Translations under genes and position numbers: made by a program
Notes under the pieces: generated by a model
Told to the model about the DNA's origin: nothing
What the model saw: the letters and a program-made list of their open reading frames with translations, nothing else
The model's database searches: none
In this document: positions 1 to 64,000 of the stretch, piece after piece
Position numbering within the stretch: position 1 is the first letter of the stretch
How the letters are laid out: each line of letters opens with the position of its first letter
Source: Pseudoduganella lutea
GTDB taxonomy: Bacteria; Pseudomonadota; Gammaproteobacteria; Burkholderiales; Burkholderiaceae_D
Reading direction: 5' to 3'
NCBI RefSeq assembly: GCF_004209755.1
Contig: NZ_CP035913.1
Coordinates: 7,254,001 to 7,318,000, forward strand
Length of the DNA stretch: 64,000 nucleotides

Positions 1-2313
1 GTTCTGGTCGAACGTCATCATGTGGCTGCCGGACAGGCCGAACTTCCACTGCCCCACGGCGCTCCTCAGCTGGTACTCCACGCTGTAGTCGATGCCCTGG
101 ATCTTTTCATCGGCAAAATTCTGGCGGCGCAGGTCGTACACCACGTACGGCAGGCCGACATCGGGATACACGAGGCCGTCGTGGCGCATGCCCGCCAGCA
201 GCGGTTCGACGATCCCGCGCCAGTCCGCATCGCTGGCACCGGCCGGCCGCAGGATGCGATATGGCGCGTATGCATCGATCGGATTGGTCAGCACGCCGAA
301 CGTGGGGAACGTGATCACATCCTTGTAATCGATGCGGAAGTACGTCAGGCCCACCTTGAAGCCTTTCAACAGTTCCGGCCCCAGGTCGAGGCCCACGTTG
401 TAGGTGTTGGCCTTTTCCGGTTTCAGGTTGTTGCCGCCTGCCAGCCACACCGCATAGTCGGAGGGTGCCGCGCTGGCACAGCCGATGTGCTGCACGGGAT
501 TGCAGTCGGCGCGGATGACGCGGGTATCGATGGCCGTCGGCGCGTCGGCCAGGCTGGGCGCGTGGAACGAGCGGCCGGCGGAGAAGCGCACCTTCACGCC
601 GTCCGTCACCGTCCAGTTGGCGCCCACCTTCGGATTGGTCGTGTTGCCCACGTCGCTGTACTTGTCCCAGCGCGCGGCCACCGACACGTCCAGCCTGCGC
701 ACGCCGGGCAGCGCATTGGCGTCGCCGACGACGGGGAAATACAGCTCGCCGAACACGAAGTCGTCGTCGCGCGTGCCTTTCGACGTGTAGGGTGCCGACG
801 TGAAGTTGCCGCCCACGGGGCCGGCCGACGTCAAGCCTTCCATTTCCTCGCGTCGGGTGCCCGCACCCAGTGCCGCCCTGGCCTTGCCGCCGCCCATCGC
901 GAACAGCGGGCCATCGAGCTTCACCTGCGCTTCCTTCAGCGTATGCCGGGCGTTGTAGCGGGTGACGAAGTTGCCGATCCGCGCCAGCAGGCCGGCGCTC
1001 GTCTGCGCGCCGATGCCGGTCGGGTTGAACGTGCCGTCGGCCGCGCTGGCGATCGCCAGCGCCTGGTGGATGCCGTAGTTGTTGACGTCATCCTTCTCGA
1101 TGCCGTAATTGAAGGCGACCCTGGCGTTCCACTCGTTCGGCAACTGCACGTTGGCGCCTGCCACCAGGCTGCGCGTACTGGTGGTGATGCGGTTCGTGAA
1201 GGCGCCGAAATCCGCTTCGGGGTTGTACGTGACTGTTTGCGGCGCATTGGCCGCCGCGCCGGCAAGCGGCAGGTAGAAGGGGCTGGTCGAGGGCACCGTC
1301 AGCGCCAGGCCGCCGCTGGTCACGCCGCCACCGGTCACGCGCGAATCGAGGGTGCGACCGGAGTACAGGAAGCTGGCGAACAGCTCCGTGGATTCGCCGG
1401 CGTCCTGCCGCACGCTGAAGTATGCCTGGTCGCGGCGCTGCGCCGGATACAGGTCGTTGCCGCGGTTGCTTTCGCAACGGACCGGGTCGCCCGGCACGAG
1501 CGCGCCGTTACCGGCCCTGTTGCCGATGATGGGATAGTTGACGCCCCCCACGCTGGCGGTACCCGGCGTGCAGTTCGAGGAACGCGTGTCCGGCCCGCCC
1601 CAGCGGCGCTGGTCGGCCACCGCGTAGGAACGGCCAAAGCCGTCCAGTGCCGAGTTTTCCGACCGTTCGATGGCGGCCAGCGCATGGCCGCCATCCCATT
1701 TGTGGCCCACCAAGTGGCTGAAGTTCTTCGTGCGGTAGCCGTCGGCGCTGCCGAAGCGCGCCTTGGTCTCGGCGCCGTTGAAGTTCTTGCGGGGCACGAA
1801 GTTGATGACGCCGGCCACGGCATCGGAACCGTAGATGGCCGAGCCGCCGTCGGCCATCACTTCCACCCGTTCCAGGATCGAGGTGGGAATCGAACCCGCG
1901 TCCGGTGCGGTCTGGTTGATGCCGGCGCCGGGCAGGCGGTGGCCGTCGAGCAGCACGAGCGTGAGGCCGGCGCCGCCATTGCCCACGCCGATGCCGTGGA
2001 TCGCCGGCTGGTCCACGAAGTTGGCCTGGTTCTGGCCATTGTTGATGCCCGACGCGCCGAAGTTGTTCATCTCCGGCACGGAGCGCAGCAGCTCGGTGGA
2101 TGTCGTGGCGCCGGTGGCGGCGATGTCTTCGCGCCGGATTGTCGTCACGTCGGAGCCCACGGCGGCCACGCCGCGGATGCTGGTGCCGGTGACGGTCACG
2201 ACGTTTTCGGGTTGCACGGCCTGCTGGGCCGAAGCGCCCTGGCACAAGCCCGCCAGGCCGCAGATCGCCAGCGCGATGCGGGTCTTGCGGGTGTGGAATG
2301 GTTGTAGCGGCAT
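1..2313 (-). CDS. TonB-dependent outer-membrane receptor (3' end outside window)
   Basis: The minus-strand frame is open from an ATG at 2313 to the window edge (771 codons, no stop), so the C-terminal part is missing. AGGAGA lies 6 nt before the ATG. The protein begins with a signal peptide ending in GASAQQA, then a Ton-box-like VVTVTGTSIRG and a plug domain (about residues 50-170, with LVLLDGHRLPG) leading into beta-barrel strands. The role is energy-dependent import of a large ligand across the outer membrane; the ligand cannot be read from sequence. The DeoR-type regulator lies 115 nt upstream on the same strand, which suggests a sugar ligand and local control. The full-length plus-strand frame over this gene is an antisense shadow. 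Confidence 0.9.
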   Translation of the reverse strand, partial: MPLQPFHTRKTRIALAICGLAGLCQGASAQQAVQPENVVTVTGTSIRGVAAVGSDVTTIRREDIAATGATTSTELLRSVPEMNNFGASGINNGQNQANFVDQPAIHGIGVGNGGAGLTLVLLDGHRLPGAGINQTAPDAGSIPTSILERVEVMADGGSAIYGSDAVAGVINFVPRKNFNGAETKARFGSADGYRTKNFSHLVGHKWDGGHALAAIERSENSALDGFGRSYAVADQRRWGGPDTRSSNCTPGTASVGGVNYPIIGNRAGNGALVPGDPVRCESNRGNDLYPAQRRDQAYFSVRQDAGESTELFASFLYSGRTLDSRVTGGGVTSGGLALTVPSTSPFYLPLAGAAANAPQTVTYNPEADFGAFTNRITTSTRSLVAGANVQLPNEWNARVAFNYGIEKDDVNNYGIHQALAIASAADGTFNPTGIGAQTSAGLLARIGNFVTRYNARHTLKEAQVKLDGPLFAMGGGKARAALGAGTRREEMEGLTSAGPVGGNFTSAPYTSKGTRDDDFVFGELYFPVVGDANALPGVRRLDVSVAARWDKYSDVGNTTNPKVGANWTVTDGVKVRFSAGRSFHAPSLADAPTAIDTRVIRADCNPVQHIGCASAAPSDYAVWLAGGNNLKPEKANTYNVGLDLGPELLKGFKVGLTYFRIDYKDVITFPTFGVLTNPIDAYAPYRILRPAGASDADWRGIVEPLLAGMRHDGLVYPDVGLPYVVYDLRRQNFADEKIQGIDYSVEYQLRSAVGQWKFGLSGSHMMTFDQN

Positions 2314-2428
2314 TGCCTGTCTCCTGTCGTTGATATGGTTGGTGCGTTGCACTGCGTACTGCAAGGCGCGACAGGGCACCGCGCACGGCCGCTGGCCGCG
2401 CGTGCGTGGTCCCGCCACGGAGAAAGAA

Positions 2429-3250
2429 TCAGTGCGGCCCGGCGCGAGGCAGCATGCAGGCGGCGGGGGCCGGCGCATCCGGCGGCACCACGTCGACCTC
2501 GATGCCGGCGCGCTCCAGCATCTGCACGCCGGCATCGGGCGCGCCGGTATCGGTGACGACGCGGGCAATCCGGTCGAGCGCGCACAGGAACATGCCGCCG
2601 CGCTTGCCGAACTTGGAGGAATCGGCCAGCACCACCACCTCGCGGGCCTGGTGCACGAGGCGGCGGCCGGCGCCGATCAGCAGCGCGTCGGCTTCCATCA
2701 CGCCCAGCGCGGCCAGGCAATGCGCGCCCATGAACAGACGGTCGGCATGGCAGTATTGAACGGCCTCCGTATCGAAGGGGCTGAGGATGACGCCCTGCGC
2801 CGGATAGACCTTGCCGCCGCTGAGGATCACGTCGCTGTCGCCGCTGGCCAGCAATGCGCGGGCGATCGCGAACGAATTGGTCACCACCCGCATGCGCCGC
2901 CCGGCCAGGAAGCCGGCCATGTGGAAGGTGGTCGTGCCGCTGCCGATGAGGAGCGTGTCGCCATCGGCGCACAGTGCCGCGGCACGGCGGGCAATGGCGC
3001 GCTTGCGCTCGACGTGGACGCGCGCCGCTTCCTCGAAGGTGGCGCCCTGCCATGGCCGCGCGATGGCGGGTTCGATACGGCGCGCGCCGCCGTGCGTGCG
3101 GTGCAGCTGGTCGGCCGTGTCGAGCAGCCGGATATCGCGCCGCACGGTGGCCGCCGACACCCCGAGCCAGGCGGCGAGCCGTGGGATGGGCGCCGCGCCG
3201 TGCTCGGCGAGCAGGCGCAGTAACTGTTTGTGACGATGACGCTGGTCCAT
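2429..3250 (-). CDS. DeoR/GlpR-family transcriptional regulator
   Basis: A 273-residue cytoplasmic repressor. An N-terminal DeoR helix-turn-helix (residues about 5-58, with SAATVRRDIRLLD) is followed by a phosphosugar-sensing DeoRC domain (about 75-235) carrying the typical GSGTTTFHMA and VVTNSFAIA segments. The start at 3250 is chosen because AAGGAGA sits 8 nt upstream; an ATG 23 codons earlier has no such site. It reads toward the TonB receptor that starts 115 nt downstream, so regulation of that receptor is likely. Family members usually respond to a phosphorylated sugar; which one is unknown. The 197-nt AT-rich gap upstream separates it from a divergent two-component operon. Confidence 0.88.
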   Translation of the reverse strand: MDQRHRHKQLLRLLAEHGAAPIPRLAAWLGVSAATVRRDIRLLDTADQLHRTHGGARRIEPAIARPWQGATFEEAARVHVERKRAIARRAAALCADGDTLLIGSGTTTFHMAGFLAGRRMRVVTNSFAIARALLASGDSDVILSGGKVYPAQGVILSPFDTEAVQYCHADRLFMGAHCLAALGVMEADALLIGAGRRLVHQAREVVVLADSSKFGKRGGMFLCALDRIARVVTDTGAPDAGVQMLERAGIEVDVVPPDAPAPAACMLPRAGPH

Positions 3251-3447
3251 CGCGGTCTCCTTGTCGACCCTTGGCGGGCCTTGTTGTCGCTCGACTTGTC
3301 GATCGAACTTATTTTTCAAACCTTAACGATCTGTAATTAAATATACGGCTTCATTAATCATGCGTAAACGTCTTACGAAAACATTACAAAAAGTTGATCG
3401 TTTGTTGTCGACTGGCCGCAACGTTCATTTATTGTTAAACTCTTTTC

Positions 3448-4137
3448 ATGCATATCCTCCTTGCCGAAGACGACCCGATCCTTGCCGACGCCCTGTGCGC
3501 CCACCTGCGCGGCCAGGGCTACACGGTGGAACACGCGCCCAACGGCCCCGTGGCCGAGTACCTGCTCGGGCGCGAGTCGTTCGACCTGTCGATCCTGGAC
3601 CTGGGGCTGCCGATGGTCGATGGCCTCGACGTGCTGCGGCACGTGCGCGCCACGAACCAGCTGATGCCCGTGATCGTGCTCACGGCGCGCGATGCACTGG
3701 AGAGCCGGGTGGCCGGGCTCGATGCCGGCGCGGACGACTACATGACCAAGCCCTTTGATTTCCCGGAGCTCGATGCGCGCGTGCGCGCCCTGCTGCGCCG
3801 GGCCAGCGCCGGCAGCGGCACGGCGGACCTGGGGTTCGGCAAACTCAGTTTCGACCCGCGCACGCGGCGCGCGGCGATCGGTGGCGAACCCGTCGAGCTA
3901 AGTCCGCGCGAATGGTCGCTGCTCGAACTGCTGCTGCTCCACCGCGACAATGTGGTGACGAAGGAACAGATCAACGAAAGCTGGACCAGCGACGGTGCCG
4001 GCACAGGGGCCGGCAACGCGATCGAGGTCTACATCCACCGGCTGCGGCGGCGCCTCGAAGGCTCCGGCCTTGACATTCGCACGGTGCGCGGGCTGGGTTA
4101 CCTGCTCGAGGCGGACGGCCGGGCCGCGCGCGCCTGA
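3448..4137 (+). CDS. OmpR-family response regulator (TctD/QseB-like)
   Basis: A 229-residue response regulator. The receiver domain (1-115) has the acidic pair D8/D9, phospho-acceptor D51 (SILDLGLP), T79 and K101 (MTKPF). A winged-helix Trans_reg_C domain follows (about 130-222, ending VRGLGYLL). The histidine kinase begins 5 nt after the stop, so the two form an operon with a third gene encoding a sugar-binding protein. It probably controls genes for sugar or carboxylate uptake, perhaps this operon or the divergent DeoR/receptor unit. The upstream region is AT-rich and has only a weak ribosome-binding site. Confidence 0.92.
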   Translation: MHILLAEDDPILADALCAHLRGQGYTVEHAPNGPVAEYLLGRESFDLSILDLGLPMVDGLDVLRHVRATNQLMPVIVLTARDALESRVAGLDAGADDYMTKPFDFPELDARVRALLRRASAGSGTADLGFGKLSFDPRTRRAAIGGEPVELSPREWSLLELLLLHRDNVVTKEQINESWTSDGAGTGAGNAIEVYIHRLRRRLEGSGLDIRTVRGLGYLLEADGRAARA

Positions 4138-4142
4138 CCCGC

Positions 4143-5552
4143 ATGGTCTCCCTGCACCGCAAGCTGCTGCTCTGGCTCCTGCTGCCGCAGCTGGTGCTGT
4201 GGGTGGCCGGCGGTTTCTTCACCTACCGGCTGGCCGCCGGCTATGCCAACCGTGCCATCGATGCCAGCCTGGCCCAGGCATCCCGCGCGCTGCTGCGGCA
4301 GGTGAAACCGATCGAACAGGGCTTGCTGATCGACTTTCCCCGCGCTGCCCAGGACGTGCTGGAAGCGGACCCGCGCGACCCCCTGATGTACACGGTGAGC
4401 ACGCCCCCCGGCCACTTCATCCTGGGGAACGAAAACCTGCCCGCGCCGCCGGCCGGCATCGGCCGCAAGCTCGATACGCCGTACTTCTACGACGGCGACG
4501 TGGTGCCGCAACCCGATCCCAGCGGCACGCCCAGGCAGATGCGCATTGCCGCCCTGTACGTGGCGTTCGGCGACATCAGCGCACCGCGGCAGACGATGCT
4601 GGTGCAGGTGGCCCGCAGTAGCGCGAACCGCGAGGAACTGGCACGCGCGATCCTGGCGGACACGCTGCTGCCGCTGTCCGGCCTCGTGCTGCTGATGAGC
4701 GTGATCGTGTGGGCCGGCATCCGCGCCGGACTGGCGCCGCTGGCGCGGCTGCGCCGCGAAGTGGAAAGCCGCGCGCCCGGCGACCTCACGCCCCTGAAGC
4801 TCGACCTGGCCCCCACCGAACTGCGCTCGCTGGCCGGCGCGCTGAACGACCTGCTGGCCTCCGTGCGGCACCACGTGGGCGCCCAGCAGCGCTTCATCGC
4901 CGACGCGGCCCACCAGCTGCGCACCCCGCTGGCGGGCCTGAAAAGCCAGACGAAACTGGCCCTGGAAGCGGCCGGCGACGAGGCCCAGCGCAGCCGGCTG
5001 GACATGGTGCACCAGAGTGCCACGCGCAGTGCCCACCTGGTGGCCCAGCTGCTGACGCTGGCGCGCGCGGAGCCGGGCGCGGCGGCGCTGGAGCGCAGCC
5101 ATTTCGACCTGCACCGCTTCGTGCGCGAAGTGGCGGCGCACCTGGTGCCACGGGCGCTGCGCGCGGGCGTGGACCTGGGCGTCGACGCGCCGGCCGGCGA
5201 GATCGCCATGCATGCGAATGCGGCGCTGCTGCGCGAAGCGCTGACCAACCTGGTCGACAACGCGATCCGCTACAGTGGCCGGGGCGCCGAAGTGACACTG
5301 CGCGTCAAGGAAGATAACGCGGATGCCGTCATCATCGTCGACGACAATGGGCCGGGCATCCCGGCCGCCGACCGCGAACGCGTGTTCGAGCGTTTCGTGC
5401 GCGCCACCGAGGGTGGCGACGGGTGCGGGCTGGGGCTGGCGATCGTGCGCGAGATCATCGAGCGGCACCAGGGCACCGTCACGCTGGGCGATGCGCAGCC
5501 GCGCGGCCTGCGCGTGACGATCCGGCTGCCGCGCGGGGCGGTGGCGCCATGA
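4143..5552 (+). CDS. Sensor histidine kinase (TctE-like)
   Basis: A 469-residue inner-membrane kinase. TM1 is at about 10-30; a periplasmic 2CSK_N-type domain (about 35-165) is followed by TM2 (about 170-192) and a HAMP region. HisKA carries phospho-acceptor H257 in AHQLRTPLAG. HATPase_c has N, G1 and G2 boxes (NLVDNAIRYS, VDDNGPGIP, GCGLGLAIV). It phosphorylates the response regulator encoded 5 nt upstream. Its stop overlaps the start of the next gene by ATGA, so the kinase and the periplasmic binding protein are translationally coupled. This resembles TctCDE-type arrangements, in which a binding protein delivers the ligand signal. Confidence 0.92.
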   Translation: MVSLHRKLLLWLLLPQLVLWVAGGFFTYRLAAGYANRAIDASLAQASRALLRQVKPIEQGLLIDFPRAAQDVLEADPRDPLMYTVSTPPGHFILGNENLPAPPAGIGRKLDTPYFYDGDVVPQPDPSGTPRQMRIAALYVAFGDISAPRQTMLVQVARSSANREELARAILADTLLPLSGLVLLMSVIVWAGIRAGLAPLARLRREVESRAPGDLTPLKLDLAPTELRSLAGALNDLLASVRHHVGAQQRFIADAAHQLRTPLAGLKSQTKLALEAAGDEAQRSRLDMVHQSATRSAHLVAQLLTLARAEPGAAALERSHFDLHRFVREVAAHLVPRALRAGVDLGVDAPAGEIAMHANAALLREALTNLVDNAIRYSGRGAEVTLRVKEDNADAVIIVDDNGPGIPAADRERVFERFVRATEGGDGCGLGLAIVREIIERHQGTVTLGDAQPRGLRVTIRLPRGAVAP

Positions 5553-6838
5553 GCGCCATGACCGCCATGGGCGCGCTTGCCGTGCGCTCCGTCCTCCTGC
5601 TGGCGGCACTGCTGCCGCCGGTGCTGCCCTCCGCCGCGCGCGCCGGCGAAGTCGAAGTGCTGCATTTCTGGGCCAGCGGCGGCGAGGCACAGGCGGTGGC
5701 GCAGCTGAAAGCCACCCTCCGGGCGAACGGGCACACGTGGAAGGATTTCGCGATCGCCGACGGCGGCGGCGGGCTGGCCGTGGTGATGCTCGACTCGCGC
5801 GTACGCTCCGGCAATCCACCCACCGCCGCGCAGATCAAGGGCGTGGCCATCCAGGAGTGGGCACGCACGGGAAAACTGTCCGGCATCGAGGACGTGGCCA
5901 GCGCGGAGCGGTGGAACGCCGTGCTGCCGCGGCTCGTCAGCGACACGATGAAGTACCGCGGCCATTACGTAGCGGCGCCGCTGAACGTGCACCGCGTGAA
6001 CTGGCTGTGGATCAATGCGGCCGTGCTGCGCAAGGCCGGCGCGAAGGTGCCCGCGACGTGGGACGAGTTCTTCGCCGCGGCCGAGGCGATCCGCAGGGCG
6101 GGCATCACACCGGTCGCCTACGGCGGCCAGTCGTGGCTGGACATGGGCACGTTCGAGAGCGTGGCGATCGGCGTGGGCGGCGTGGACTTCTACAAGAAGG
6201 CGTTCCTGGAACTCGACCGCGCCGCGCTGGGCAGCCCGGCCATGGAAAAGACACTGCAGACCTACCGCCGCCTGAAGTCCTATACCGACCAGCGCAACAT
6301 GGGCCGCGACTGGGTGGCGGCGACGGCCATGCTCAATCGCGGCGCCGCCGGCATGCTGATCATGGGCGACTGGGCCAAGGCGGAAATGCTGGCCGCCGGC
6401 AAGCGGCCCGGCACGGACATCCTGTGCACGCCCACGCCCGGTTCGCGCGAAGTGTTCAGCTTCGACATCGATTCGATCGTGCTGTTCGACGTGGCCGCGG
6501 ACAAGAAGGCGGCCCAGCGCGACCTGGCGCGCGCCGTGATGGGCCGCGATTTCCAGCAGGCCTTCAATCTCGCCAAGGGCTCGATTCCGGCCCGGCTCGA
6601 CGTGCCGCTGGACCGCTTCGACGCGTGCGCCCGCCGCGCCCGGCAAGACTTCCAGCACAGCGCCCGGCGGGGCACGCTGCTGCCCAGCGTGGCGCACGGC
6701 ATGGCGCATCCCGCGCACACGGTGGCGCCGCTGTGGGACGTCGTCCAGCAGTTCTGGAACCAGGACCGGATGACACCGCGCGAAGCGATGGCGCGGCTGG
6801 TGGCCGCTGCGGGCCAGAAACCGGCGGCCGCGCGCTAG
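5549..6838 (+). CDS. Sugar ABC-type periplasmic solute-binding protein
   Basis: A 429-residue secreted protein with a signal peptide cut near SAARAGEVE. The SBP_bac fold shows VEVLHFWASGGEAQ near the N-terminus, PLNVHRVNWLWIN and GAAGMLIMGDWAK, typical of MalE-like carbohydrate binders (family 1). It starts inside the kinase stop codon (ATGA at 5549-5552), so it belongs to the two-component operon. No ABC permease or ATPase gene follows; a repeat-rich gap does. Two readings are possible: a sensory co-receptor for the kinase, or a binding subunit for a transporter encoded elsewhere. Similar binding proteins sit next to GltRS-type systems in pseudomonads. Confidence 0.88.
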   Translation: MSAMTAMGALAVRSVLLLAALLPPVLPSAARAGEVEVLHFWASGGEAQAVAQLKATLRANGHTWKDFAIADGGGGLAVVMLDSRVRSGNPPTAAQIKGVAIQEWARTGKLSGIEDVASAERWNAVLPRLVSDTMKYRGHYVAAPLNVHRVNWLWINAAVLRKAGAKVPATWDEFFAAAEAIRRAGITPVAYGGQSWLDMGTFESVAIGVGGVDFYKKAFLELDRAALGSPAMEKTLQTYRRLKSYTDQRNMGRDWVAATAMLNRGAAGMLIMGDWAKAEMLAAGKRPGTDILCTPTPGSREVFSFDIDSIVLFDVAADKKAAQRDLARAVMGRDFQQAFNLAKGSIPARLDVPLDRFDACARRARQDFQHSARRGTLLPSVAHGMAHPAHTVAPLWDVVQQFWNQDRMTPREAMARLVAAAGQKPAAAR

Positions 6839-6860
6839 GCTCGCGGCTTGCTTCAGAACA

Positions 6861-7127
6861 GGGGTCAGTCCCTAATTCCGTTTAGTTAAGCCGACGTGGC
6901 CATTCGAGGTAGCGCTAGCGTGCTTGGTGTCGGACATTTTTTCCGAGCGGTTCATCCGGAAAATGTGTCGGACACCGGTCTTCGCCTGATGTTGCCGAAT
7001 TCCTGAGCGGAAAACCGGTCGGTCCGCCGCAGCGGTCCGACACCAAGAAGCCGGTGTCCGACACCGATACGCTAGCGCCGAGGACTGCATCCGGTTCTGC
7101 TAACTGAACGGCATTAGGGTCTGTCCC
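6861..7127. mobile_element. MITE-like composite palindromic element
   Basis: This fills most of the 489-nt gap before the beta-helix gene. Imperfect inverted ends of about 31 bp (6861-6891 and 7099-7126; about 26 positions match) begin with GGGGTCAGTCCCT on one side and end AGGGTCTGTCCC on the other. Inside is a 51-bp palindrome (6926-6976, GGTGTCGGACA ... TGTCGGACACC) plus further GTGTCGGACAC halves and GCTAGCG motifs near both inner edges. There is no reading frame of note. It looks like a non-autonomous element built from two repeat families that recur elsewhere in the window. Confidence 0.6.
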
Positions 7128-7170
7128 GGGTTTCGGCACAACGCACCGGTGCGATGATGTTGCCTCTAAA

Positions 7171-7190
7171 CAGGGGTCTGTCCCTGGTTT
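7171..7190. repeat. Family A palindromic repeat, single copy
   Basis: An isolated GGGGTCTGTCCC core, 45 nt past the composite element, followed by the start of an AT-rich promoter region. It is the same core as the ends of that element. Confidence 0.5.
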
Positions 7191-7239
7191 TTCCGGTTTG
7201 CATGCTGTCGAATCTACCTTGTAATTGATTATTAAGGTC

Positions 7240-7256
7240 ATTAACCCGGTGTTAAT
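7240..7256. promoter_or_regulatory. ATTAAC-N5-GTTAAT palindrome, candidate operator
   Basis: A perfect 6-bp inverted repeat separated by CCGGT, 72 nt before the beta-helix gene start and within an AT-rich stretch. A near-identical site (N6 spacer) lies before the small secreted protein / GH3 operon at 9254-9271, suggesting one shared regulator. The regulator is not identified. Confidence 0.45.
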
Positions 7257-7327
7257 CTGGTCTTCCGCGTGGTTCCGCGGCGGCCACGCCGGGTTCATCG
7301 CGCCGCATCGATAACAAGGAGATGGGT

Positions 7328-9139
7328 ATGGAGATCATCAAGGCAATTTTCGCCACGCGCTGGACGGCCCGGCTCGCGGCCATCGCGGTCATGGCGGGCG
7401 CGGGGCTCCCGGCCGGGGCGGCGGCGCCGGATTTCGGCCCGAACGTGCTGGTGTTCGACCCGGCCACGCCATCGGCCACGATCGCAGCAAAGCTCGATGC
7501 GATCGCCGGCGAGGCGGAATTCGGCAGCGGGCGGCACGCGGTCCTGTTCAAGCCCGGCACCTACACCGTGGATGCGCAGGTCGGCTACTACACGTCGGTG
7601 GCGGGCCTCGGCCGCCATCCGGGCGACGTTGTCGTCAACGGCGGCCTGCGCGTCGAAGGCCGCATCGACTGGAGCGCCGGCACGGACAGCGCGCTGATCA
7701 ACTTCTGGCGTTCCGTTGAAAACCTGTCCATCGTCCCCACCGGCGGCACCACGCGCTGGGCCGTGTCGCAGGCGTCGCCGATGCGGCGCGTGCACATCCG
7801 CGGCGGGGTGGAGCTGATGCCGGCATGGTGGGGCTACTCCAGCGGCGGCTTCATCGCCAACAGCCGCATCGACGGCCAGGTGCAATCCGGCTCGCAGCAG
7901 CAGTGGTACACGCGCGACAGCGCGATCGGCAGCTGGGCCGGCTCGGTCTGGAACATGGTGTTTTCCGGCGTGGCGGGCGCGCCCGCGCAGACCTACCCCG
8001 CCCCGCCCGTGACGACCCTCGAAACCACGCCACGCAGCCGCGACAGGCCCTTCCTCTATATCGACGGCGACGGCGAGTACCACGTGTTCAAGCCGGACGT
8101 GCGGCAACGTGCCAGCGGCCCATCCTGGGGGCTCGACGCGGCAACGCAGGCCGAAGCGGGAGTCTCGATCCCTCTGTCCCGCTTCCTGATCGCCCGGCCA
8201 GCCACCCCGACGGCGGACATCAACCGCGCGCTGGCTGACGGCCGGCACGTGCTGTTCACGCCCGGCGTCTACCAGCTGGACGACACACTGGCGGTGCAGC
8301 GGCCCGATACGGTGCTGCTCGGCCTGGGCATGGCCACGCTGGTACCGGCGCCCGGCAAGGCGGCCATCGTGACCGGCGATCACGCGGGCATCGCGATCGG
8401 CGCGCTGATCGTCGACGCGGCGCCGGGCGGTTCGCCCGTGCTGATGCGGATCGGCGCACCGCGCGGCACGGGCCCGCGCCCCGATGTGCCGGTTTCAAAA
8501 GGCGCGCAGCGCAATCCCGCCCTGCTGAGCGACGTGTTCTTCCGCATCGGCGGCGCCATTGCGGGCACCGCGGAGGTCAGCCTGGAAGTGAACAGCGATA
8601 ACGTGATCATCGACCACCTGTGGGCCTGGCGCGCCGACCATGGCGCGGGCGCACAATGGTCCGTCAACCGCGCCGATACAGGGCTCGTCGTCAACGGCGA
8701 CCATGTCACCGGCCTTGGCCTGTTCGTCGAGCACTACCAGAAGCGCCAGCTGGTCTGGAACGGCAACCATGGGCAAACGATCTTTTACCAGAGCGAGCTG
8801 CCGTACGATCCGCCCGCGCAGGCCGAGTGGATGGACGGCGCAGTAAACGGCTACGCGTCGTACCACGTGGGCGCCGGCGTGAAGCGGCACAGCGCCATCG
8901 GCCTGGGCGTCTATTCCTTCTTCAATGCGGGCCAGCCGATCATCGAGACCAGCGCGATCCGGGTGCCGGATACGGCGGGGGTCACGATCGAGCACGCCGT
9001 CGCGGTGTTCCTGTCCGGCTCGGGCGGGATCTCGCACGTCGTCAACGAGCAGGGCGCGGCGGCAGATGCATCTTCGTACATCAGCTACCTGAACCGCTAC
9101 ACGGGAAGCCGGGCCGCCGGCCGCCACCCCGTCGACTGA
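7328..9139 (+). CDS. Secreted beta-helix protein (pectate-lyase-like fold)
   Basis: A 603-residue exported protein. The signal peptide (about 1-30) ends GLPAGAAA. The body has GPNVLVFDP, then LFKPGTYTVD, and two parallel beta-helix segments typical of the pectate lyase / GH55-like superfamily, with GSQQQWYTRDS, DRPFLYIDGDGEY and LPYDPPAQAEWM. As I recall, close relatives in actinomycetes are listed as 'adenylyl cyclase', but nothing here looks like a cyclase. A role in binding or cleaving an extracellular polysaccharide is inferred. AAGGAG at 7316-7321 favours ATG 7328 over the ATG two codons earlier. A hairpin terminator follows, so it is monocistronic. Confidence 0.72.
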   Translation: MEIIKAIFATRWTARLAAIAVMAGAGLPAGAAAPDFGPNVLVFDPATPSATIAAKLDAIAGEAEFGSGRHAVLFKPGTYTVDAQVGYYTSVAGLGRHPGDVVVNGGLRVEGRIDWSAGTDSALINFWRSVENLSIVPTGGTTRWAVSQASPMRRVHIRGGVELMPAWWGYSSGGFIANSRIDGQVQSGSQQQWYTRDSAIGSWAGSVWNMVFSGVAGAPAQTYPAPPVTTLETTPRSRDRPFLYIDGDGEYHVFKPDVRQRASGPSWGLDAATQAEAGVSIPLSRFLIARPATPTADINRALADGRHVLFTPGVYQLDDTLAVQRPDTVLLGLGMATLVPAPGKAAIVTGDHAGIAIGALIVDAAPGGSPVLMRIGAPRGTGPRPDVPVSKGAQRNPALLSDVFFRIGGAIAGTAEVSLEVNSDNVIIDHLWAWRADHGAGAQWSVNRADTGLVVNGDHVTGLGLFVEHYQKRQLVWNGNHGQTIFYQSELPYDPPAQAEWMDGAVNGYASYHVGAGVKRHSAIGLGVYSFFNAGQPIIETSAIRVPDTAGVTIEHAVAVFLSGSGGISHVVNEQGAAADASSYISYLNRYTGSRAAGRHPVD

Positions 9140-9154
9140 CCGGCCAGCATCGAC

Positions 9155-9181
9155 CATCCCGGCAGGCAGCCGGGATGTCTT
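9155..9181 (+). terminator. Hairpin terminator after beta-helix gene
   Basis: Stem CATCCCGGC / GCCGGGATG with a 5-nt loop, followed by the short pyrimidine run TCTTCC, 15 nt after the stop codon. The U-tract is weak. Confidence 0.55.
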
Positions 9182-9253
9182 CCATGTCCATCTCCCTCTC
9201 ATTCCTAGCAACTCTGCATATTTCCGTTTTGACAATAGATTTTACAAACTAAC

Positions 9254-9271
9254 ATTAACGCTATTGTTAAT
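9254..9271. promoter_or_regulatory. ATTAAC-N6-GTTAAT palindrome, candidate operator
   Basis: A 6-bp inverted repeat with spacer GCTATT, in a strongly AT-rich promoter region 98 nt before the small secreted protein gene. It pairs with the site at 7240-7256. Confidence 0.45.
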
Positions 9272-9369
9272 ATTGTAAAGTCTCGTATATACTGTACTCA
9301 TTGGTACGCTTTTAAAGCGCCTCTGTTCGTGCGGCCGCGCGACTCCCTCATTTCCATCGGAAGAACACC

Positions 9370-9630
9370 ATGAACATCCAACGCCATCGCCATTGGGCGC
9401 TCGCGGCCGCCCTGTGCGCGCTGTCGGCGCACGCGGCCGAACCGAAATCCACGCCAGCCGAAACCCCGGCCGCGCAGCAGGAACGCGCCGCCCGCGCCGA
9501 ATTCCTCGACAAGCAGAAGCAGCTGTTCGAGGAAAAACGCATCACGGTTGATGCGCCCGCCCGCGACTCCACCCCTGTACTCGACCTGCCACAGGAAGAA
9601 TCGGATACGCCGGGAGCGGTGAAGCGATGA
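9370..9630 (+). CDS. Small secreted protein of unknown function
   Basis: An 86-residue protein with a clear signal peptide (about 1-21, ending ALSAHAAEP) and a short, charged, Ala/Glu-rich mature part (EFLDKQKQLFEEKR) likely to be helical. I do not recognise a family. Its stop overlaps the ATG of the downstream GH3 gene (ATGA at 9627-9630), so the two are translationally coupled and the small protein probably works with, or primes translation of, the glucosidase. A GGAAG ribosome-binding site precedes the start. Confidence 0.7.
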   Translation: MNIQRHRHWALAAALCALSAHAAEPKSTPAETPAAQQERAARAEFLDKQKQLFEEKRITVDAPARDSTPVLDLPQEESDTPGAVKR

Positions 9631-12347
9631 AGCGATCCTCTGTCCTGCCCGGCGCCTTGCCGGCGATCGCTGTCCTCTGCCACGCCGTGCTGCCCCTCGC
9701 CGCCACCGCCGGCCCCGTACAGGGGAACGAAGTGGAAGCCCGCGTCGGCGCGATGATCGACAACATGAGCCTCGCGCAGAAGTTCGGCTTCATCCGTGTC
9801 AACGACGGCCACATGCTGCCGGTGCTGCCATCGCAAGGCTTGCCGGGCACCGTGGCCTACGATTCCTCGATGGGTGTGCACGTTGGCCTCGGCACGTTCG
9901 GCGCCCAGTTTCCGTCGCAATCGGCGCTGGCGGCCACGTGGAGCATCAATCGCGCCCAGCAGTTCGGGCTGGCGCTCGGCTACGAGACCCGCCAGGCCGG
10001 CGCGCAGCAGATGCTGTCGCCGGGCCTGAACATGTTCCGCACGCCGTTCAACGGCCGCAATGCCGAATATGTCAGCGGCGAGGATCCGTTCCTGGGCGCC
10101 GTGCTGGGCCCGGCGATCACGAACGCCATCCAGGCCCAGGGCATCCAGGCGGCCGCCAAGCACTACGTGGCCAACGACCAGGAAGCCAACCGCCACCTGC
10201 TCGACGTGACCGTGGACGAGCGCACGCTGCGCGAAATCTACCTGCCCGGCTTTGAATCGACGGTGAAGAACGCGAATCCGGCGTCCGTGATGTGCGCGTT
10301 CAACAAGATCAACGGCGACTACGGCTGCGAGAGCCATCACCTGATCACCGAGGTGCTGAAGGGCGAATGGGGCTTCCGCGGCTTCGTGATGAGCGACTTC
10401 AACTCGATCCACCACCCGCAGAAGGCGGCGTGGGCGGGCGCCGACCTCGACATGCCGAGCGGCCTGGCGTTCACGGACCAGACAATGTACGACCTGGTCT
10501 ACAGCAACCAGGTGCCGATGAACGTGCTGGACGACAAGGTGCGCCGCAACCTGCGCGCGATGGTCAGCTACGGCTTCGACAAGACCCTGCCCGTGCCGAC
10601 GCCGCTGGATACCACGTACGGCGATGCCGCCTCCCTGGCGGTGGCGCGCGAGGGCATCGTGCTGCTGCAGAATGACAGCGGCAAGGGTGGCTCGATGCCC
10701 CTGCTGCCGCTGGCGACGAATGCCCGCGTGGCGGTGATCGGCGACCTGGCGCAGCAGTCCCCGGCTTCGCCGTTCGGCACGGCATGGGCGCCGGCGAACC
10801 GCTACGTGACGGAATTGAGCGGCCTGCGCCAGCTGAACGTGGACCCGGCCAACGTGACGTTCATTCCCGCGCTGTCGCTGAACCCGGCGCAAGCCATCTG
10901 GTACCAGCCCGGATCGACGGCGGCCGCACTGGCGCCCGGCCTGAAGGCCGAATACTTCACCAATACGACGCTGGCCGGCTCGCCCGCGACGACGCGCGTC
11001 GAACCCGGCGTGGCGCTGGACTTCATGGCCGGCAGCAATGTCACGGCGGCGGGCACCAGCACGCTGGCCGGCATCGCCACGGGCGCCGGCGCGTTCTCGG
11101 CGCGCTTCACGGGCACCATCCGCCCCACCGTCACCGGTGCGCATGTGTTCAAGGTGCGCGCCGATGGCGCCTACAAGCTGTGGGTCAATGGCGAACTGGT
11201 GATCGACTTCGACGGCGTGCCGGTCGCGGGCGACGTGGTCAACGCGTTGGCAAAATCGGGCAAGACGGCGCAACTGAAGGCCGGGTCCCTGTACAGCGTG
11301 AAGCTGGAATACCGCCGGGTGAGCGGCGCCTACTTCCCGGTGCTGGGCGGCATCAACGGTATCCAGATGAGCTGGGCCTCGCTGTCCGCCCCAGGCAACC
11401 TGGCCAGCTACGACGCGGTCGTCGTCGCCGTCGGCAAGAACGCCGAGCATGAAGGCGAAGGCATCGACGTGGCGTATGAACTGCCGGAATTCCAGTCCGA
11501 GCTCGTGGCCAGCGTGGCCAAGGTCAACGCCAACACGATCGTGGTCGTGCATGGCGGCGGCCCTTCCGAGATGAAGAGCTGGTCGAAGAAGACGGCGGCC
11601 GTGCTGCAGGCCTGGTATCCGGGCCAGTTCGGCGGCCAGGCGCTGGCCGAGATCCTCTACGGCACGGTCAACCCGTCCGGCAAGCTGCCGGTCACGATCG
11701 GCGGCACCGCGGCCGATTACCCGACGACCGCCGGCTATGGCGCGATCGCCGACTACCAGCCATCGGGCACCTTCGCCGACGCGTCGACCAACCAGGCGCG
11801 GAAGAAGATGGCCTATGCGGAAGGTGTGTTCATGGGCTACCGCGGCTTCGACAAGACCGGCGTGAAGCCGCTGTATCCGTTCGGCTTCGGGCTGTCGTAT
11901 ACCACGTTCGGCTATTCGGGCCTGGCGCTGTCCGGCACGGACCTGAATGCCGGATCGACCATCGACGCAACGTTCACGCTGACCAACCGCGGCACGCAGG
12001 CCGGCTACGAAGTGGCGCAGCTGTACGTGCGCCCCGCCGCGGCCACGGTGGCGCGCCCGAAACAGGAGCTGAAGGGCTTCGCCAAGGTGTTCCTGCGCGC
12101 CGGTGAAAGCAAGACCGTCACGATCCCGGTCGATGCGCGTTCGCTGAGCTTCTACGACGTGGCCACGGGCAGCTGGCAAGTCCCTGCCGGTAAATACACC
12201 GTGCACGTGGGCAGCTCTTCCGTGGACCTGCCGCTGAAGACCACGCTGTCCGTGAAGACGGCCCTGCGGCTGTCGACCGGCGCCTCCAACCCGTTGCCGG
12301 CTCCGGTGCGGGAAGCCGTGCAGGTCGCCGCGGATCGGGCTTACTAA
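9627..12347 (+). CDS. GH3 beta-glucosidase with PA14 domain
   Basis: A 906-residue exported hydrolase. A signal peptide (about 1-28) precedes the GH3 N-terminal TIM barrel with AAKHYVANDQE and nucleophile D257 in FVMSDFNS. The GH3 C-terminal alpha/beta domain carries a PA14 insertion (about 431-581, with LKAEYFTNTTLAG), and a fibronectin-III-like domain sits near the C-terminus (about 790-885). PA14 insertions in GH3 enzymes usually shape specificity for oligosaccharide ends. It most likely releases glucose from beta-glucans in the periplasm or outside. It is coupled to the small secreted protein upstream, and a strong hairpin follows it. Confidence 0.92.
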   Translation: MKRSSVLPGALPAIAVLCHAVLPLAATAGPVQGNEVEARVGAMIDNMSLAQKFGFIRVNDGHMLPVLPSQGLPGTVAYDSSMGVHVGLGTFGAQFPSQSALAATWSINRAQQFGLALGYETRQAGAQQMLSPGLNMFRTPFNGRNAEYVSGEDPFLGAVLGPAITNAIQAQGIQAAAKHYVANDQEANRHLLDVTVDERTLREIYLPGFESTVKNANPASVMCAFNKINGDYGCESHHLITEVLKGEWGFRGFVMSDFNSIHHPQKAAWAGADLDMPSGLAFTDQTMYDLVYSNQVPMNVLDDKVRRNLRAMVSYGFDKTLPVPTPLDTTYGDAASLAVAREGIVLLQNDSGKGGSMPLLPLATNARVAVIGDLAQQSPASPFGTAWAPANRYVTELSGLRQLNVDPANVTFIPALSLNPAQAIWYQPGSTAAALAPGLKAEYFTNTTLAGSPATTRVEPGVALDFMAGSNVTAAGTSTLAGIATGAGAFSARFTGTIRPTVTGAHVFKVRADGAYKLWVNGELVIDFDGVPVAGDVVNALAKSGKTAQLKAGSLYSVKLEYRRVSGAYFPVLGGINGIQMSWASLSAPGNLASYDAVVVAVGKNAEHEGEGIDVAYELPEFQSELVASVAKVNANTIVVVHGGGPSEMKSWSKKTAAVLQAWYPGQFGGQALAEILYGTVNPSGKLPVTIGGTAADYPTTAGYGAIADYQPSGTFADASTNQARKKMAYAEGVFMGYRGFDKTGVKPLYPFGFGLSYTTFGYSGLALSGTDLNAGSTIDATFTLTNRGTQAGYEVAQLYVRPAAATVARPKQELKGFAKVFLRAGESKTVTIPVDARSLSFYDVATGSWQVPAGKYTVHVGSSSVDLPLKTTLSVKTALRLSTGASNPLPAPVREAVQVAADRAY

Positions 12348-12374
12348 GCACGCGGCCTGTCATCGCGACAGCTG

Positions 12375-12409
12375 CCACGGGCCGGTCATTGCGCCGGCCC
12401 GTGGCTTTT
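12375..12409 (+). terminator. Rho-independent terminator after GH3 gene
   Basis: A 12-bp GC-rich stem (CCACGGGCCGG / CCGGCCCGTGG) with a short loop and the run CTTTTC, 28 nt after the GH3 stop. Confidence 0.75.
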
Positions 12410-12566
12410 CCCCATCCGCACCAACAGCATCGCGCCGCCAACGGCCGTGGATCCCCTTCGCCGCCGTGCAGCAGGCGCTCGTCCTCTCTCTCTCTCCCTC
12501 CTCTGATACCGGAAGATCGCGCGCCATCGAACCGCCTGTCCAATCATGTGCAGCAGCGTAAATAGT

Positions 12567-12600
12567 GTTCGATCACCGCACAAACGGTTGTCTATCGAAC
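12567..12600. promoter_or_regulatory. PcaR/PobR-like IclR operator upstream of MFS transporter
   Basis: GTTCGAT and ATCGAAC form an inverted repeat with a 20-bp spacer. The left part, GTTCGATCACCGCAC, closely matches the PcaR box GTTCGATAATCGCAC (recalled from the literature). A TATAGT -10-like hexamer follows at 12611-12616. The position, about 170-200 nt before an aromatic-acid transporter gene, fits control by an IclR-type regulator of protocatechuate or 4-hydroxybenzoate metabolism. Confidence 0.55.
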
Positions 12601-12769
12601 GGACGTTCAGTATAGTTGCTGCGCGATCCCGCCGGCCGGCCCGTGGCCGGGCGGACGCAATATCATTTATCCGGGCGCCGACGGGCGTGCGTGCCCCCGC
12701 AACGCGGGCGCATCGGCGGCAAGAAAGCACCTACCGCACCGCCCGGGCTTCACGTATCAAGGAGACTGC

Positions 12770-14101
12770 ATGGAAAACCAAGCGCTGGACGTCCGGACCC
12801 ATATCAATGGCCGGAACATGTCCAGGTACCAGTGGCTGCTGCTCGGCCTTTGCTTCCTCATCGTCGCCACCGACGGCATGGACGTGGCGATCATGGGCTT
12901 CCTGGCCCCGGACATCATTGCCGAATGGGGTATCTCGCGCACCGCGTTCGGCGTGGCGATGAGCGCCACCCCGGTCGGACTGGCCATCGGCGCGCTGTTC
13001 GTCGGCCCCATGTCGGACCGCTGGGGCCGCAAGCGCATGCTGCTGGGCGCCGTCGCGCTGTTCGGCATCTTCAACCTGCTGAGCGCAGCCGCGAACGATA
13101 TCGTGGTGCTGGGCCTGCTGCGCTTCCTCACCGGCCTGGGCCTGGGTGCGGCGATGCCCTGCTGTACCACGCTGCTGTCCGAATACGTGCCGGAGCGTTC
13201 GCGCAGCACGCTGCTGGCCGTGATGTTTACCGGCTTTAACCTGGGCTCCGCGCTGATCGGCTTTGCCGCGGCGGCGCTTCTGCCGTCGCATGGCTGGCGC
13301 GCCATGCTGCTGATGGGTGGCGCGATTCCGTTGCTGTGCCTGCCCTTCTATGTGTGGCTGCTGCCGGAATCGGCGCGCTTCATGGTGGTGCGCAAGATGG
13401 ACCCGGCGAAGATCGCCGCCACGCTGCGCCGCGTGGTCGGCGGCACGTTCTCCGACGCGACCCGCTTCCACGTCAGCGAACCGCCGGTCGCCACCGGCCA
13501 CCCGGTGGCCACGCTCGTCTCGCCGACGTACAAGACGATGACGTTGTCGCTGTGGACCACATATTTCATGGGCCTGCTGGTGATCTACCTGCTGGGCGGC
13601 TGGCTGCCGACGCTGATCCGCGACGCGGGCCTGCCGATCGAACGGGCCGCGAGCCTGACGGCGCTGTTCCAGCTGGGCGGCACGGTCGGCGCGCTCGTGG
13701 TGGGCTTCTACATGGACCGCTGGCGCGCCAACCGCGTGATCGGGCTGGCCTACGGCGGCGGCGCGATCTTCATTCTCGCGCTGGCGGCCAGCGACATCCA
13801 CTCGGCGATGTTCACGGCATTCGTGATGCTGGCGGGCTTCTGCATGAACGGCGCGCAGACCGGCATGACCGCGTTCGCGCCGGCCTGCTACCCCACCGCG
13901 GTGCGTGCCACCGGCGTGTCGTGGATGCTGGGCATCGGCCGCTTCGGCAGTATCCTCGGTTCCTTCCTCGGCGGCGTGCTGCTGTCGATGGGCTGGGGCT
14001 TCTCCGCCGTGATCGCCATCCTCGGCATCCCGGCCGCCATCGCCGGCATGGCGATCCTGCTCGTGCATGCCGGCGCGCGGGGTGCGCCAAAGGCTGCGTG
14101 A
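12770..14101 (+). CDS. AAHS-family MFS transporter for aromatic acids (PcaK-like)
   Basis: A 443-residue 12-TM inner-membrane symporter. The first helix has DGMDVAIMGFLAP, typical of the aromatic acid:H+ symporter family, where the TM1 Asp is needed for transport. The loop 2-3 motif is GPMSDRWGRKR, and TM4 has FLTGLGLGAAMP. It probably imports 4-hydroxybenzoate, protocatechuate or a similar lignin-derived acid. AAGGAGACTGC precedes the ATG. It stands alone; no ring-cleavage genes lie within the window. The IclR-type operator upstream supports the substrate class. Confidence 0.88.
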   Translation: MENQALDVRTHINGRNMSRYQWLLLGLCFLIVATDGMDVAIMGFLAPDIIAEWGISRTAFGVAMSATPVGLAIGALFVGPMSDRWGRKRMLLGAVALFGIFNLLSAAANDIVVLGLLRFLTGLGLGAAMPCCTTLLSEYVPERSRSTLLAVMFTGFNLGSALIGFAAAALLPSHGWRAMLLMGGAIPLLCLPFYVWLLPESARFMVVRKMDPAKIAATLRRVVGGTFSDATRFHVSEPPVATGHPVATLVSPTYKTMTLSLWTTYFMGLLVIYLLGGWLPTLIRDAGLPIERAASLTALFQLGGTVGALVVGFYMDRWRANRVIGLAYGGGAIFILALAASDIHSAMFTAFVMLAGFCMNGAQTGMTAFAPACYPTAVRATGVSWMLGIGRFGSILGSFLGGVLLSMGWGFSAVIAILGIPAAIAGMAILLVHAGARGAPKAA

Positions 14102-14151
14102 CGCGTGACCGGCACGCACCTTACAGGCACCTGACAGACACGTGACATTAC

Positions 14152-14175
14152 AGGCGGCAGTGCGCACTGCCGCCT
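14152..14175 (+). terminator. Perfect 24-bp palindrome, possible terminator
   Basis: AGGCGGCAGTGC followed by its exact reverse complement, 50 nt after the MFS stop. It lacks a T-run, so it may act as a rho-dependent 3' end or mRNA stabiliser instead. Confidence 0.4.
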
Positions 14176-14257
14176 GATCCGTAGCGCCGCGCATCGGCAA
14201 AATTCCCTACCCTAGTCCATATCGGCCAACAGGCCTTTCGACTAACGGAGAATTACC

Positions 14258-15325
14258 TTGCTGATCACCACGCGAAAAACTGTCAGCCTCGCCCTGCAGG
14301 GCGGCGGCACCTACGGCGCCTTTACCTGGGGCGTACTGGACCGGCTGCTCGACGAAGAGCACCTCGTCATCGATTCACTGACCGGCAGCAGCGCCGGCGC
14401 CATCAATTCCGTCGTCACGGCCGATGGCTACGCCTATGGCGGCGGCCGGCGCGGCGCGCAGGCCGCGCTGCGCCGCTTCTGGACGACACTGGGCCAGGTA
14501 TCGCTGATGAGCCCCCTGCAACGGTCGCCGGTGGACCGGCTCACCGGCCGCTGGGACATGGGAAACACACCCGCCTACCACCTGATGGAAATGATGGGGG
14601 CGATCATCGGACCCGTGACCAATGTGCCGCTCACCATCAATCCGCTGAAGCAGTTCCTGTCGACGATGATCAATTTCGAGCGGGTGCGCGGCTGCGAGGA
14701 ATTCGAACTGTTCATCGGCGCCACCAATGTGCGCACCGGGACGGGGAAGATCTTCCGGCGCCGCGAGCTCGACGTGCAGAAGGTGGTGGCCTCCGCCTGC
14801 CTGCCGACCGTGTTCGCCGGCGTGCAGATCGACGGCGAACTGTATTGGGACGGCAGCTACGTCGCCAATCCGCCCCTGTTCCCGCTGCTCGAACGCCCGG
14901 CGCGCGACGTGATCGTCGTGCAGATCAATCCGATCGCGCGCACCGAACTGCCGCGCAGCCAGGCCGACATTGCCAACCGCTCCAACGAAATCGCCTTCAA
15001 CATCGCCTTCGTGCGGGAAATCAGCGCGCTGCTCCACCACCAGGATCTGGCGGACGAGGAACGGGCCGCGCGCATGGCCGGCACGCCCACGCGCCTGCAC
15101 CTGATCAGCGGGCTGGACGAGCTTTCCGGCCTTGGTTTCTCCAGCAAGTTCAATTCCGAACTGCCCTTCCTGGAAAAGCTGCACGGACTCGGCGCACAGG
15201 CCGCGGAAGCCTGGCTGCGCGAGCACGGGAGCGACCTGGGGAAACGGTCCACACTCGACCCGGCGCGCATCTTCACGGCGGACAAGGTGCTCGAACAGGA
15301 AGCGTCATCGGCCTGTCATGTTTGA
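14258..15325 (+). CDS. Patatin-like phospholipase
   Basis: A 355-residue cytoplasmic lipid acyl hydrolase. The oxyanion loop LALQGGGTYGAF is at about 10-21, the nucleophile elbow GSSAG near 50, and the catalytic Asp in YWDGSYVANPP near 206; together these make the Ser-Asp dyad of patatins. The start is TTG at 14258 with GGAG 7 nt upstream. A polyphosphate kinase gene begins 44 nt after the stop on the same strand, so co-transcription is likely. In related bacteria such patatins are linked to membrane lipid turnover or polyhydroxyalkanoate granules; the substrate here is unknown. Confidence 0.87.
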   Translation: MLITTRKTVSLALQGGGTYGAFTWGVLDRLLDEEHLVIDSLTGSSAGAINSVVTADGYAYGGGRRGAQAALRRFWTTLGQVSLMSPLQRSPVDRLTGRWDMGNTPAYHLMEMMGAIIGPVTNVPLTINPLKQFLSTMINFERVRGCEEFELFIGATNVRTGTGKIFRRRELDVQKVVASACLPTVFAGVQIDGELYWDGSYVANPPLFPLLERPARDVIVVQINPIARTELPRSQADIANRSNEIAFNIAFVREISALLHHQDLADEERAARMAGTPTRLHLISGLDELSGLGFSSKFNSELPFLEKLHGLGAQAAEAWLREHGSDLGKRSTLDPARIFTADKVLEQEASSACHV

Positions 15326-15369
15326 TCCGTAAGCTGTAGCGCCATCCACCCTCGTTGCCGGAGTACCGC

Positions 15370-16290
15370 ATGTTGCAAAACAATCCCGAAGACCAGATGC
15401 ACCGCGTGCAGCGCGACATCGCCGACAGTTACGACGAGGAGCTGGAACTGGAGCTGGACGATCGCGAGCTCGATCCGGAAACGCTGTTGCCGGTGCACGG
15501 ACGCAGCGACGAGGAGCGGGAAGCACGCCGCGCCTACTTCAGCGAGTTGTTCCGCCTGCAGGCGGAACTGGTGAAATTGCAGGACTGGGTCGTGCACACG
15601 GGCCACCGGGTGGTGATCCTGTTCGAGGGTCGCGACGCGGCCGGCAAGGGCGGCGTCATCAAGCGCATCGCGCAGCGCCTGAATCCCCGCGTGTGCCGCG
15701 TGACCGCCCTGCCCGCGCCGAACGACCGGGAACGCACTCAATGGTACTTCCAGCGCTATGTATGCCACCTGCCGGCCGCCGGCGAGATCGTGCTGTTCGA
15801 CCGCAGCTGGTACAACCGCGCCGGCGTGGAACGGGTCATGGGCTTCTGCACCGATGACGAGTACGAGGAATTCTTCCAGACCGTGCCCGAATTCGAGCGC
15901 ATGCTGGCCCGCTCCGGCATCCAGCTGATCAAGTACTGGTTCTCGATCTCCGACGAGGAACAGAACGCCCGTTTCCTGGCCCGCATCCACGATCCGCTGA
16001 AGCAGTGGAAACTGTCGCCGATGGACCTGGAGTCGCGCCGCCGCTGGGAGGAATACACGAAGGCCAAGGAAATCATGCTGGAGCGCACCCACATCCCCGA
16101 GGCGAAGTGGTGGGTCGTACAGGGCGTGGACAAGAAGAAGGCGCGCCTGAACTGCATCGCGCACCTGCTCGAGCAGATTCCCTACGAGGTGGTCGAACGG
16201 CCGGCGATCGCGCTGCCGGAGCGCGAGTACCACGAAGACTACGTGCGTCGGCCGGTGCCGGCGGAGATTGTCGTGCCCGAGGTCTACTGA
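15370..16290 (+). CDS. ppk2: Polyphosphate kinase 2
   Basis: A 306-residue PPK2-family enzyme that transfers phosphate between polyphosphate and nucleotides, usually making GTP or ATP from the diphosphate. Walker A is FEGRDAAGKGG (residues about 78-88), Walker B is LFDRSWYNRAGVER, and the C-terminal part has the conserved LERTHIPEAKWWVV. The length fits single-domain PPK2. CGGAG 6 nt upstream favours ATG 15370 over the TTG five codons earlier. It forms a probable operon with the patatin gene. The acidic N-terminal stretch (EELELELDDRELD) is typical of the family. Confidence 0.93.
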   Translation: MLQNNPEDQMHRVQRDIADSYDEELELELDDRELDPETLLPVHGRSDEEREARRAYFSELFRLQAELVKLQDWVVHTGHRVVILFEGRDAAGKGGVIKRIAQRLNPRVCRVTALPAPNDRERTQWYFQRYVCHLPAAGEIVLFDRSWYNRAGVERVMGFCTDDEYEEFFQTVPEFERMLARSGIQLIKYWFSISDEEQNARFLARIHDPLKQWKLSPMDLESRRRWEEYTKAKEIMLERTHIPEAKWWVVQGVDKKKARLNCIAHLLEQIPYEVVERPAIALPEREYHEDYVRRPVPAEIVVPEVY

Positions 16291-16385
16291 CCCCTGCCGT
16301 CCCTTGCCGACTCGCTGGCCGAACCTTTACCGGCGCAGCGGAAGGGGCAAAGCGCCAGGCCCCGCGCCTTGGTTGTTGGCGCGCC

Positions 16386-16928
16386 TTAGTTGATGGCGCG
16401 CTTGTCGGCGCCGGCCGCGAGGCCCCCGCCATGGCCCCATGTCGGCCAGCTGTCATCGCGCGCCGGCGGCTGCGGCCGCGATAGCGCGAGCTTCATCGCG
16501 CCGATCACTTCATCCTTGGCCTGCAGGCGCTCGCGCCATGTCACGTCCGCCGCCTGGCGGGTGGCCTTTTCCAGCTGGGCGATCCGCTCCAGCAAGGCCA
16601 TGCGGTGCTCGCAGGCCGCCAGCCGCTCGCGCAGCATGGCCACCTCCATCGCCGCTTCCCGTGCTGCGTCATCCGCCCCGCCGCCGTCCACCTGGCGCAG
16701 CACGGCCTGGATCGCCTTGTCCGTCGCTGCCGGCGATGCACCCGGCGCGCCCGGTTCCTCGCGGCGGCCGATTTCACCATAAGCGCGCGCCAGCGCCACC
16801 GAATCGATCTTCAGCGTGCCGTCGGCCGTGAACACCTTGTCGAGCCGCCCTTTTTCCAGGTCGCGGTAAATGGAAGCACGGCTGCGGCGCGCCAGGCGCG
16901 CGGCTTCGGTAACGGTCAGGAGTGCCAT
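16386..16928 (-). CDS. KfrA/MerR-like DNA-binding protein with coiled coil
   Basis: A 180-residue protein. The N-terminus (1-50) is a helix-turn-helix with LLTVTEAARLARRSRASIYR, as in MerR/excisionase-like folds. The middle and C-terminal part (about 85-150) is Ala/Glu/Arg-rich and predicted coiled coil. This layout resembles plasmid KfrA-type and so-called entry-exclusion HTH proteins. The ATG at 16928 places the HTH at the very N-terminus, but no good ribosome-binding site is visible; a longer start at 16976 or 17081 cannot be excluded. It is convergent with ppk2 and divergent from the SdrD-repeat gene, which it might regulate. Confidence 0.65.
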   Translation of the reverse strand: MALLTVTEAARLARRSRASIYRDLEKGRLDKVFTADGTLKIDSVALARAYGEIGRREEPGAPGASPAATDKAIQAVLRQVDGGGADDAAREAAMEVAMLRERLAACEHRMALLERIAQLEKATRQAADVTWRERLQAKDEVIGAMKLALSRPQPPARDDSWPTWGHGGGLAAGADKRAIN

Positions 16929-17277
16929 GAGGTCGATCGAGGGGTAAAGGCTCGCATGATGACTGGCCGATAACATTTCGTCAAGGCACTCCGCCAGGTG
17001 CACATGCGTCCTGTCCAGGACGTGCGAATTACAACAAGTTTTATTACATCGAATGTAACTTTCGTTGAAACTTAAAAACATTTATTTACTATTGGTACTA
17101 CGCAGATCAAAATGCTATACAATCAGCAACATGTATGTCTGAGCTGCATCAAAACGGCCGCTCGTACTTTTCTTCCCGGCAGAGGCTGTACCCAACACCT
17201 GTACTGCGCCCCGGGGCAACCCCCGTCCGTCTACGCATCCATGAAATGCGCAGGACTGGCATTGGAGCACACACTGC
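16929..17277. promoter_or_regulatory. 349-nt AT-rich divergent intergenic region
   Basis: This lies between the HTH gene and the SdrD-repeat gene. It is clearly AT-richer than the surroundings at about 17025-17130. A plausible plus-strand promoter is TTGAAA (17067-17072), 16 nt, TACTAT (17089-17094), giving a long leader before ATG 17278. No convincing small gene was seen. Confidence 0.35.
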
Positions 17278-20200
17278 ATGAGCGACATTTCACTTACCAG
17301 CACCATCCACGTCGACGAGGACACCTCGGCGACCGTTTCCCTGCGTGACATCCTTGCGGATGCCGGCTATACCACCACGGCAGGCTTGAAAGTCGAGATG
17401 TACGAGACCGAACTGCCGAACGGCGAATGGGCGGAAGGCGATACCCCTTTGCTTGGCATGGTCGACAGCGAACATCTTTACATCCGCCCGGGTGCTTGGG
17501 AAAAGGACTATAACGGTGAATTCTTCACCTATCAGTTCTTGCTGGAGGACAAGGCAAATGGCACTTACCTGACGCTGGAAGTACGCGTCGTCATCGACCC
17601 CGTCAACGACGCGCCCACTGGTGCCGACCGAGACTTCGACCTGGCGAACCACGATCCCGTGGTGCTGGGCAAGTCCGACTTCGGTTTCGAGGATGCCGTC
17701 GAGGGCGACGCATTCAAGTCCATCATCATCAAGTCGCTGCCGGCCGACGGCAAAATCCTGCTGGACGGTGAAGCCGTCGCGAAGGGCGATGAGATCTCTG
17801 CCGCCGATATCGCGGCCGGCAAGCTGACGTTCGTGCCGAGCGACACCTCCGGCGGCATCGTCGAACTGGGCTTCCGCGTGCGAGACGACGGCGGCACGGT
17901 GGGCACCGGCGCGCAGGACACAAGCATCAACACGAACTACCTGTCGTTCAAGGTGCCCGTCCCGGAAGTGACCCCGCCGGGCGGCGGCGCGCCCACGCTG
18001 GCCAAGATCGGCGACACGGTATGGGAAGACGATAACGGCGATGGCCTCCAGGATGCGGGCGAAGATGGCATCGCCAACGTGACCGTGGCCCTGCGCGATG
18101 CCGACGGCAACGTCGTGCTCACCACGAAAACCGATGCGGACGGCCAGTACAGCTTCGAGATCGGTACCGGCACCTACACCGTCGCGCTGACCGCGCCGAA
18201 CGGCTACGTCGCCACCGAAAAGAACGCCGGGTCCAACGGCGCCATCGACAGCGACATCGATGCGGGCGGCAAGACCGACGCGATCACGGTCACCAAGGGC
18301 GACGTCTACGACAGCGCCGACGCCGGCCTGTATCGCTACGCCAGCGTTTCCAGCACCGTGTGGAACGACACGGATGGCGACGGCAAGCTTGACGTGAACG
18401 AAGGCGGCATCGCCAACGTCACGGTCTCCCTGCTCGACGCGAACGGCAAGGTGGTCGCCCAGGCTTCCACCGATGCCGACGGCCATTACAAATTCGGCGA
18501 CCTGAAACCGGGCACCTACAGCCTGAAATTCGACGCCGCCACGCTGCCTGAAGGCGTGACGTTCGCCTCCGGCAACGGCAGCACCGCGCAGGTGACGCTC
18601 TCCTCCGGCGAGAACGCCGTGTTCGAGGCGCCGGCCAACTCGCAGCCGGGCACGATCGCCAGCACCGTGTGGGAAGACGCCAACGGCAACGGCGTGCAGG
18701 ACAGCGGCGAAACCGGCATCGCCGGCGCCACCGTATCGCTGCGCGATGCAAACGGCAATACCGTTGCCACCACCACCACGAACGCCCAGGGCGACTACAC
18801 GTTCACCACGGCGGTCGGCAATTACTCGGTGCAGGTGGCCAAGCCCGCCGGCTACACGTTCACGAGCCAGAACACGGGCAGCAACGACGCGGTCGACAGC
18901 GATGTCGACGCGGGCGGCGCATCCGCCACGTTCGCCGTGAAGGCCAACGCCACGGTCGATCCGGCCGACGCCGGCCTGTATCGTGCCGCCTCGCTCGGCA
19001 ACAAGGTCTGGTTCGACTGCGATGCCGATGGTATCCAGGACGCCGGCGAAAGCGGCATCCAGGGCGCCAAGGTCACGCTGCTCGACGCGAACGGCAAGTC
19101 GATCGCTTCGACCACGACGAACGCGAACGGCGAATACGCCTTCGCCGGCCTGAAGCCGGGCACCTACAGCGTGAAGTTCGACACGGCGCAACTGACCTCC
19201 GGCTACACGATCACGAAGCAGGATGCCGGCGGCAACGACGCGCTCGATTCCGACATCGACGCCAATGGCCTGTCGCAGAAAGTGACGCTGGTGTCGGGCG
19301 AGAACAACACCTCCATCGACGCCGGCGTGGTGCAGACCGCGACGATCGGCGACCGCGTGTGGCTCGACAGCGATGCCGACGGCATGCAAGACAGCGGCGA
19401 AGGCGGCGTGGCGGGCGTGGTCATGACGCTGACGAACGCAAACGGCGACGTGGTAACCACCACGAAGACCGATGCGAACGGCTACTACAAGTTCAACGTG
19501 GCGGCCGGTACTTACAGCGTGAGCATGAAGACGCCGGACGGCTACGGCGTGACGAAGCAGTACGCCACCAACGGCTCGTACGACAGCAATGCCGACGCCA
19601 AGGGCAACCTGGGCACCGTCACGGTCAAGGCGGGCGAAGCGCAGAAGTCGCTCGACGCCGGCCTGACGCAGACGAGCATCCGCAGCACCGTGTGGGAAGA
19701 CAGCGATTTCGACGGCGTGCAGGACGCGAACGAATGCGGCATCGGCGGCGTGACCGTCAAGCTGTATGACGCGAACCATGTGCTGAAGGGCACCACCGTG
19801 ACCAAGGCCGATGGCAGCTACGCGTTCGACAAGCTGGCCGCCGGTTCCTACAGCGTGGAAGTGACGCGCCCGACCGGCTACCACACGACGAAGGCGAACG
19901 TGGGTGCGGACAGCACCGACTCCGATTTCATCAACCTGGCCGGTTCATCGACGGTTGCGGGCAGCGGCGTATTCACGCTGGCCGCCGGCGAGCAGAAGAC
20001 CGACGTCGACGCGGGCCTGTACCGCAAGGCCAGCATCGGCGACAAGGTGTGGCGCGACGCGAACCACAACGGCGTGCAGGACAAGGGCGAGGAAGGCATC
20101 GGCAAGATCAAGGTCATGCTGTATGACGCCACCAGCAACAAGGTGCTGGCGACGACGACGACCGACAGCAGCGGCGGCTACCTGTTCAGCAACCTCGATC

Positions 20201-20997
20201 CGGGCAGCTACTACCTGAAGTTCGACAAGACCAACGTGAAGTTCACCGATGCCAAGGGCCTCACGTATGCGATGAACGACTGGAAATGGGGCGTGCAGAA
20301 CACCGGCAAGAACGACCTCGTCGACAGCGACGTCAAGGGCGACGGCGTGAGCAAGGTGAATCTGACGCAGACCGACGCCACGTTCCTCTCCTCCGGCGAG
20401 AACGACATGAGCTGGGATGCGGCGATCACGCCGATCGCCATCGACCTGAACGGCGACGGCATCCACACGATCGCGCGCGCCGACTTCGGCGGCAGCTTCG
20501 ACCTGCTCGGCACCGGCAACGCGATCAAGTCGGGCTGGCTGTCGTCGAGCGACGCCTTCCTGGCGATCGACGCGAACGGCAACGGCAGCATCGACGATAT
20601 CGGCGAACTGTTCGGCGGCGCGAGCAAGGGCAGCGGCTTTGCCAAGCTGGCGTCGTTCGACAGCAATGGCGACGGCTTCGTGACGGCCGACGACGCGCAG
20701 TTCGGCGCCCTGACCTTGTGGCAGGACGCCAACAGCAACGGCATCACCGATGCGGGCGAGCTGATCTCGCTGGCCCAGGCGGGTGTGACGTCGCTGGCGG
20801 TGTCCTTCGAAGAGCTGCCGTTCCTGGATGCCAACGGCAACCTGCACCTGGAACGCAGCAGCGCCACCGTCAACGGCCAGGAAGTGTCGATGACGGACGT
20901 GTACTTCAACGTCGACGCGGCCGACGTGGCCGCAGCCGGCATCGACGGCCTGAACATGGCCGAGCTGATCGGCCAGGCCGCCACGATCATCCACTAA
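17278..20997 (+). CDS. Giant SdrD-B-repeat surface protein, type I secretion style
   Basis: A 1239-residue protein with no N-terminal signal peptide. Order: an N-terminal segment (1-110), a cadherin-like domain (about 111-225, after VVIDPVNDAPTG), and seven SdrD-B/Cna-B-type repeats starting near residues 242, 354, 457, 570, 688, 799 and 919, each opening with VWxDxxxDGxQDxxExGI and spaced about 100-120 residues. A C-terminal calcium-binding block (about 1055-1239) has AIDLNGDGIHT, AIDANGNGSIDDIGELFGG and DSNGDGFVTADD, as at the C-termini of RTX-like proteins exported by type I secretion. It is probably a calcium-stiffened adhesin or matrix protein. No exporter genes are nearby. A PEP-CTERM gene follows after 51 nt. 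Confidence 0.88.
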   Translation: MSDISLTSTIHVDEDTSATVSLRDILADAGYTTTAGLKVEMYETELPNGEWAEGDTPLLGMVDSEHLYIRPGAWEKDYNGEFFTYQFLLEDKANGTYLTLEVRVVIDPVNDAPTGADRDFDLANHDPVVLGKSDFGFEDAVEGDAFKSIIIKSLPADGKILLDGEAVAKGDEISAADIAAGKLTFVPSDTSGGIVELGFRVRDDGGTVGTGAQDTSINTNYLSFKVPVPEVTPPGGGAPTLAKIGDTVWEDDNGDGLQDAGEDGIANVTVALRDADGNVVLTTKTDADGQYSFEIGTGTYTVALTAPNGYVATEKNAGSNGAIDSDIDAGGKTDAITVTKGDVYDSADAGLYRYASVSSTVWNDTDGDGKLDVNEGGIANVTVSLLDANGKVVAQASTDADGHYKFGDLKPGTYSLKFDAATLPEGVTFASGNGSTAQVTLSSGENAVFEAPANSQPGTIASTVWEDANGNGVQDSGETGIAGATVSLRDANGNTVATTTTNAQGDYTFTTAVGNYSVQVAKPAGYTFTSQNTGSNDAVDSDVDAGGASATFAVKANATVDPADAGLYRAASLGNKVWFDCDADGIQDAGESGIQGAKVTLLDANGKSIASTTTNANGEYAFAGLKPGTYSVKFDTAQLTSGYTITKQDAGGNDALDSDIDANGLSQKVTLVSGENNTSIDAGVVQTATIGDRVWLDSDADGMQDSGEGGVAGVVMTLTNANGDVVTTTKTDANGYYKFNVAAGTYSVSMKTPDGYGVTKQYATNGSYDSNADAKGNLGTVTVKAGEAQKSLDAGLTQTSIRSTVWEDSDFDGVQDANECGIGGVTVKLYDANHVLKGTTVTKADGSYAFDKLAAGSYSVEVTRPTGYHTTKANVGADSTDSDFINLAGSSTVAGSGVFTLAAGEQKTDVDAGLYRKASIGDKVWRDANHNGVQDKGEEGIGKIKVMLYDATSNKVLATTTTDSSGGYLFSNLDPGSYYLKFDKTNVKFTDAKGLTYAMNDWKWGVQNTGKNDLVDSDVKGDGVSKVNLTQTDATFLSSGENDMSWDAAITPIAIDLNGDGIHTIARADFGGSFDLLGTGNAIKSGWLSSSDAFLAIDANGNGSIDDIGELFGGASKGSGFAKLASFDSNGDGFVTADDAQFGALTLWQDANSNGITDAGELISLAQAGVTSLAVSFEELPFLDANGNLHLERSSATVNGQEVSMTDVYFNVDAADVAAAGIDGLNMAELIGQAATIIH

Positions 20998-21005
20998 TCA
21001 CCACC

Positions 21006-21024
21006 GTGCCGGCCGCGCCGGCAC
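21006..21024 (+). promoter_or_regulatory. Intercistronic hairpin GTGCCGGC/GCCGGCAC
   Basis: A perfect 8-bp stem with a CGC loop in the 51-nt gap between the SdrD-repeat and PEP-CTERM genes. Without a T-run it is better read as an attenuator or mRNA-processing/stability hairpin than a full terminator. Confidence 0.45.
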
Positions 21025-21048
21025 CATTAACAATAACTAAGGAATGAC

Positions 21049-21792
21049 ATGACCACCATTTTCGCCAAGCTGTCCGCCGTCGCCATCGGCGTTGCCCTGT
21101 TCGCTCCTGCGCAGGCCACTACCTCGACCAGCGTCTACATCGCTTCGCACAACGGCCAGCAAACGTTAGCGGCCAAGAATTTCAATGCGCTGGATAACCG
21201 GGGCTTCAACCTGCAGACGTGGGACGTTTCCACCAGCGCCGGCAAGACGTTCCTGGCCCTGTGCGTCGAGCCAGGCGCCAACATGGGCATGGAAAACCAG
21301 AGCTACGCTGCTGACTCCACGTTCAAATTCGCCGACCTTACTCCTGGTGTTGAGCGCCAAACGTCGATCGCGCGCCTGTATGGCCTGTACTACGACAAGA
21401 TCACGGGGGCCGACGAGGCCTCGAAAGACCTCAGCCTGAGCTTCCAGCTTGCGCTGTGGGAACTCTACAACGACGACGCGACGTTCGAGACGGCTGCGAC
21501 GGGCAAGCTTGCCGTCAATAATACGATCACTGGCGGTCGCGGCAACGGCGCGGGCGGCTATGCGGGCGCGGCCCCTATCGTCACCGACGCCTACAAGATG
21601 CTTGCCGAAGCGAAGGACAAGAGCCTGGCCTACACACAACAGTACACGTTCACGCGATACACGTCGGGGACGTCCCAGGACTTTGTGATCGCCCAAGCCG
21701 TCTCGGCCGTGCCGGAACCATCGACCTACGCGATGCTGGGCCTGGGCCTGGCCGTCGTTGGCTTCGCCGCGCGCCGCCGCGCCAAGCGTTGA
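21049..21792 (+). CDS. PEP-CTERM protein with thioester-domain-like Cys/Gln signature
   Basis: A 247-residue exported protein. The signal peptide (1-23) ends APAQA. The C-terminus is a complete PEP-CTERM sorting signal: VPEPSTYAMLG, a hydrophobic helix, then RRRAKR, which directs processing by an exosortase and display in or through the envelope. The body has C72 in LALCVEPG and Q133 in SFQLALWELYND. This pairing resembles the Cys...Gln signature of Gram-positive internal-thioester (TED/TQXA) adhesin domains, though the Cys-Gln spacing is shorter; the link is inference. AAGGAATGAC precedes the ATG. It lies 51 nt downstream of the giant SdrD-repeat protein and is followed by a strong terminator. 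Confidence 0.85.
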   Translation: MTTIFAKLSAVAIGVALFAPAQATTSTSVYIASHNGQQTLAAKNFNALDNRGFNLQTWDVSTSAGKTFLALCVEPGANMGMENQSYAADSTFKFADLTPGVERQTSIARLYGLYYDKITGADEASKDLSLSFQLALWELYNDDATFETAATGKLAVNNTITGGRGNGAGGYAGAAPIVTDAYKMLAEAKDKSLAYTQQYTFTRYTSGTSQDFVIAQAVSAVPEPSTYAMLGLGLAVVGFAARRRAKR

Positions 21793-21810
21793 TCGTCGCT
21801 TGAATCAATC

Positions 21811-21838
21811 AAAACGGGCGCCGCGGCGCCCGTTTTTT
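21811..21838. terminator. Bidirectional rho-independent terminator
   Basis: AAAACGGGCGCC / GGCGCCCGTTTTTT forms a perfect stem with T-runs on both strands, placed between the convergent PEP-CTERM and GST genes. Confidence 0.9.
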
Positions 21839-21854
21839 CATCCGCCAACGATCG

Positions 21855-22691
21855 TCAGTCGAGATCGGCGGCGCTATGCCGTTCCGGCACCTGACGCTCG
21901 CCCTGCAGCCGGTTCACGCGGCGCCCGCGCTGCACGGCGGGGCGCGCCCCCACCTCCTCGGCCCAGCGCCGCACGTTCGTGTACTCGTGCACCGACAGGA
22001 ATTCGCCCGCGCCATACAGCTCGCCCAGCGACAGCAGGCCATACCACGGCCAGATGGCCATGTCGGCGATCGTGTATTCGTCGCCGGCCACGAAACGGTG
22101 CGCCGCCAGCTGGCGGTCCAGCACGTCGAGCTGGCGTTTGGTTTCCATCGCATAGCGGTCGATCGGGTACTGCAGCTTTTCCGGCGCATAGGCATAGAAG
22201 TGGCCAAAGCCGCCCCCGACAAAGGGCGCCGATCCCATCTGCCAGAACAGCCAGTTCAGCGTTTCCGTGCGCGCGCGGGTCTCCGTGGGCAGGAAGGCGC
22301 CGAATTTCTCGGCAAGGTAGACGAGGATGGAACCGGATTCGAACACGCGCAGCGGCGCATCGCCACTGCGGTCGACGAGGGCCGGAATCTTGGAATTCGG
22401 GTTGGCTTCCACGAAGCCGCTGCCGAACTGCTCGCCGTCGCCGATGCGGATGAGCCACGCATCGTATTCGGCGCCGGCATGCCCCAGCGCCAGCAGCTCC
22501 TCCAGCAGGATCGTCACCTTCTGGCCGTTCGGCGTGCCCAGCGAGTACAGCTGCAGCGGGTGCTCGCCTATTGGCAGTTCCTTGTCATGGGTGGCACCTG
22601 CCACCGGGCGGTTGATGCTGCCGAAGGTGCCGCCGGCCGCCGTTGGCGGGGTCCAGACATCCGGGGGTACGTATTTCGTGGTGTCAGTCAT
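21855..22691 (-). CDS. yghU: YghU-type glutathione S-transferase / disulfide reductase
   Basis: A 278-residue cytosolic GST-fold enzyme of the Nu class. After a family-specific N-terminal extension (KYVPPDVWTPP), the thioredoxin-like domain has LYSLGTPNGQKVTILLEEL with the Thr/Asn pair that binds glutathione, and IPALVDRSG. The helical domain has WLFWQMGSAPFVGGGFGHF. YghU of E. coli binds two glutathiones and has glutathione-dependent disulfide reductase and peroxidase activity. AAGGAGAG 8 nt upstream fixes the start at 22691. It is probably monocistronic and part of oxidative-stress defence. Confidence 0.92.
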   Translation of the reverse strand: MTDTTKYVPPDVWTPPTAAGGTFGSINRPVAGATHDKELPIGEHPLQLYSLGTPNGQKVTILLEELLALGHAGAEYDAWLIRIGDGEQFGSGFVEANPNSKIPALVDRSGDAPLRVFESGSILVYLAEKFGAFLPTETRARTETLNWLFWQMGSAPFVGGGFGHFYAYAPEKLQYPIDRYAMETKRQLDVLDRQLAAHRFVAGDEYTIADMAIWPWYGLLSLGELYGAGEFLSVHEYTNVRRWAEEVGARPAVQRGRRVNRLQGERQVPERHSAADLD

Positions 22692-22809
22692 GCGATCGCT
22701 CTCCTTTGCGGTGATGGCCGTCATGGTGCGGCCGTCGGGGTGGCTAGTTTGGCATGACTGGAAAAATCGCGTACGGGGCTGCGAATTCACGGCGAACCCC
22801 GAGGCACAC

Positions 22810-22840
22810 CCGGGGTCAGACCCGCAGGGTCTGACCCCGG
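22810..22840. repeat. Family A palindromic repeat (GGGGTCAGACCC)
   Basis: A perfect 14-bp inverted repeat CCGGGGTCAGACCC with GCA loop, in the gap between the ROK gene's 3' end and the GST gene. It could act as a 3'-end hairpin for the ROK gene. Confidence 0.65.
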
Positions 22841-22883
22841 CCCTTTGCCTTTGGGTGCATGCATGCGGATTCGCGCCTGGTGC

Positions 22884-24110
22884 CTACGATCCACGCTCCG
22901 TGCGCCGCTCCAGCGTCTGCAGGTCCAGCGGCCGGGTGAGCCGGTAGCGCGCCAGCGCGGCGGCGCCCACGGCCACGGCATCGGCGCCGAAGTGCGACGT
23001 GCGGATTTCGGGTGGCGTCAGCAGCGCCGCTTCGGCGTAGCCGGCCAGCGTTTGCCGCGCTGGCCCGATCAGCGCGTCGCCAAGGCGCAGCGCCGGGCCG
23101 CCGATGACGATCGCCATCGGGTCGAAGCCGGCCCACAGGTTGTTGAGCAGGATGCCCAGCTGGTGCCCGGCCGCCGCCACCGCGGTGCAGGTGGACGGGG
23201 CGCCGTCGGCCACCCGCTTGTACAGCCGCTCCAGCGCCGCGTAACTGGGCCGTTCGTCGCCCAGCAACGCGGCCAGGCCGATCAGCGCATCGGCACAGCC
23301 GCGCCGGCCGCACGAGCAGCGCGGCCCGTCGGCCTGCAGGATCGCGTGGCCCACTTCGCCCCCGAAGCCGCTCATGCCCGTCAACAGCCGGTCGCTGACG
23401 ATGATGCCCGCGCCGACGCCGTAGCTGATCGACAGGTAGATCAGCGGATCGCCCGCCGTTTCGCGCGAAAACTCGAACTCCGCGAGCGCCGCCACGTTCG
23501 CCTCGTTCTGCATGTACAGCGGCAGGCCGTGCAGCGCGGTGCCGGCGAAGTGCGCCTCGACCTGGGCGCGCACGTCGACGTTGCGCCAGCCCAGGTGCGG
23601 CGCATGGCGCAGCACGCCCGTGTGCTCGTCGACGGCGCCGTGCAGGCCGATCCCCAGGCCGAGAACGCGCCGCGCGCCGCCGGCGGTGGACGGTCGCGCG
23701 AGCCGGCGCGCCTGGCGCACCATCGCCTGCGCCGCCAGCCGGATGCAGGATGCGGGGTCGTGCGCATCGTCGTATTCGATGACGCGCGAATCAAGCACCT
23801 CGCCCAGCAGGTTCGTCGCCAGCACGCGCGCTTCGTCGACCCCCACTTCGGCGCCGATCAGCGCCAGCCGGCCCGTGTCCAGGTGCAGGGGCGTCGCGCG
23901 ACGCCCGACCTCGCCCGTGACCAGCAGCTCGCTCTCGGACAGCCAGCCTTCCTCCATCAGCTCGCGCACGAGCTGGCTGACCGTGGATTTCGTCAGCCGC
24001 AGCTCGTCTGCCAGCGCCGCGCGCGACAGGCCGGGCTGCGTGCTGACCTGGCGCACCAGCGCCATCCGGTTCAGTTGTTTCAGGAGTTGCTGGTCACCGG
24101 TAACGGGCAT
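22884..24110 (-). CDS. ROK-family transcriptional regulator (XylR/NagC-like)
   Basis: A 408-residue repressor. The N-terminal winged HTH (about 10-70) has LSRAALADELRLTKSTVSQLV. The ROK sugar-kinase-like domain (about 80-395) has GIGLHGAVDE, VGAGIIV, the GFGGEVGH segment and the zinc motif CSCGRRGC. The HTH identifies it as a regulator rather than a sugar kinase. It is divergent from a large TonB-dependent receptor across 580 nt and probably controls it in response to a sugar. The receptor promoter, however, carries LacI-type palindromes, so the ROK protein may not be the only regulator. Confidence 0.9.
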   Translation of the reverse strand: MPVTGDQQLLKQLNRMALVRQVSTQPGLSRAALADELRLTKSTVSQLVRELMEEGWLSESELLVTGEVGRRATPLHLDTGRLALIGAEVGVDEARVLATNLLGEVLDSRVIEYDDAHDPASCIRLAAQAMVRQARRLARPSTAGGARRVLGLGIGLHGAVDEHTGVLRHAPHLGWRNVDVRAQVEAHFAGTALHGLPLYMQNEANVAALAEFEFSRETAGDPLIYLSISYGVGAGIIVSDRLLTGMSGFGGEVGHAILQADGPRCSCGRRGCADALIGLAALLGDERPSYAALERLYKRVADGAPSTCTAVAAAGHQLGILLNNLWAGFDPMAIVIGGPALRLGDALIGPARQTLAGYAEAALLTPPEIRTSHFGADAVAVGAAALARYRLTRPLDLQTLERRTERGS

Positions 24111-24219
24111 GGCGGGTCGGGGTCGTTTGCAGTGGGCGGATTATGCAGCACCGGTGAAGCTCCCGCCAGAGCAAGGCCACCCGGTGCGGCCCGCCCGCGG
24201 CGCTCGATCCCGCGCCGGT

Positions 24220-24231
24220 GGACACGTTTCC
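24220..24231. promoter_or_regulatory. LacI-type palindrome GGACACGTTTCC (distal)
   Basis: Imperfect palindrome around a central CG, close to the LacI-family consensus. It is identical to the site at 24345-24356 and lies in the ROK/TonB-receptor divergent region. Confidence 0.45.
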
Positions 24232-24344
24232 ATGGTGACCGTTGGTTTTATGCCGCATGTTGTGAGGATTTTGCAACGGTGAGAAAACACGGCAAGTCGA
24301 GCCACGCGTTCTGGCATGCCGAAAAGCAAACATGGCGCCGCCTT

Positions 24345-24405
24345 GGACACGTTTCCAGAAGTCGTTGATTTTGCTGTGAAAACGATTTCTTGGAAACCGT
24401 TTTCC
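24345..24405. promoter_or_regulatory. Cluster of three LacI-type operators
   Basis: GGACACGTTTCC at 24345-24356, GAAAACGATTTC at 24378-24389 and GGAAACCGTTTTCC at 24392-24405. All are centred on a CG (or CCG) with flanking A- and T-runs, as in LacI/CcpA-type operators. They lie 285-345 nt before the receptor start. No LacI-family gene is in the window. Confidence 0.55.
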
Positions 24406-24690
24406 CAATCATTACATAAGGTATGTAATCGTTCTTCATCACGTAAATGCCTGCCACAACAGGGTTTTTTACTGTTTCGTTACTAAATTTTATTTGTTCG
24501 CGCGATTGACCAATTACGCCAATTTTCTTACTCTTGCGTAAATTACGTCACGTGAGCAATGTTGCGCAGACAGCATGCGATGTGGCGAGTCCCGCGGCAA
24601 TCGGAACGCCGGACAAGTGATTTGGCAAGACCAATGACGCCGCCTCCCCCTGCCCACGGGCGTGGCGTTCCACACCAGAGAGGAGACACC

Positions 24691-27600
24691 GTGCTGTACA
24701 GCAAGAAGAAGAGTTCCAAGGAACTCAGCGCATCACCCAATACCCACCATCGCCTGATCGCCATTGCCGTCGCCGGGGCTTGCGCCACGCTGATGGCGCC
24801 GGCGTTCGCGCAGGAGGCCACCCAGGCGGCACCGGCAGTAGCCCAGGCCGCCACCGGACCCTCGGCCCAGGAAGTCGCCGGCAACGTCGCCGGCAATGTG
24901 GCCGACCCGAGCGCACCAGCCACCGTCGTCGTCAAGGGCATCCGTGCCTCGATGCAGTCGACGCTGAACCTGAAGCGCAATTCCGACGGTATCGTCGACG
25001 GCATCGTGGCCGACGACATCGGCAAGTTCCCCGACACCAACCTGGCCGAATCGCTGCAGCGCATTTCCGGCGTGTCGATCGACCGCAACCGCGGCGAAGG
25101 CTCGCAAGTGACCGTGCGCGGCGTGGGCCCGGACCTGAACATGGTGCTGCTGAACGGCCGCCAGATGCCGACCTCGAACCTCGGCGACCTGGCTGGCCGC
25201 GCGTTCGACTTCTCGAACCTGGCGTCGGAAGCCGTGTCGCAGATCCAGGTGTACAAGAGCTCGCGCGCCGACACGCCGCCGGGCGGCATCGGCGCCACGC
25301 TGAACATCATGACGGCGCGTCCGCTGGAACTGGGCAACATGGCCAGCATCGGCGGCAAGCTGGTGTACGACACATCGAACGACAACCTGCCGCAGGAAGA
25401 CGCGGCCAAGCGCTCGTACACCCCGGAAGTGTCGGGCATCTACAGCACCACGTGGGCCGACGGCATGTTCGGCGTGTCCGTCAGCGCCAGCTACCAGGAA
25501 CGCAACCTGGGCGTGAACCAGGCGCAGATCACCAATGGCTGGAAAGGCCCGTACACGGCCACGCAGACCGGCGTCACCGGCGTGATCCCCCTGCCCGGCG
25601 CGCCCGGCTCGGAAAACATCACGAACCGCCCGGACGGCAGCGACGTGTATTCCGTGCCGCAGAATATCTCGTACTTCATGCGCGGTTCGCAGCGCCAGCG
25701 CACGAACGGCCAGCTGACGTTCCAGTTCCGCCCGAACAAGGACCTGACCACCACGCTGGACTACACCTACTCGCTGAACAAGGTGCAGACCAAGTACCAC
25801 GAACTGTCGGCGTGGTTCAACCACGGCCCGTCCGTCTCCAGCTGGACCGACGGCCCGGTGGCGGCACCGATCTTCTACCAGGAGAACGTGGCCAACCAGG
25901 ATATCGCGATGAATGGCGGCGACTTCGCCACCAAGTCCGAGAACAAGTCGCTCGGTTTCAACACGCAGTGGAAGGTGTCGAACGACCTGCGCCTGACGTT
26001 CGATGCGCACCACTCCACCGCGACATCCCAGAAGGACAGCCCGTTCGGTTCCAACAACGATCTGGCCACCGTCAGCTTCAGCCGCGGCAACACGCGCGTG
26101 CTCTTCGACAACGAAATGCCTGTGCTGTCGATCGAAGGCGCCGACTTCAACCGCGCGCCGATGCAGGTGTCCGGTTCGTGGTTCCAGGATGGCTACCAGC
26201 GCATGGAGATCGACCAGGCCCAGGCCGGGGGTCGCCTGAAGCTGTTCGAAGACTCCGAGCTGAACTTCGGCCTGTCGATCACGAACGTTAAGAACCGCTC
26301 CGCGTTCCAGCAGGTGCAGAGCGATTCGTGGGGCGGTGCCACGTCGCCGGCAGACTACCCGCAATCGATGTTCCGCCCGGATTCGCTCGGCCAGTACTTC
26401 GACAAGCTGGGCGGCCACGACAACCCGGCCCTGTTCCAGCAGATCCACCTGTTCGACTTCGCGGCGATGCGCCAGCGCGTCTCGGATGCGACCGGCAAGC
26501 CGGCCCTGTACCTGCCGAGCCTGTCCAATCCCGACTACGACCGCCGCACCACGGAAAAGAGCCGTGCGCTGTACTTCCAGCTGAACACCGAGTGGGATAC
26601 GGCGATGCCGATGCACACCGGTATCGGCGTACGCTACGAAAAGACCGACGTGCTGTCGACGGCACTGTCGCAGACCGTGGCCGGCGTGAACTGGGTGGCG
26701 CAGAACGAACTGCCGTTCGTCTTCTCCGGCAAGGATTTCACGAGCCTGAAGGGCAAGTACCACCACTTCCTGCCGAGCCTGGACTGGGACATGAACGTGC
26801 GTGACGACTTCAAGGTCCGCGCCAGCTATGGCTGGACGATCGGCCGGCCGCGCTACGACCAGATCCAGGGCGGCACGAACATCAACCCGACCGGCAACAT
26901 CAACTACGGTACCGGCACGCGCGGCAACCCGGCGCTGGAACCGGTCAAGTCGAAGAACCTGGACCTGTCGGCCGAGTGGTACTACTCGCCGCAGAGCACC
27001 GTGTCGCTGGGCCTGTTCCACAAGTCCCTGTCGAACTACGCGGGCCAGAGCGTGAACATGGAAGCGTCGCCGAACGTCACGACCCCGGTGGGCGGCGCGT
27101 ACTGGAATGCCGCATTGGCTTCCGGCTGCATCAACACCGACACGACCTGCATCCGCAACTACATCTTCCGCAACTTCGCCGGCCAGGATGGCGTGGTGCG
27201 GGGCGCGCCGAATGCGCTGGGCAACGAGACGGGCACCATCTCGGGCATCGCCGGCAATCCGGCCGTGCAGTACCAGATCACGTCGTTCGTCAACGAGAAA
27301 TCGGCCAACGTGAAGGGCGCGGAAGTCAACTGGCAGCACATGTTCGGCACCAGCGGCTTCGGCATCCAGGCCAACTATACGTACGTGAAGTCGAACCTGG
27401 CCTTCGACAACGCGGGCTCGGGCAACCAGTTCGCTCTGGTCGGCCTGTCCGACTCGGCCAACGTGATCGGTATCTTCGAGAACGACAAGTGGTCGATCCG
27501 TGCCGCGTACAACTGGCGCGACGAGTTCCTGTCCTCGGTCACCGACCAGGCCGGGCCGAATCCCCAGTACGTGGAGCCATATGGCCAGGTCGACCTGTCG

Positions 27601-27756
27601 ATCGGCTACAACCTGACCAAGAACCTGACGCTGCAGTTCGAAGGCATCAACCTGAACGACGAAACGCAGCGCGTGCACGGCCGTAACAAGATGATGGTGC
27701 TATCCGCCACGCAGGGTGGACCGCGCTACATGCTGGGCGCGCGGTACAAGTTCTGA
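24691..27756 (+). CDS. TonB-dependent receptor, carbohydrate (Caulobacter/Xanthomonas) type
   Basis: A 1021-residue outer-membrane receptor. The signal peptide (about 1-37, basic KKKSSK then a hydrophobic stretch) ends MAPAFAQ, and a Ton box VVVKGIRAS follows. The plug (about 65-195) has DDIGKFPDTNLAESLQRISG and VRGVGPDLNMVLLNGR, diagnostic of the carbohydrate-type receptors common in Xanthomonas and Caulobacter. The barrel ends YMLGARYKF with the C-terminal Phe needed for assembly. The start is GTG at 24691, preceded by AGGAG. Import of an oligosaccharide under ROK/LacI-type control is likely; the sugar is unknown. A strong terminator follows. Confidence 0.93.
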   Translation: MLYSKKKSSKELSASPNTHHRLIAIAVAGACATLMAPAFAQEATQAAPAVAQAATGPSAQEVAGNVAGNVADPSAPATVVVKGIRASMQSTLNLKRNSDGIVDGIVADDIGKFPDTNLAESLQRISGVSIDRNRGEGSQVTVRGVGPDLNMVLLNGRQMPTSNLGDLAGRAFDFSNLASEAVSQIQVYKSSRADTPPGGIGATLNIMTARPLELGNMASIGGKLVYDTSNDNLPQEDAAKRSYTPEVSGIYSTTWADGMFGVSVSASYQERNLGVNQAQITNGWKGPYTATQTGVTGVIPLPGAPGSENITNRPDGSDVYSVPQNISYFMRGSQRQRTNGQLTFQFRPNKDLTTTLDYTYSLNKVQTKYHELSAWFNHGPSVSSWTDGPVAAPIFYQENVANQDIAMNGGDFATKSENKSLGFNTQWKVSNDLRLTFDAHHSTATSQKDSPFGSNNDLATVSFSRGNTRVLFDNEMPVLSIEGADFNRAPMQVSGSWFQDGYQRMEIDQAQAGGRLKLFEDSELNFGLSITNVKNRSAFQQVQSDSWGGATSPADYPQSMFRPDSLGQYFDKLGGHDNPALFQQIHLFDFAAMRQRVSDATGKPALYLPSLSNPDYDRRTTEKSRALYFQLNTEWDTAMPMHTGIGVRYEKTDVLSTALSQTVAGVNWVAQNELPFVFSGKDFTSLKGKYHHFLPSLDWDMNVRDDFKVRASYGWTIGRPRYDQIQGGTNINPTGNINYGTGTRGNPALEPVKSKNLDLSAEWYYSPQSTVSLGLFHKSLSNYAGQSVNMEASPNVTTPVGGAYWNAALASGCINTDTTCIRNYIFRNFAGQDGVVRGAPNALGNETGTISGIAGNPAVQYQITSFVNEKSANVKGAEVNWQHMFGTSGFGIQANYTYVKSNLAFDNAGSGNQFALVGLSDSANVIGIFENDKWSIRAAYNWRDEFLSSVTDQAGPNPQYVEPYGQVDLSIGYNLTKNLTLQFEGINLNDETQRVHGRNKMMVLSATQGGPRYMLGARYKF

Positions 27757-27800
27757 TGAAGGGTTGATCGTCGCGGCGCATCGCAGCGCCGCGCTCCCGG

Positions 27801-27827
27801 CGGGCCGTCCAAGGACGGCCCGTTTTT
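27801..27827 (+). terminator. Rho-independent terminator after TonB receptor
   Basis: CGGGCCGTCC / GGACGGCCCG stem with AA loop and TTTTT, 45 nt after the receptor stop. Confidence 0.9.
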
Positions 27828-27980
27828 CATGGCGCGCATGGCGCCTGCCGGCTTGCGGCTGCCTGCCGCGGCGCGGCGAAACCGGGAGTGCATAACAGAT
27901 TGATACTTATAAGAATTTAAATGTACAATGCCGGGGCATCGCGCACGTCCGGTGCGCATCGTTCATGCCAGAAGGACCCC

Positions 27981-29168
27981 GTGCCGCACCGCGACCTGCC
28001 CCATCCCCGCCTTGAAATCGATCGCCAGCGTGCGGAGTTCGCGGACGCGGCCGTCGAAGATCGCTTCAACCGCCACCACCTGCCCGAGCGTTCCGCCCAG
28101 CTGAAGATCAGCCTGCTGTTCTGCGCCGCCTTCTACGTGGCCTTCGGCGCCACCGACGTGGCCACGCTGGGCCCGACCACCACGGCCGGCGTGATGATCG
28201 CACTGCGCGTGCTCGTGGCGCTGATCGCCGGCGCCGGCCTGCTGGCGATCACGCGCCGCCCTGAATCGGTGCGGGTGGCGGTGCTGGCCGCGTGCAATGT
28301 CGAAATCGTCGGCCTCGCGGTATTCATGGTGCTGTGCTGGTACCAGCCTGCCGCCATGACGTGGAACGTGATGTCGCAGGCGCTGATCCTGATGGCCATC
28401 TACGTCAATATTCCGAACCGGTTCATCTACGCCGTATGGATCGCCTGCGGTTCGTCGGCCGTGTTCTGCGTGATGCTGTTTGTCCAGGGCAGCCTCAGGA
28501 TGGACGACCAGGTGGCGCTGGTGCTGCTGCTCATGCTCGGCAATACGCTCGGCTACATCGGCGCGCGCCGCTTCCACCTGGCGCAGCGCGAGCAATTCCG
28601 CTCCGCCATCCTGCTCGAGCAACTGGCCGACCGGGACCCGCTGACGGGCTGCTTCAACCGCCGCGTGCTGCAAAGGGGCCTGCTCGATGCCGAGCTGGCG
28701 CGGGCACGGCGCTACGGCACGGCGCTGTCCGTGATCCTGTGCGACATCGATCACTTCAAGCGCATCAACGACACGCATGGCCATGCGGCGGGCGACCATG
28801 TGCTGCACGAATTCGGCGGCCTGCTGCTGGCGATGACGCGCGAAACCGTCGACAGCGTGGTGCGCTACGGCGGCGAGGAATTCCTCATGGTGTTGCCGGA
28901 AACGGATCTCGATGGCGCCCACGCCCTGGCCGAACGGATCCGCCATGCGTTCGGCAGCACCGGCAGCGCCGTCGAGCTGGGCCAGTTCGTGACCGCCACC
29001 GCCAGCTTCGGCATCGCCGCCGTGCCGGCGCTCGATCCCGATGCGCCGGACCGCCCGGACATGCTGGTCGAGGCGGCCGACGCGCAGTTGTATGCGGCGA
29101 AGCGGGGCGGGCGCAATTGTGTGCGCGGCGTGGCGGTGACGGCGGCGCCGGTCAGGTCGACGGCGTAA
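27981..29168 (+). CDS. Membrane-bound diguanylate cyclase (GGDEF)
   Basis: A 395-residue inner-membrane enzyme that makes c-di-GMP from two GTP. About six TM helices (residues about 45-205) form a sensor region I cannot name. The GGDEF domain (about 215-380) has DPLTGCFNRR, CDIDHFKRINDTHGH and an intact GGEEF active loop at 297-301. No RxxD inhibitory site is seen upstream of the loop. The start is GTG 27981 because AAGGA lies just upstream; an ATG at 27921 in the same frame lacks a ribosome-binding site and sits in promoter-like AT-rich DNA. It is followed by a palindromic repeat element. Confidence 0.88.
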   Translation: MPHRDLPHPRLEIDRQRAEFADAAVEDRFNRHHLPERSAQLKISLLFCAAFYVAFGATDVATLGPTTTAGVMIALRVLVALIAGAGLLAITRRPESVRVAVLAACNVEIVGLAVFMVLCWYQPAAMTWNVMSQALILMAIYVNIPNRFIYAVWIACGSSAVFCVMLFVQGSLRMDDQVALVLLLMLGNTLGYIGARRFHLAQREQFRSAILLEQLADRDPLTGCFNRRVLQRGLLDAELARARRYGTALSVILCDIDHFKRINDTHGHAAGDHVLHEFGGLLLAMTRETVDSVVRYGGEEFLMVLPETDLDGAHALAERIRHAFGSTGSAVELGQFVTATASFGIAAVPALDPDAPDRPDMLVEAADAQLYAAKRGGRNCVRGVAVTAAPVRSTA

Positions 29169-29200
29169 GGTTTCCGAGGCAGCCGTGGTGCGCGAGCAAA

Positions 29201-29272
29201 AGGCTGGGGTCAGTCCCCTCGATGCGCGAACAACCAGGATTGACGCCTTCACTTACCGGGGACAGACCCCGG
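29201..29272. repeat. Family A repeat pair
   Basis: CTGGGGTCAGTCCCCT and TACCGGGGACAGACCCC in inverted orientation about 40 nt apart, between the convergent cyclase and sugar-kinase genes. The left arm, with its preceding AAAAGG, is nearly identical to the arm at 32062-32084. Confidence 0.65.
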
Positions 29273-29295
29273 TGACGCACGCGTTCTTCGTGACA

Positions 29296-30207
29296 TCAAG
29301 CTTCAACTGACGCGTTCCGAGGTGGAATCGCGCCGCGGTGTGCCAGCTTGGCGGCGGCGACACGGTTGGCGAGACCGGCGGCTTCGGCGGGCGTCTCGCC
29401 ACGCAACACGGCGGCGAGATAGGCGCCATTCCACGCATCGCCGGCGCCGGTGGTATCGACCACGTTCGCGGCCACCGCGGGCACCGCCGTGCGCTCGCCG
29501 TGCAGCCACACTTCGCAGCCCTCTTCCCCGTGCTTGACCACCGCGTGCGCCACCAGCGCCTGCGGCGCACCGGGCAGGATGGCGGCATCGGCCGGCAGGC
29601 TCGGGAGCAGGATGTCGACGTACGGCAGCAGCTCGGCACAGGCGGCGCGGGCAGCATCTTCATCGTTCCACAAGCGCGGCCGGTAGTTCGGATCGTAGGC
29701 CACCAGCACGCCCCGTTCGCGGGCGATGCGGGCCGCGGCCAGCGTGGCGGCGCGGGCACCGGGTGAAATGGCTTGCGTAATGCCCGACAGCAGGATGCAG
29801 CGGGCCGAGGCGATGAAGGCCACGTCGATATCGGCGGCGCTCAGCTGCGAGGCGGCACTGCCGGCCCGGCGGTACGTGAACGACCGTTCGCCGTGCGCAT
29901 CGAGCGAAATGAAATACACCCCGTTTTCACCCGGCACCAGCGGCGCGTGCGAAACGTCGATCCCTTCGTCTTCCCAGGCGGCGCGCAGGCCGGCGCCGAA
30001 CGGGTCGTCACCCACCCGGCTGGCGAATGCCGTGCGCGCGCCCTGCCGGCTCGCCGCGACGAGCGCGTTCAGCACGTCGCCGCCATAGGCCTTGCCGAAG
30101 CGTTGCGCACGCGACAGCGGCTCGGTGGCATTGAACTCGACCATGCATTCGCCCAGGCCGACCAGGTCGAAGCGGCGTGCGGTGTCCGGGGGGTTGGATT
30201 CAGTCAT
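29296..30207 (-). CDS. kdgK: PfkB-family sugar kinase (2-keto-3-deoxygluconate kinase-like)
   Basis: A 303-residue ribokinase-fold enzyme. The N-terminal GECMVEF and GGDVLNALVAASRQG are typical of KDG kinases, the middle has VYFISLDAHGERSFTYRR, and the C-terminal signature DTTGAGDAWNGAYLA carries the catalytic Asp and anion hole. KdgK phosphorylates 2-keto-3-deoxygluconate, the hexuronate/pectin breakdown intermediate, feeding KDPG aldolase. The assignment to KDG rather than another sugar is by family resemblance. A hexuronate-type transporter starts at the window's right end. No good ribosome-binding site precedes the ATG. It is divergent from the chemoreceptor gene. Confidence 0.8.
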   Translation of the reverse strand: MTESNPPDTARRFDLVGLGECMVEFNATEPLSRAQRFGKAYGGDVLNALVAASRQGARTAFASRVGDDPFGAGLRAAWEDEGIDVSHAPLVPGENGVYFISLDAHGERSFTYRRAGSAASQLSAADIDVAFIASARCILLSGITQAISPGARAATLAAARIARERGVLVAYDPNYRPRLWNDEDAARAACAELLPYVDILLPSLPADAAILPGAPQALVAHAVVKHGEEGCEVWLHGERTAVPAVAANVVDTTGAGDAWNGAYLAAVLRGETPAEAAGLANRVAAAKLAHRGAIPPRNASVEA

Positions 30208-30383
30208 CGATGAATTGGTGGAAGGTTAAATAAACGCCAACACAAAATCGGCCTTCCAGCTTTTACCATCGTTTTCCGTCGCTGAAAAGTTCTTTGTGCG
30301 CCAGCCATGCCATCACTACGGTATAAATGGCGGCACGAAAGGCGGGCCACTGCCGGAAACCTGATCACTAGGAGACGACGACA

Positions 30384-32027
30384 ATGAATGTAGCGAATCT
30401 CACCATCGGAAAACGGCTGGCGCTCGGCTTTGCGATCGTGTGCGTGATGCTGATCGCGATGGTACAGCTGTCGAACGTCATGCTGTCGCGGGTGAATACC
30501 GGCACCGGCGAGATCGTGAACAACCGGATGCCGAAGATCGAGGCGACCGGCCGCATGCTGGAAGAAGTCAACGACATCGCCATCGCGCTGCGCAACATGA
30601 TCCTCAACGACCATCCGGACGACCGCCGGCAGCAACATGCGGAAGTGGTGGCGTCGCGGCAGGCGATCAACGACGTGATGCGCGAGCTCGAGGCCACGCT
30701 GCAGGATCCGAAAGCGCGCGACCTGCTGCGCCAGATGCGCGCCGACACCGACCGGTACATCGCCGCGCAGGACACGCTGATCGGCCACGTCAACAGCGGC
30801 GCCACCGACACGGCGCGCGCCTACCTCGTGGGCGAAATGCGGCCCCTGCTGGTGCGCCTGAAGCAGGCCACCCGCGAGCAGGCGGCGTTGCAGAAACAGA
30901 TCAGCGCGAACGCCGCCGAGGCGGCGGCGGACACCTATTCGAGCACGCGCAACCTGATGTGGGGCCTGGGCTTCATCGCCGTCGCGCTGGCGGCCGCCGT
31001 GGCATGGTGGATCACGCGATCGATCACGGGGCCGGTCGAACAGGCGCTCGGCGTGGCGAACACGGTGGCGGCGGGCGATCTCACGAGCCGCATCGATGCG
31101 CAGACACGCGACGAGATGGGCGAACTGCTGCGCGCGCTGCGCCGCATGAATGAGAGTCTGGCCGCCACGGTGGCCACGGTGCGCCAGGGAACGGACGTCA
31201 TCGCCACCGCCGCGGCCGAGGTGGCGACCGGCAGCCAGGACCTGTCGTCCCGCACCGAACAGCAGGCCAGCGCACTGGAGGAAACGGCATCGTCGATGGA
31301 GCAGCTGGCATCCACCGTGAAGCAGAATGCCGACAATGCGCGCCAGGCCAACACGCTGGCCGGCGCCGCCTCGCAGGTGGCGGCGCGCGGTGGCGACATC
31401 ATCGGCCGCGTCGTCGGCACGATGGACGATATCCGCGCGTCGGCCAGCCGGATCGGCGACATCACCAGCGTCATCGACGGCATCGCGTTCCAGACCAATA
31501 TCCTGGCGCTGAACGCGGCCGTGGAAGCGGCGCGCGCCGGCGAACAGGGGCGCGGCTTCGCCGTCGTCGCTAGCGAGGTGCGCGCGCTGGCGCAACGCTC
31601 GGCCGCCGCGGCCAGGGAAATCAAGGAGCTGATCAGCGCTTCCACCGAGCAGGTCGCCGCCGGCAGCCAGCTCGTGGGCGAGGCCGGCGCCACGATGGGC
31701 GACATCGTCGCCAGCGTGCAGCGCGTGACGGACATCATGGCCGAGATCACCGCGGCCAGCACCGAACAGTCGGCCGGCATCGAGCAGATCAACCGGGCCG
31801 TGGTGGAGATGGATGCCGTGACCCAGCAGAATGCCGCGCTGGTCGAACAGGCGGCCGCGGCTGCCGAGTCGATGAAGGACGAGGCACGGAGGCTGGCGGA
31901 GGCGGTGGCGGTGTTCAGGATTGGAGGGGATGTGGGGGTGGGGGCTCAGGGGTCGCTGGGGTCTCTGGGGTCTGTCCCCGGTAAGCGGCAGGGTCAGCGC
32001 TTGCTGGCGGCGTCACGAGGGGACTGA
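30384..32027 (+). CDS. Methyl-accepting chemotaxis protein with 4HB sensor
   Basis: A 547-residue chemoreceptor. TM1 is at about 12-32, the periplasmic four-helix-bundle sensor at about 35-188, TM2 at about 190-212, HAMP at about 213-265 ([19 protein letters not shown]), and the cytoplasmic signalling hairpin has [20 protein letters not shown]. It controls CheA activity in response to a small ligand. AGGAG precedes the ATG. The last about 30 codons are low-complexity ([11 protein letters not shown]) and encoded by a family A repeat; the stop TGA lies inside GGGGACTGACCCC, so the repeat has replaced the original 3' end. No CheR/CheB pentapeptide is seen. Confidence 0.93.
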
Positions 32028-32033
32028 CCCCGG
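31965..32033. repeat. Family A repeat overlapping the chemoreceptor 3' end
   Basis: Inverted arms CTGGGGTCTGTCCCCGG (31965-31981) and GAGGGGACTGACCCCGG (32017-32033). The right arm contains the chemoreceptor stop codon. Confidence 0.65.
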
Positions 32034-32063
32034 TTTTATGCGGGCGTTCCGACGGCGCGGCCA

Positions 32064-32131
32064 AAAGGCTGGGGTCAGTCCCCTTGATACGCTAACGGCA
32101 AGTCTTGGAGTTCACAGTTACCGGGGACAGG
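32064..32131. repeat. Family A repeat, second pair
   Basis: AGGCTGGGGTCAGTCCCCT (from 32065) and GTTACCGGGGACAGG (32117-32131) in inverted orientation. Closely similar to the pair at 29201-29272. Confidence 0.6.
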
Positions 32132-32244
32132 AAGGAGTGATCCCTTGCAAGGGATCACCGCTGCGCAGGCGAGGAGCATGCTCCTCGAACCCCCTGCTCC
32201 GCCCCCTGCTGATCAACCGCTAGTTGCGAGCTCGCGGAATAACC

Positions 32245-32295
32245 GGTGTCTGACACATTTTCCGGGAAAAACGTCCGGAAAAAATGTCAGACACC
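32245..32295. repeat. Family B 51-bp palindrome
   Basis: GGTGTCTGACA ... TGTCAGACACC with inner TTTTCCGG / CCGGAAAA. It has the same architecture as 6926-6976 and 52490-52538, with a matched G-to-T / C-to-A change in both arms. It lies between the convergent chemoreceptor and MarR genes. Confidence 0.7.
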
Positions 32296-32328
32296 AGAAG
32301 CGCCATCTGCGACATCACCTGGTGCAAT

Positions 32329-32982
32329 TCACGCGAAGATTTGCCAGTTGCGCTGGGCGGCGGTGGGGTCGGCGGGTTCGTGTTCGGCGCAGTCGATGCG
32401 CAGGAAGGCGATGGGCAGGGGGGCGCCGACGAGGGCGCAGTGGTGCGGGGCGTCGGCGCCGGGGAATTTGTTGGGTTCGAAGTGGCGGCACGACAGGCAG
32501 ACGCGCAGTTCGGGGAAGCGTTCGGTCTTCTGCAGTTCGGCGATCGTCTTGAACAGGCCCGTCAGCAGGGCCACCTGCAGCGCATGGGGCAGCGCGGAGA
32601 CGGCGTCGTCGGCGAAGTCCAGCGCGCCCTCGAGCCGCCCGGCCAGTTGTTCCCCCTCGGGCGTCAGCAGCAGCGCCGTGGCGCGGCCGTCGTCGGCCGC
32701 GCGGGTCTTGCGCACGTAGCCCTTCGACACGAGCGCGGCGACGGAATCGCTGGCGCTGGCCGTGGAAATCGACAGTTGCTGCGCCAGCCACGACAGCCGC
32801 ATGCCACGCGCGCGGCGGTGCAGCAACTGCACGATCTCCGCTTGCGCGGGATTGAGCTGCTCGGCGGTGGAAGCAGCCCACATGCCGGCCCGCATCACGC
32901 TGGCCAGGCGGGCGATGGCGGTGACGATCCGGGCCGACAGGTCCGGCGTCGTGTCCCAGGGAGTTTCCGGCGAGATGTCCAT
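32329..32982 (-). CDS. MarR-family regulator with C-terminal Cys cluster
   Basis: A 217-residue regulator. Residues about 15-150 form a MarR winged helix (MRLSWLAQQLSISTASASDSV recognition region, then a wing with RAADDGRATALLLT). The C-terminal extension (about 155-217) has CLSCRHF (C162, C165), HHC (H180, H181, C182) and DCAEHE (C198, H201), which looks like a zinc or Fe-S/redox-sensing site. Most MarR proteins are about 150 residues, so this tail is the notable part. There is no operon partner on the same strand, and the target is unknown. The ribosome-binding site is weak. Confidence 0.85.
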   Translation of the reverse strand: MDISPETPWDTTPDLSARIVTAIARLASVMRAGMWAASTAEQLNPAQAEIVQLLHRRARGMRLSWLAQQLSISTASASDSVAALVSKGYVRKTRAADDGRATALLLTPEGEQLAGRLEGALDFADDAVSALPHALQVALLTGLFKTIAELQKTERFPELRVCLSCRHFEPNKFPGADAPHHCALVGAPLPIAFLRIDCAEHEPADPTAAQRNWQIFA

Positions 32983-33045
32983 GCCGCAGCCTAGTGCCGC
33001 CGCGGCGCCATGTCAAGGAGTCCTAAGGGCCGCCAGGTCCCGGCG

Positions 33046-34923
33046 TCACGCCGTGGCAGGCTCGAGGAAGCGTTCCCTGAACGCGTCGGCCGCCATCGGC
33101 ATGCCCAGCAGGTAGCCCTGCACGACGTCGCAGCCCGCTTCGCGCAGCCATTCGAGCTGGCGTGGTTCCTCCACGCCCTCGGCCACCACGGTGAGCCCGA
33201 AGCCGCGCGCCAGCGCCAGCACGGCGTGGATGATGGTTTCCCCCCGTTGCGGCAGCAACTGCACGAAGCTGCGGTCCACCTTCAGCTGGTTGATCGGGAA
33301 CGTCTGCAGGTAGGCCAGCGACGAGTAGCCCGTGCCGAAGTCGTCGATCGCCAGGCGCACGCCGAGCGCGCGCACGGATTGCATGAACGCGAGGGCACCT
33401 GCCACGTCTTCCATCAGCACGCTTTCGGTCAGCTCCAGTTCCAGCCGGCCCGGCGCGAGGCCGCTGGACGCCAGCGCGCGCGTCACGTCCTCGATGAAGC
33501 CGGGCTCGCGCAGCTGCCGCGCGGACATGTTGACGGCCAGCGTGAGGGCCGGACCGCCGGCGCGCTGCCACTGCGCCACTTCGGCGCAGGCATGGCGCAG
33601 CACCCAGCTGCCCAGCTCCACGATCAGGCCGCTTTCCTCGGCGATTGGGATGAATTCGGCCGGCGAGATCGGCCCGTGTTCCGGGTGGCGCCAGCGCACC
33701 AGCGCCTCCACCCCGAGCAGCGCACCGCTGGCGCAATCGAACTGCGGCTGGTAATGCACGGCCAGCTGGCCACCATCGATCGCCCGGCGCAGCTCGCGCT
33801 CGAGCGCGGCGCGCCGCTGCGTGGCCGCCGTCATCGCCGGCACGAACTCGGCCAGCCGGTTACGACCCGACTGCTTGGCGTGGTACAGCGCCGTGTCGGC
33901 GCTGGACACCAGTTCGCTCATCGTCGTCGCATCGTCCGGATACAGGCAGACGCCCACGCTGGCGGTGGCGAAGAATTCGCCCCCTTCCACCGCGAACGGA
34001 TGGCGCAGCGCCTGCGTGACCTTGTCGGCGATCGCCACGGCGGATGCGCGGCCCGGCACCGGCGCCACGATGATCGCGAACTCGTCGCCGCCGATGCGGC
34101 CCACCAGGTCCGAGGTGCGCACCGCGCCGGACAGCGCGGCGGCCACCTTCTTGAGCAGTTCGTCGCCGGCCGCGTGCCCGGCGGTGTCGTTGACGGTCTT
34201 GAAATTGTCCAGGTCCACCAGCAGCAGCGCTACCTGCGTGCCCGCCACGCCGGCCTCCTCCAGCGCGCCTTCCAGCCGCGCATAGGTGGCGTGCCGGTTC
34301 GGCAGCTGCGTGACGTGGTCGGTGTGCGCCATGTAGTCGAGCTTGCGCTCGGCGGCGGCCACCCGCGCACGCGTGGTACGGCCCAGCGTGGCCACGACCA
34401 GCATGGCGCCCAGCGATGCGACCACCAGCAGGCCCACGTAGCGCAGCATTGCCCCGCGCAGCCGGTCGGTGCCGACGTGCAGCACCGTGTGCCCCACCAC
34501 GTTGCCGCGGTAGCGCACCGTGTCCTTCACCACGATGCCGCCATCGCGCTCGCCGAGGGCGGCTTGCAGCGTCAGCGGCAGGCGGCTGTCGGGGTACGAG
34601 AATTCCGCGAAACGGCGGCCATCCTGGTCGTAGATGCCCACCGCCTTCAGGCCTTGCGCATAGCGGAACGCGCGCAGCGTTTCCTGCGCCGACTCGCGGT
34701 CGCCGAACATCAGTGGCGCGGTCACGCTGTCGGCCACGATGGCCGCCTGCACGCGGGCGCCATCGGCCAGCGCCTGGCGGATCTCCAGCAGCTGGTAGGC
34801 CACCAGCACGGCGCCGGCGATCACCAGCGCCGCCACGGCCGCCAGCAACTGGCCGCTGCGCAGCGCGGCGGCGATCGGCATGCGGCCTTTCGGGGCCGTT
34901 GCCTGGGATGGGAGCAGTTTCAT
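33046..34923 (-). CDS. YfiN-like GGDEF-EAL c-di-GMP enzyme
   Basis: A 625-residue inner-membrane protein. TM1 (about 25-45), periplasmic CHASE8-type domain (about 50-150, with [17 protein letters not shown]), TM2 (about 158-178), GGDEF (about 195-355, intact GGDEF in [10 protein letters not shown]), EAL (about 370-615, [20 protein letters not shown] and EGVEE). Both catalytic signatures look intact, so it may make or break c-di-GMP. It is the last gene of a TonB receptor / YfiR operon and overlaps yfiR by ATGA. In YfiBNR systems the periplasmic YfiR holds the YfiN cyclase off; the same logic is inferred here. Confidence 0.92.
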
Positions 34924-35405
34924 CGCACGTTCCTCGCCAGACGCAACAGGCGCGAACTGAAGCGCAGCCCGGCGCGCGCGGCTTCCTTGGTGTCGATATC
35001 GAAGCGCAGGTGCTGGTCTTCCTCCACGAGCGCCACGGCCCCGGCGTAACCGGTGGCCGGTTCATCGACGACAGCCAGCATGCCCGTGCCGTCCGCCGCG
35101 GGGCGTACGGCGCCGGCACGCAGCACGGTCACGTCGCACGCCGTGCCGGCCGCCGGCTCGACGACGGCGACCTTGCGCTCGCCCACCGGCTTGCCGTGCA
35201 ACTGGCGCAGGCTTTGCCACAGCGCGTGGCCGCTGGCGACGCACACGTTCAACGGCCGCGTGCCCGCGTTTGCGGGCCACACCGTGAACTGGGCGATGTT
35301 GTAGATATAGGCGGCTTTCAGCACGGCGTCGTCCGTCTGGGCGCGACCGGGCAGCGCCGCGACGAACAGCGCCAGCGCAGTGGCGGCCAGGTATTCAGAA
35401 CGCAT
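34920..35405 (-). CDS. yfiR: YfiR-family (DUF4154) periplasmic regulator
   Basis: A 161-residue exported protein. The signal peptide (about 1-22) ends LPGRAQ, and the YfiR domain opens with [16 protein letters not shown], the hallmark of the family, followed by LNVCVASG and a C-terminal [11 protein letters not shown]. YfiR of Pseudomonas aeruginosa binds the periplasmic domain of the cyclase YfiN and represses it. Here the cyclase-like partner overlaps downstream by 4 nt, and a TonB-dependent receptor overlaps upstream by 11 nt. The two conserved Cys positions (in NVCVAS and TACDVTV) could form the stabilising disulfide. Confidence 0.9.
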
Positions 35406-37386
35406 AGCCCGTCTTGACGAGCACCGTGCGGCCCTCGCGCGCGATTGCCTCCTGCACGAAGGCAGGGCCGGCCGGGTCCGCGTAGCGGCGCCCGGTCGCG
35501 TTATACATGCTGACCGACCAGTCGACCTTGCCGGTGCGGGTGGCCGGGCCGAGCGTGAGGTTCCACCGGCAGAAGCCGCCCGTGCTGGCGTTCTCGGTGA
35601 GGCGGCGCGACGTGCACTGCCCTTCCGTGCCCAGGCGCAGCCGGTCGCCCGGCAGCGCCCACGTGGCGTTGACTTTCAGCAGGTGGCGCGGCGAGTTGAC
35701 GAGCCAGGCGCCTTCGTGGTCTTGCGCATGCTGGTACGTGTAGCTGCCACGCACGCGTGTGCCGCCGGCGAACAGGCGTTCGCCGGACAGCTCGACGCCG
35801 TCGGCCGAGGCCCGCTGGGTATTGTCGAACATGAGGATGCCGTCGGGGCGCAGTATTTCCGTGATCAGGCCCTTGATCCCGTAGTGGAACGCCGACAGCG
35901 ACACCTTGCTGTACGCGTTCGGCTGGCGTTCCCATACCACCTCGGTCGTGGCGATTTCTTCCGCGCGCAGGTACGGATTGGCATCCGCATAGGCGTCCAC
36001 GTCGTAGTACAGCTCGTAGGCGTTCGGCGAACGGTAGGCGGTGCCGTAGATCAGCTTCAGCGTATCCTTCGCGCCGGCGTGCCAGATCAGCGCGGCGCGC
36101 GGGTTGACACGGCTGCCGGTGATGCTGTCGTGGTCATAGCGCACGCCGGCGTTCAGGATCAGGTCCGGCGTCAGCCGCGCTTCGTCCTCGATGAAGACGC
36201 CCGCGCGCGTGGCGGTACGGCGGTCGTTCATCGCCACTTCGTAGGGGTCCAGGTCGAAGTTGTATTGCTTGATTCGTGCGTTGCGCTGCGCATCCACGCC
36301 CACCAGCAGCTTGTGACCGGCCAAGGCGGTGTACGTGGCGGTTGCGTTCATCGCATACCACGAGCCCTGGGCGCCATCGACGTTGGTGCGCGGATTGCCT
36401 TCGTCGTCCGGATACGGGCCCGCACCCACGTAGGCGACGCGGCCCCAGTCCAGGCGTGTGGAAAACTCCAGCGTGTCCGACAGGTCTTTCGTGTAGCCGA
36501 TGCTGGCGAAACTCTGCGCGTCGCGCGTCCGGTTCGCCATGTTGTACATGGCGCCGTACGAAGCCGTCGGCACGCCCTTCTCGCGCGTCACATGGCCTGC
36601 GCTGAACGACAGCGGGCCGCGCGAGGCTTTCACGAACGCGCTGCGCGAACGGTCATTGTCCTGGCCCGCGGCAATGCCGTTGTTCTGGTCGGGCGTATCG
36701 AATTCGGCCGCGTAGAGGTCGCCGCCGTCACGCGTGAACCCGCTGACGGACAGCAGCACGTCGGTGCCGTCCTGCGCGTGGTAACCGTAGCTGGCGCGGC
36801 CGCGGCGCTCGCCCTTGCTGCCCACGGACACGGAGACCTGCGGACCGGCCAGCGCACTGCCCGACTTCGTGACCACGTTGATCACACCGAAGATCGTGTT
36901 CGAGCCATAGACGGCGGCGCCGGGGCCCGGCACGTATTCGATGCGCTCGACAAGATCCATGTCCAGCATGCCCTCGGTGCCGATCGATGCCTGGTCATAC
37001 ACGTTTTCGTTGACGCGCACGCCGTCGATCATCAGCAGGAAGCGGCCGTTGTAGTCGCCCGGGCGCTGGAAGCCGCGCGCGCCGATATAGGAATAGTTGC
37101 GGTCGTCCGAGATATACACGCCGGGCAGGCTGGCCAGCGCCTCGGCGAGCGTGCGCCAGCCATGCTCGCGCACGTCCTGCGACGTGAGCACCGACACGGC
37201 TGACGGCGCATCGCTGACGCGCTGCACGAAGCGGGAAGCCGATGTGACGACGGTGACACCCATCAGGCTTTCAAGCGGCATGGCCGCCAGGTCGTCGGCT
37301 GCCGCGTCCTGCCCGGAGGCCTGCGTAAATGCGGCTTGCAAGGCAAGCGCCACGATGATGTTGCGGCGAAGATTTTTGCTGGACAT
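35395..37386 (-). CDS. TonB-dependent receptor of a YfiR/c-di-GMP operon
   Basis: A 663-residue outer-membrane receptor. The signal peptide (about 1-25) ends QASGQ, followed by LESLMGVTVVTSASRF. The plug (about 45-165) has GARGFQRPGDYNGRFLLMIDGVRVNENVY and YGSNTIFGVINVVTKSG. The barrel ends with the C-terminal aromatic KTGYAF. It is shorter than sugar-type receptors and resembles the receptors commonly found next to DUF4154 and GGDEF genes. The stop overlaps the start of yfiR by 11 nt. It may act as the outer-membrane input of a c-di-GMP pathway rather than, or besides, a transporter. A clear ribosome-binding site is not visible. Confidence 0.9.
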   Translation of the reverse strand: MSSKNLRRNIIVALALQAAFTQASGQDAAADDLAAMPLESLMGVTVVTSASRFVQRVSDAPSAVSVLTSQDVREHGWRTLAEALASLPGVYISDDRNYSYIGARGFQRPGDYNGRFLLMIDGVRVNENVYDQASIGTEGMLDMDLVERIEYVPGPGAAVYGSNTIFGVINVVTKSGSALAGPQVSVSVGSKGERRGRASYGYHAQDGTDVLLSVSGFTRDGGDLYAAEFDTPDQNNGIAAGQDNDRSRSAFVKASRGPLSFSAGHVTREKGVPTASYGAMYNMANRTRDAQSFASIGYTKDLSDTLEFSTRLDWGRVAYVGAGPYPDDEGNPRTNVDGAQGSWYAMNATATYTALAGHKLLVGVDAQRNARIKQYNFDLDPYEVAMNDRRTATRAGVFIEDEARLTPDLILNAGVRYDHDSITGSRVNPRAALIWHAGAKDTLKLIYGTAYRSPNAYELYYDVDAYADANPYLRAEEIATTEVVWERQPNAYSKVSLSAFHYGIKGLITEILRPDGILMFDNTQRASADGVELSGERLFAGGTRVRGSYTYQHAQDHEGAWLVNSPRHLLKVNATWALPGDRLRLGTEGQCTSRRLTENASTGGFCRWNLTLGPATRTGKVDWSVSMYNATGRRYADPAGPAFVQEAIAREGRTVLVKTGYAF

Positions 37387-37680
37387 TGTTGTTGGGCTGA
37401 CGCGATGTGGTCCGGCTTGAATCCTGCCGGCGGATGATTTACCTAAGGCAACATGGTACCAATAAGGCGAATCGAATGTGTCTCAAAATATTTTCCAAGT
37501 AACTTTTTGTGCGCATAAGCAACACATTGCAGAGTCTCCACCGGGGCGGTGCCGTGCGGACCGCTGACGGATCGGCAACTCGTTGGCGCTTGCTCATCTT
37601 GTTGACTGCTTGGCAGCCACCCACCCCCGGTGCCCGGCCGCACGCGATAATGCGCGGTCCCGTTGCCTGCCATCTCGCCG

Positions 37681-40600
37681 ATGAACCATTCCGCCTTGCC
37701 ATTCTTCCGCCGCGCGATTGCCCGCTCCCCGGCCGCCCTGTTCACCATTGCCCTGTTCGCGGCGCTGCCGGCACTTGCCGCCGCCGACACGCGCGACCTT
37801 GCCGGCACGTGGCGCTTTGCCCTCGACCGCCATGACGAAGGGATCGCCGCACGCTGGCAGACCCGCGCGATGATGGACCGGTTCGCGGACCGGATCGTGC
37901 TGCCCGGCATCCTGAATGCGCAAGGCCATGGTGACGAGATCTCGACGCAGACCCCCTGGGTGCTGTCGCTGTATGACAAGGACTGGCACCTGCGCGAGGA
38001 TTACAAGGCCCATACGACGCCGGGCAATGTGAAGGTGCCGTTCCTGTCGCAGCCGCCGCGCCACTACCTGGGCGCGGCCTGGTACCAGCGCGATATCGAC
38101 GTGCCGGCCGCCTGGCGCGGCAAGCGCGTGGCACTGCACATGGAGCGCCCGCGCTGGGGCTCCACGCTGTGGTTGGACGACCGCGAAATCGGCAGCAACC
38201 GCAGCCTGGTTGCCGAACACGTGTACGACCTGGGCCTGCTGGCGCCAGGGCGGCACCGCCTCACCGTGCGCGTGGACAACCGCATGCTGATGAACTACCG
38301 GCCCGATTCGCACAGCGTGTCCGATTCGCTGGGCATGAGCTGGAACGGCATCGTCGGCAAGGTGGCGCTGCGCGCCACGTCACCGGTATGGATCGACGAT
38401 GTCCAGGTCTACCCCAACGTGGCCGACCGCACCGCCCGCGTGCGGGTGAAGATCGGCAATGCCGGCGGCAATGCCGGCAGCGGTACCGTGCGCGCCAATG
38501 GCCGGCGCGTCGCCGTGGCCTGGACCGCCCACGGCGGCAGCGTTGAATTCACCGTGCGCTACCCGCGCGATGCCGCGCTGTGGGACGAGTGGAACCCCGC
38601 GCTGCAGGCGCTGTCGCTTGAGCTCGACGGTCCGCAGGCGCGCGACCGGCGTCTCGTCAAGTTCGGTTTCGTGGAGATCAGGGCGGCAGGCACGCAGATG
38701 CTGGTCAACGGCCGCCCCACCTTCATGCGCGGCACCCACCACGGCGGCGATTTTCCGCTAACCGGCTATCCGCCGACCGACGTGGCGTACTGGAAGAAGA
38801 TCTTCAGGATCAACAAGCAATGGGGCATCAACCACGTGCGCTTCCATTCGTTCAACCCGCCGGAAGCGGCATTCCAGGCGGCGGACGAGGTGGGCATCTA
38901 CCTGCAGCCCGAACCGGGCATGTGGAACGCCGTCTCGCCGGGCACGCCGATGGAGACGATGCTGTACGAGGAAACGGAGCGGATGATCCGCGCCTACGGC
39001 AACCATCCGTCGTTCCTGCTGCTCAGTCCCAGCAACGAGCCAAAGGGCAACTGGAAGGCGGCGTTCGACAAGTGGATCGCCCACTACCGCGCGGCCGACC
39101 CGCGCCGGCTGTACACGAACGGCACCGGCCACACGGAACCGAGCGTGCCGGAGGTGGACAAGGGTACCGACTACCTGGCGATCCAGCGCATCGGCCCGAA
39201 ACCGCTGCGCAACAAGACAGGATGGTTCGGCCGGGATTATTCGGCCTCGCTGGAAGGCATCGGCGTGCCCGTGCTGTCGCATGAGAACGGCCAGTGGGTG
39301 GCCTACCCCGACTTCTCGGTGATCGACAGGTTCACGGGCTACCTGCGCCCGGGGAACTACGAGATCTTCCGCGATTCCGCCAGGGCGCGCGGTGTGCTGG
39401 ACAAGAACCGCGAGTTCGCCCTCGCCTCGGGCCGCTGGCAGCTGGCCTGCTACAAGGAGGAAATCGAAGCGATCCTGCGCACGCCGGGCATGAGCGGCTA
39501 CCAGCTGCTGGACCTGCACGATTACCTGGGCCAGGGCACGGCGCTGGTCGGCCTGCTCGACACGTTCTGGGAATCGAAGGGCTATGCGTCCGCCGAGGCT
39601 TTTCGCCGCTTCAACGGCGAGACCGTGCCGCTGGCGCGCGTGACGCGCCTCGTGCTGACCACTGCCGACACGCTCGACGTGCCGGTGGAGATCGCCCACT
39701 ACGGCAGGGACACGCTGCGCGGCGCACGGCCGTGGTGGAAGATCGTCGACGCCACCGGCACCACGGTGGCGGGTGGCAGCTTCACCGCCACCGACCTGCC
39801 GGTGGGCCACAATGCGCAACTGGGCCGCATCGCCCTGCCCTTGGCCGGCATGAAGGCGCCGGCGCGTTACCGGCTGGTCGTGGGCCTGGCCGATACGGCG
39901 ATCGAGAACGACTGGAATTTCTGGCTGTATCCGCAGGCGCTGCGGGCCGACGCGCCGGCCGACGTGCTCGTGACCCGCACGTGGCCGGAAGCCGAAGCAC
40001 GGCTGGCCGGCGGCGGCAAGGTGCTGTACCTGCCGCGCAAGGCGGACCTGGACTGGACGTCGCCGCCAATGGCCGACGTGCCCGTGTTCTGGAACCGCCT
40101 GATGAACCCGGCCTGGAGCCGCATGCTGGGGCTGTGGATCGACAAGGCCCACCCTGCACTGGCCGGCTTCCCGACGGAAGACCACTATGACTGGCAATGG
40201 GCCGAGGTGGCGGCGACGGCGCGCGGCATGAACCTGTCAAGCCTGCCGCGTGGCTTGCAGCCGATCGTCCAGCCGATCGATGACTGGAACCGCAACTACA
40301 AGCTCGGCCTCCTGTTCGAGGCGCGTGTCGGCAATGGCCGGCTGGTCGTCTCCACGGCGGACCTGGACAGCGACCTTGACCAGCGCGTGGTGGCACGCCA
40401 GTTGCGCAAGTCCGTGCTCGACTACATGGGCAGTGCCGCCTTCGCGCCACGCACCGCACTCGAGCCGGCGGCGATGCGTGCGTCGCTGTTCGACACGCGC
40501 GTGATGCAAAAGCTGGGTGCCACGGCCACCGGCTGGCGCGATGCCGGGAAGGCGATCGATGGCGATCCGAACACGTATGCGCTGGAAACCGTTCGCGGCG

Positions 40601-41034
40601 ACGCACCCCGGCCGCAGCCGGCGCTGACGATCGCCTTCCCGGCCGCCGTGCCATTCGACGGCCTCGTGCTCATGCCGCGCCAGAACCACCGCGACCACGA
40701 AGGCGATGTGCGCGAGTGGCTGGTGCAGGCCAGCGACGACGGCACCACGTGGCGCGACGTGAAGCGCGCCACGCTGGGATCGACGTTCGATCCGCAAACG
40801 ATCCGCTTTGAAAAACTGAGCACGCGCTGGCTGAAACTGACGGCGCTGTCCGGCTTCGGCGCCGACCGGGCCAGCGCGCTCGCCGACGTGGCCGTGTCGT
40901 ACACGGGACCGGCGCTGCCCGACGAAGCCGCCGAACTGCAGTACCAGCGTTCGCGGTCGGCATCGTCGGATATCGACGAAGCGGGCATGGATGACCGGCG
41001 CCCGGCACGGCCCGAGGCGGCGGGCAAGCGCTGA
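37681..41034 (+). CDS. GH2 glycoside hydrolase with C-terminal F5/8-type domain
   Basis: A 1117-residue exported enzyme of the beta-galactosidase/glucuronidase clan. The signal peptide (about 1-36) ends LAAADT. The sugar-binding jelly roll (about 40-235, LYDKDWHL, AWYQRDIDVP) is followed by an immunoglobulin-like domain (about 240-335), then the TIM barrel with acid/base E453 in SPSNEPKG and nucleophile E535 in LSHENGQW. The C-terminus (about 940-1080) is a discoidin-like F5/8 C domain (WRDAGKAIDGDPNTYALE). ATG 37681 starts the most probable reading frame; no strong ribosome-binding site is seen. It probably trims a plant or exopolysaccharide side chain. Confidence 0.9.
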   Translation: MNHSALPFFRRAIARSPAALFTIALFAALPALAAADTRDLAGTWRFALDRHDEGIAARWQTRAMMDRFADRIVLPGILNAQGHGDEISTQTPWVLSLYDKDWHLREDYKAHTTPGNVKVPFLSQPPRHYLGAAWYQRDIDVPAAWRGKRVALHMERPRWGSTLWLDDREIGSNRSLVAEHVYDLGLLAPGRHRLTVRVDNRMLMNYRPDSHSVSDSLGMSWNGIVGKVALRATSPVWIDDVQVYPNVADRTARVRVKIGNAGGNAGSGTVRANGRRVAVAWTAHGGSVEFTVRYPRDAALWDEWNPALQALSLELDGPQARDRRLVKFGFVEIRAAGTQMLVNGRPTFMRGTHHGGDFPLTGYPPTDVAYWKKIFRINKQWGINHVRFHSFNPPEAAFQAADEVGIYLQPEPGMWNAVSPGTPMETMLYEETERMIRAYGNHPSFLLLSPSNEPKGNWKAAFDKWIAHYRAADPRRLYTNGTGHTEPSVPEVDKGTDYLAIQRIGPKPLRNKTGWFGRDYSASLEGIGVPVLSHENGQWVAYPDFSVIDRFTGYLRPGNYEIFRDSARARGVLDKNREFALASGRWQLACYKEEIEAILRTPGMSGYQLLDLHDYLGQGTALVGLLDTFWESKGYASAEAFRRFNGETVPLARVTRLVLTTADTLDVPVEIAHYGRDTLRGARPWWKIVDATGTTVAGGSFTATDLPVGHNAQLGRIALPLAGMKAPARYRLVVGLADTAIENDWNFWLYPQALRADAPADVLVTRTWPEAEARLAGGGKVLYLPRKADLDWTSPPMADVPVFWNRLMNPAWSRMLGLWIDKAHPALAGFPTEDHYDWQWAEVAATARGMNLSSLPRGLQPIVQPIDDWNRNYKLGLLFEARVGNGRLVVSTADLDSDLDQRVVARQLRKSVLDYMGSAAFAPRTALEPAAMRASLFDTRVMQKLGATATGWRDAGKAIDGDPNTYALETVRGDAPRPQPALTIAFPAAVPFDGLVLMPRQNHRDHEGDVREWLVQASDDGTTWRDVKRATLGSTFDPQTIRFEKLSTRWLKLTALSGFGADRASALADVAVSYTGPALPDEAAELQYQRSRSASSDIDEAGMDDRRPARPEAAGKR

Positions 41035-41086
41035 CCATGGATGGCGGGAAGCTGGCGCCGCCAACTGGGGCAACCGCGCACCCTGT

Positions 41087-41548
41087 CTACAGATCGGAAC
41101 TGCGGCGCACCTGGCGGCGCCGGTCGGCGTACGGCTGCACGGATTTCAGCTGGTGGCTGCTGCGCCACATCGACGCATGCGTCCAGCAGCCGTTGACGGT
41201 GCGCCGCACCCAGATGTCGCGCCACGGATTGCGCACCGTACCTGTCAACCCGAGCAGCCAGCTGCGCGGGGTAACGCTCTCGCCATCGGCCATGATCCGG
41301 TCGCCCTCCACGATCGCGTAGTGATACGTGTAGCGAAAGCGGACACGCAGCTCGGTGCCGTGCGGCAGGAACAGCTCTTTCCACTGATACCCCCGCACCG
41401 CCCCCGCCCCATTCGCGGCGAGCCAGTAGCGCACGGCGACCGGGACGATGTCTTCAGGATTGCGGTCGTCACCGACCTTGCGCAGTTGCATCAGCAGGTC
41501 GATGTAGGTGCTTGGTTTCAGTGCGATGTTGAATGCCTCGCTTGTCAT
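41087..41548 (-). CDS. Small RHH + RAMA-like domain protein
   Basis: A 153-residue cytoplasmic protein I cannot name. The N-terminus (about 5-47, FNIALKPSTYIDLLMQL then DIVPVAVRYWLAAN) fits a ribbon-helix-helix DNA-binding fold: one beta strand, two helices. The second part (about 55-122) has LPHGTELRVRF, YAIVEGDRIMADGE, VTPRSWLLGLTG and VRNPWRDIWV, matching the pattern of RAMA-type domains (LPxGTEL ... DG ... SPS ... NGW), which accompany DNA methylases and nucleases. AGGAGAT places the start at 41548. Its promoter abuts a 1.3-kb non-coding repeat locus, which it might bind. Confidence 0.7.
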   Translation of the reverse strand: MTSEAFNIALKPSTYIDLLMQLRKVGDDRNPEDIVPVAVRYWLAANGAGAVRGYQWKELFLPHGTELRVRFRYTYHYAIVEGDRIMADGESVTPRSWLLGLTGTVRNPWRDIWVRRTVNGCWTHASMWRSSHQLKSVQPYADRRRQVRRSSDL

Positions 41549-41640
41549 CGAAATCTCCTGTTTTGTTTCTTCACTGCTGTTGGATATCGAATTGCAGGGA
41601 AAGTTCAGCAGGATGCAGGCGGGTGGGCGAACGATCAATC

Positions 41641-41719
41641 GGGCAGTCGGGCGGTCGGGCAAGCAGCCAGGCAGCCAGTCAGGCAATCAGCCAGTCAGCC
41701 AGTCAGGCAGTCAGGCAAG
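41641..41719. repeat. CAGT/CAGG short tandem tract
   Basis: About 80 bp of imperfect 4-bp units (CAGT, CAGC, CAGG, GGGC) directly upstream of the RHH/RAMA-like gene's promoter region. Confidence 0.8.
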
Positions 41720-41758
41720 ATGCCCCATATGCATAGATGGTTGGCGGTTAGGCGCGGG

Positions 41759-41881
41759 CGCCTCGTCAACTGTCGAAAAGCCTCGCGGTTGCCTCGACGG
41801 TCCGCTGCAAAGTGTTGATTTGATTGAGAAGGCCAAATCGCGACGAGGCGATCGGCAGACGCTTCGAGAACAAACGAGGCG
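41759..41881. repeat. 123-bp folded element, copy 1
   Basis: Bounded by CGCCTCGT (41759-41766) and ACGAGGCG (41874-41881). Inner pairing is between GCCTCGCGGTT and AAATCGCGACGAGGC, using wobble pairs. The unit continues with a GC-rich low-complexity spacer; the next copy starts 317 bp on. Confidence 0.75.
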
Positions 41882-42075
41882 CGGGCCACCACTGCGGAAC
41901 CGGCAATATATACCCGGCAACGATGGACGACGCCCGCCGGCCTCAGCGGCTGCCGCTCCTCCGCGCCCGCCGCCGCCTTCGCCCGCCGAGGCCTTCGTCC
42001 GACCCCTCCATTCGCGCCGCCTGCCGCACTCAGCGGGAAGAGGATAGATATTGACGGTTGGGGGCCTGGAGCGGC

Positions 42076-42198
42076 CGCCTCGTCGTCTATCGAAATGCCT
42101 CGCGACTGCCTCGGCGGTCCCCTGCGAGGTATTGATTTGATTAGGGAACCCGAATCGCGACGAGGCGATCGGCAGACGCTGCGAGAACAAACGAGGCG
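42076..42198. repeat. 123-bp folded element, copy 2
   Basis: Same outer arms at 42076-42083 and 42191-42198, exactly 123 bp. Inner stem GCCTCGCGA / TCGCGACGAGGC. The next copy starts 331 bp on; the length difference lies in the (GCC)-rich spacer. Confidence 0.78.
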
Positions 42199-42406
42199 TG
42201 GGCCGCCACTGCGGAACCGACGATATATACCCCGCTACGACCGCTAATACCCGCCGGCCTCAGCGGCGGCGGCTCCCCTGCGCCCGCCGCCGCCTTTGCC
42301 TGCCGCCACCTTCGCCCGCCGCCGCCCGCCGCCGCCTGCCGCCGCCTCCGCCTGCCGCACTCAGCGGGAAGAGGATGGGTATTGATGGTTAGGGGCCTGG
42401 GGCGGC

Positions 42407-42529
42407 CGCCTCGTCGTCTATCGAAATGCCTCGCGATTGCCTCGGCGGTCCGCTGCAAGGTGTTGATTTGATTGGGGAGGTTGAATCGCGACGAGGCGAT
42501 TGTCAGACGCTGCGAGAACGAACGAGGCG
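42407..42529. repeat. 123-bp folded element, copy 3
   Basis: Outer arms at 42407-42414 and 42522-42529, again exactly 123 bp. The inner stem GCCTCGCGATT / AATCGCGACGAGGC pairs fully apart from a bulge. The unit is truncated downstream, where the 8-bp arrays take over. Confidence 0.78.
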
Positions 42530-42762
42530 TGAGCCGCCACCGCGGAACCGAGGATATACCCGGCAATGCTGGCCAACGCTCGCCGGCCTCAGCCGCGGCC
42601 GCTCGCCTGCGCCTGCCGCCGCCGTGCTTGCCGACTGCCTGCGCTCGCGATCCGCAGCAGAGCATCCTTCACCGATCAAGCTCGCTCCGCACAGAAAGCG
42701 CGTGCAGCTCGCCGATAGTCTGGGCAAATGCCTTGCTGCCAGGCCTATCTGCGTAAAGCTCG

Positions 42763-42858
42763 CTGCTTAGCTACTTAGCTACTTAGCTGCTTAGCTACTT
42801 AGCTACTTAGCTGCTTAGCTGCTTAGCTGCTTAGCTGCTTAGCTGCTTAGCTGCTTAG
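42763..42858. repeat. 8-bp tandem array (CTGCTTAG/CTACTTAG) x12
   Basis: Twelve perfect-length units alternating CTGCTTAG and CTACTTAG, plus a 7-bp partial unit. The last six full units are identical, which suggests recent expansion. Confidence 0.95.
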
Positions 42859-42875
42859 TGCTTAGCTAATTAACT

Positions 42876-42931
42876 GGTTTGCTGGTTTGCTGGCTTGCTG
42901 GCTTGCTGGCTTGCTGGCTTGCTGGCTAGCT
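42876..42931. repeat. 8-bp tandem array (GGCTTGCT) x7
   Basis: Two GGTTTGCT, four GGCTTGCT and one GGCTAGCT unit. It follows the first array after 17 bp and ends about 110 bp from the GH3 gene's stop. Confidence 0.92.
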
Positions 42932-43038
42932 CGTATGCTGGCGTGCTGGCTATGCTGGCAACCCGGTGAACCGGCAACCCGGCGCCCCGGCGAGCCGCCC
43001 CGCCCAGCGCTGCAGCGCCGCCCTCTTCCAAACGTCGC

Positions 43039-45810
<2,772 letters not shown>

Positions 45811-45947
45811 GGGTCTCCTGGACGGTCTGATGACGAAGTGCCGGTTATCCGGCAATTCTGCAGGCTCGTGGCGACCATGGCAATGTTGAAATTCCCCAAA
45901 GGCCAAGCGATTTTACGGGCGCGGCCGCGGCCAGTGCCAGTGCCGCG

Positions 45948-46310
45948 TCAGGCGGCCGGGATGTCGTCGAGCGTCTGATAGACGGGCAGCCCGCGCTCGC
46001 GTGCGTGCCGCACGTCGCTATCGGCGCCGCGCGACGCGCCGGCGATCCGGTACACGGCATCGCACTGGTCGATCACACGGCGCGCCACGTCGTACAAAAA
46101 CTCCGCAGGCACATATTCGGCCACCCGGCCGTGGCCCGCGTGCTGGGCCAGTGGCAAGGCCAGCCACTCGCCGATCAGCGGCACGTGCCCTTTTTCATAG
46201 ACCTGCCAGGCCGCCGCCTCGAGCGCGCGCAGGTTGCGCGCAATGTGCAGCAGGTCGCCTTCCGTACCGCTGCGGTACGGGCCGGCAATCAAGATACTCA
46301 TCGGTTTCAT
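45948..46310 (-). CDS. DUF4406 / nucleoside deoxyribosyltransferase-like protein
   Basis: A 120-residue cytoplasmic protein. MSILIAGPYRSGT matches the N-terminal strand-loop of the nucleoside 2-deoxyribosyltransferase superfamily. EWLALPLA, a central helix and CDAVYRIAGASRGADSDVRHARERGLPV (a DxxxR helix typical of the family, quoted in part: GADSDVRHARERG) support a Rossmann-like fold. Function is unassigned; relatives are predicted to act on nucleosides or NAD-like ligands. GGGAGA before the ATG at 46310 fixes the start. It stands alone between the GH3 gene and the candidate small RNA. Confidence 0.7.
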   Translation of the reverse strand: MKPMSILIAGPYRSGTEGDLLHIARNLRALEAAAWQVYEKGHVPLIGEWLALPLAQHAGHGRVAEYVPAEFLYDVARRVIDQCDAVYRIAGASRGADSDVRHARERGLPVYQTLDDIPAA

Positions 46311-46464
46311 CGTCTTCTCCCCTTGTTGGAAAAACACGATATTACACGCATCTGCACGTTTTTACACGTTTATGCGCGAATTGCCGCTAAAACTTGTCAT
46401 GCACGAAATGGATAGTGCCTATCAGAATTGACAATTGGTGTCCCGGACGCGGGCTGGCGATAAT

Positions 46465-46534
46465 GGCCCGTCTCCTCCATTGTTCTGAAAACGTACCGGA
46501 ACTTCGGCCCGCTCATCGAGCGGGCTTTTTTTTT
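46465..46534 (+). ncRNA. Candidate small RNA with anti-SD motif and terminator
   Basis: A plus-strand terminator (46507-46534) has no plus-strand gene upstream of it: both neighbours are on the minus strand. A GATAAT hexamer (46459-46464) could be the -10; TTGACA lies at 46428-46433, too far upstream (25 nt) for a standard -35, and TTGGTG at 46435-46440 gives 18 nt. A transcript of about 65 nt would carry CTCCTCC (anti-Shine-Dalgarno) near its 5' end and the strong hairpin at its 3' end. The exact start is uncertain. Confidence 0.4.
46507..46534 (+). terminator. Rho-independent terminator, plus strand
   Basis: GCCCGCTC atc GAGCGGGC followed by nine Ts. On the minus strand the T-run would precede the stem, so it cannot serve the minus-strand cyclase gene that ends at 46545. 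Confidence 0.88.
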
Positions 46535-46544
46535 GGCGGATCGG

Positions 46545-48215
46545 TCAGGCGTGGGCCACCCCGGGCGGTGTGGCGGCCCGGGGAGGATGCTCGTCAAGGC
46601 CACGCACGCTGGCAAGCTTCTCGGCACCGACCACGTTGACCGCATAGCCGTTGCGGCCGGCGGCCTTCACGCCGTACAGCGCGTAGTCGGCCGACTGCAT
46701 GATCGCTTCGGCATTCGTGGGCACACCCGTGATGGCGATGCCGATGCTGGCCGTCACGCGCAGCGTGGAGCCGCCGACGACGAACGGGGCCTGCATCGCG
46801 GCCAGGATCTTGTCGCCCAACTGGTGCGCCTCGCCGGTGCCGCGCACCTGTTCGAATACGACCACGAATTCATCGCCCGCCAGCCGCGCCACGGTGTCGG
46901 TGCAACGTACGGCGCCCTGCAGCCGGGCCGAAAATTCCACCAGCACGGCGTCACCCACGGCATGGCCATGGGTGTCGTTGATGCTCTTGAAGCGGTCGAT
47001 GTCGAGAAAGGCCACGGCCACCGACTCGCCCGAACGCCGCGCGCGTGCCAGCGCCGCGGGCAGGAACTGGTCGAACATGCGGCGGTTGTGGGTGCCGGTC
47101 AGCACGTCGGTCGTGGCCAGCCGGTGCAGGTCGTCGGAGGCCTGCTTGCGGCTGCTCGACAGCCGGTACAGCGCACGGCTCAGCAAGCCGAATTCGTCGG
47201 CATGGTCGACGTTGAAGGCGCTGATGTCGGTAGCGCCGGCATCGATCGACTCGACGACACGCTGCAGTTCATCCAGGGGTTCCAGCAGCACCTTCACGAG
47301 GCCCCAGCCGAAGATCCCGGCCATCGCCGTGAACAGGCCGGCGGCGCCGAGCGCGTTGAACCACACGGATGCCATCGGCGCGAACGCATCGCGCAGCGGA
47401 TAGGACACGGCCACGGTCCAGTCCACGTGGCGCAGGCGCTTCCAGGCCACCAGCGCCGGCTCCTTGCCGTCGAGGATGTCGGCGCGCCAGCCTTCCGGCC
47501 CGGCCAGGGGCGCTGCCAGCGCGGGCATCTCGTCGCCGGACGGGCGGGTCAGGATCAGTTCCTTCTGCGGATGGTGCACCACGGTGCCGTCGTTGGCGAC
47601 GATGAACAGGTAACCCTGTTCGCGGGTGCGCAGCGCTTCGACCTGGGCAGCGAAGGCGGGCCGCAGCAGGTCGAGACCGCCGACGAGGACCGCGTAGATA
47701 TTGCCCCTGGCATCGTGCAGCGGCTGCGCCACCGACACCACCGGGCGCCCCGACAGCTGGCTGCGGAACGGCGCCGAAATCACGCTGTCGCGCGAGCGCA
47801 GCACTTCCTGGAAGTACGGCCGCGTGCTCACGTTGAGCATCTTGTCACGACGGTTCTTCAAGTTCGCCACATAGTCGCCGCGCACGTCGAACGCCACCAC
47901 ATTGGAGAATTCGTCACGCAGCCCCGGATGCGATTCCAGCAACGCCTGCACGTCGCGCACGCTCAGGTTGCGCGTCTGCGCCTCTTCCGCGATGCTGCGC
48001 AACACGCCCTGCCTTGCGCGGACGTCGTTGTCCAGATAGGCGGCGGCGCCGGACAGCGCCGAGATCTCCTGCCGCGCGATCATGCGCTGGATCTGCGATT
48101 CGGCGATCAGCAGCGAGATGCCGCACACGCCCACGGCGGCGATGAGCACCATCGAGGTCACCAGGAGGGAGACCTTGGACTTGAAGCTGGTGAAGGGTAA
48201 GGCGGCCGAGAACAC
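46545..48215 (-). CDS. dCACHE-GGDEF diguanylate cyclase
   Basis: A 556-residue inner-membrane cyclase. TM1 (about 15-38), a double-CACHE periplasmic sensor (about 45-275, with VSTRPYFQEVLRS and GYLFIVANDGTVVHHP), TM2 (about 285-308), HAMP-like linker (about 310-365), and GGDEF (about 380-540) with DVLTGTHNRR and the active loop RLAGDEFVVV. AGDEF replaces GGDEF, a change usually compatible with activity. CACHE sensors bind amino acids, organic acids or similar ligands. The start is GTG 48215, preceded by CAGGGAG; an in-frame GTG six codons earlier has no ribosome-binding site. Confidence 0.88.
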   Translation of the reverse strand: MFSAALPFTSFKSKVSLLVTSMVLIAAVGVCGISLLIAESQIQRMIARQEISALSGAAAYLDNDVRARQGVLRSIAEEAQTRNLSVRDVQALLESHPGLRDEFSNVVAFDVRGDYVANLKNRRDKMLNVSTRPYFQEVLRSRDSVISAPFRSQLSGRPVVSVAQPLHDARGNIYAVLVGGLDLLRPAFAAQVEALRTREQGYLFIVANDGTVVHHPQKELILTRPSGDEMPALAAPLAGPEGWRADILDGKEPALVAWKRLRHVDWTVAVSYPLRDAFAPMASVWFNALGAAGLFTAMAGIFGWGLVKVLLEPLDELQRVVESIDAGATDISAFNVDHADEFGLLSRALYRLSSSRKQASDDLHRLATTDVLTGTHNRRMFDQFLPAALARARRSGESVAVAFLDIDRFKSINDTHGHAVGDAVLVEFSARLQGAVRCTDTVARLAGDEFVVVFEQVRGTGEAHQLGDKILAAMQAPFVVGGSTLRVTASIGIAITGVPTNAEAIMQSADYALYGVKAAGRNGYAVNVVGAEKLASVRGLDEHPPRAATPPGVAHA

Positions 48216-48510
48216 GACAACTCCCTGGCGCACGAAGACGCATCGATCGTTGATCCGGCGGGAGCTTGGGCCAGGGGTGCGGTCCCGCGCAGGGGTATTG
48301 GGGCAAGACCGCGATCACACGATTATAACGGTGGCATCAACACGGGGCAGCCGGATTCATGGCAGATGTTGCCTAGGAACAACGATAATAAGAACGAAGG
48401 CAGCATCGCGGCCACCGCCGCTACGGCCGCGTTTGCCGCACAGCCATAGAATGCAACTTTATACCAACTAGGGCATCATCGCGACATTACCGGGAGGAGA
48501 ACAATACCGC

Positions 48511-51500
48511 ATGGAGACGCGTTCCGGTCCGCTCACCGCCACTGCCGGCAGGGTCGTGCTGTGCGCGCTCGCCTATGTACTGGCCGCTACGCTGTGCATT
48601 GCCATTTCGGTACCGACCGGTAACAACAGCCCCGTCTGGATTCCCACCGGGATCGCGCTCGCGGCGGTCTTGCGCCATGGCCGCCCGATGCTCGCTGGCG
48701 TCGCGGCGGGCGCCTTCGCCGTCAACCTTTACCTGCTGGCGCGCTGGCTCGGCTTCGGCGGCGCGTCCATCGCCACCGCGCTGGTCATCGCCGCCGGCAA
48801 TACGCTGGCCGCCGGTGCCGGCGCCTGGCTCGTGCGGCGCAATGCCCGTGCGCTGCGGCGCGACAGTCCCCTGCTCGTCTACGCTTACGTGCTCGCGGTG
48901 ATGGCAGCCGCGATGATCGGCGCCGCACCGGGCGCTTGCGCACAGGCCCTGGTCGGGCAACTGCCGTGGAGCAGCGTGGGCTCCGTGATCGTGCTGTGGT
49001 GGCTGGGCAATGTCATGGCCCTGCTGCTCGTCACACCGCTCCTGGCCGCCTGGACCTGCAACAAGGCCGTGCGCCAGTTGCGCAAGCGGGAAACGGCCAG
49101 CGAGGTCGCCCTGCTGCTGGCACTGACCGCGCTCGCCACGCTGTGCCTGTTCCAACTGGGGACCGCCGCAGTGCAGGCGTGGGCGCCGTTCCTGCTGCTC
49201 GCCCCCGTCATCGGCGCGGCCTGCCTGTACGGCGCGCCGGCCGGCACCGCCGCCGCGGCCATCGTGGCAACGGGCGCCGTCGCCGTCACGCTGGCCGGCA
49301 GCGGCCCGTTCGCGACCCGCGACCAGTTCCATTCCCTGCTGGGGCTGGACATCTACCTGGCATCGCTGGGCATTGCCGTCATGCTCATCACGAACACGGC
49401 CGCCGGCCACCACCGCCCCGCCACCTTGCCACGACCGGGCCGGTGGCCGATGGCCACCCTGGCGCTGTGCCTGGCCATCACGGCCGCGGCGTGGCATGCG
49501 GTGGACGCCCACACGGAACGCCGTATCCGCGAACAGTTCGACGCGATCATCGACCTGACCTGGCAGCAGATGGAATACCGGATGGGCAACTACCGGCGCA
49601 TACTCATGGCCGGCAAGGCCTACTTCGATGCGTCGGACGACATCGAGGCCGCCGAATGGGAAGCCTACGTCGCCAACTTCGACGTGGAGCGCGCATTTCC
49701 GGGCACGCTGGGAATCGGTTTCGCGACATGGTTGCGCACCCCGGCCGCCGCACAGGAATTCGTGCAGCGCAAGCGTGCTTCCCGGCCGGCCTACCGCATC
49801 TGGCCGGAGCCGGTGCGCTGGCCCGTCGCGGCGGTCACCTACCTTGCGCCGACGAACGACGGTAACGAGCGTCCGCTCGGCTACAACATGACGTTCGAGG
49901 CCAACCGGCGCATCGCGCTGACGCAGTCCATCGCCAGCGGCGGCATCGGCAGCACCGGCACGATCCTGCTGGTGCATGACTTCGACCGGCAGCCGCAGCA
50001 GGGCATGCTGATGTTCATGCCGGTCTATCACCGGGGCGCCCCCGTGGCCACGCGCGCGGAACGCGAAGCGGCGCTGCGCGGCTTCATCTACAGCCCGTTC
50101 CGCGTACACGAGATGGTCGGCGCCCTGCTCGGCCGGCATGACGCGTTCTCGCTGCGGATCGTCGACCTGCATCCGGCATCGGCCGGCAAGGAACTCTACC
50201 GCAGTGCCGGCGGTGAAGTACGCGGCCCCCGTTACGTGCGGCCCCTGGCGGCCGTACGCACGCTGGCGATCGACGAAACGGGCCACCACTGGCAGCTCGA
50301 ATTCACCGCCAGCGCGGCCTTCGAGGCGGGCATCGACCGGCAAGGCCCGCTGTTGACGCTGGGCCTGGGATCGCTGATCAGCTTTCTGCTGTTCGGCATC
50401 GTGCGCGGGCTGGCGACGACGCGCGAACGGGCGCTGCAGATGGCGCGCCAGATCACCCGTGAGCTGCAGATGCAGCAGCGCGTGGCGCGCGAGGGGGAGG
50501 AGCGCTTCCGCCTGTTCACCGCCAGCGTGCGCAGCCACGCCATCATCTTCCTCGACGCGGCCGGCCACGTGGAAGCATGGAACGATGGCGCCGCCAAGAT
50601 GTTCGGGCACTCGGACGCCGAAGCGATCGGCCGTGCGCTCGACCTGTGGGTAGATCCCGAGCCCGGCCGGGCCCTGCTGGCCGAAGCGACGGCGGGCGAC
50701 AGCGGGATGGCCGCCATGGAGCTGGTGCGCAAGGATGGCACGCGCTTCACGGGCGAACTGCAACTGACGGCGGTGCGGCACGATGGCGTGGCGGCCGGCT
50801 TCGCGTGCATCGTGTATGACGTGACGGCCAAGCGCAAGGTGGAGGAGCAGTTGCGCCAGGCGGCTGCCATCGCGCAGAGCGCGAGCCAGGCCAAGAGCGC
50901 ATTCGTGGCCAACATGAGCCATGAATTGCGCACGCCGATGAACGGCGTGCTGGGCATCGCCGCGTTGCTGGAGCGAGGCACGCTGGCGAAGGAGCAGCGC
51001 GACCTGGTGCGGATGATCCGCACCTCCGGCGAGACCCTGCTGGCGGTGCTGAATGATATCCTCGACTTTTCCAAGATCGAGGCCGGCAAGGTCGAATTGC
51101 ACCCGGAGCCGGTGGCGCTGGACGACGTCGCACTGGCCTGCGCGCGCCTGATGGCCGTGAACGGTGGCGGCCGCCTGCGCGTGCGCGTCGACGTGGCGCC
51201 CTCCCTGCCGGCCACCATCGTGGTCGATGCGCTGCGCCTGGAACAGATCCTGACGAACCTGATCGGCAATGCGCTGAAGTTCACCGAACGGGGCGCCGTG
51301 GACTGCCGCTTCGCCCGCGCCACGCTGTCTGGCGCGCCGGCCTTGCGCGTCGATGTTTCCGATACGGGCATCGGCATCGATCCGGAGCAGCAGAAACGCC
51401 TGTTTTCCGCGTTCGCCCAGGCCGACGCGTCGACGACACGGCGCTTCGGCGGCACCGGGCTCGGCTTGACGATCGCGCGCAGCCTGGCCGAATTGATGGG

Positions 51501-52254
51501 CGGTACGCTGGGCGTTGCCAGCACCCCGGGCAGTGGCAGCACGTTTACGCTGACGGTGCCGCTGCGCGAGGCCGGCGTGCCGGATCCCTACATGCTGCAG
51601 CCCCCACACCTGCAGTTGCCGGTGCTGCTGTGCGAACCGGATGCGGTGGTGGTCTCGGCGCTGGCCAACGCCACCGCGCGCTGGGGCTGGCACCTGCACG
51701 TTGCCCACGATCCTGCCCGCCTGGGATTGCTGCTGGCGGTGCCGGGCACGCTCCCGTACGACCTGGCCATCGTCGGGCCCGGCATCGATGCGGCCGCGGT
51801 CCTGGCCACGCTGGCGGCTAGGCGCGCCCAGATGCCCGCCGGTTTCACGGTGATCCGCATCGTGGCCGGCTTCGACGTCCCGGCCGCGGAGACACCGGTG
51901 CCCTTCGCCTTCGCCACCGTGCATGCGCCAGCCACGCGCGCCGCGTTGCATGCGGCCTTGCTGGAGGCGCGTCACGCGCCGGCGTCGGCCACGGTCGTCC
52001 CCCGGCCGATGCCGATGCCAGCGACAGTGCCGATTCGGACGCCCATTCCGATTCCGGTTCCGACTCCGGCGCCGCCATCGACCAGCCGCCACTGGCCGGC
52101 ATGCGCGTGCTGCTGGCCGAGGACAATGTCATCAACCAGACAGTGGCCGTTGCGCTGCTCGACTACGCCGGCGCCATCGTCACCGTGGCCGGTGATGGTG
52201 CCGAGGCGGTGGCCCGCCTTCGGCGCGACCCCGCCGGCTGCGACGCGGTGTTGA
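48511..52254 (+). CDS. MASE1-CHASE-PAS hybrid sensor kinase, frame broken before receiver
   Basis: An inner-membrane sensor kinase whose frame spans 1247 codons. Domains: MASE1 membrane region (about 1-290), CHASE periplasmic sensor (about 330-560, MLMFMPVYHRGAPV), TM (about 615-635), PAS (about 660-780), HisKA with H804 in NMSHELRTPMNG, HATPase_c with DTGIGIDPEQQKRLF and GTGLGLTIAR, then a degenerate receiver-like segment (about 1030-1155). At the C5 run 51999-52003 the frame changes: after it, the kinase frame reads Pro-rich nonsense (VPRPMPMP ...) over what is, in another frame, an Asp/Ser linker and a perfect receiver. Residues past about 1163 are therefore probably not native. Confidence 0.88.
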   Translation: METRSGPLTATAGRVVLCALAYVLAATLCIAISVPTGNNSPVWIPTGIALAAVLRHGRPMLAGVAAGAFAVNLYLLARWLGFGGASIATALVIAAGNTLAAGAGAWLVRRNARALRRDSPLLVYAYVLAVMAAAMIGAAPGACAQALVGQLPWSSVGSVIVLWWLGNVMALLLVTPLLAAWTCNKAVRQLRKRETASEVALLLALTALATLCLFQLGTAAVQAWAPFLLLAPVIGAACLYGAPAGTAAAAIVATGAVAVTLAGSGPFATRDQFHSLLGLDIYLASLGIAVMLITNTAAGHHRPATLPRPGRWPMATLALCLAITAAAWHAVDAHTERRIREQFDAIIDLTWQQMEYRMGNYRRILMAGKAYFDASDDIEAAEWEAYVANFDVERAFPGTLGIGFATWLRTPAAAQEFVQRKRASRPAYRIWPEPVRWPVAAVTYLAPTNDGNERPLGYNMTFEANRRIALTQSIASGGIGSTGTILLVHDFDRQPQQGMLMFMPVYHRGAPVATRAEREAALRGFIYSPFRVHEMVGALLGRHDAFSLRIVDLHPASAGKELYRSAGGEVRGPRYVRPLAAVRTLAIDETGHHWQLEFTASAAFEAGIDRQGPLLTLGLGSLISFLLFGIVRGLATTRERALQMARQITRELQMQQRVAREGEERFRLFTASVRSHAIIFLDAAGHVEAWNDGAAKMFGHSDAEAIGRALDLWVDPEPGRALLAEATAGDSGMAAMELVRKDGTRFTGELQLTAVRHDGVAAGFACIVYDVTAKRKVEEQLRQAAAIAQSASQAKSAFVANMSHELRTPMNGVLGIAALLERGTLAKEQRDLVRMIRTSGETLLAVLNDILDFSKIEAGKVELHPEPVALDDVALACARLMAVNGGGRLRVRVDVAPSLPATIVVDALRLEQILTNLIGNALKFTERGAVDCRFARATLSGAPALRVDVSDTGIGIDPEQQKRLFSAFAQADASTTRRFGGTGLGLTIARSLAELMGGTLGVASTPGSGSTFTLTVPLREAGVPDPYMLQPPHLQLPVLLCEPDAVVVSALANATARWGWHLHVAHDPARLGLLLAVPGTLPYDLAIVGPGIDAAAVLATLAARRAQMPAGFTVIRIVAGFDVPAAETPVPFAFATVHAPATRAALHAALLEARHAPASATVVPRPMPMPATVPIRTPIPIPVPTPAPPSTSRHWPACACCWPRTMSSTRQWPLRCSTTPAPSSPWPVMVPRRWPAFGATPPAATRC

Positions 52255-52484
52255 TGGACGTGCAGATGCCGGTGATGGACGGCCTGGCCGCGACGCGCGA
52301 AATCCGCCATGCACTGGCATTGGCGCTGCCCGTGATCGCCATGACGGCCGGTGTCACGCAGGACGAACGCGACGCCTGCACCGCCGCGGGCATGGACGAT
52401 TTCATCGCCAAGCCCATCGACGAGGACGAACTGATCGACGTGCTGCGCAAGCATTGGCGCCGCCCCCCAACCGGCGCCCCCTGA
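52101..52484 (+). CDS. Receiver domain, split off the hybrid kinase by a frameshift
   Basis: A 127-residue receiver in a frame shifted by -1 from the kinase. MRVLLAEDNVINQ has the acidic pair E7/D8, the phospho-acceptor is D53 in VLMDVQMPVMDG, and IAKPI supplies the Lys. The frame is open upstream through an Asp/Ser-rich linker (about 52005-52100) to the C5 run, so one missing base rejoins it to the kinase. The ATG at 52101 lies within the domain's first strand and lacks a ribosome-binding site, so independent expression is doubtful. The assembly could carry a one-base error here. Confidence 0.8.
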   Translation: MRVLLAEDNVINQTVAVALLDYAGAIVTVAGDGAEAVARLRRDPAGCDAVLMDVQMPVMDGLAATREIRHALALALPVIAMTAGVTQDERDACTAAGMDDFIAKPIDEDELIDVLRKHWRRPPTGAP

Positions 52485-52489
52485 GCCAT

Positions 52490-52538
52490 GGTGTCGGACA
52501 TGTTTTCCGGCGCTTGTTCGGAAAACGTGTCGGACACC
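52490..52538. repeat. Family B 49-bp palindrome
   Basis: GGTGTCGGACATGTTTTCCG and its near-perfect reverse complement, between the hybrid kinase and the convergent GntR gene. Same architecture as 6926-6976 and 32245-32295. Confidence 0.75.
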
Positions 52539-52565
52539 GGTTCTCCCCGGAAGTCCCCCTCGATG

Positions 52566-53270
52566 TCAGTTCACCGGCAACACGAAATCCGGATACCGCG
52601 CGCGCAGCGCGTCGAGCTCCGACAAGGTGCCCGACAGGTGCTGCCGTACCCATGACTGGGCACTCGCGGCGTCGCCGTCGCCGATGGCCCGGGCGATCTC
52701 GGCATGCTGCTCGAGAATCGACCGGGCCTTGCCGTTCAGCGGCAGGTGCAGGCGGCGCAGCCGGTCCAGGTTGCCGCTGCCGTCGCGCAGCCGGTGCCAC
52801 AGGCCCGCGAGCGATGCCGCGTCGTACATCGTGTGGTGGAATGCCATGTCCGCCGCCGTGAAGCTGGCCAGGTCGCCCGTGGCCAGGCAAGCTTCCTGCC
52901 GGGCCACGATGTCGAGCAGCCGCCCGGCCAGCCGCGGGTCCGGCCGCTGGGCCAGCGTGTGCACGAGCTCGAGCTCCACCGACAGCCGCAGGAAATGCGC
53001 CTCGCGTGCCGACGACAGGTCGACCGCGCGCACCCGCGTGGCATGCTGGGGAAACACTTCGACGAGCTTCTCGTCGTCCAGCCGCGCCAGCGCATCGCGC
53101 ACCGGCGTGACCGACACATCGAAATAGCCGGCCAGGTCGGTGCGCGACAGCACGGCGCCGGGCGGCAGCGCCAGCGTGACGATCAGCTCGCGCAGGTGTT
53201 CATACACCTGCACTGCCGCGCTGCGGGACCGGTCGAGCCGGAAAGTGCCAGGTAAAGTGTAGTCGCTCAT
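52566..53270 (-). CDS. GntR-family (FCD) transcriptional regulator
   Basis: A 234-residue regulator. A winged HTH (about 15-80) with LPPGAVLSRTDLAGYFDVSVTPVRDAL is followed by a helical FCD ligand-binding domain (about 90-220) whose metal ligands are likely D/H residues in DMAFHHTMYD and the later QHAEIARA. FCD members often sense sugar acids or other carboxylates. It is divergent from the second GH2 gene across 203 nt, so control of that enzyme is likely. ATG 53270 begins just before the typical domain start; a longer form from 53336 is possible. The ribosome-binding site is weak for both. Confidence 0.88.
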   Translation of the reverse strand: MSDYTLPGTFRLDRSRSAAVQVYEHLRELIVTLALPPGAVLSRTDLAGYFDVSVTPVRDALARLDDEKLVEVFPQHATRVRAVDLSSAREAHFLRLSVELELVHTLAQRPDPRLAGRLLDIVARQEACLATGDLASFTAADMAFHHTMYDAASLAGLWHRLRDGSGNLDRLRRLHLPLNGKARSILEQHAEIARAIGDGDAASAQSWVRQHLSGTLSELDALRARYPDFVLPVN

Positions 53271-53473
53271 TTCTCGAAGGTTCGCCGCGGGATGGCGTGA
53301 TTCTACCGGCTGCGCGGGCGCGGATCGCAATGACATGGCCCCGGATCAACTTCGTGAGCGATTGCCCGCAGCCGCCGGCGATGGCTGGACAGTGCGGCGC
53401 AGCCCCGGATAATCGCCGGAGCGCCCAGGCACCCGCCCGGCGCCATTGATATATTAGTATTCGAGAGACCTTG

Positions 53474-56446
53474 ATGACCGCCACCTCTCACGTGGCACGG
53501 CACTTCGGCGCTTCCCTGCTGGTGTGCGCCGCCGTTGCCGGCCATGCGCTGCCGGCGCATGCCGCCCGCACCGTCTACAACTTCAACCCCGGCTGGCGGC
53601 TGGCCGTCACTGACACGCCAGAAGCCATTCGGCCGGCGTTCGACGACGCCACCTGGAAACCGGTGACCCTGCCGCGCGCGTGGAACGAGGACGAAGCATT
53701 CGCCAAGGACATCGTCGACCACTCGACCGGCATTGCCTGGTACCGCAAGCGCTTCACGCTGCCGGCCGCGGCGAAGGGCCGCAAGGTGTTCCTCGAATTC
53801 GAAGGCGCGCGGCAGGCGGCCGAAGTCTACGTCAACGGCCGGCGCATGGGCCTGCACGAGAACGGCGTCACGGCATTCGGCTTCGACATCACCGATGCGC
53901 TCGTGCCGGGCCGGAACGTGGTGGCGGTCCGCACCGACAACAGCTGGGATTACAAGGAAGCGGCGACGGGCCAGCGCTACCAGTGGGCCGACCGCAACTT
54001 CAACGCCAACTATGGCGGCTTGCCGAAGAACGTGAAACTGCACGTGACGGACCGGCTGTACCAGACCCTGCCCCTGTATTCGTCACTGGGCACGACCGGT
54101 GTCTACGTGTATGCGCGCGACTTCGACATTCCTGGCCGCCGCGCCACGATAGCGGCGGAATCGGAGGTGAAGAACGATGACGACCACGCGCGCACGTTCA
54201 CCTATGAAGTGCGGCTGCGCGACCGCGACGGCAAGGAGGTGGCCCGTTTCGCCGCGCCGCCGCAGACCGTGACGCCGGGCGCCACCGCGACCGTGAAGGC
54301 GCAGGCGCCGGTGGCGGGACTGCACTTCTGGAGCTGGGGCTACGGCTACCTGTACGACGTGGAAACGACGCTGAAGGTCGACGGCGTGCCGGTCGACACC
54401 GTCGTCACGCGCACGGGCTTCCGCAAGACCGAGTTCAAGGACGGCGTGGTGAAGCTGAACGACCGCGTGCTCCAGCTCAAGGGGTATGCGCAGCGCACGT
54501 CGAACGAATGGCCGGCCGTCGGCATGTCGGTGCCGGCCTGGCTGAGCGACTACAGCAACGGCCTGGCGCTGGCCAGCAATGCGAATCTGATCCGGTGGAT
54601 GCACATCACGCCATGGCGCCAGGACACGGAATCGCTCGACCGGCTCGGCCTCATGCATGCGATGCCGCCGGGGGACGCCGAAAAGGACGTCACGGGCCGG
54701 CGCTGGGAACAGCGCATCGAAGTGATGACGGACGCGATCGTCTACAACCGCAACAGCCCCAGCATCCTTTTCTACGAAAGCGGCAACCGCGGCGTGAGCG
54801 CGGAGCACATGCGCGAGATGAAGGCGCTGCGCGACCGCTACGACCCGCATGGCGGCCGCGCATCGGGCAGCCGGGAAATGCTGTCCACCGAACTGCACGG
54901 CATCGCCGAATATGGCGGCGAAATGCTGTACATAAACAAGAGCGCGCGCATTCCGATGTGGGCGATGGAATATTCGCGCGACGAGGGTGCCCGGAAGTTC
55001 TGGGACGAGTTCACCCCACCCTTCCACAAGGACGGCGACGGCCCGCTCCACAAGGGGCAACCCGCGCCCACCTACAACCGCAACATGGACACGCACGCGA
55101 TCGAGAACGTGAAGCGCTGGTATGACTACTGGCGCGAGCGGCCCGGCACGGGCAGGCGCGTATCGTCCGGCGGTGTGAACATCGTGTTCTCCGATTCGAA
55201 CACGCACCACCGGGGCGCCGAGAACTACCGCCGCAGCGGCGAAGTGGACGCGATGCGCATCCCGAAGGACGGTTTTCATGCCCACCAGGTGATGTGGGAT
55301 GGCTGGGTGGATGTCGAGAAGCCGCGCGCCCACATCGTCGGCCACTGGAACTACGCGGCGGGTACCGTGAAGCCTGTCACCGTGATTTCCAGCGCGGACA
55401 AGGTGGCGTTGTACCTGAACGGCAAGAAGCTCGGCGAAGGCCGGCAGACCGAACGCTTCTTGTTCACGTTCGACAGCGTGGCCTGGCAGCCGGGTGAGCT
55501 GAAGGCGGTCGGCCTCGACTCGGCCGGAAAAAAGGTCTGCGAGACGACGCTGGCCACGGCCGGTGCTCCCGCCGCGCTGAAGCTGACGGCAATGACGGCG
55601 CCGGGCGGCATGCGCGCGGACGGCGCCGACCTGGCACTGGTACAGGTCGAAGTCGTCGACGCGCGGGGCCGCCGCAATCCGGTCGCGCTGGACACGGTGA
55701 AGTTCGACCTGCAGGGCCCGGCCGAATGGCGCGGCGGCATCGCGCAGGGTCCGGGCAACCATGTGCTGGCCCGCGCGCTGCCCGTCGAGGGCGGCGTGAA
55801 CCGCGTGCTCGTGCGCAGCACCACCAAGCCGGGCCGCGTGGTGCTGCGCGCCAGCGCCGCCGGGCTGGCGCCGGCCACGGTGACGCTGGCCACGCAACCG
55901 TTCAAGGTCGAGGGTGGCCTGGCCACGCGCTTCCCGGCCGATGGCTTGCCGCTGCACCTCGACCGGGGGCCGACGCCGGCCACGCCTTCGTTCCGCGTGT
56001 CGCGCGTGACCGTTCCCGTGGCCTCGGCCGAAGCGGCCAGCAATGCGGGCGATGCCGCGTTGACGTTCGACGACGATGAAACGACGAAGTGGTCCAGCAC
56101 CCCGGGCCACGGCGCCATCACCTACCGGCTCGCGCAACCGGCCACGCTCGGCGAAATCTCGCTGAAGCTTTCCGGCTGGCGCGAGCGCAGCTACCCGCTG
56201 CGCGTGATCGTCGACGACACACCCGTCTACGAAGGCATGACGCCGAAGAGCCTGGGCTACGTGACGCTGCCCCTGAAGCCGGTGCACGGCGGCACGGTGC
56301 GCGTGGAACTCAATGGCGTGGCCGACGAGTCCAATGCCATCAAGCTGACCGAGGTGGCGAACCAGGCGATCACCGATACCGGGGCGAACCAGACGCCGAA
56401 GGGCGTGCTGTCGATCGTCGAGATCGAGTTCTACACGGCGCCCTGA
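53474..56446 (+). CDS. GH2 glycoside hydrolase, atypical acid/base motif, F5/8 C-terminus
   Basis: A 990-residue exported enzyme. The signal peptide (about 1-30) ends ALPAHAA. A jelly-roll sugar-binding domain (about 35-200, AWYRKRFTLP, YVNGRRMGLHENG), an Ig-like domain (about 205-310) and the TIM barrel (about 320-600) follow. The nucleophile is probably E499 in WAMEYSRDEG. At the acid/base site the usual GNE reads GNR, with E435 two residues before (FYESGNRG). Accessory domains and an F5/8 C-like domain (about 850-985, with DDDETTKWSSTPGHG) end the protein. The divergent GntR gene suggests regulated expression. GAGAGA precedes the ATG at 53474. Confidence 0.9.
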   Translation: MTATSHVARHFGASLLVCAAVAGHALPAHAARTVYNFNPGWRLAVTDTPEAIRPAFDDATWKPVTLPRAWNEDEAFAKDIVDHSTGIAWYRKRFTLPAAAKGRKVFLEFEGARQAAEVYVNGRRMGLHENGVTAFGFDITDALVPGRNVVAVRTDNSWDYKEAATGQRYQWADRNFNANYGGLPKNVKLHVTDRLYQTLPLYSSLGTTGVYVYARDFDIPGRRATIAAESEVKNDDDHARTFTYEVRLRDRDGKEVARFAAPPQTVTPGATATVKAQAPVAGLHFWSWGYGYLYDVETTLKVDGVPVDTVVTRTGFRKTEFKDGVVKLNDRVLQLKGYAQRTSNEWPAVGMSVPAWLSDYSNGLALASNANLIRWMHITPWRQDTESLDRLGLMHAMPPGDAEKDVTGRRWEQRIEVMTDAIVYNRNSPSILFYESGNRGVSAEHMREMKALRDRYDPHGGRASGSREMLSTELHGIAEYGGEMLYINKSARIPMWAMEYSRDEGARKFWDEFTPPFHKDGDGPLHKGQPAPTYNRNMDTHAIENVKRWYDYWRERPGTGRRVSSGGVNIVFSDSNTHHRGAENYRRSGEVDAMRIPKDGFHAHQVMWDGWVDVEKPRAHIVGHWNYAAGTVKPVTVISSADKVALYLNGKKLGEGRQTERFLFTFDSVAWQPGELKAVGLDSAGKKVCETTLATAGAPAALKLTAMTAPGGMRADGADLALVQVEVVDARGRRNPVALDTVKFDLQGPAEWRGGIAQGPGNHVLARALPVEGGVNRVLVRSTTKPGRVVLRASAAGLAPATVTLATQPFKVEGGLATRFPADGLPLHLDRGPTPATPSFRVSRVTVPVASAEAASNAGDAALTFDDDETTKWSSTPGHGAITYRLAQPATLGEISLKLSGWRERSYPLRVIVDDTPVYEGMTPKSLGYVTLPLKPVHGGTVRVELNGVADESNAIKLTEVANQAITDTGANQTPKGVLSIVEIEFYTAP

Positions 56447-56459
56447 GCCGCGGGCGCCG

Positions 56460-57950
56460 TCAGTTCATCCGGAACTCGTGGGCTGTCGCATCGGCGAACG
56501 ACAGCAGGTCGACCATCGAGAAGCGGTTGCCACGGTCCGCATCCTTGCGGGTCGGCAGCGTTGGCCGCCACTCCGGATCCTGGGTCAGGTAGGACTGCTT
56601 GTCGCCCAGCAGCAGGCCGATCATGACCTCGGCGACGATGCGTCCGCCCACCGGCCCCAGGTGTTCACCCGAGGCTTCCAGTTCGGCTTCCTTGAGGATG
56701 TAGTACCACAGCGGCGTGGCGTGCTGGAGATTCAGCGCGTGCAGTTCGGGAAGCTGTTCGGCCGACAGCGGCGTGACGTGCATCGCCTGCGCGACACGCT
56801 GCCCGGAAGGCAGTGCGAACGTGAGGTGCCGCAGCAGGTTGCGCTGCGCGAGCGACGCCGGATTGCTGGCCGGCGAAGGGTTGGCCACCACGGATGACGG
56901 CAGGGCGAACAGCGCCGTCGACAGCTTCGTGTCGATCCTCTTGTTCGGTTTCACCTGCTCGTCGCCGAAGTCGAAGAAGGTGGACCAGCCCACGAAGCGC
57001 CGCCCGGCGCGGCAGCCGCCGCGCAGGTCTTCCGGATCCGAGACTGAGCCACCCTGGCCGCCGAAGATCATCGCGATGAAGGGCTCGCCGCCGTTGCCGG
57101 TGAAATTGGCGCGGTACGATGGCCGCACCTGGCTGTGCCCGAAGCGGTAGGCCGCCACGGAAAATTCCACGGGAATGAACGGTTCGTTTTTCCACTTGTA
57201 GAACTTCAGGCCGTTGTCCACCACGTCCTTCACGATCGCCTTGCCGCAGGTCAGCGGGAGGAATTCGTGCAGCACGATCCACTGGTAATGCCAGCGCACC
57301 TGGCGCTGCGCTTCGCAGAACAGTTCCGCGCCGCCCAGCCCGAGCGGCGCCAGGTGGTCCACCACCGCATTGTGGAACTTCAGCATGGCCAGGTGCAGTT
57401 GCGAGACGATCAGGTTTTCGTCGTTGCGGGGATCGCCGATCAGCGCGCAGCCCTCGCAGTTCCTCGGCAGGTCATCCTTCATGCCACCGTGCTCGATCAG
57501 GAATTTCGCGGGATTGGCGCGCTGGTACAGGAAGGGATTTGCATCGGGCCCGGCGCCATAGATGCTGTCGAGCGACAGCGTCGGCGTACGGAAATTCGAG
57601 ATGTGTTCGGGATCGGCCTGCCGTTCCAGGCTGGACGTGGGATCGTACGTCATGTCGTGGTCGAGGAACTGGCCCAGGAAGGTCATGCCCGCGCTCATCT
57701 TCGGGTTGTCCTGGTTGTGGATGCCGAGATTGAGATCCGTCACCAGCGCGACCGGTGTCGCGTCCCGCGGGTCGCAAGCATCCATGATGCCGCCGGCGCG
57801 GCCCAGTTCCAGCAGCTTTTCGCGCACCGACGGATTGTCGGAGGCGAACGGTGGAAGGGATCCGAACATCCGCCCGAACTTCCCGCTGTCGTGGTAGCGG
57901 GAACGGGGTGGAATGAAATCGTTGGTGCTCGTGGTGCCGTGGCGTGCCAT
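56460..57950 (-). CDS. Animal-type haem peroxidase
   Basis: A 496-residue member of the peroxidase-cyclooxygenase superfamily. LGQFLDHDMTYDP carries the distal Gln94/His98 pair and the Asp region for haem linkage. SVAAYRFGHSQVR supplies the proximal His near 272, and an Arg/Glu-rich core follows. No signal peptide is seen, so it is cytoplasmic or exported by another route. These enzymes oxidise halides or phenolics with H2O2; the substrate here is unknown. GGGAGA precedes the ATG at 57950. It is convergent with the GH2 gene (13-nt gap). A small HTH gene lies upstream on the same strand after 378 nt. Confidence 0.9.
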   Translation of the reverse strand: MARHGTTSTNDFIPPRSRYHDSGKFGRMFGSLPPFASDNPSVREKLLELGRAGGIMDACDPRDATPVALVTDLNLGIHNQDNPKMSAGMTFLGQFLDHDMTYDPTSSLERQADPEHISNFRTPTLSLDSIYGAGPDANPFLYQRANPAKFLIEHGGMKDDLPRNCEGCALIGDPRNDENLIVSQLHLAMLKFHNAVVDHLAPLGLGGAELFCEAQRQVRWHYQWIVLHEFLPLTCGKAIVKDVVDNGLKFYKWKNEPFIPVEFSVAAYRFGHSQVRPSYRANFTGNGGEPFIAMIFGGQGGSVSDPEDLRGGCRAGRRFVGWSTFFDFGDEQVKPNKRIDTKLSTALFALPSSVVANPSPASNPASLAQRNLLRHLTFALPSGQRVAQAMHVTPLSAEQLPELHALNLQHATPLWYYILKEAELEASGEHLGPVGGRIVAEVMIGLLLGDKQSYLTQDPEWRPTLPTRKDADRGNRFSMVDLLSFADATAHEFRMN

Positions 57951-58328
57951 TGCTGTCTCCCGGTGGATTCGCGTTGTCGCGAAACTGGTTTGCATGGAGG
58001 AAGTGCCTGGACGCCGTCATGCCCGCAAGGCGAGCTCGGGTGCTCCTGGGTTCCGGCTTGCATGTTCCACCCAAGCCTGCCGCCAAGTTGTATTCGTTTG
58101 TCGCTATCGGCTTGAAAACAACATGCGCTGTTCGCCGGAACGCACCGGTTCTCATCGGCCGGTAGCCGACGCGCACAGGCCCTCCGGGCAATGTGCCCGA
58201 AGGCGCATTGTCGATCGACAGCGACGCTCCCCGGCCGGCGGCCGGGCAATGCCCGCACCGCATGGCCGTTCCGCGTGCCCGTGTTGCTGTGCGACTCAGC
58301 GACCCATTATTTGCCTGCCGCCTCGGGA
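57951..58328. other. 378-nt gap with no supported gene
   Basis: Between the peroxidase start and the small HTH gene's stop, both on the minus strand. It presumably holds the peroxidase promoter. A few short inverted repeats occur (for example GGCCGGCGGCCGG near 58230), but no clear terminator, operator or coding frame was found. Confidence 0.5.
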
Positions 58329-58664
58329 TCAGCTGCCCAGGTGCTGATCGTCCGGTTGCTGCGCCGATTTCGGCCGGAACTCCTGGGGGCTCATGCGCAT
58401 GCGGCCACGCCGGTCGCCCATCAGGTCGCGCAATTCCCGGATCGGAATGCCGCTTGCTTCGTGCATGCGCAGCAGGATCGTGGCACCGACCGGCAAGCGG
58501 CCATGGCGGATCTTGCTGAGCACGGGCGGCGCCACTTCGAGCGCGCGCGAGAGGGCCGCATCGTTCTTGGCGCTGAGCCGCTCGGCCAGGGTGTCAAGCA
58601 GCCGCCCCGGGTTGTAGGCACCGACATCGTGATCGGCGCCACCATTGTTGAGTAGGGGTTCCAT
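58329..58664 (-). CDS. Small XRE-like helix-turn-helix protein
   Basis: A 111-residue protein. The central part, RLLDTLAERLSAKNDAALSR then VAPPVLSKIRHGRLPVGATI, fits a Cro/CI-type five-helix HTH, followed by LLRMHEASGIPIRELRDLMG. The N- and C-terminal tails are short and polar. It may regulate the peroxidase gene 378 nt downstream on the same strand, or its own promoter in the AT-rich DNA upstream (58665-58860). AAGGAGAAC precedes tandem ATGs at 58667 and 58664; spacing favours the second. Confidence 0.8.
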   Translation of the reverse strand: MEPLLNNGGADHDVGAYNPGRLLDTLAERLSAKNDAALSRALEVAPPVLSKIRHGRLPVGATILLRMHEASGIPIRELRDLMGDRRGRMRMSPQEFRPKSAQQPDDQHLGS

Positions 58665-58883
58665 CATGTTCTCCTTGTCAATTGCTACCAGGCCGATATG
58701 CAGGCGAAGCAATGCAAATCAACAGGGTAATGACGAAAAATCAGGGGTTTTTGAGTAACGATATAAAAGGTTTAAACATTATTAAAAGATAACCGTAATC
58801 AACTGCCAACCTGTGAGCTTTGCCAGATTTTTAACTTCTTAATTTCTGGTTATTGTTCAATCGCTATCGGTTTGCGCTAAAAT

Positions 58884-58911
58884 GCCGTCCGCCGTCCGCC
58901 GTCCGCCGTCC
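58884..58911. repeat. GCCGTCC heptamer x4
   Basis: Four perfect 7-bp units in the leader of the PhnD-like gene, 50 nt before its start codon. A 7-bp unit could alter promoter or leader spacing if copy number changes. Confidence 0.85.
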
Positions 58912-58961
58912 GCCGGGCGGCCCTTCCCTGCGTCTGCCAACGCGCCATCGATGGAGCCCTG

Positions 58962-59858
58962 ATGTACCCGACCCGAACCGCCGGCCTGCTGGCCGCCTGC
59001 TGTGTTGCGCATGCCGCCTGTGCTGCGCCCGCATCCGACAGCGCGGCCCCGCAAGCCCCTTCGGCTCCCGCTTTGTCACCTGCTATTTCACCTGTTTACC
59101 AGTTTTCCCCGGTCAACCAGTACAACGTCCAGATCACCGCCAGTTACTGGAATCCCATCATGGAATACGTGTCGCAGGCCAGCGGCGTCATGATTCGCCT
59201 GAAGCTCGGCCGCACATCCGCCGATACCACCAGTTTCGTGCTGGCGCAGGAAGTGGACTTTGCCTTCACCAACCATCTGTTCGCGCCGGAACGCTCGCGG
59301 ATGGGCTGGCGCGTGCTGGCGCGCCGCAGCGGCAACCCGGTGCGCTCGCAGATCGTCACGCTGGCCAACTCGCCGGTACGCGACCTTGCCGGGCTGGCCG
59401 GTGCCGACGTCGCGTTTCCCGGCCCCGAGGCAATCGTGGCCTACAAGGTCAGCTACGCCGAACTGCTGCGGCGCGCCGTGCCCGTGAACGTGGTTTTCGC
59501 CGGCAATATGGATGGGGCCTTTGCCCAGCTCGTCAGCGGCAAGGCGCGCGCGGTGGGCGCCAATTCGCAGCTGGCCGCGTCGTTCATGGCCCGTACCCGG
59601 CAGCCGCTGCGCGTGCTGTGGCAATCGGAACCGTTCACCGACCTGGCGCTGATGGTGTCGCCGCGCGTGCCGGCCGCAACGGCCGAGGCAGTGGCGCGCG
59701 CCTTCACCGGCATGGCCGACGACCCGCGCGGGCGCGGCGTGTTGGCCGAAGCGGCCGCGCTGGTCAAGACCGCGCCCTTCGCCTTCGTGCCGGCGAGCGA
59801 GGCCGACTACGGCGCCTACCGCGAATTCTACGGCCGCATCCCGGCCAGCCTGCGTTGA
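58962..59858 (+). CDS. PhnD-like periplasmic binding protein
   Basis: A 298-residue exported protein of the phosphate/phosphonate-binding (PhnD) type II fold. The signal peptide (about 1-21) ends HAACAAP. After a Ala/Pro-rich linker come YNVQITASYWNPIMEYVS, FAFTNHLFAPERS, DLAGLAGADVAFPGP and AGNMDGAFAQLVSGKARAVG (shortened: DGAFAQLVSGKARA), all characteristic of PhnD-like proteins. The GGDEF-EAL gene starts 2 nt after its stop, so the two are co-translated. It probably binds a ligand and signals through the partner's periplasmic domain, rather than feeding an ABC transporter, since no permease is nearby. GGAG lies 5 nt before the ATG. Confidence 0.85.
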   Translation: MYPTRTAGLLAACCVAHAACAAPASDSAAPQAPSAPALSPAISPVYQFSPVNQYNVQITASYWNPIMEYVSQASGVMIRLKLGRTSADTTSFVLAQEVDFAFTNHLFAPERSRMGWRVLARRSGNPVRSQIVTLANSPVRDLAGLAGADVAFPGPEAIVAYKVSYAELLRRAVPVNVVFAGNMDGAFAQLVSGKARAVGANSQLAASFMARTRQPLRVLWQSEPFTDLALMVSPRVPAATAEAVARAFTGMADDPRGRGVLAEAAALVKTAPFAFVPASEADYGAYREFYGRIPASLR

Positions 59859-59860
59859 CG

Positions 59861-62614
59861 ATGGCCGCGCTGCGCCGCCTGACCCCGCGCACGCTGTGGG
59901 GCCGCATGCTCGCGCTGTACAGCGCCACGCTGCTGTGCTTTCTCGTCCTGGGGCTGGGTACCTATTACCACCTGCAGTTCACGCGCGAGATCGAGGACGT
60001 GCAGGACACGGCCGGCATGCTGGCCGAGGTGGCGTTGCAGGCTGTCGAGGACAGCGTCGTCGTCGGCGACTACGACACGGTGCAGCGCACGCTGGCCAAG
60101 ACGCTGCACTACTCGCCGTTCCAGTCCGCCGCATTCATCGACGTGGGCGGCCATACGCTGCGCATCGCCGCGCCGCCGCGCGAAGGCGGCGTGCCGCCCG
60201 CCTTCATCGTCGACATGGTGGCGGCCCGGCTGTACGACGTCAACCGGCCGATCACCGTGGGCGGCCGCGATTACGGGGTGATGCGGCTCACTTTCGACGA
60301 TGCCGAGATCGCCGAGCGGCTGTGGCACCTGATGCGCGATGCGGCCTGGCTGGCGGCCGCCTGCGTGCTGCTGTCGCTGTTCGCGATGCACCGCCTGCTG
60401 CGCCGCTGGCTCGGCCAGTTGACGCGGCTGCAGCGCTACGAAGCCGACCTGTCGGCCGGCGTGGCCGAAGCCGCCGCCCGCTCCGGCGACGCGCCGCTGG
60501 AGATCGAACAGGCGATGCGCGCCGTGGACCGCATCACGCACAGCATCCGCAGCCGCTTCGACGAGCGCATCGACACGCTCATCGACTCGCTGATCCAGCA
60601 CAAGAGCGCGCTCGACGAGGCATGCAGCGTGTGCGAGCTCGATCCGGCGGGTCGCATCGTCGCCGCCAACGACCGCTACGTGACCGCTTCGGGCCATACG
60701 CGCGAGGAGCTGCTGGCGATGCCGATCGACCAGATCGGCGAGCTGCTGGAACCGCGGCGCCAGGGCCTGCACGGTGCCTCCACGCTGACCTGCGAGGTGC
60801 GGCTGGTGGACCGGTCCGGCCGGCCGCGCTGGCACCGACGCACCGTGGTGCCGATCTTCGATGCCGCGCGCAACGTGGAGAAATACATCTGCATCGAGAT
60901 CGACATCACCGACCGCCGCCGCAGCGAGCACCTGGCGCTGGCCCACGCGCGCAAGCACGAGCAGGCCGCCGCATTCGCTCGCTGTGCGCTGGTGGAATCG
61001 GACTACGAGACGCTGTGCCGCCTGCTCGTGCGCGCGGCGGCGGTCGGCCTGGAGGCCGATTGCGCCGCGCTGCTGCAGCAGGCCGAAAAGAGGACCATCT
61101 GCGTGGCAGTGTGGCCGCCCCTCTACCCTGCCCGGTCGGCGCCCCGCGACAGCGCGGACCGCGCCGAGGTGGCGCTGCGCTGGGGCGACGCGCATGGCGT
61201 GCTGGCCGTGCAGGGTGCCCATGACGAGGCGTTCACGGACCACGATCGTCACTTCCTCGACAGCCTTGCCGGCACCTTCGCCAACGCGGTAGAGCGCCAT
61301 GACAGCAGTACGCGGCTGCGCTACCTGGCCACGCACGATCCGCTGACGGCGCTGCCGAACCGCGCCGCGTTCGGCGACCGGCTGGAAAGCACGATCGCCG
61401 CCGGCAATGCCGTGCAGCTGCTGGTCATCGACCTGGATCACTTCAAGAACGTCAACGACACGCTCGGCCATGCGGCCGGCGACGCCCTGCTGGTCGAGGC
61501 GGCGCAGCGGCTGCGCGCCGGCGTGCCGCCGCGCGCGTTCGTCGCCCGACTGGGGGGCGACGAATTCGCCGTGATCTGCCCGCCCGGCTTTCCGGACGAC
61601 GGCGCCGACGCCTGCGCCGAAGCGCTGGTGGACAGCCTGGATCGCCCTTTCGTGCTCGATGGCCGCGAGGTGTTCATCGGCGCCAGCATCGGCATCGCGT
61701 GCGCGCCGCGCGACGGCCATGCGGCCGAGGACCTGGTGCGCAACGCCGACACGGCAATGTATGCCGCCAAGCAGCACGGGCGCGCGCGCGGCTGCCGTTT
61801 CCGCAGCGAGATGAACGAGCGCGTGGCGTACCGCGTGGCGCTCGAATCCGGGCTGCGCGGCGCACTGGACCGGGGCGAATTCACGCTGGCCTACCAGCCG
61901 AAGCAGGATGTGGCGTCCGGCCGGCTGACGGGCTTCGAGGCGCTGCTGCGCTGGCATGGCCCGCTGGGCCCCGTACAACCCGCCGAGTTCGTGCCGGTGC
62001 TGGAAGACACGGGCCTGATCCTGCCTGTCGGGGCCTGGGTGATCCGCTCCGTGTGCGCCCAGGTGCGCGCATGGCGCGATGCCGGCATGCCGCCGGTGCC
62101 CGTGGCGGTCAACCTGTCGGCCCGCCAGTTCCAGCAGGAAGACCTGGTCGACGCGATCCTCGCGGCGGCGCGCGATGCCGGCATCGCGCCGGGCGCGCTG
62201 GAATTCGAACTCACGGAAACGATGCTGATGAGCGATCCGGCCGTGTCCGAAGGTATCCTGCTGCGCCTGAAGGCGGCCGGCATCGGGCTGTCGATCGACG
62301 ATTTCGGCACCGGTTATTCGAGCCTGTCCTACCTGAAGCGCTTCCCCCTCGACGCACTGAAGATCGACCGCGCCTTCGTGCGCGACCTGCCGGAGGACAG
62401 CGAGGACCTGGCGATCACGCGCGCCGTCATCGCGCTGGCGCACAGCCTGGGATTGCGGGTGATCGCCGAAGGCGTCGAGGATGCCGCCCAGCTGGCATCG
62501 CTGCGGGCCAACGGCTGCGACGAGATCCAGGGCTATCTGTACGGCGAGCCGCTGCCGGCCGAGGCGTGCCTGGCGATCTTCGCGGGGCGGGCGGTGGAGC
62601 AGACGGTGGCTTGA
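59861..62614 (+). CDS. PAS-GAF-GGDEF-EAL c-di-GMP regulator
   Basis: A 917-residue inner-membrane protein. TM1 (about 17-37), periplasmic sensor (about 40-150), TM2 (about 155-178), PAS (about 245-360, VCELDPAGRIVAANDRY), GAF (about 370-480), GGDEF (about 485-650, intact LGGDEFAV and DLDHFKNVNDTLGH), and EAL (about 660-905, [28 protein letters not shown]). Both catalytic sets are intact, so it can in principle act as cyclase and phosphodiesterase. ATG 59861 follows the PhnD-like gene by 2 nt; the binding protein likely docks on the sensor domain to set activity. Confidence 0.93.
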   Translation: MAALRRLTPRTLWGRMLALYSATLLCFLVLGLGTYYHLQFTREIEDVQDTAGMLAEVALQAVEDSVVVGDYDTVQRTLAKTLHYSPFQSAAFIDVGGHTLRIAAPPREGGVPPAFIVDMVAARLYDVNRPITVGGRDYGVMRLTFDDAEIAERLWHLMRDAAWLAAACVLLSLFAMHRLLRRWLGQLTRLQRYEADLSAGVAEAAARSGDAPLEIEQAMRAVDRITHSIRSRFDERIDTLIDSLIQHKSALDEACSVCELDPAGRIVAANDRYVTASGHTREELLAMPIDQIGELLEPRRQGLHGASTLTCEVRLVDRSGRPRWHRRTVVPIFDAARNVEKYICIEIDITDRRRSEHLALAHARKHEQAAAFARCALVESDYETLCRLLVRAAAVGLEADCAALLQQAEKRTICVAVWPPLYPARSAPRDSADRAEVALRWGDAHGVLAVQGAHDEAFTDHDRHFLDSLAGTFANAVERHDSSTRLRYLATHDPLTALPNRAAFGDRLESTIAAGNAVQLLVIDLDHFKNVNDTLGHAAGDALLVEAAQRLRAGVPPRAFVARLGGDEFAVICPPGFPDDGADACAEALVDSLDRPFVLDGREVFIGASIGIACAPRDGHAAEDLVRNADTAMYAAKQHGRARGCRFRSEMNERVAYRVALESGLRGALDRGEFTLAYQPKQDVASGRLTGFEALLRWHGPLGPVQPAEFVPVLEDTGLILPVGAWVIRSVCAQVRAWRDAGMPPVPVAVNLSARQFQQEDLVDAILAAARDAGIAPGALEFELTETMLMSDPAVSEGILLRLKAAGIGLSIDDFGTGYSSLSYLKRFPLDALKIDRAFVRDLPEDSEDLAITRAVIALAHSLGLRVIAEGVEDAAQLASLRANGCDEIQGYLYGEPLPAEACLAIFAGRAVEQTVA

Positions 62615-62701
62615 TCGGGACGGAAAAGAAGCGCGCACATTTGCGGCACGCGAAAGTCTGCCAGCCAGTCGACGGCGCTTGCAATCGCCCCAACAGCGAA
62701 C

Positions 62702-62832
62702 GGCCGGGGTCTGACCCGGCGGGGCTTTGCCGGGATTTCAAGGAGCACCGCTCCTTGCCGGCAAAGCGGTGCTGGCCTGCAGGCCAGCACTCCTCCCTGA
62801 CCCCGGATTTTGCCTGTGGGTGTCGGACACCG
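62702..62832. repeat. Composite palindromic repeat (families A and B)
   Basis: GGGGTCTGACCC (62706-62717) is paired with CTGACCCCGG (62797-62806). Inside are GCTTTGCCGG / CCGGCAAAGC, an AGGAG-CTCCT hairpin (62741-62755) and a perfect 22-bp palindrome (62769-62790, GTGCTGGCCTG and complement). A family B half (GGTGTCGGACACC) follows at 62819-62831. It lies between the convergent GGDEF-EAL and SRAP genes. Confidence 0.65.
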
Positions 62833-62850
62833 CTGCCCGACCACTGCGGG

Positions 62851-63543
62851 CTAGAACAACTGCGCCTGCGGCGGCTCCTCTTTCCCCGCCAGTGGCGCCG
62901 GCCCGGCCACCAGCAGGCCATCTTCCGGCAGCACCAGCAGGCGCCGCGCCGCGTCGGCATCGCGGCAGTGCAGCCAGTCGTCCCATCGTTCCGGAGGCAG
63001 CGGCACGAGGGCGCGTTTTTCGTCGCCAGGGCGGTGGAACCGCGACAGCAGCGGGTGCGCGTCGGCATTGACGGTCAGCTGCGTGAACGAACACACCCGG
63101 CGCCCGTCCGGCTCTTCCCAGGCGCGCCACAGGCCGGCCACGGCCAGCGGTGCGCCATCGGCGCGGCCGATCGACCAGCGCTGGTGCCGGCCGCTCTCGT
63201 AGTTCGGCTCGAACCAGCGCTCCATGGGCACCAGGCAAAAGCGAAAGCGCATCCACGCCTCGCGGTAGCTGGCCAGCTCGGCGGCCGTCTCGCTGCGCGC
63301 ATTCATCGTCGAGTAGGCGCGGCTGCCGGGCGCCAGGCGGTGCTGCGGCACCATGCCGTAGGTGCCCACGAGGCAGCGGCGGCCTTCGGGCGCGGCGATG
63401 ACGATCGGTGCCGCATAATCCTGCCACACCTCATCTTCCCACTCGCCGCGCGGGGCGAACGGCGTCTGTTGCCCGGTTGTTCCCTCCGAGGCGGCAAAGC
63501 GCGCCAGGCTCTCCTTTTTTACCGTCACATAATTCACGCACAT
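62851..63543 (-). CDS. yedK: SRAP peptidase (YedK/HMCES-like)
   Basis: A 230-residue SOS-response-associated peptidase. Met removal exposes Cys2 (MCVNYVTV), which forms a thiazolidine crosslink with abasic sites in single-stranded DNA. NARSET provides the conserved Asn and Glu regions, WRMVP-like features appear as CLVPMERWFEP, and LLSRFHRP supplies the His. It shields abasic sites during replication. AAGGAG before the ATG fixes the start at 63543; an upstream extension lacks family resemblance and would hide Cys2. It is divergent from the MFS gene. Confidence 0.9.
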   Translation of the reverse strand: MCVNYVTVKKESLARFAASEGTTGQQTPFAPRGEWEDEVWQDYAAPIVIAAPEGRRCLVGTYGMVPQHRLAPGSRAYSTMNARSETAAELASYREAWMRFRFCLVPMERWFEPNYESGRHQRWSIGRADGAPLAVAGLWRAWEEPDGRRVCSFTQLTVNADAHPLLSRFHRPGDEKRALVPLPPERWDDWLHCRDADAARRLLVLPEDGLLVAGPAPLAGKEEPPQAQLF

Positions 63544-63683
63544 GCGCCATCTCCTTTCCGGGCGCATGGTAGCAGGCATCATGGAAAATGGTGCCATGCA
63601 TCATCGATTGCGCTACCAGCGACGTGTCTTTTTTGCCGCTTGCTATGCTATTGTTGCGGTCCATTCGATATGATTGCGCAAAC

Positions 63684-64000
63684 ATGCATACCAAGAAAAT
63701 ACGGGGACTGCGCTGGTGGATGATCGGACTGGTCATGCTCGGCGCCATCATCAACTACCTGACGCGCAGCACGCTGGCCGTGGCGGCGCCCACGCTGCTC
63801 ACCGACCTGGACATCACCACGCAAGAGTATTCATACATCACGGCGGCCTTCCAGGGCACGATCATGCTGCAGCCGCTGTGCGGCTACGTGCTGGACGTGA
63901 TCGGCCTGAAATACGGCTTTGCGATGTTCGCCACGGCATGGTCGCTGATCTGCATGGCGCACGGCATGGCCACCAACTGGCAGACGCTGGCGTTCCTGCG
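63684..64000 (+). CDS. ACS-family MFS transporter (hexuronate type), 5' part only
   Basis: The first 105 codons of a membrane transporter, cut by the window edge. MLGAIINYLTRSTLAVAAPT in TM1 is characteristic of ExuT/galactonate-type anion:cation symporters, and the TM2-3 region has YITAAFQGTIMLQPLCGY. It probably imports hexuronate or aldonate, which fits the KdgK-like kinase in the window. The upstream 140 nt to the divergent SRAP gene holds the promoter. The rest of the gene, and any uronate-catabolic partners, lie to the right. Confidence 0.82.
   Translation, partial: MHTKKIRGLRWWMIGLVMLGAIINYLTRSTLAVAAPTLLTDLDITTQEYSYITAAFQGTIMLQPLCGYVLDVIGLKYGFAMFATAWSLICMAHGMATNWQTLAFL

Follow-up and report, generated by a model that had tools for sequence, protein, structure and literature searches.

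A putative split thioester-domain adhesin formed by a PEP-CTERM protein and an SdrD-B stalk protein in Pseudoduganella lutea and its relatives

Overview

The window, i.e. the whole stretch of 64,000 nucleotides of Pseudoduganella lutea DNA analysed here, holds a pair of genes whose products are best explained together as a split thioester-domain adhesin, a reading that we consider probable. The upstream gene encodes a giant protein of 1239 amino acids with SdrD-B repeats, the presumed stalk, and is followed on the same strand, after a gap of 51 nt, by the gene for a PEP-CTERM protein of 247 amino acids with the predicted fold of a thioester domain (TED; Table 1). An earlier note on this DNA had described the two proteins and their spacing, as the open reading frames and Pfam searches confirm, and had proposed that a Gram-negative, exosortase-sorted TED protein is paired here with an SdrD-B stalk. 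The predicted fold and the presence of the pair at 62 of 62 stalk loci support this proposal.

Table 1. Coordinates of the gene pair and its features in the window
Feature	Position	Strand	Basis
Promoter-like site upstream of the stalk gene	17065..17092	+	promoter pattern scan
Giant SdrD-B stalk protein, 1239 aa	17278..20997	+	ORF; Pfam SdrD_B
Stalk N-terminal module, aa 1-231, cadherin/Ig-like; marker of the co-occurrence survey	17278..17970	+	weak Cadherin_4 match
Seven SdrD-B repeats, aa ~242-1047	18001..20418	+	Pfam and by eye
Lys984 of the stalk, speculative candidate acceptor	20227..20229	+	62/62
Constant C-terminal module of the stalk, aa 1048-1239, EF-hand-like loops	20419..20994	+	conservation, weak EF-hand matches
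Lys1117 of the stalk, speculative candidate acceptor	20626..20628	+	62/62
PEP-CTERM thioester-domain (TED) protein, 247 aa	21049..21792	+	ORF; Pfam; predicted fold
Signal peptide, aa 1-23	21049..21117	+	by eye; pLDDT <50 at 1-18
TED fold, aa ~25-219	21121..21705	+	structural match range 25-219
Cys72, presumed thioester cysteine	21262..21264	+	180/181 homologues
Gln133, FQLALW helix motif, not the bond glutamine on this reading	21445..21447	+	177/181
Gln210, presumed thioester glutamine (SQDFV)	21676..21678	+	179/181; alignment ends in register with the published bond Gln
PEP-CTERM sorting signal, aa 220-244	21706..21780	+	PF07589 1.4e-8
Intrinsic terminator-like hairpin and T run directly 3' of the TED gene	21811..21836	+	fold

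Results

The gene pair and the stalk protein

The promoter-like site before the stalk gene is the only one listed on the forward strand between 16900 and 22000, and is weak evidence, as the pattern scan returned four sites for the two strands together, where shuffles average 1.2. The hairpin behind the TED gene, which was not among the sites of that scan, has a folding energy of -19.6 kcal/mol (z -4.9), with none of 200 shuffles as good. A promoter-like site before the first gene and a hairpin after the second are as expected for one transcript, and we infer that the two genes are transcribed together.

The stalk protein matches Pfam SdrD_B with an E-value of 1.6e-197 in eight stretches, and seven repeats beginning with ..VWxDxxxxG can be counted by eye. 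Its N-terminus, MSDISLTST, lacks a hydrophobic leader as judged by eye, and the N-terminal module matches Cadherin_4 below the cut-off (E 0.0011). The C-terminal module is conserved over 42 stalks from the genus of the window and over the 62 stalks from all loci. The seven repeats and the missing leader thus stand as the earlier note had them, while its calcium-binding C-terminus comes down to EF-hand matches within the last 218 residues that all stay below threshold (best E 3.5e-4, 20.5 bits against 25); calcium binding is plausible. Note that the reading frame of the stalk varies from ~1130 to ~3020 codons across relatives (L152-L164, L174-L202), with both ends still recognisable.

A survey of the two constant ends of the stalk, which did not extend to the repeats between them, found Lys984 and Lys1117 as the only invariant lysines (62/62), both in the C-terminal part. 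That they act as acceptors in bond formation is speculation.

Predicted fold of the PEP-CTERM protein

As the earlier note had observed, the small protein has a leader (by eye) and a PEP-CTERM tail (E 1.4e-8), with Cys72 in FLALCVEP and Gln133 in FQLALWELY. All features of an exosortase substrate are present, namely the leader, PEP motif, helix and basic tail, together with an exosortase in the genome. In structural matches the model takes the fold of solved TEDs, and we judge that the protein is very probably a TED. A chance match of motifs was considered and rejected, because the fold searches were one-sided.

At the level of sequence the relationship is remote. The protein did not match PF08341 in Pfam at E<=10, and among relatives this family passes its cut-off in four of 41 genomes and in three of ten proteins. 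A sequence search of the PDB with the first alignment yielded no matches; with a wider alignment SaTIE-TED appeared weakly (E 0.081), outranked by unrelated chains at 0.036, and the pLS20 TED was aligned by hhalign with a probability of 23% over 22 columns. The motifs are nonetheless those of the family: [YFL]C is present as LC (the residue before the cysteine in 127 sequences is F in 83, L in 23, Y in 19 and W in two), and the TQxxW-type helix motif as FQLALW, with F in place of T and Trp137 in 181/181 homologues. The UniRef name of one relative (P0054) begins with 'Cys-Gln thioest', so that an automatic name exists for it.

The floc protein PepA (NCBIfam NF033554) has a leader and a PEP-CTERM tail as well, and its model matches with 33.9 bits, below the cut-off of 80. 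It was rejected as kin because this match vanishes when the tail is removed; the small protein then has no match in NCBIfam. Only ~10 residues separate the last strand of the TED from the PEP motif, leaving the domain with no reach of its own.

Residues of the presumed thioester

In one homologue search, 14 of 45 matches were dropped: P0003, which is a piece of the protein of the window itself, and a further 13 that cover 10-32% of the query and were judged to be tail matches. In another, 29 of 85 new matches (P0104-P0132) were dropped because they lack the TED region. Identical or contained sequences were removed as well. The non-redundant set comprises 181 homologues with a mean pairwise identity of 28% (2000 sampled pairs). 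Among the long P entries, P0032, P0033 and P0089 are excluded from alignment A3, and P0089 is a fragment that ends before Gln210.

Outside the tail, just seven positions do not vary among the first 32 aligned homologues, a pattern beyond chance: Cys72, Leu110, Phe132, Gln133, Ala135, Trp137 and Gln210. The last is an addition to the earlier note, which had named Cys72 and Gln133 alone. Across the full set Cys72 is retained in 180/181, Gln210 in 179/181 and Gln133 in 177/181. Structural alignments of the model end at residue 218 against CpTIE 275, 217 against SfbI 268 and 218 against PnTIE 255. If the last strand is ungapped, Gln210 falls on Gln267 of CpTIE, Gln261 of SfbI and Gln247 of PnTIE, the published bond residues. 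According to passages of PMC6194298 and PMC4450167, the bond glutamine of four solved TEDs lies in a C-terminal motif 129-195 residues after the cysteine, while the Gln and Trp of the TQxxW helix are dispensable for the bond. With 138 residues from Cys72 to Gln210, compared to 129-153 in three solved class I TEDs, the concern of the earlier note about a short spacing of 61 residues, that from Cys72 to Gln133, disappears. The distance from the cysteine to the C-terminal glutamine ranges from 107 to 155 in 125 sequences, which places some homologues below the solved TEDs. An internal thioester between Cys72 and Gln210 is what we would strongly expect from this pattern.

The bond to Gln133 put forward in the earlier note has the high conservation of this residue in its favor, but we give it almost no credence: Gln133 is replaced in four homologues that retain both Cys72 and Gln210 (P0097 and the TEDs of L179, L182 and L183; Ala in three, Gly in one), it persists in the homologue without the cysteine, and the matching helix glutamine of solved TEDs is not the bond residue (passages of PMC6194298 and PMC4450167). 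That same homologue, L052, the single case of Cys72 loss, carries Ser at position 72 and Ala at 210, and its persistence without either residue would suit a TED fold that forms no thioester and keeps Cys72 and Gln210 for structure or for other chemistry. We regard this as improbable, as the two residues are jointly near-invariant and jointly lost, and the exported domain has exactly one cysteine between aligned positions 26 and 218 in 177/181 homologues, making an intradomain disulfide unlikely. Moreover, each of twelve purified Gram-positive TEDs is reported, in a passage of PMC4450167, to be ~17 Da lighter.

Co-occurrence of stalk and TED

A TED search matched all 74 genomes of the window's genus, mostly through the tail, with 38 candidates scored per genome; long matches (E<=2e-20) were found at 45 places in 43 of the 74. 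The N-terminal module of the stalk is present in 42 of these 74 genomes, and in 42 of 42 a TED gene lies next to it on the same strand. The sole genome of the genus with a long TED and no stalk (G012) holds a diverged TED copy. A Fisher test on these counts (42/0/1/31) gives 5e-20, a value to be read with the reservation that related genomes are phylogenetically non-independent. In the family, the module occurs in 68 of 392 genomes, 33 within the genus and 35 outside, and 20 of the latter were followed (E<=1e-50), excluding 15 weaker ones. All 20 have a TED gene next to the stalk. The check set by the earlier note, conservation of the pair across relatives, thus came out positive: 62/62 stalk loci under four genus labels (g1, g232, g236, g240) carry an adjoining TED, strands agree in every case, and the stop codons of stalk and TED lie 690-809 nt apart. 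The TED without the cysteine (L052/L163) has no stalk neighbour, and the second copy of that genome (L164) carries both the cysteine and a stalk. From the standpoint of genomics, a functional partnership of stalk and TED is very likely.

Export and sorting

All 20 loci from outside the genus have a type I ABC transporter gene in the fetched stretch, on the same strand. Four scanned genes pass TIGR03375 with 726-747 bits (cut-off 693), and at L225 the ABC gene is followed by HlyD (TIGR01843, 345 bits against a cut-off of 209) and by an efflux protein of the outer membrane (Pfam OEP, 125 bits). Within the window's genus no such gene was found beside the pair at any of 42 loci, for 18 of which the fetched stretch exceeds 12 kb, and in the window's genome no match to TIGR03375 exceeds the cut-off, the best reaching 542.8 bits. 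The type I-secreted stalk suggested earlier is thus backed by linkage in other genera and not by that in the window's own, where we infer type I export of the stalk. The small protein, with its leader and tail, would be exported by Sec and sorted by exosortase, for which the window's genome (G000) has two genes. In the same genome there are 91 PEP-CTERM matches at E<=0.01.

Thioester domains elsewhere

Outside Oxalobacteraceae, PEP-CTERM genes with a TED are common without an SdrD-type stalk, a count that concerns this stalk module and leaves room for adjoining stalks of other kinds. Among 28 loci from order and class searches with 1.5 kb flanks, the module was found only at L247, the G1208 locus, and in nine further or longer loci (L069, L070, L074, L075, L098, L163, L169, L269, L270) it was not found. 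At G1208, from another family (L268:1-9000), the gene for a giant protein with different, cadherin-like repeats comes first, then a PEP-CTERM gene with a TED, and after it the genes for a type I ABC transporter (756 bits) and HlyD. The end of this giant protein matches the stalk's C-terminal module at E 1.3e-13, in a comparison without filters and not in the filtered listing. This amounts to the same cassette built around a different stalk.

TEDs above the cut-off are rare in the phylum (2/398 genomes), and PF08341 gave a single sub-threshold match in 369 genomes of the class. Fused forms do occur. In G196, a Pseudomonadota genome of another class, one chain (L168:7424-10207), its 5' end cut by the contig end, comprises five SdrD_B stretches, Big_9 and, at its C-terminus, a TED (22.5 bits against a cut-off of 22). 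In G488 (L167:2269-8295) a TED (50.3 bits) stands near the N-terminus of a protein of 2008 residues with seven DUF11 stretches. This protein ends in a short hydrophobic tail and has a TIE-like layout in a Gram-negative setting; its last 77 residues matched no NCBIfam family. Two TED-like PEP-CTERM genes stand in tandem in a Burkholderiales MAG (L075:5761-7635). A second TED subfamily, with TYC[VL]DLYQ, occurs without a stalk neighbour at L172 (G071) and L173 (G012) and retains the cysteine and the C-terminal glutamine.

Discussion

Among known kinds, class I TEDs and TIE adhesins come closest. What is new in the present pair is that TED and stalk have separate genes, that the TED carries an exosortase tail and has a type I partner, and that the host is Gram-negative. 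With class I TEDs (SfbI, Cpa, CpTIE, PnTIE; PF08341) the window protein shares the predicted fold, the cysteine at a strand end in [YFL]C, the QxxxW helix motif and a C-terminal glutamine in Q-x-hydrophobic-hydrophobic. Unlike them it is a separate small protein with no stalk in the same chain, has PEP-CTERM instead of LPXTG in a Gram-negative host, and is too distant in sequence for a PF08341 match. TIE proteins (BaTIE, SaTIE, pLS20 p34) likewise join a TED to a multi-domain Ig-like stalk, but in one wall-anchored chain, whereas the window has two ORFs whose products would take two export routes, and SdrD-B repeats without a consistent isopeptide lysine (by eye). The stalk itself resembles adhesins of the LapA/RTX kind, which are giant and type I-secreted: it is giant, repetitive, without signal peptide and with an EF-hand-like C-terminal part, and its counterparts have an LssB-type ABC gene in 20/20 clusters of other genera and HlyD with an efflux protein at L225. 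In contrast to that kind, a TED gene of the exosortase type sits between stalk and transporter. The founding survey, in a passage of PMC4450167, places TEDs exclusively in Gram-positive bacteria. Our literature search found no paper with both 'thioester domain' and 'PEP-CTERM'; among the matches listed, no title or abstract start describes such a Gram-negative TED, and the only one with 'thioester' and 'PEP-CTERM' means a thioesterase, as its text in PMC2907700 indicates.

In the split adhesin, the 247-residue protein would be a class I-like TED with its thioester between Cys72 and Gln210, sorted to the surface by exosortase after Sec export, as the motif and the enzymes present suggest. The 1239-residue protein would be its partner stalk on the type I route, and jointly they would do the job of a single Gram-positive TIE protein. 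The stalk would supply reach, and the thioester would couple covalently to a lysine or another nucleophile, which may belong to the stalk itself or to a target in the matrix or on a surface.

The choice between these targets is where the readings diverge. If the TED reacts with a stalk lysine, it would weld the stalk to the envelope or to itself and so replace a built-in anchor. This is a tentative possibility, favored by the absence of stalks without a TED (0 of 62 loci), by a stalk that has neither signal peptide nor sorting tail (by eye), by a TED that cannot reach out on its own, by the two invariant lysines in the constant stalk ends, and by the missing stalk neighbour of the single Cys-less TED. 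The lysines may, however, be structural, the distant G1208 stalk has no counterpart of Lys1117 (by eye), and TEDs without this stalk need another target. The latter fit better with a TED that is an outward sticky head, directed at host surfaces, other cells or the exopolysaccharide matrix, with a stalk that carries it non-covalently or is no more than a matrix protein expressed alongside. Such a role is a serious contender, if short of probable, and it has precedents in the literature: passages of the respective papers describe the covalent binding of SfbI-TED to fibrinogen (PMC6194298), a pLS20 TED adhesin that aids mating (PMC8092201) and PEP-CTERM proteins that serve floc formation in other bacteria (PMC9850573). 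The TED near the N-terminus of the DUF11 protein of G488 also has the usual tip layout. Taken alone, though, an outward head leaves the absence of TED-less stalks unexplained. The most specific version, in which the exosortase-sorted TED is welded through Cys72-Gln210 to a lysine of the type I-delivered stalk, so that a spontaneous isopeptide bond joins two export routes outside the cell, is rather unlikely in our estimate.

If the bond does form in the split adhesin, covalent sticking exists in Gram-negative bacteria too, in a new split form. Covalent adhesion would then reach the diderms, through a conserved set of Gram-negative proteins that have all three motifs, bear an exosortase tail and are encoded apart from their stalk. 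One group of PEP-CTERM proteins would thereby gain a definite chemistry, and the two parts would make a natural pair for protein coupling.
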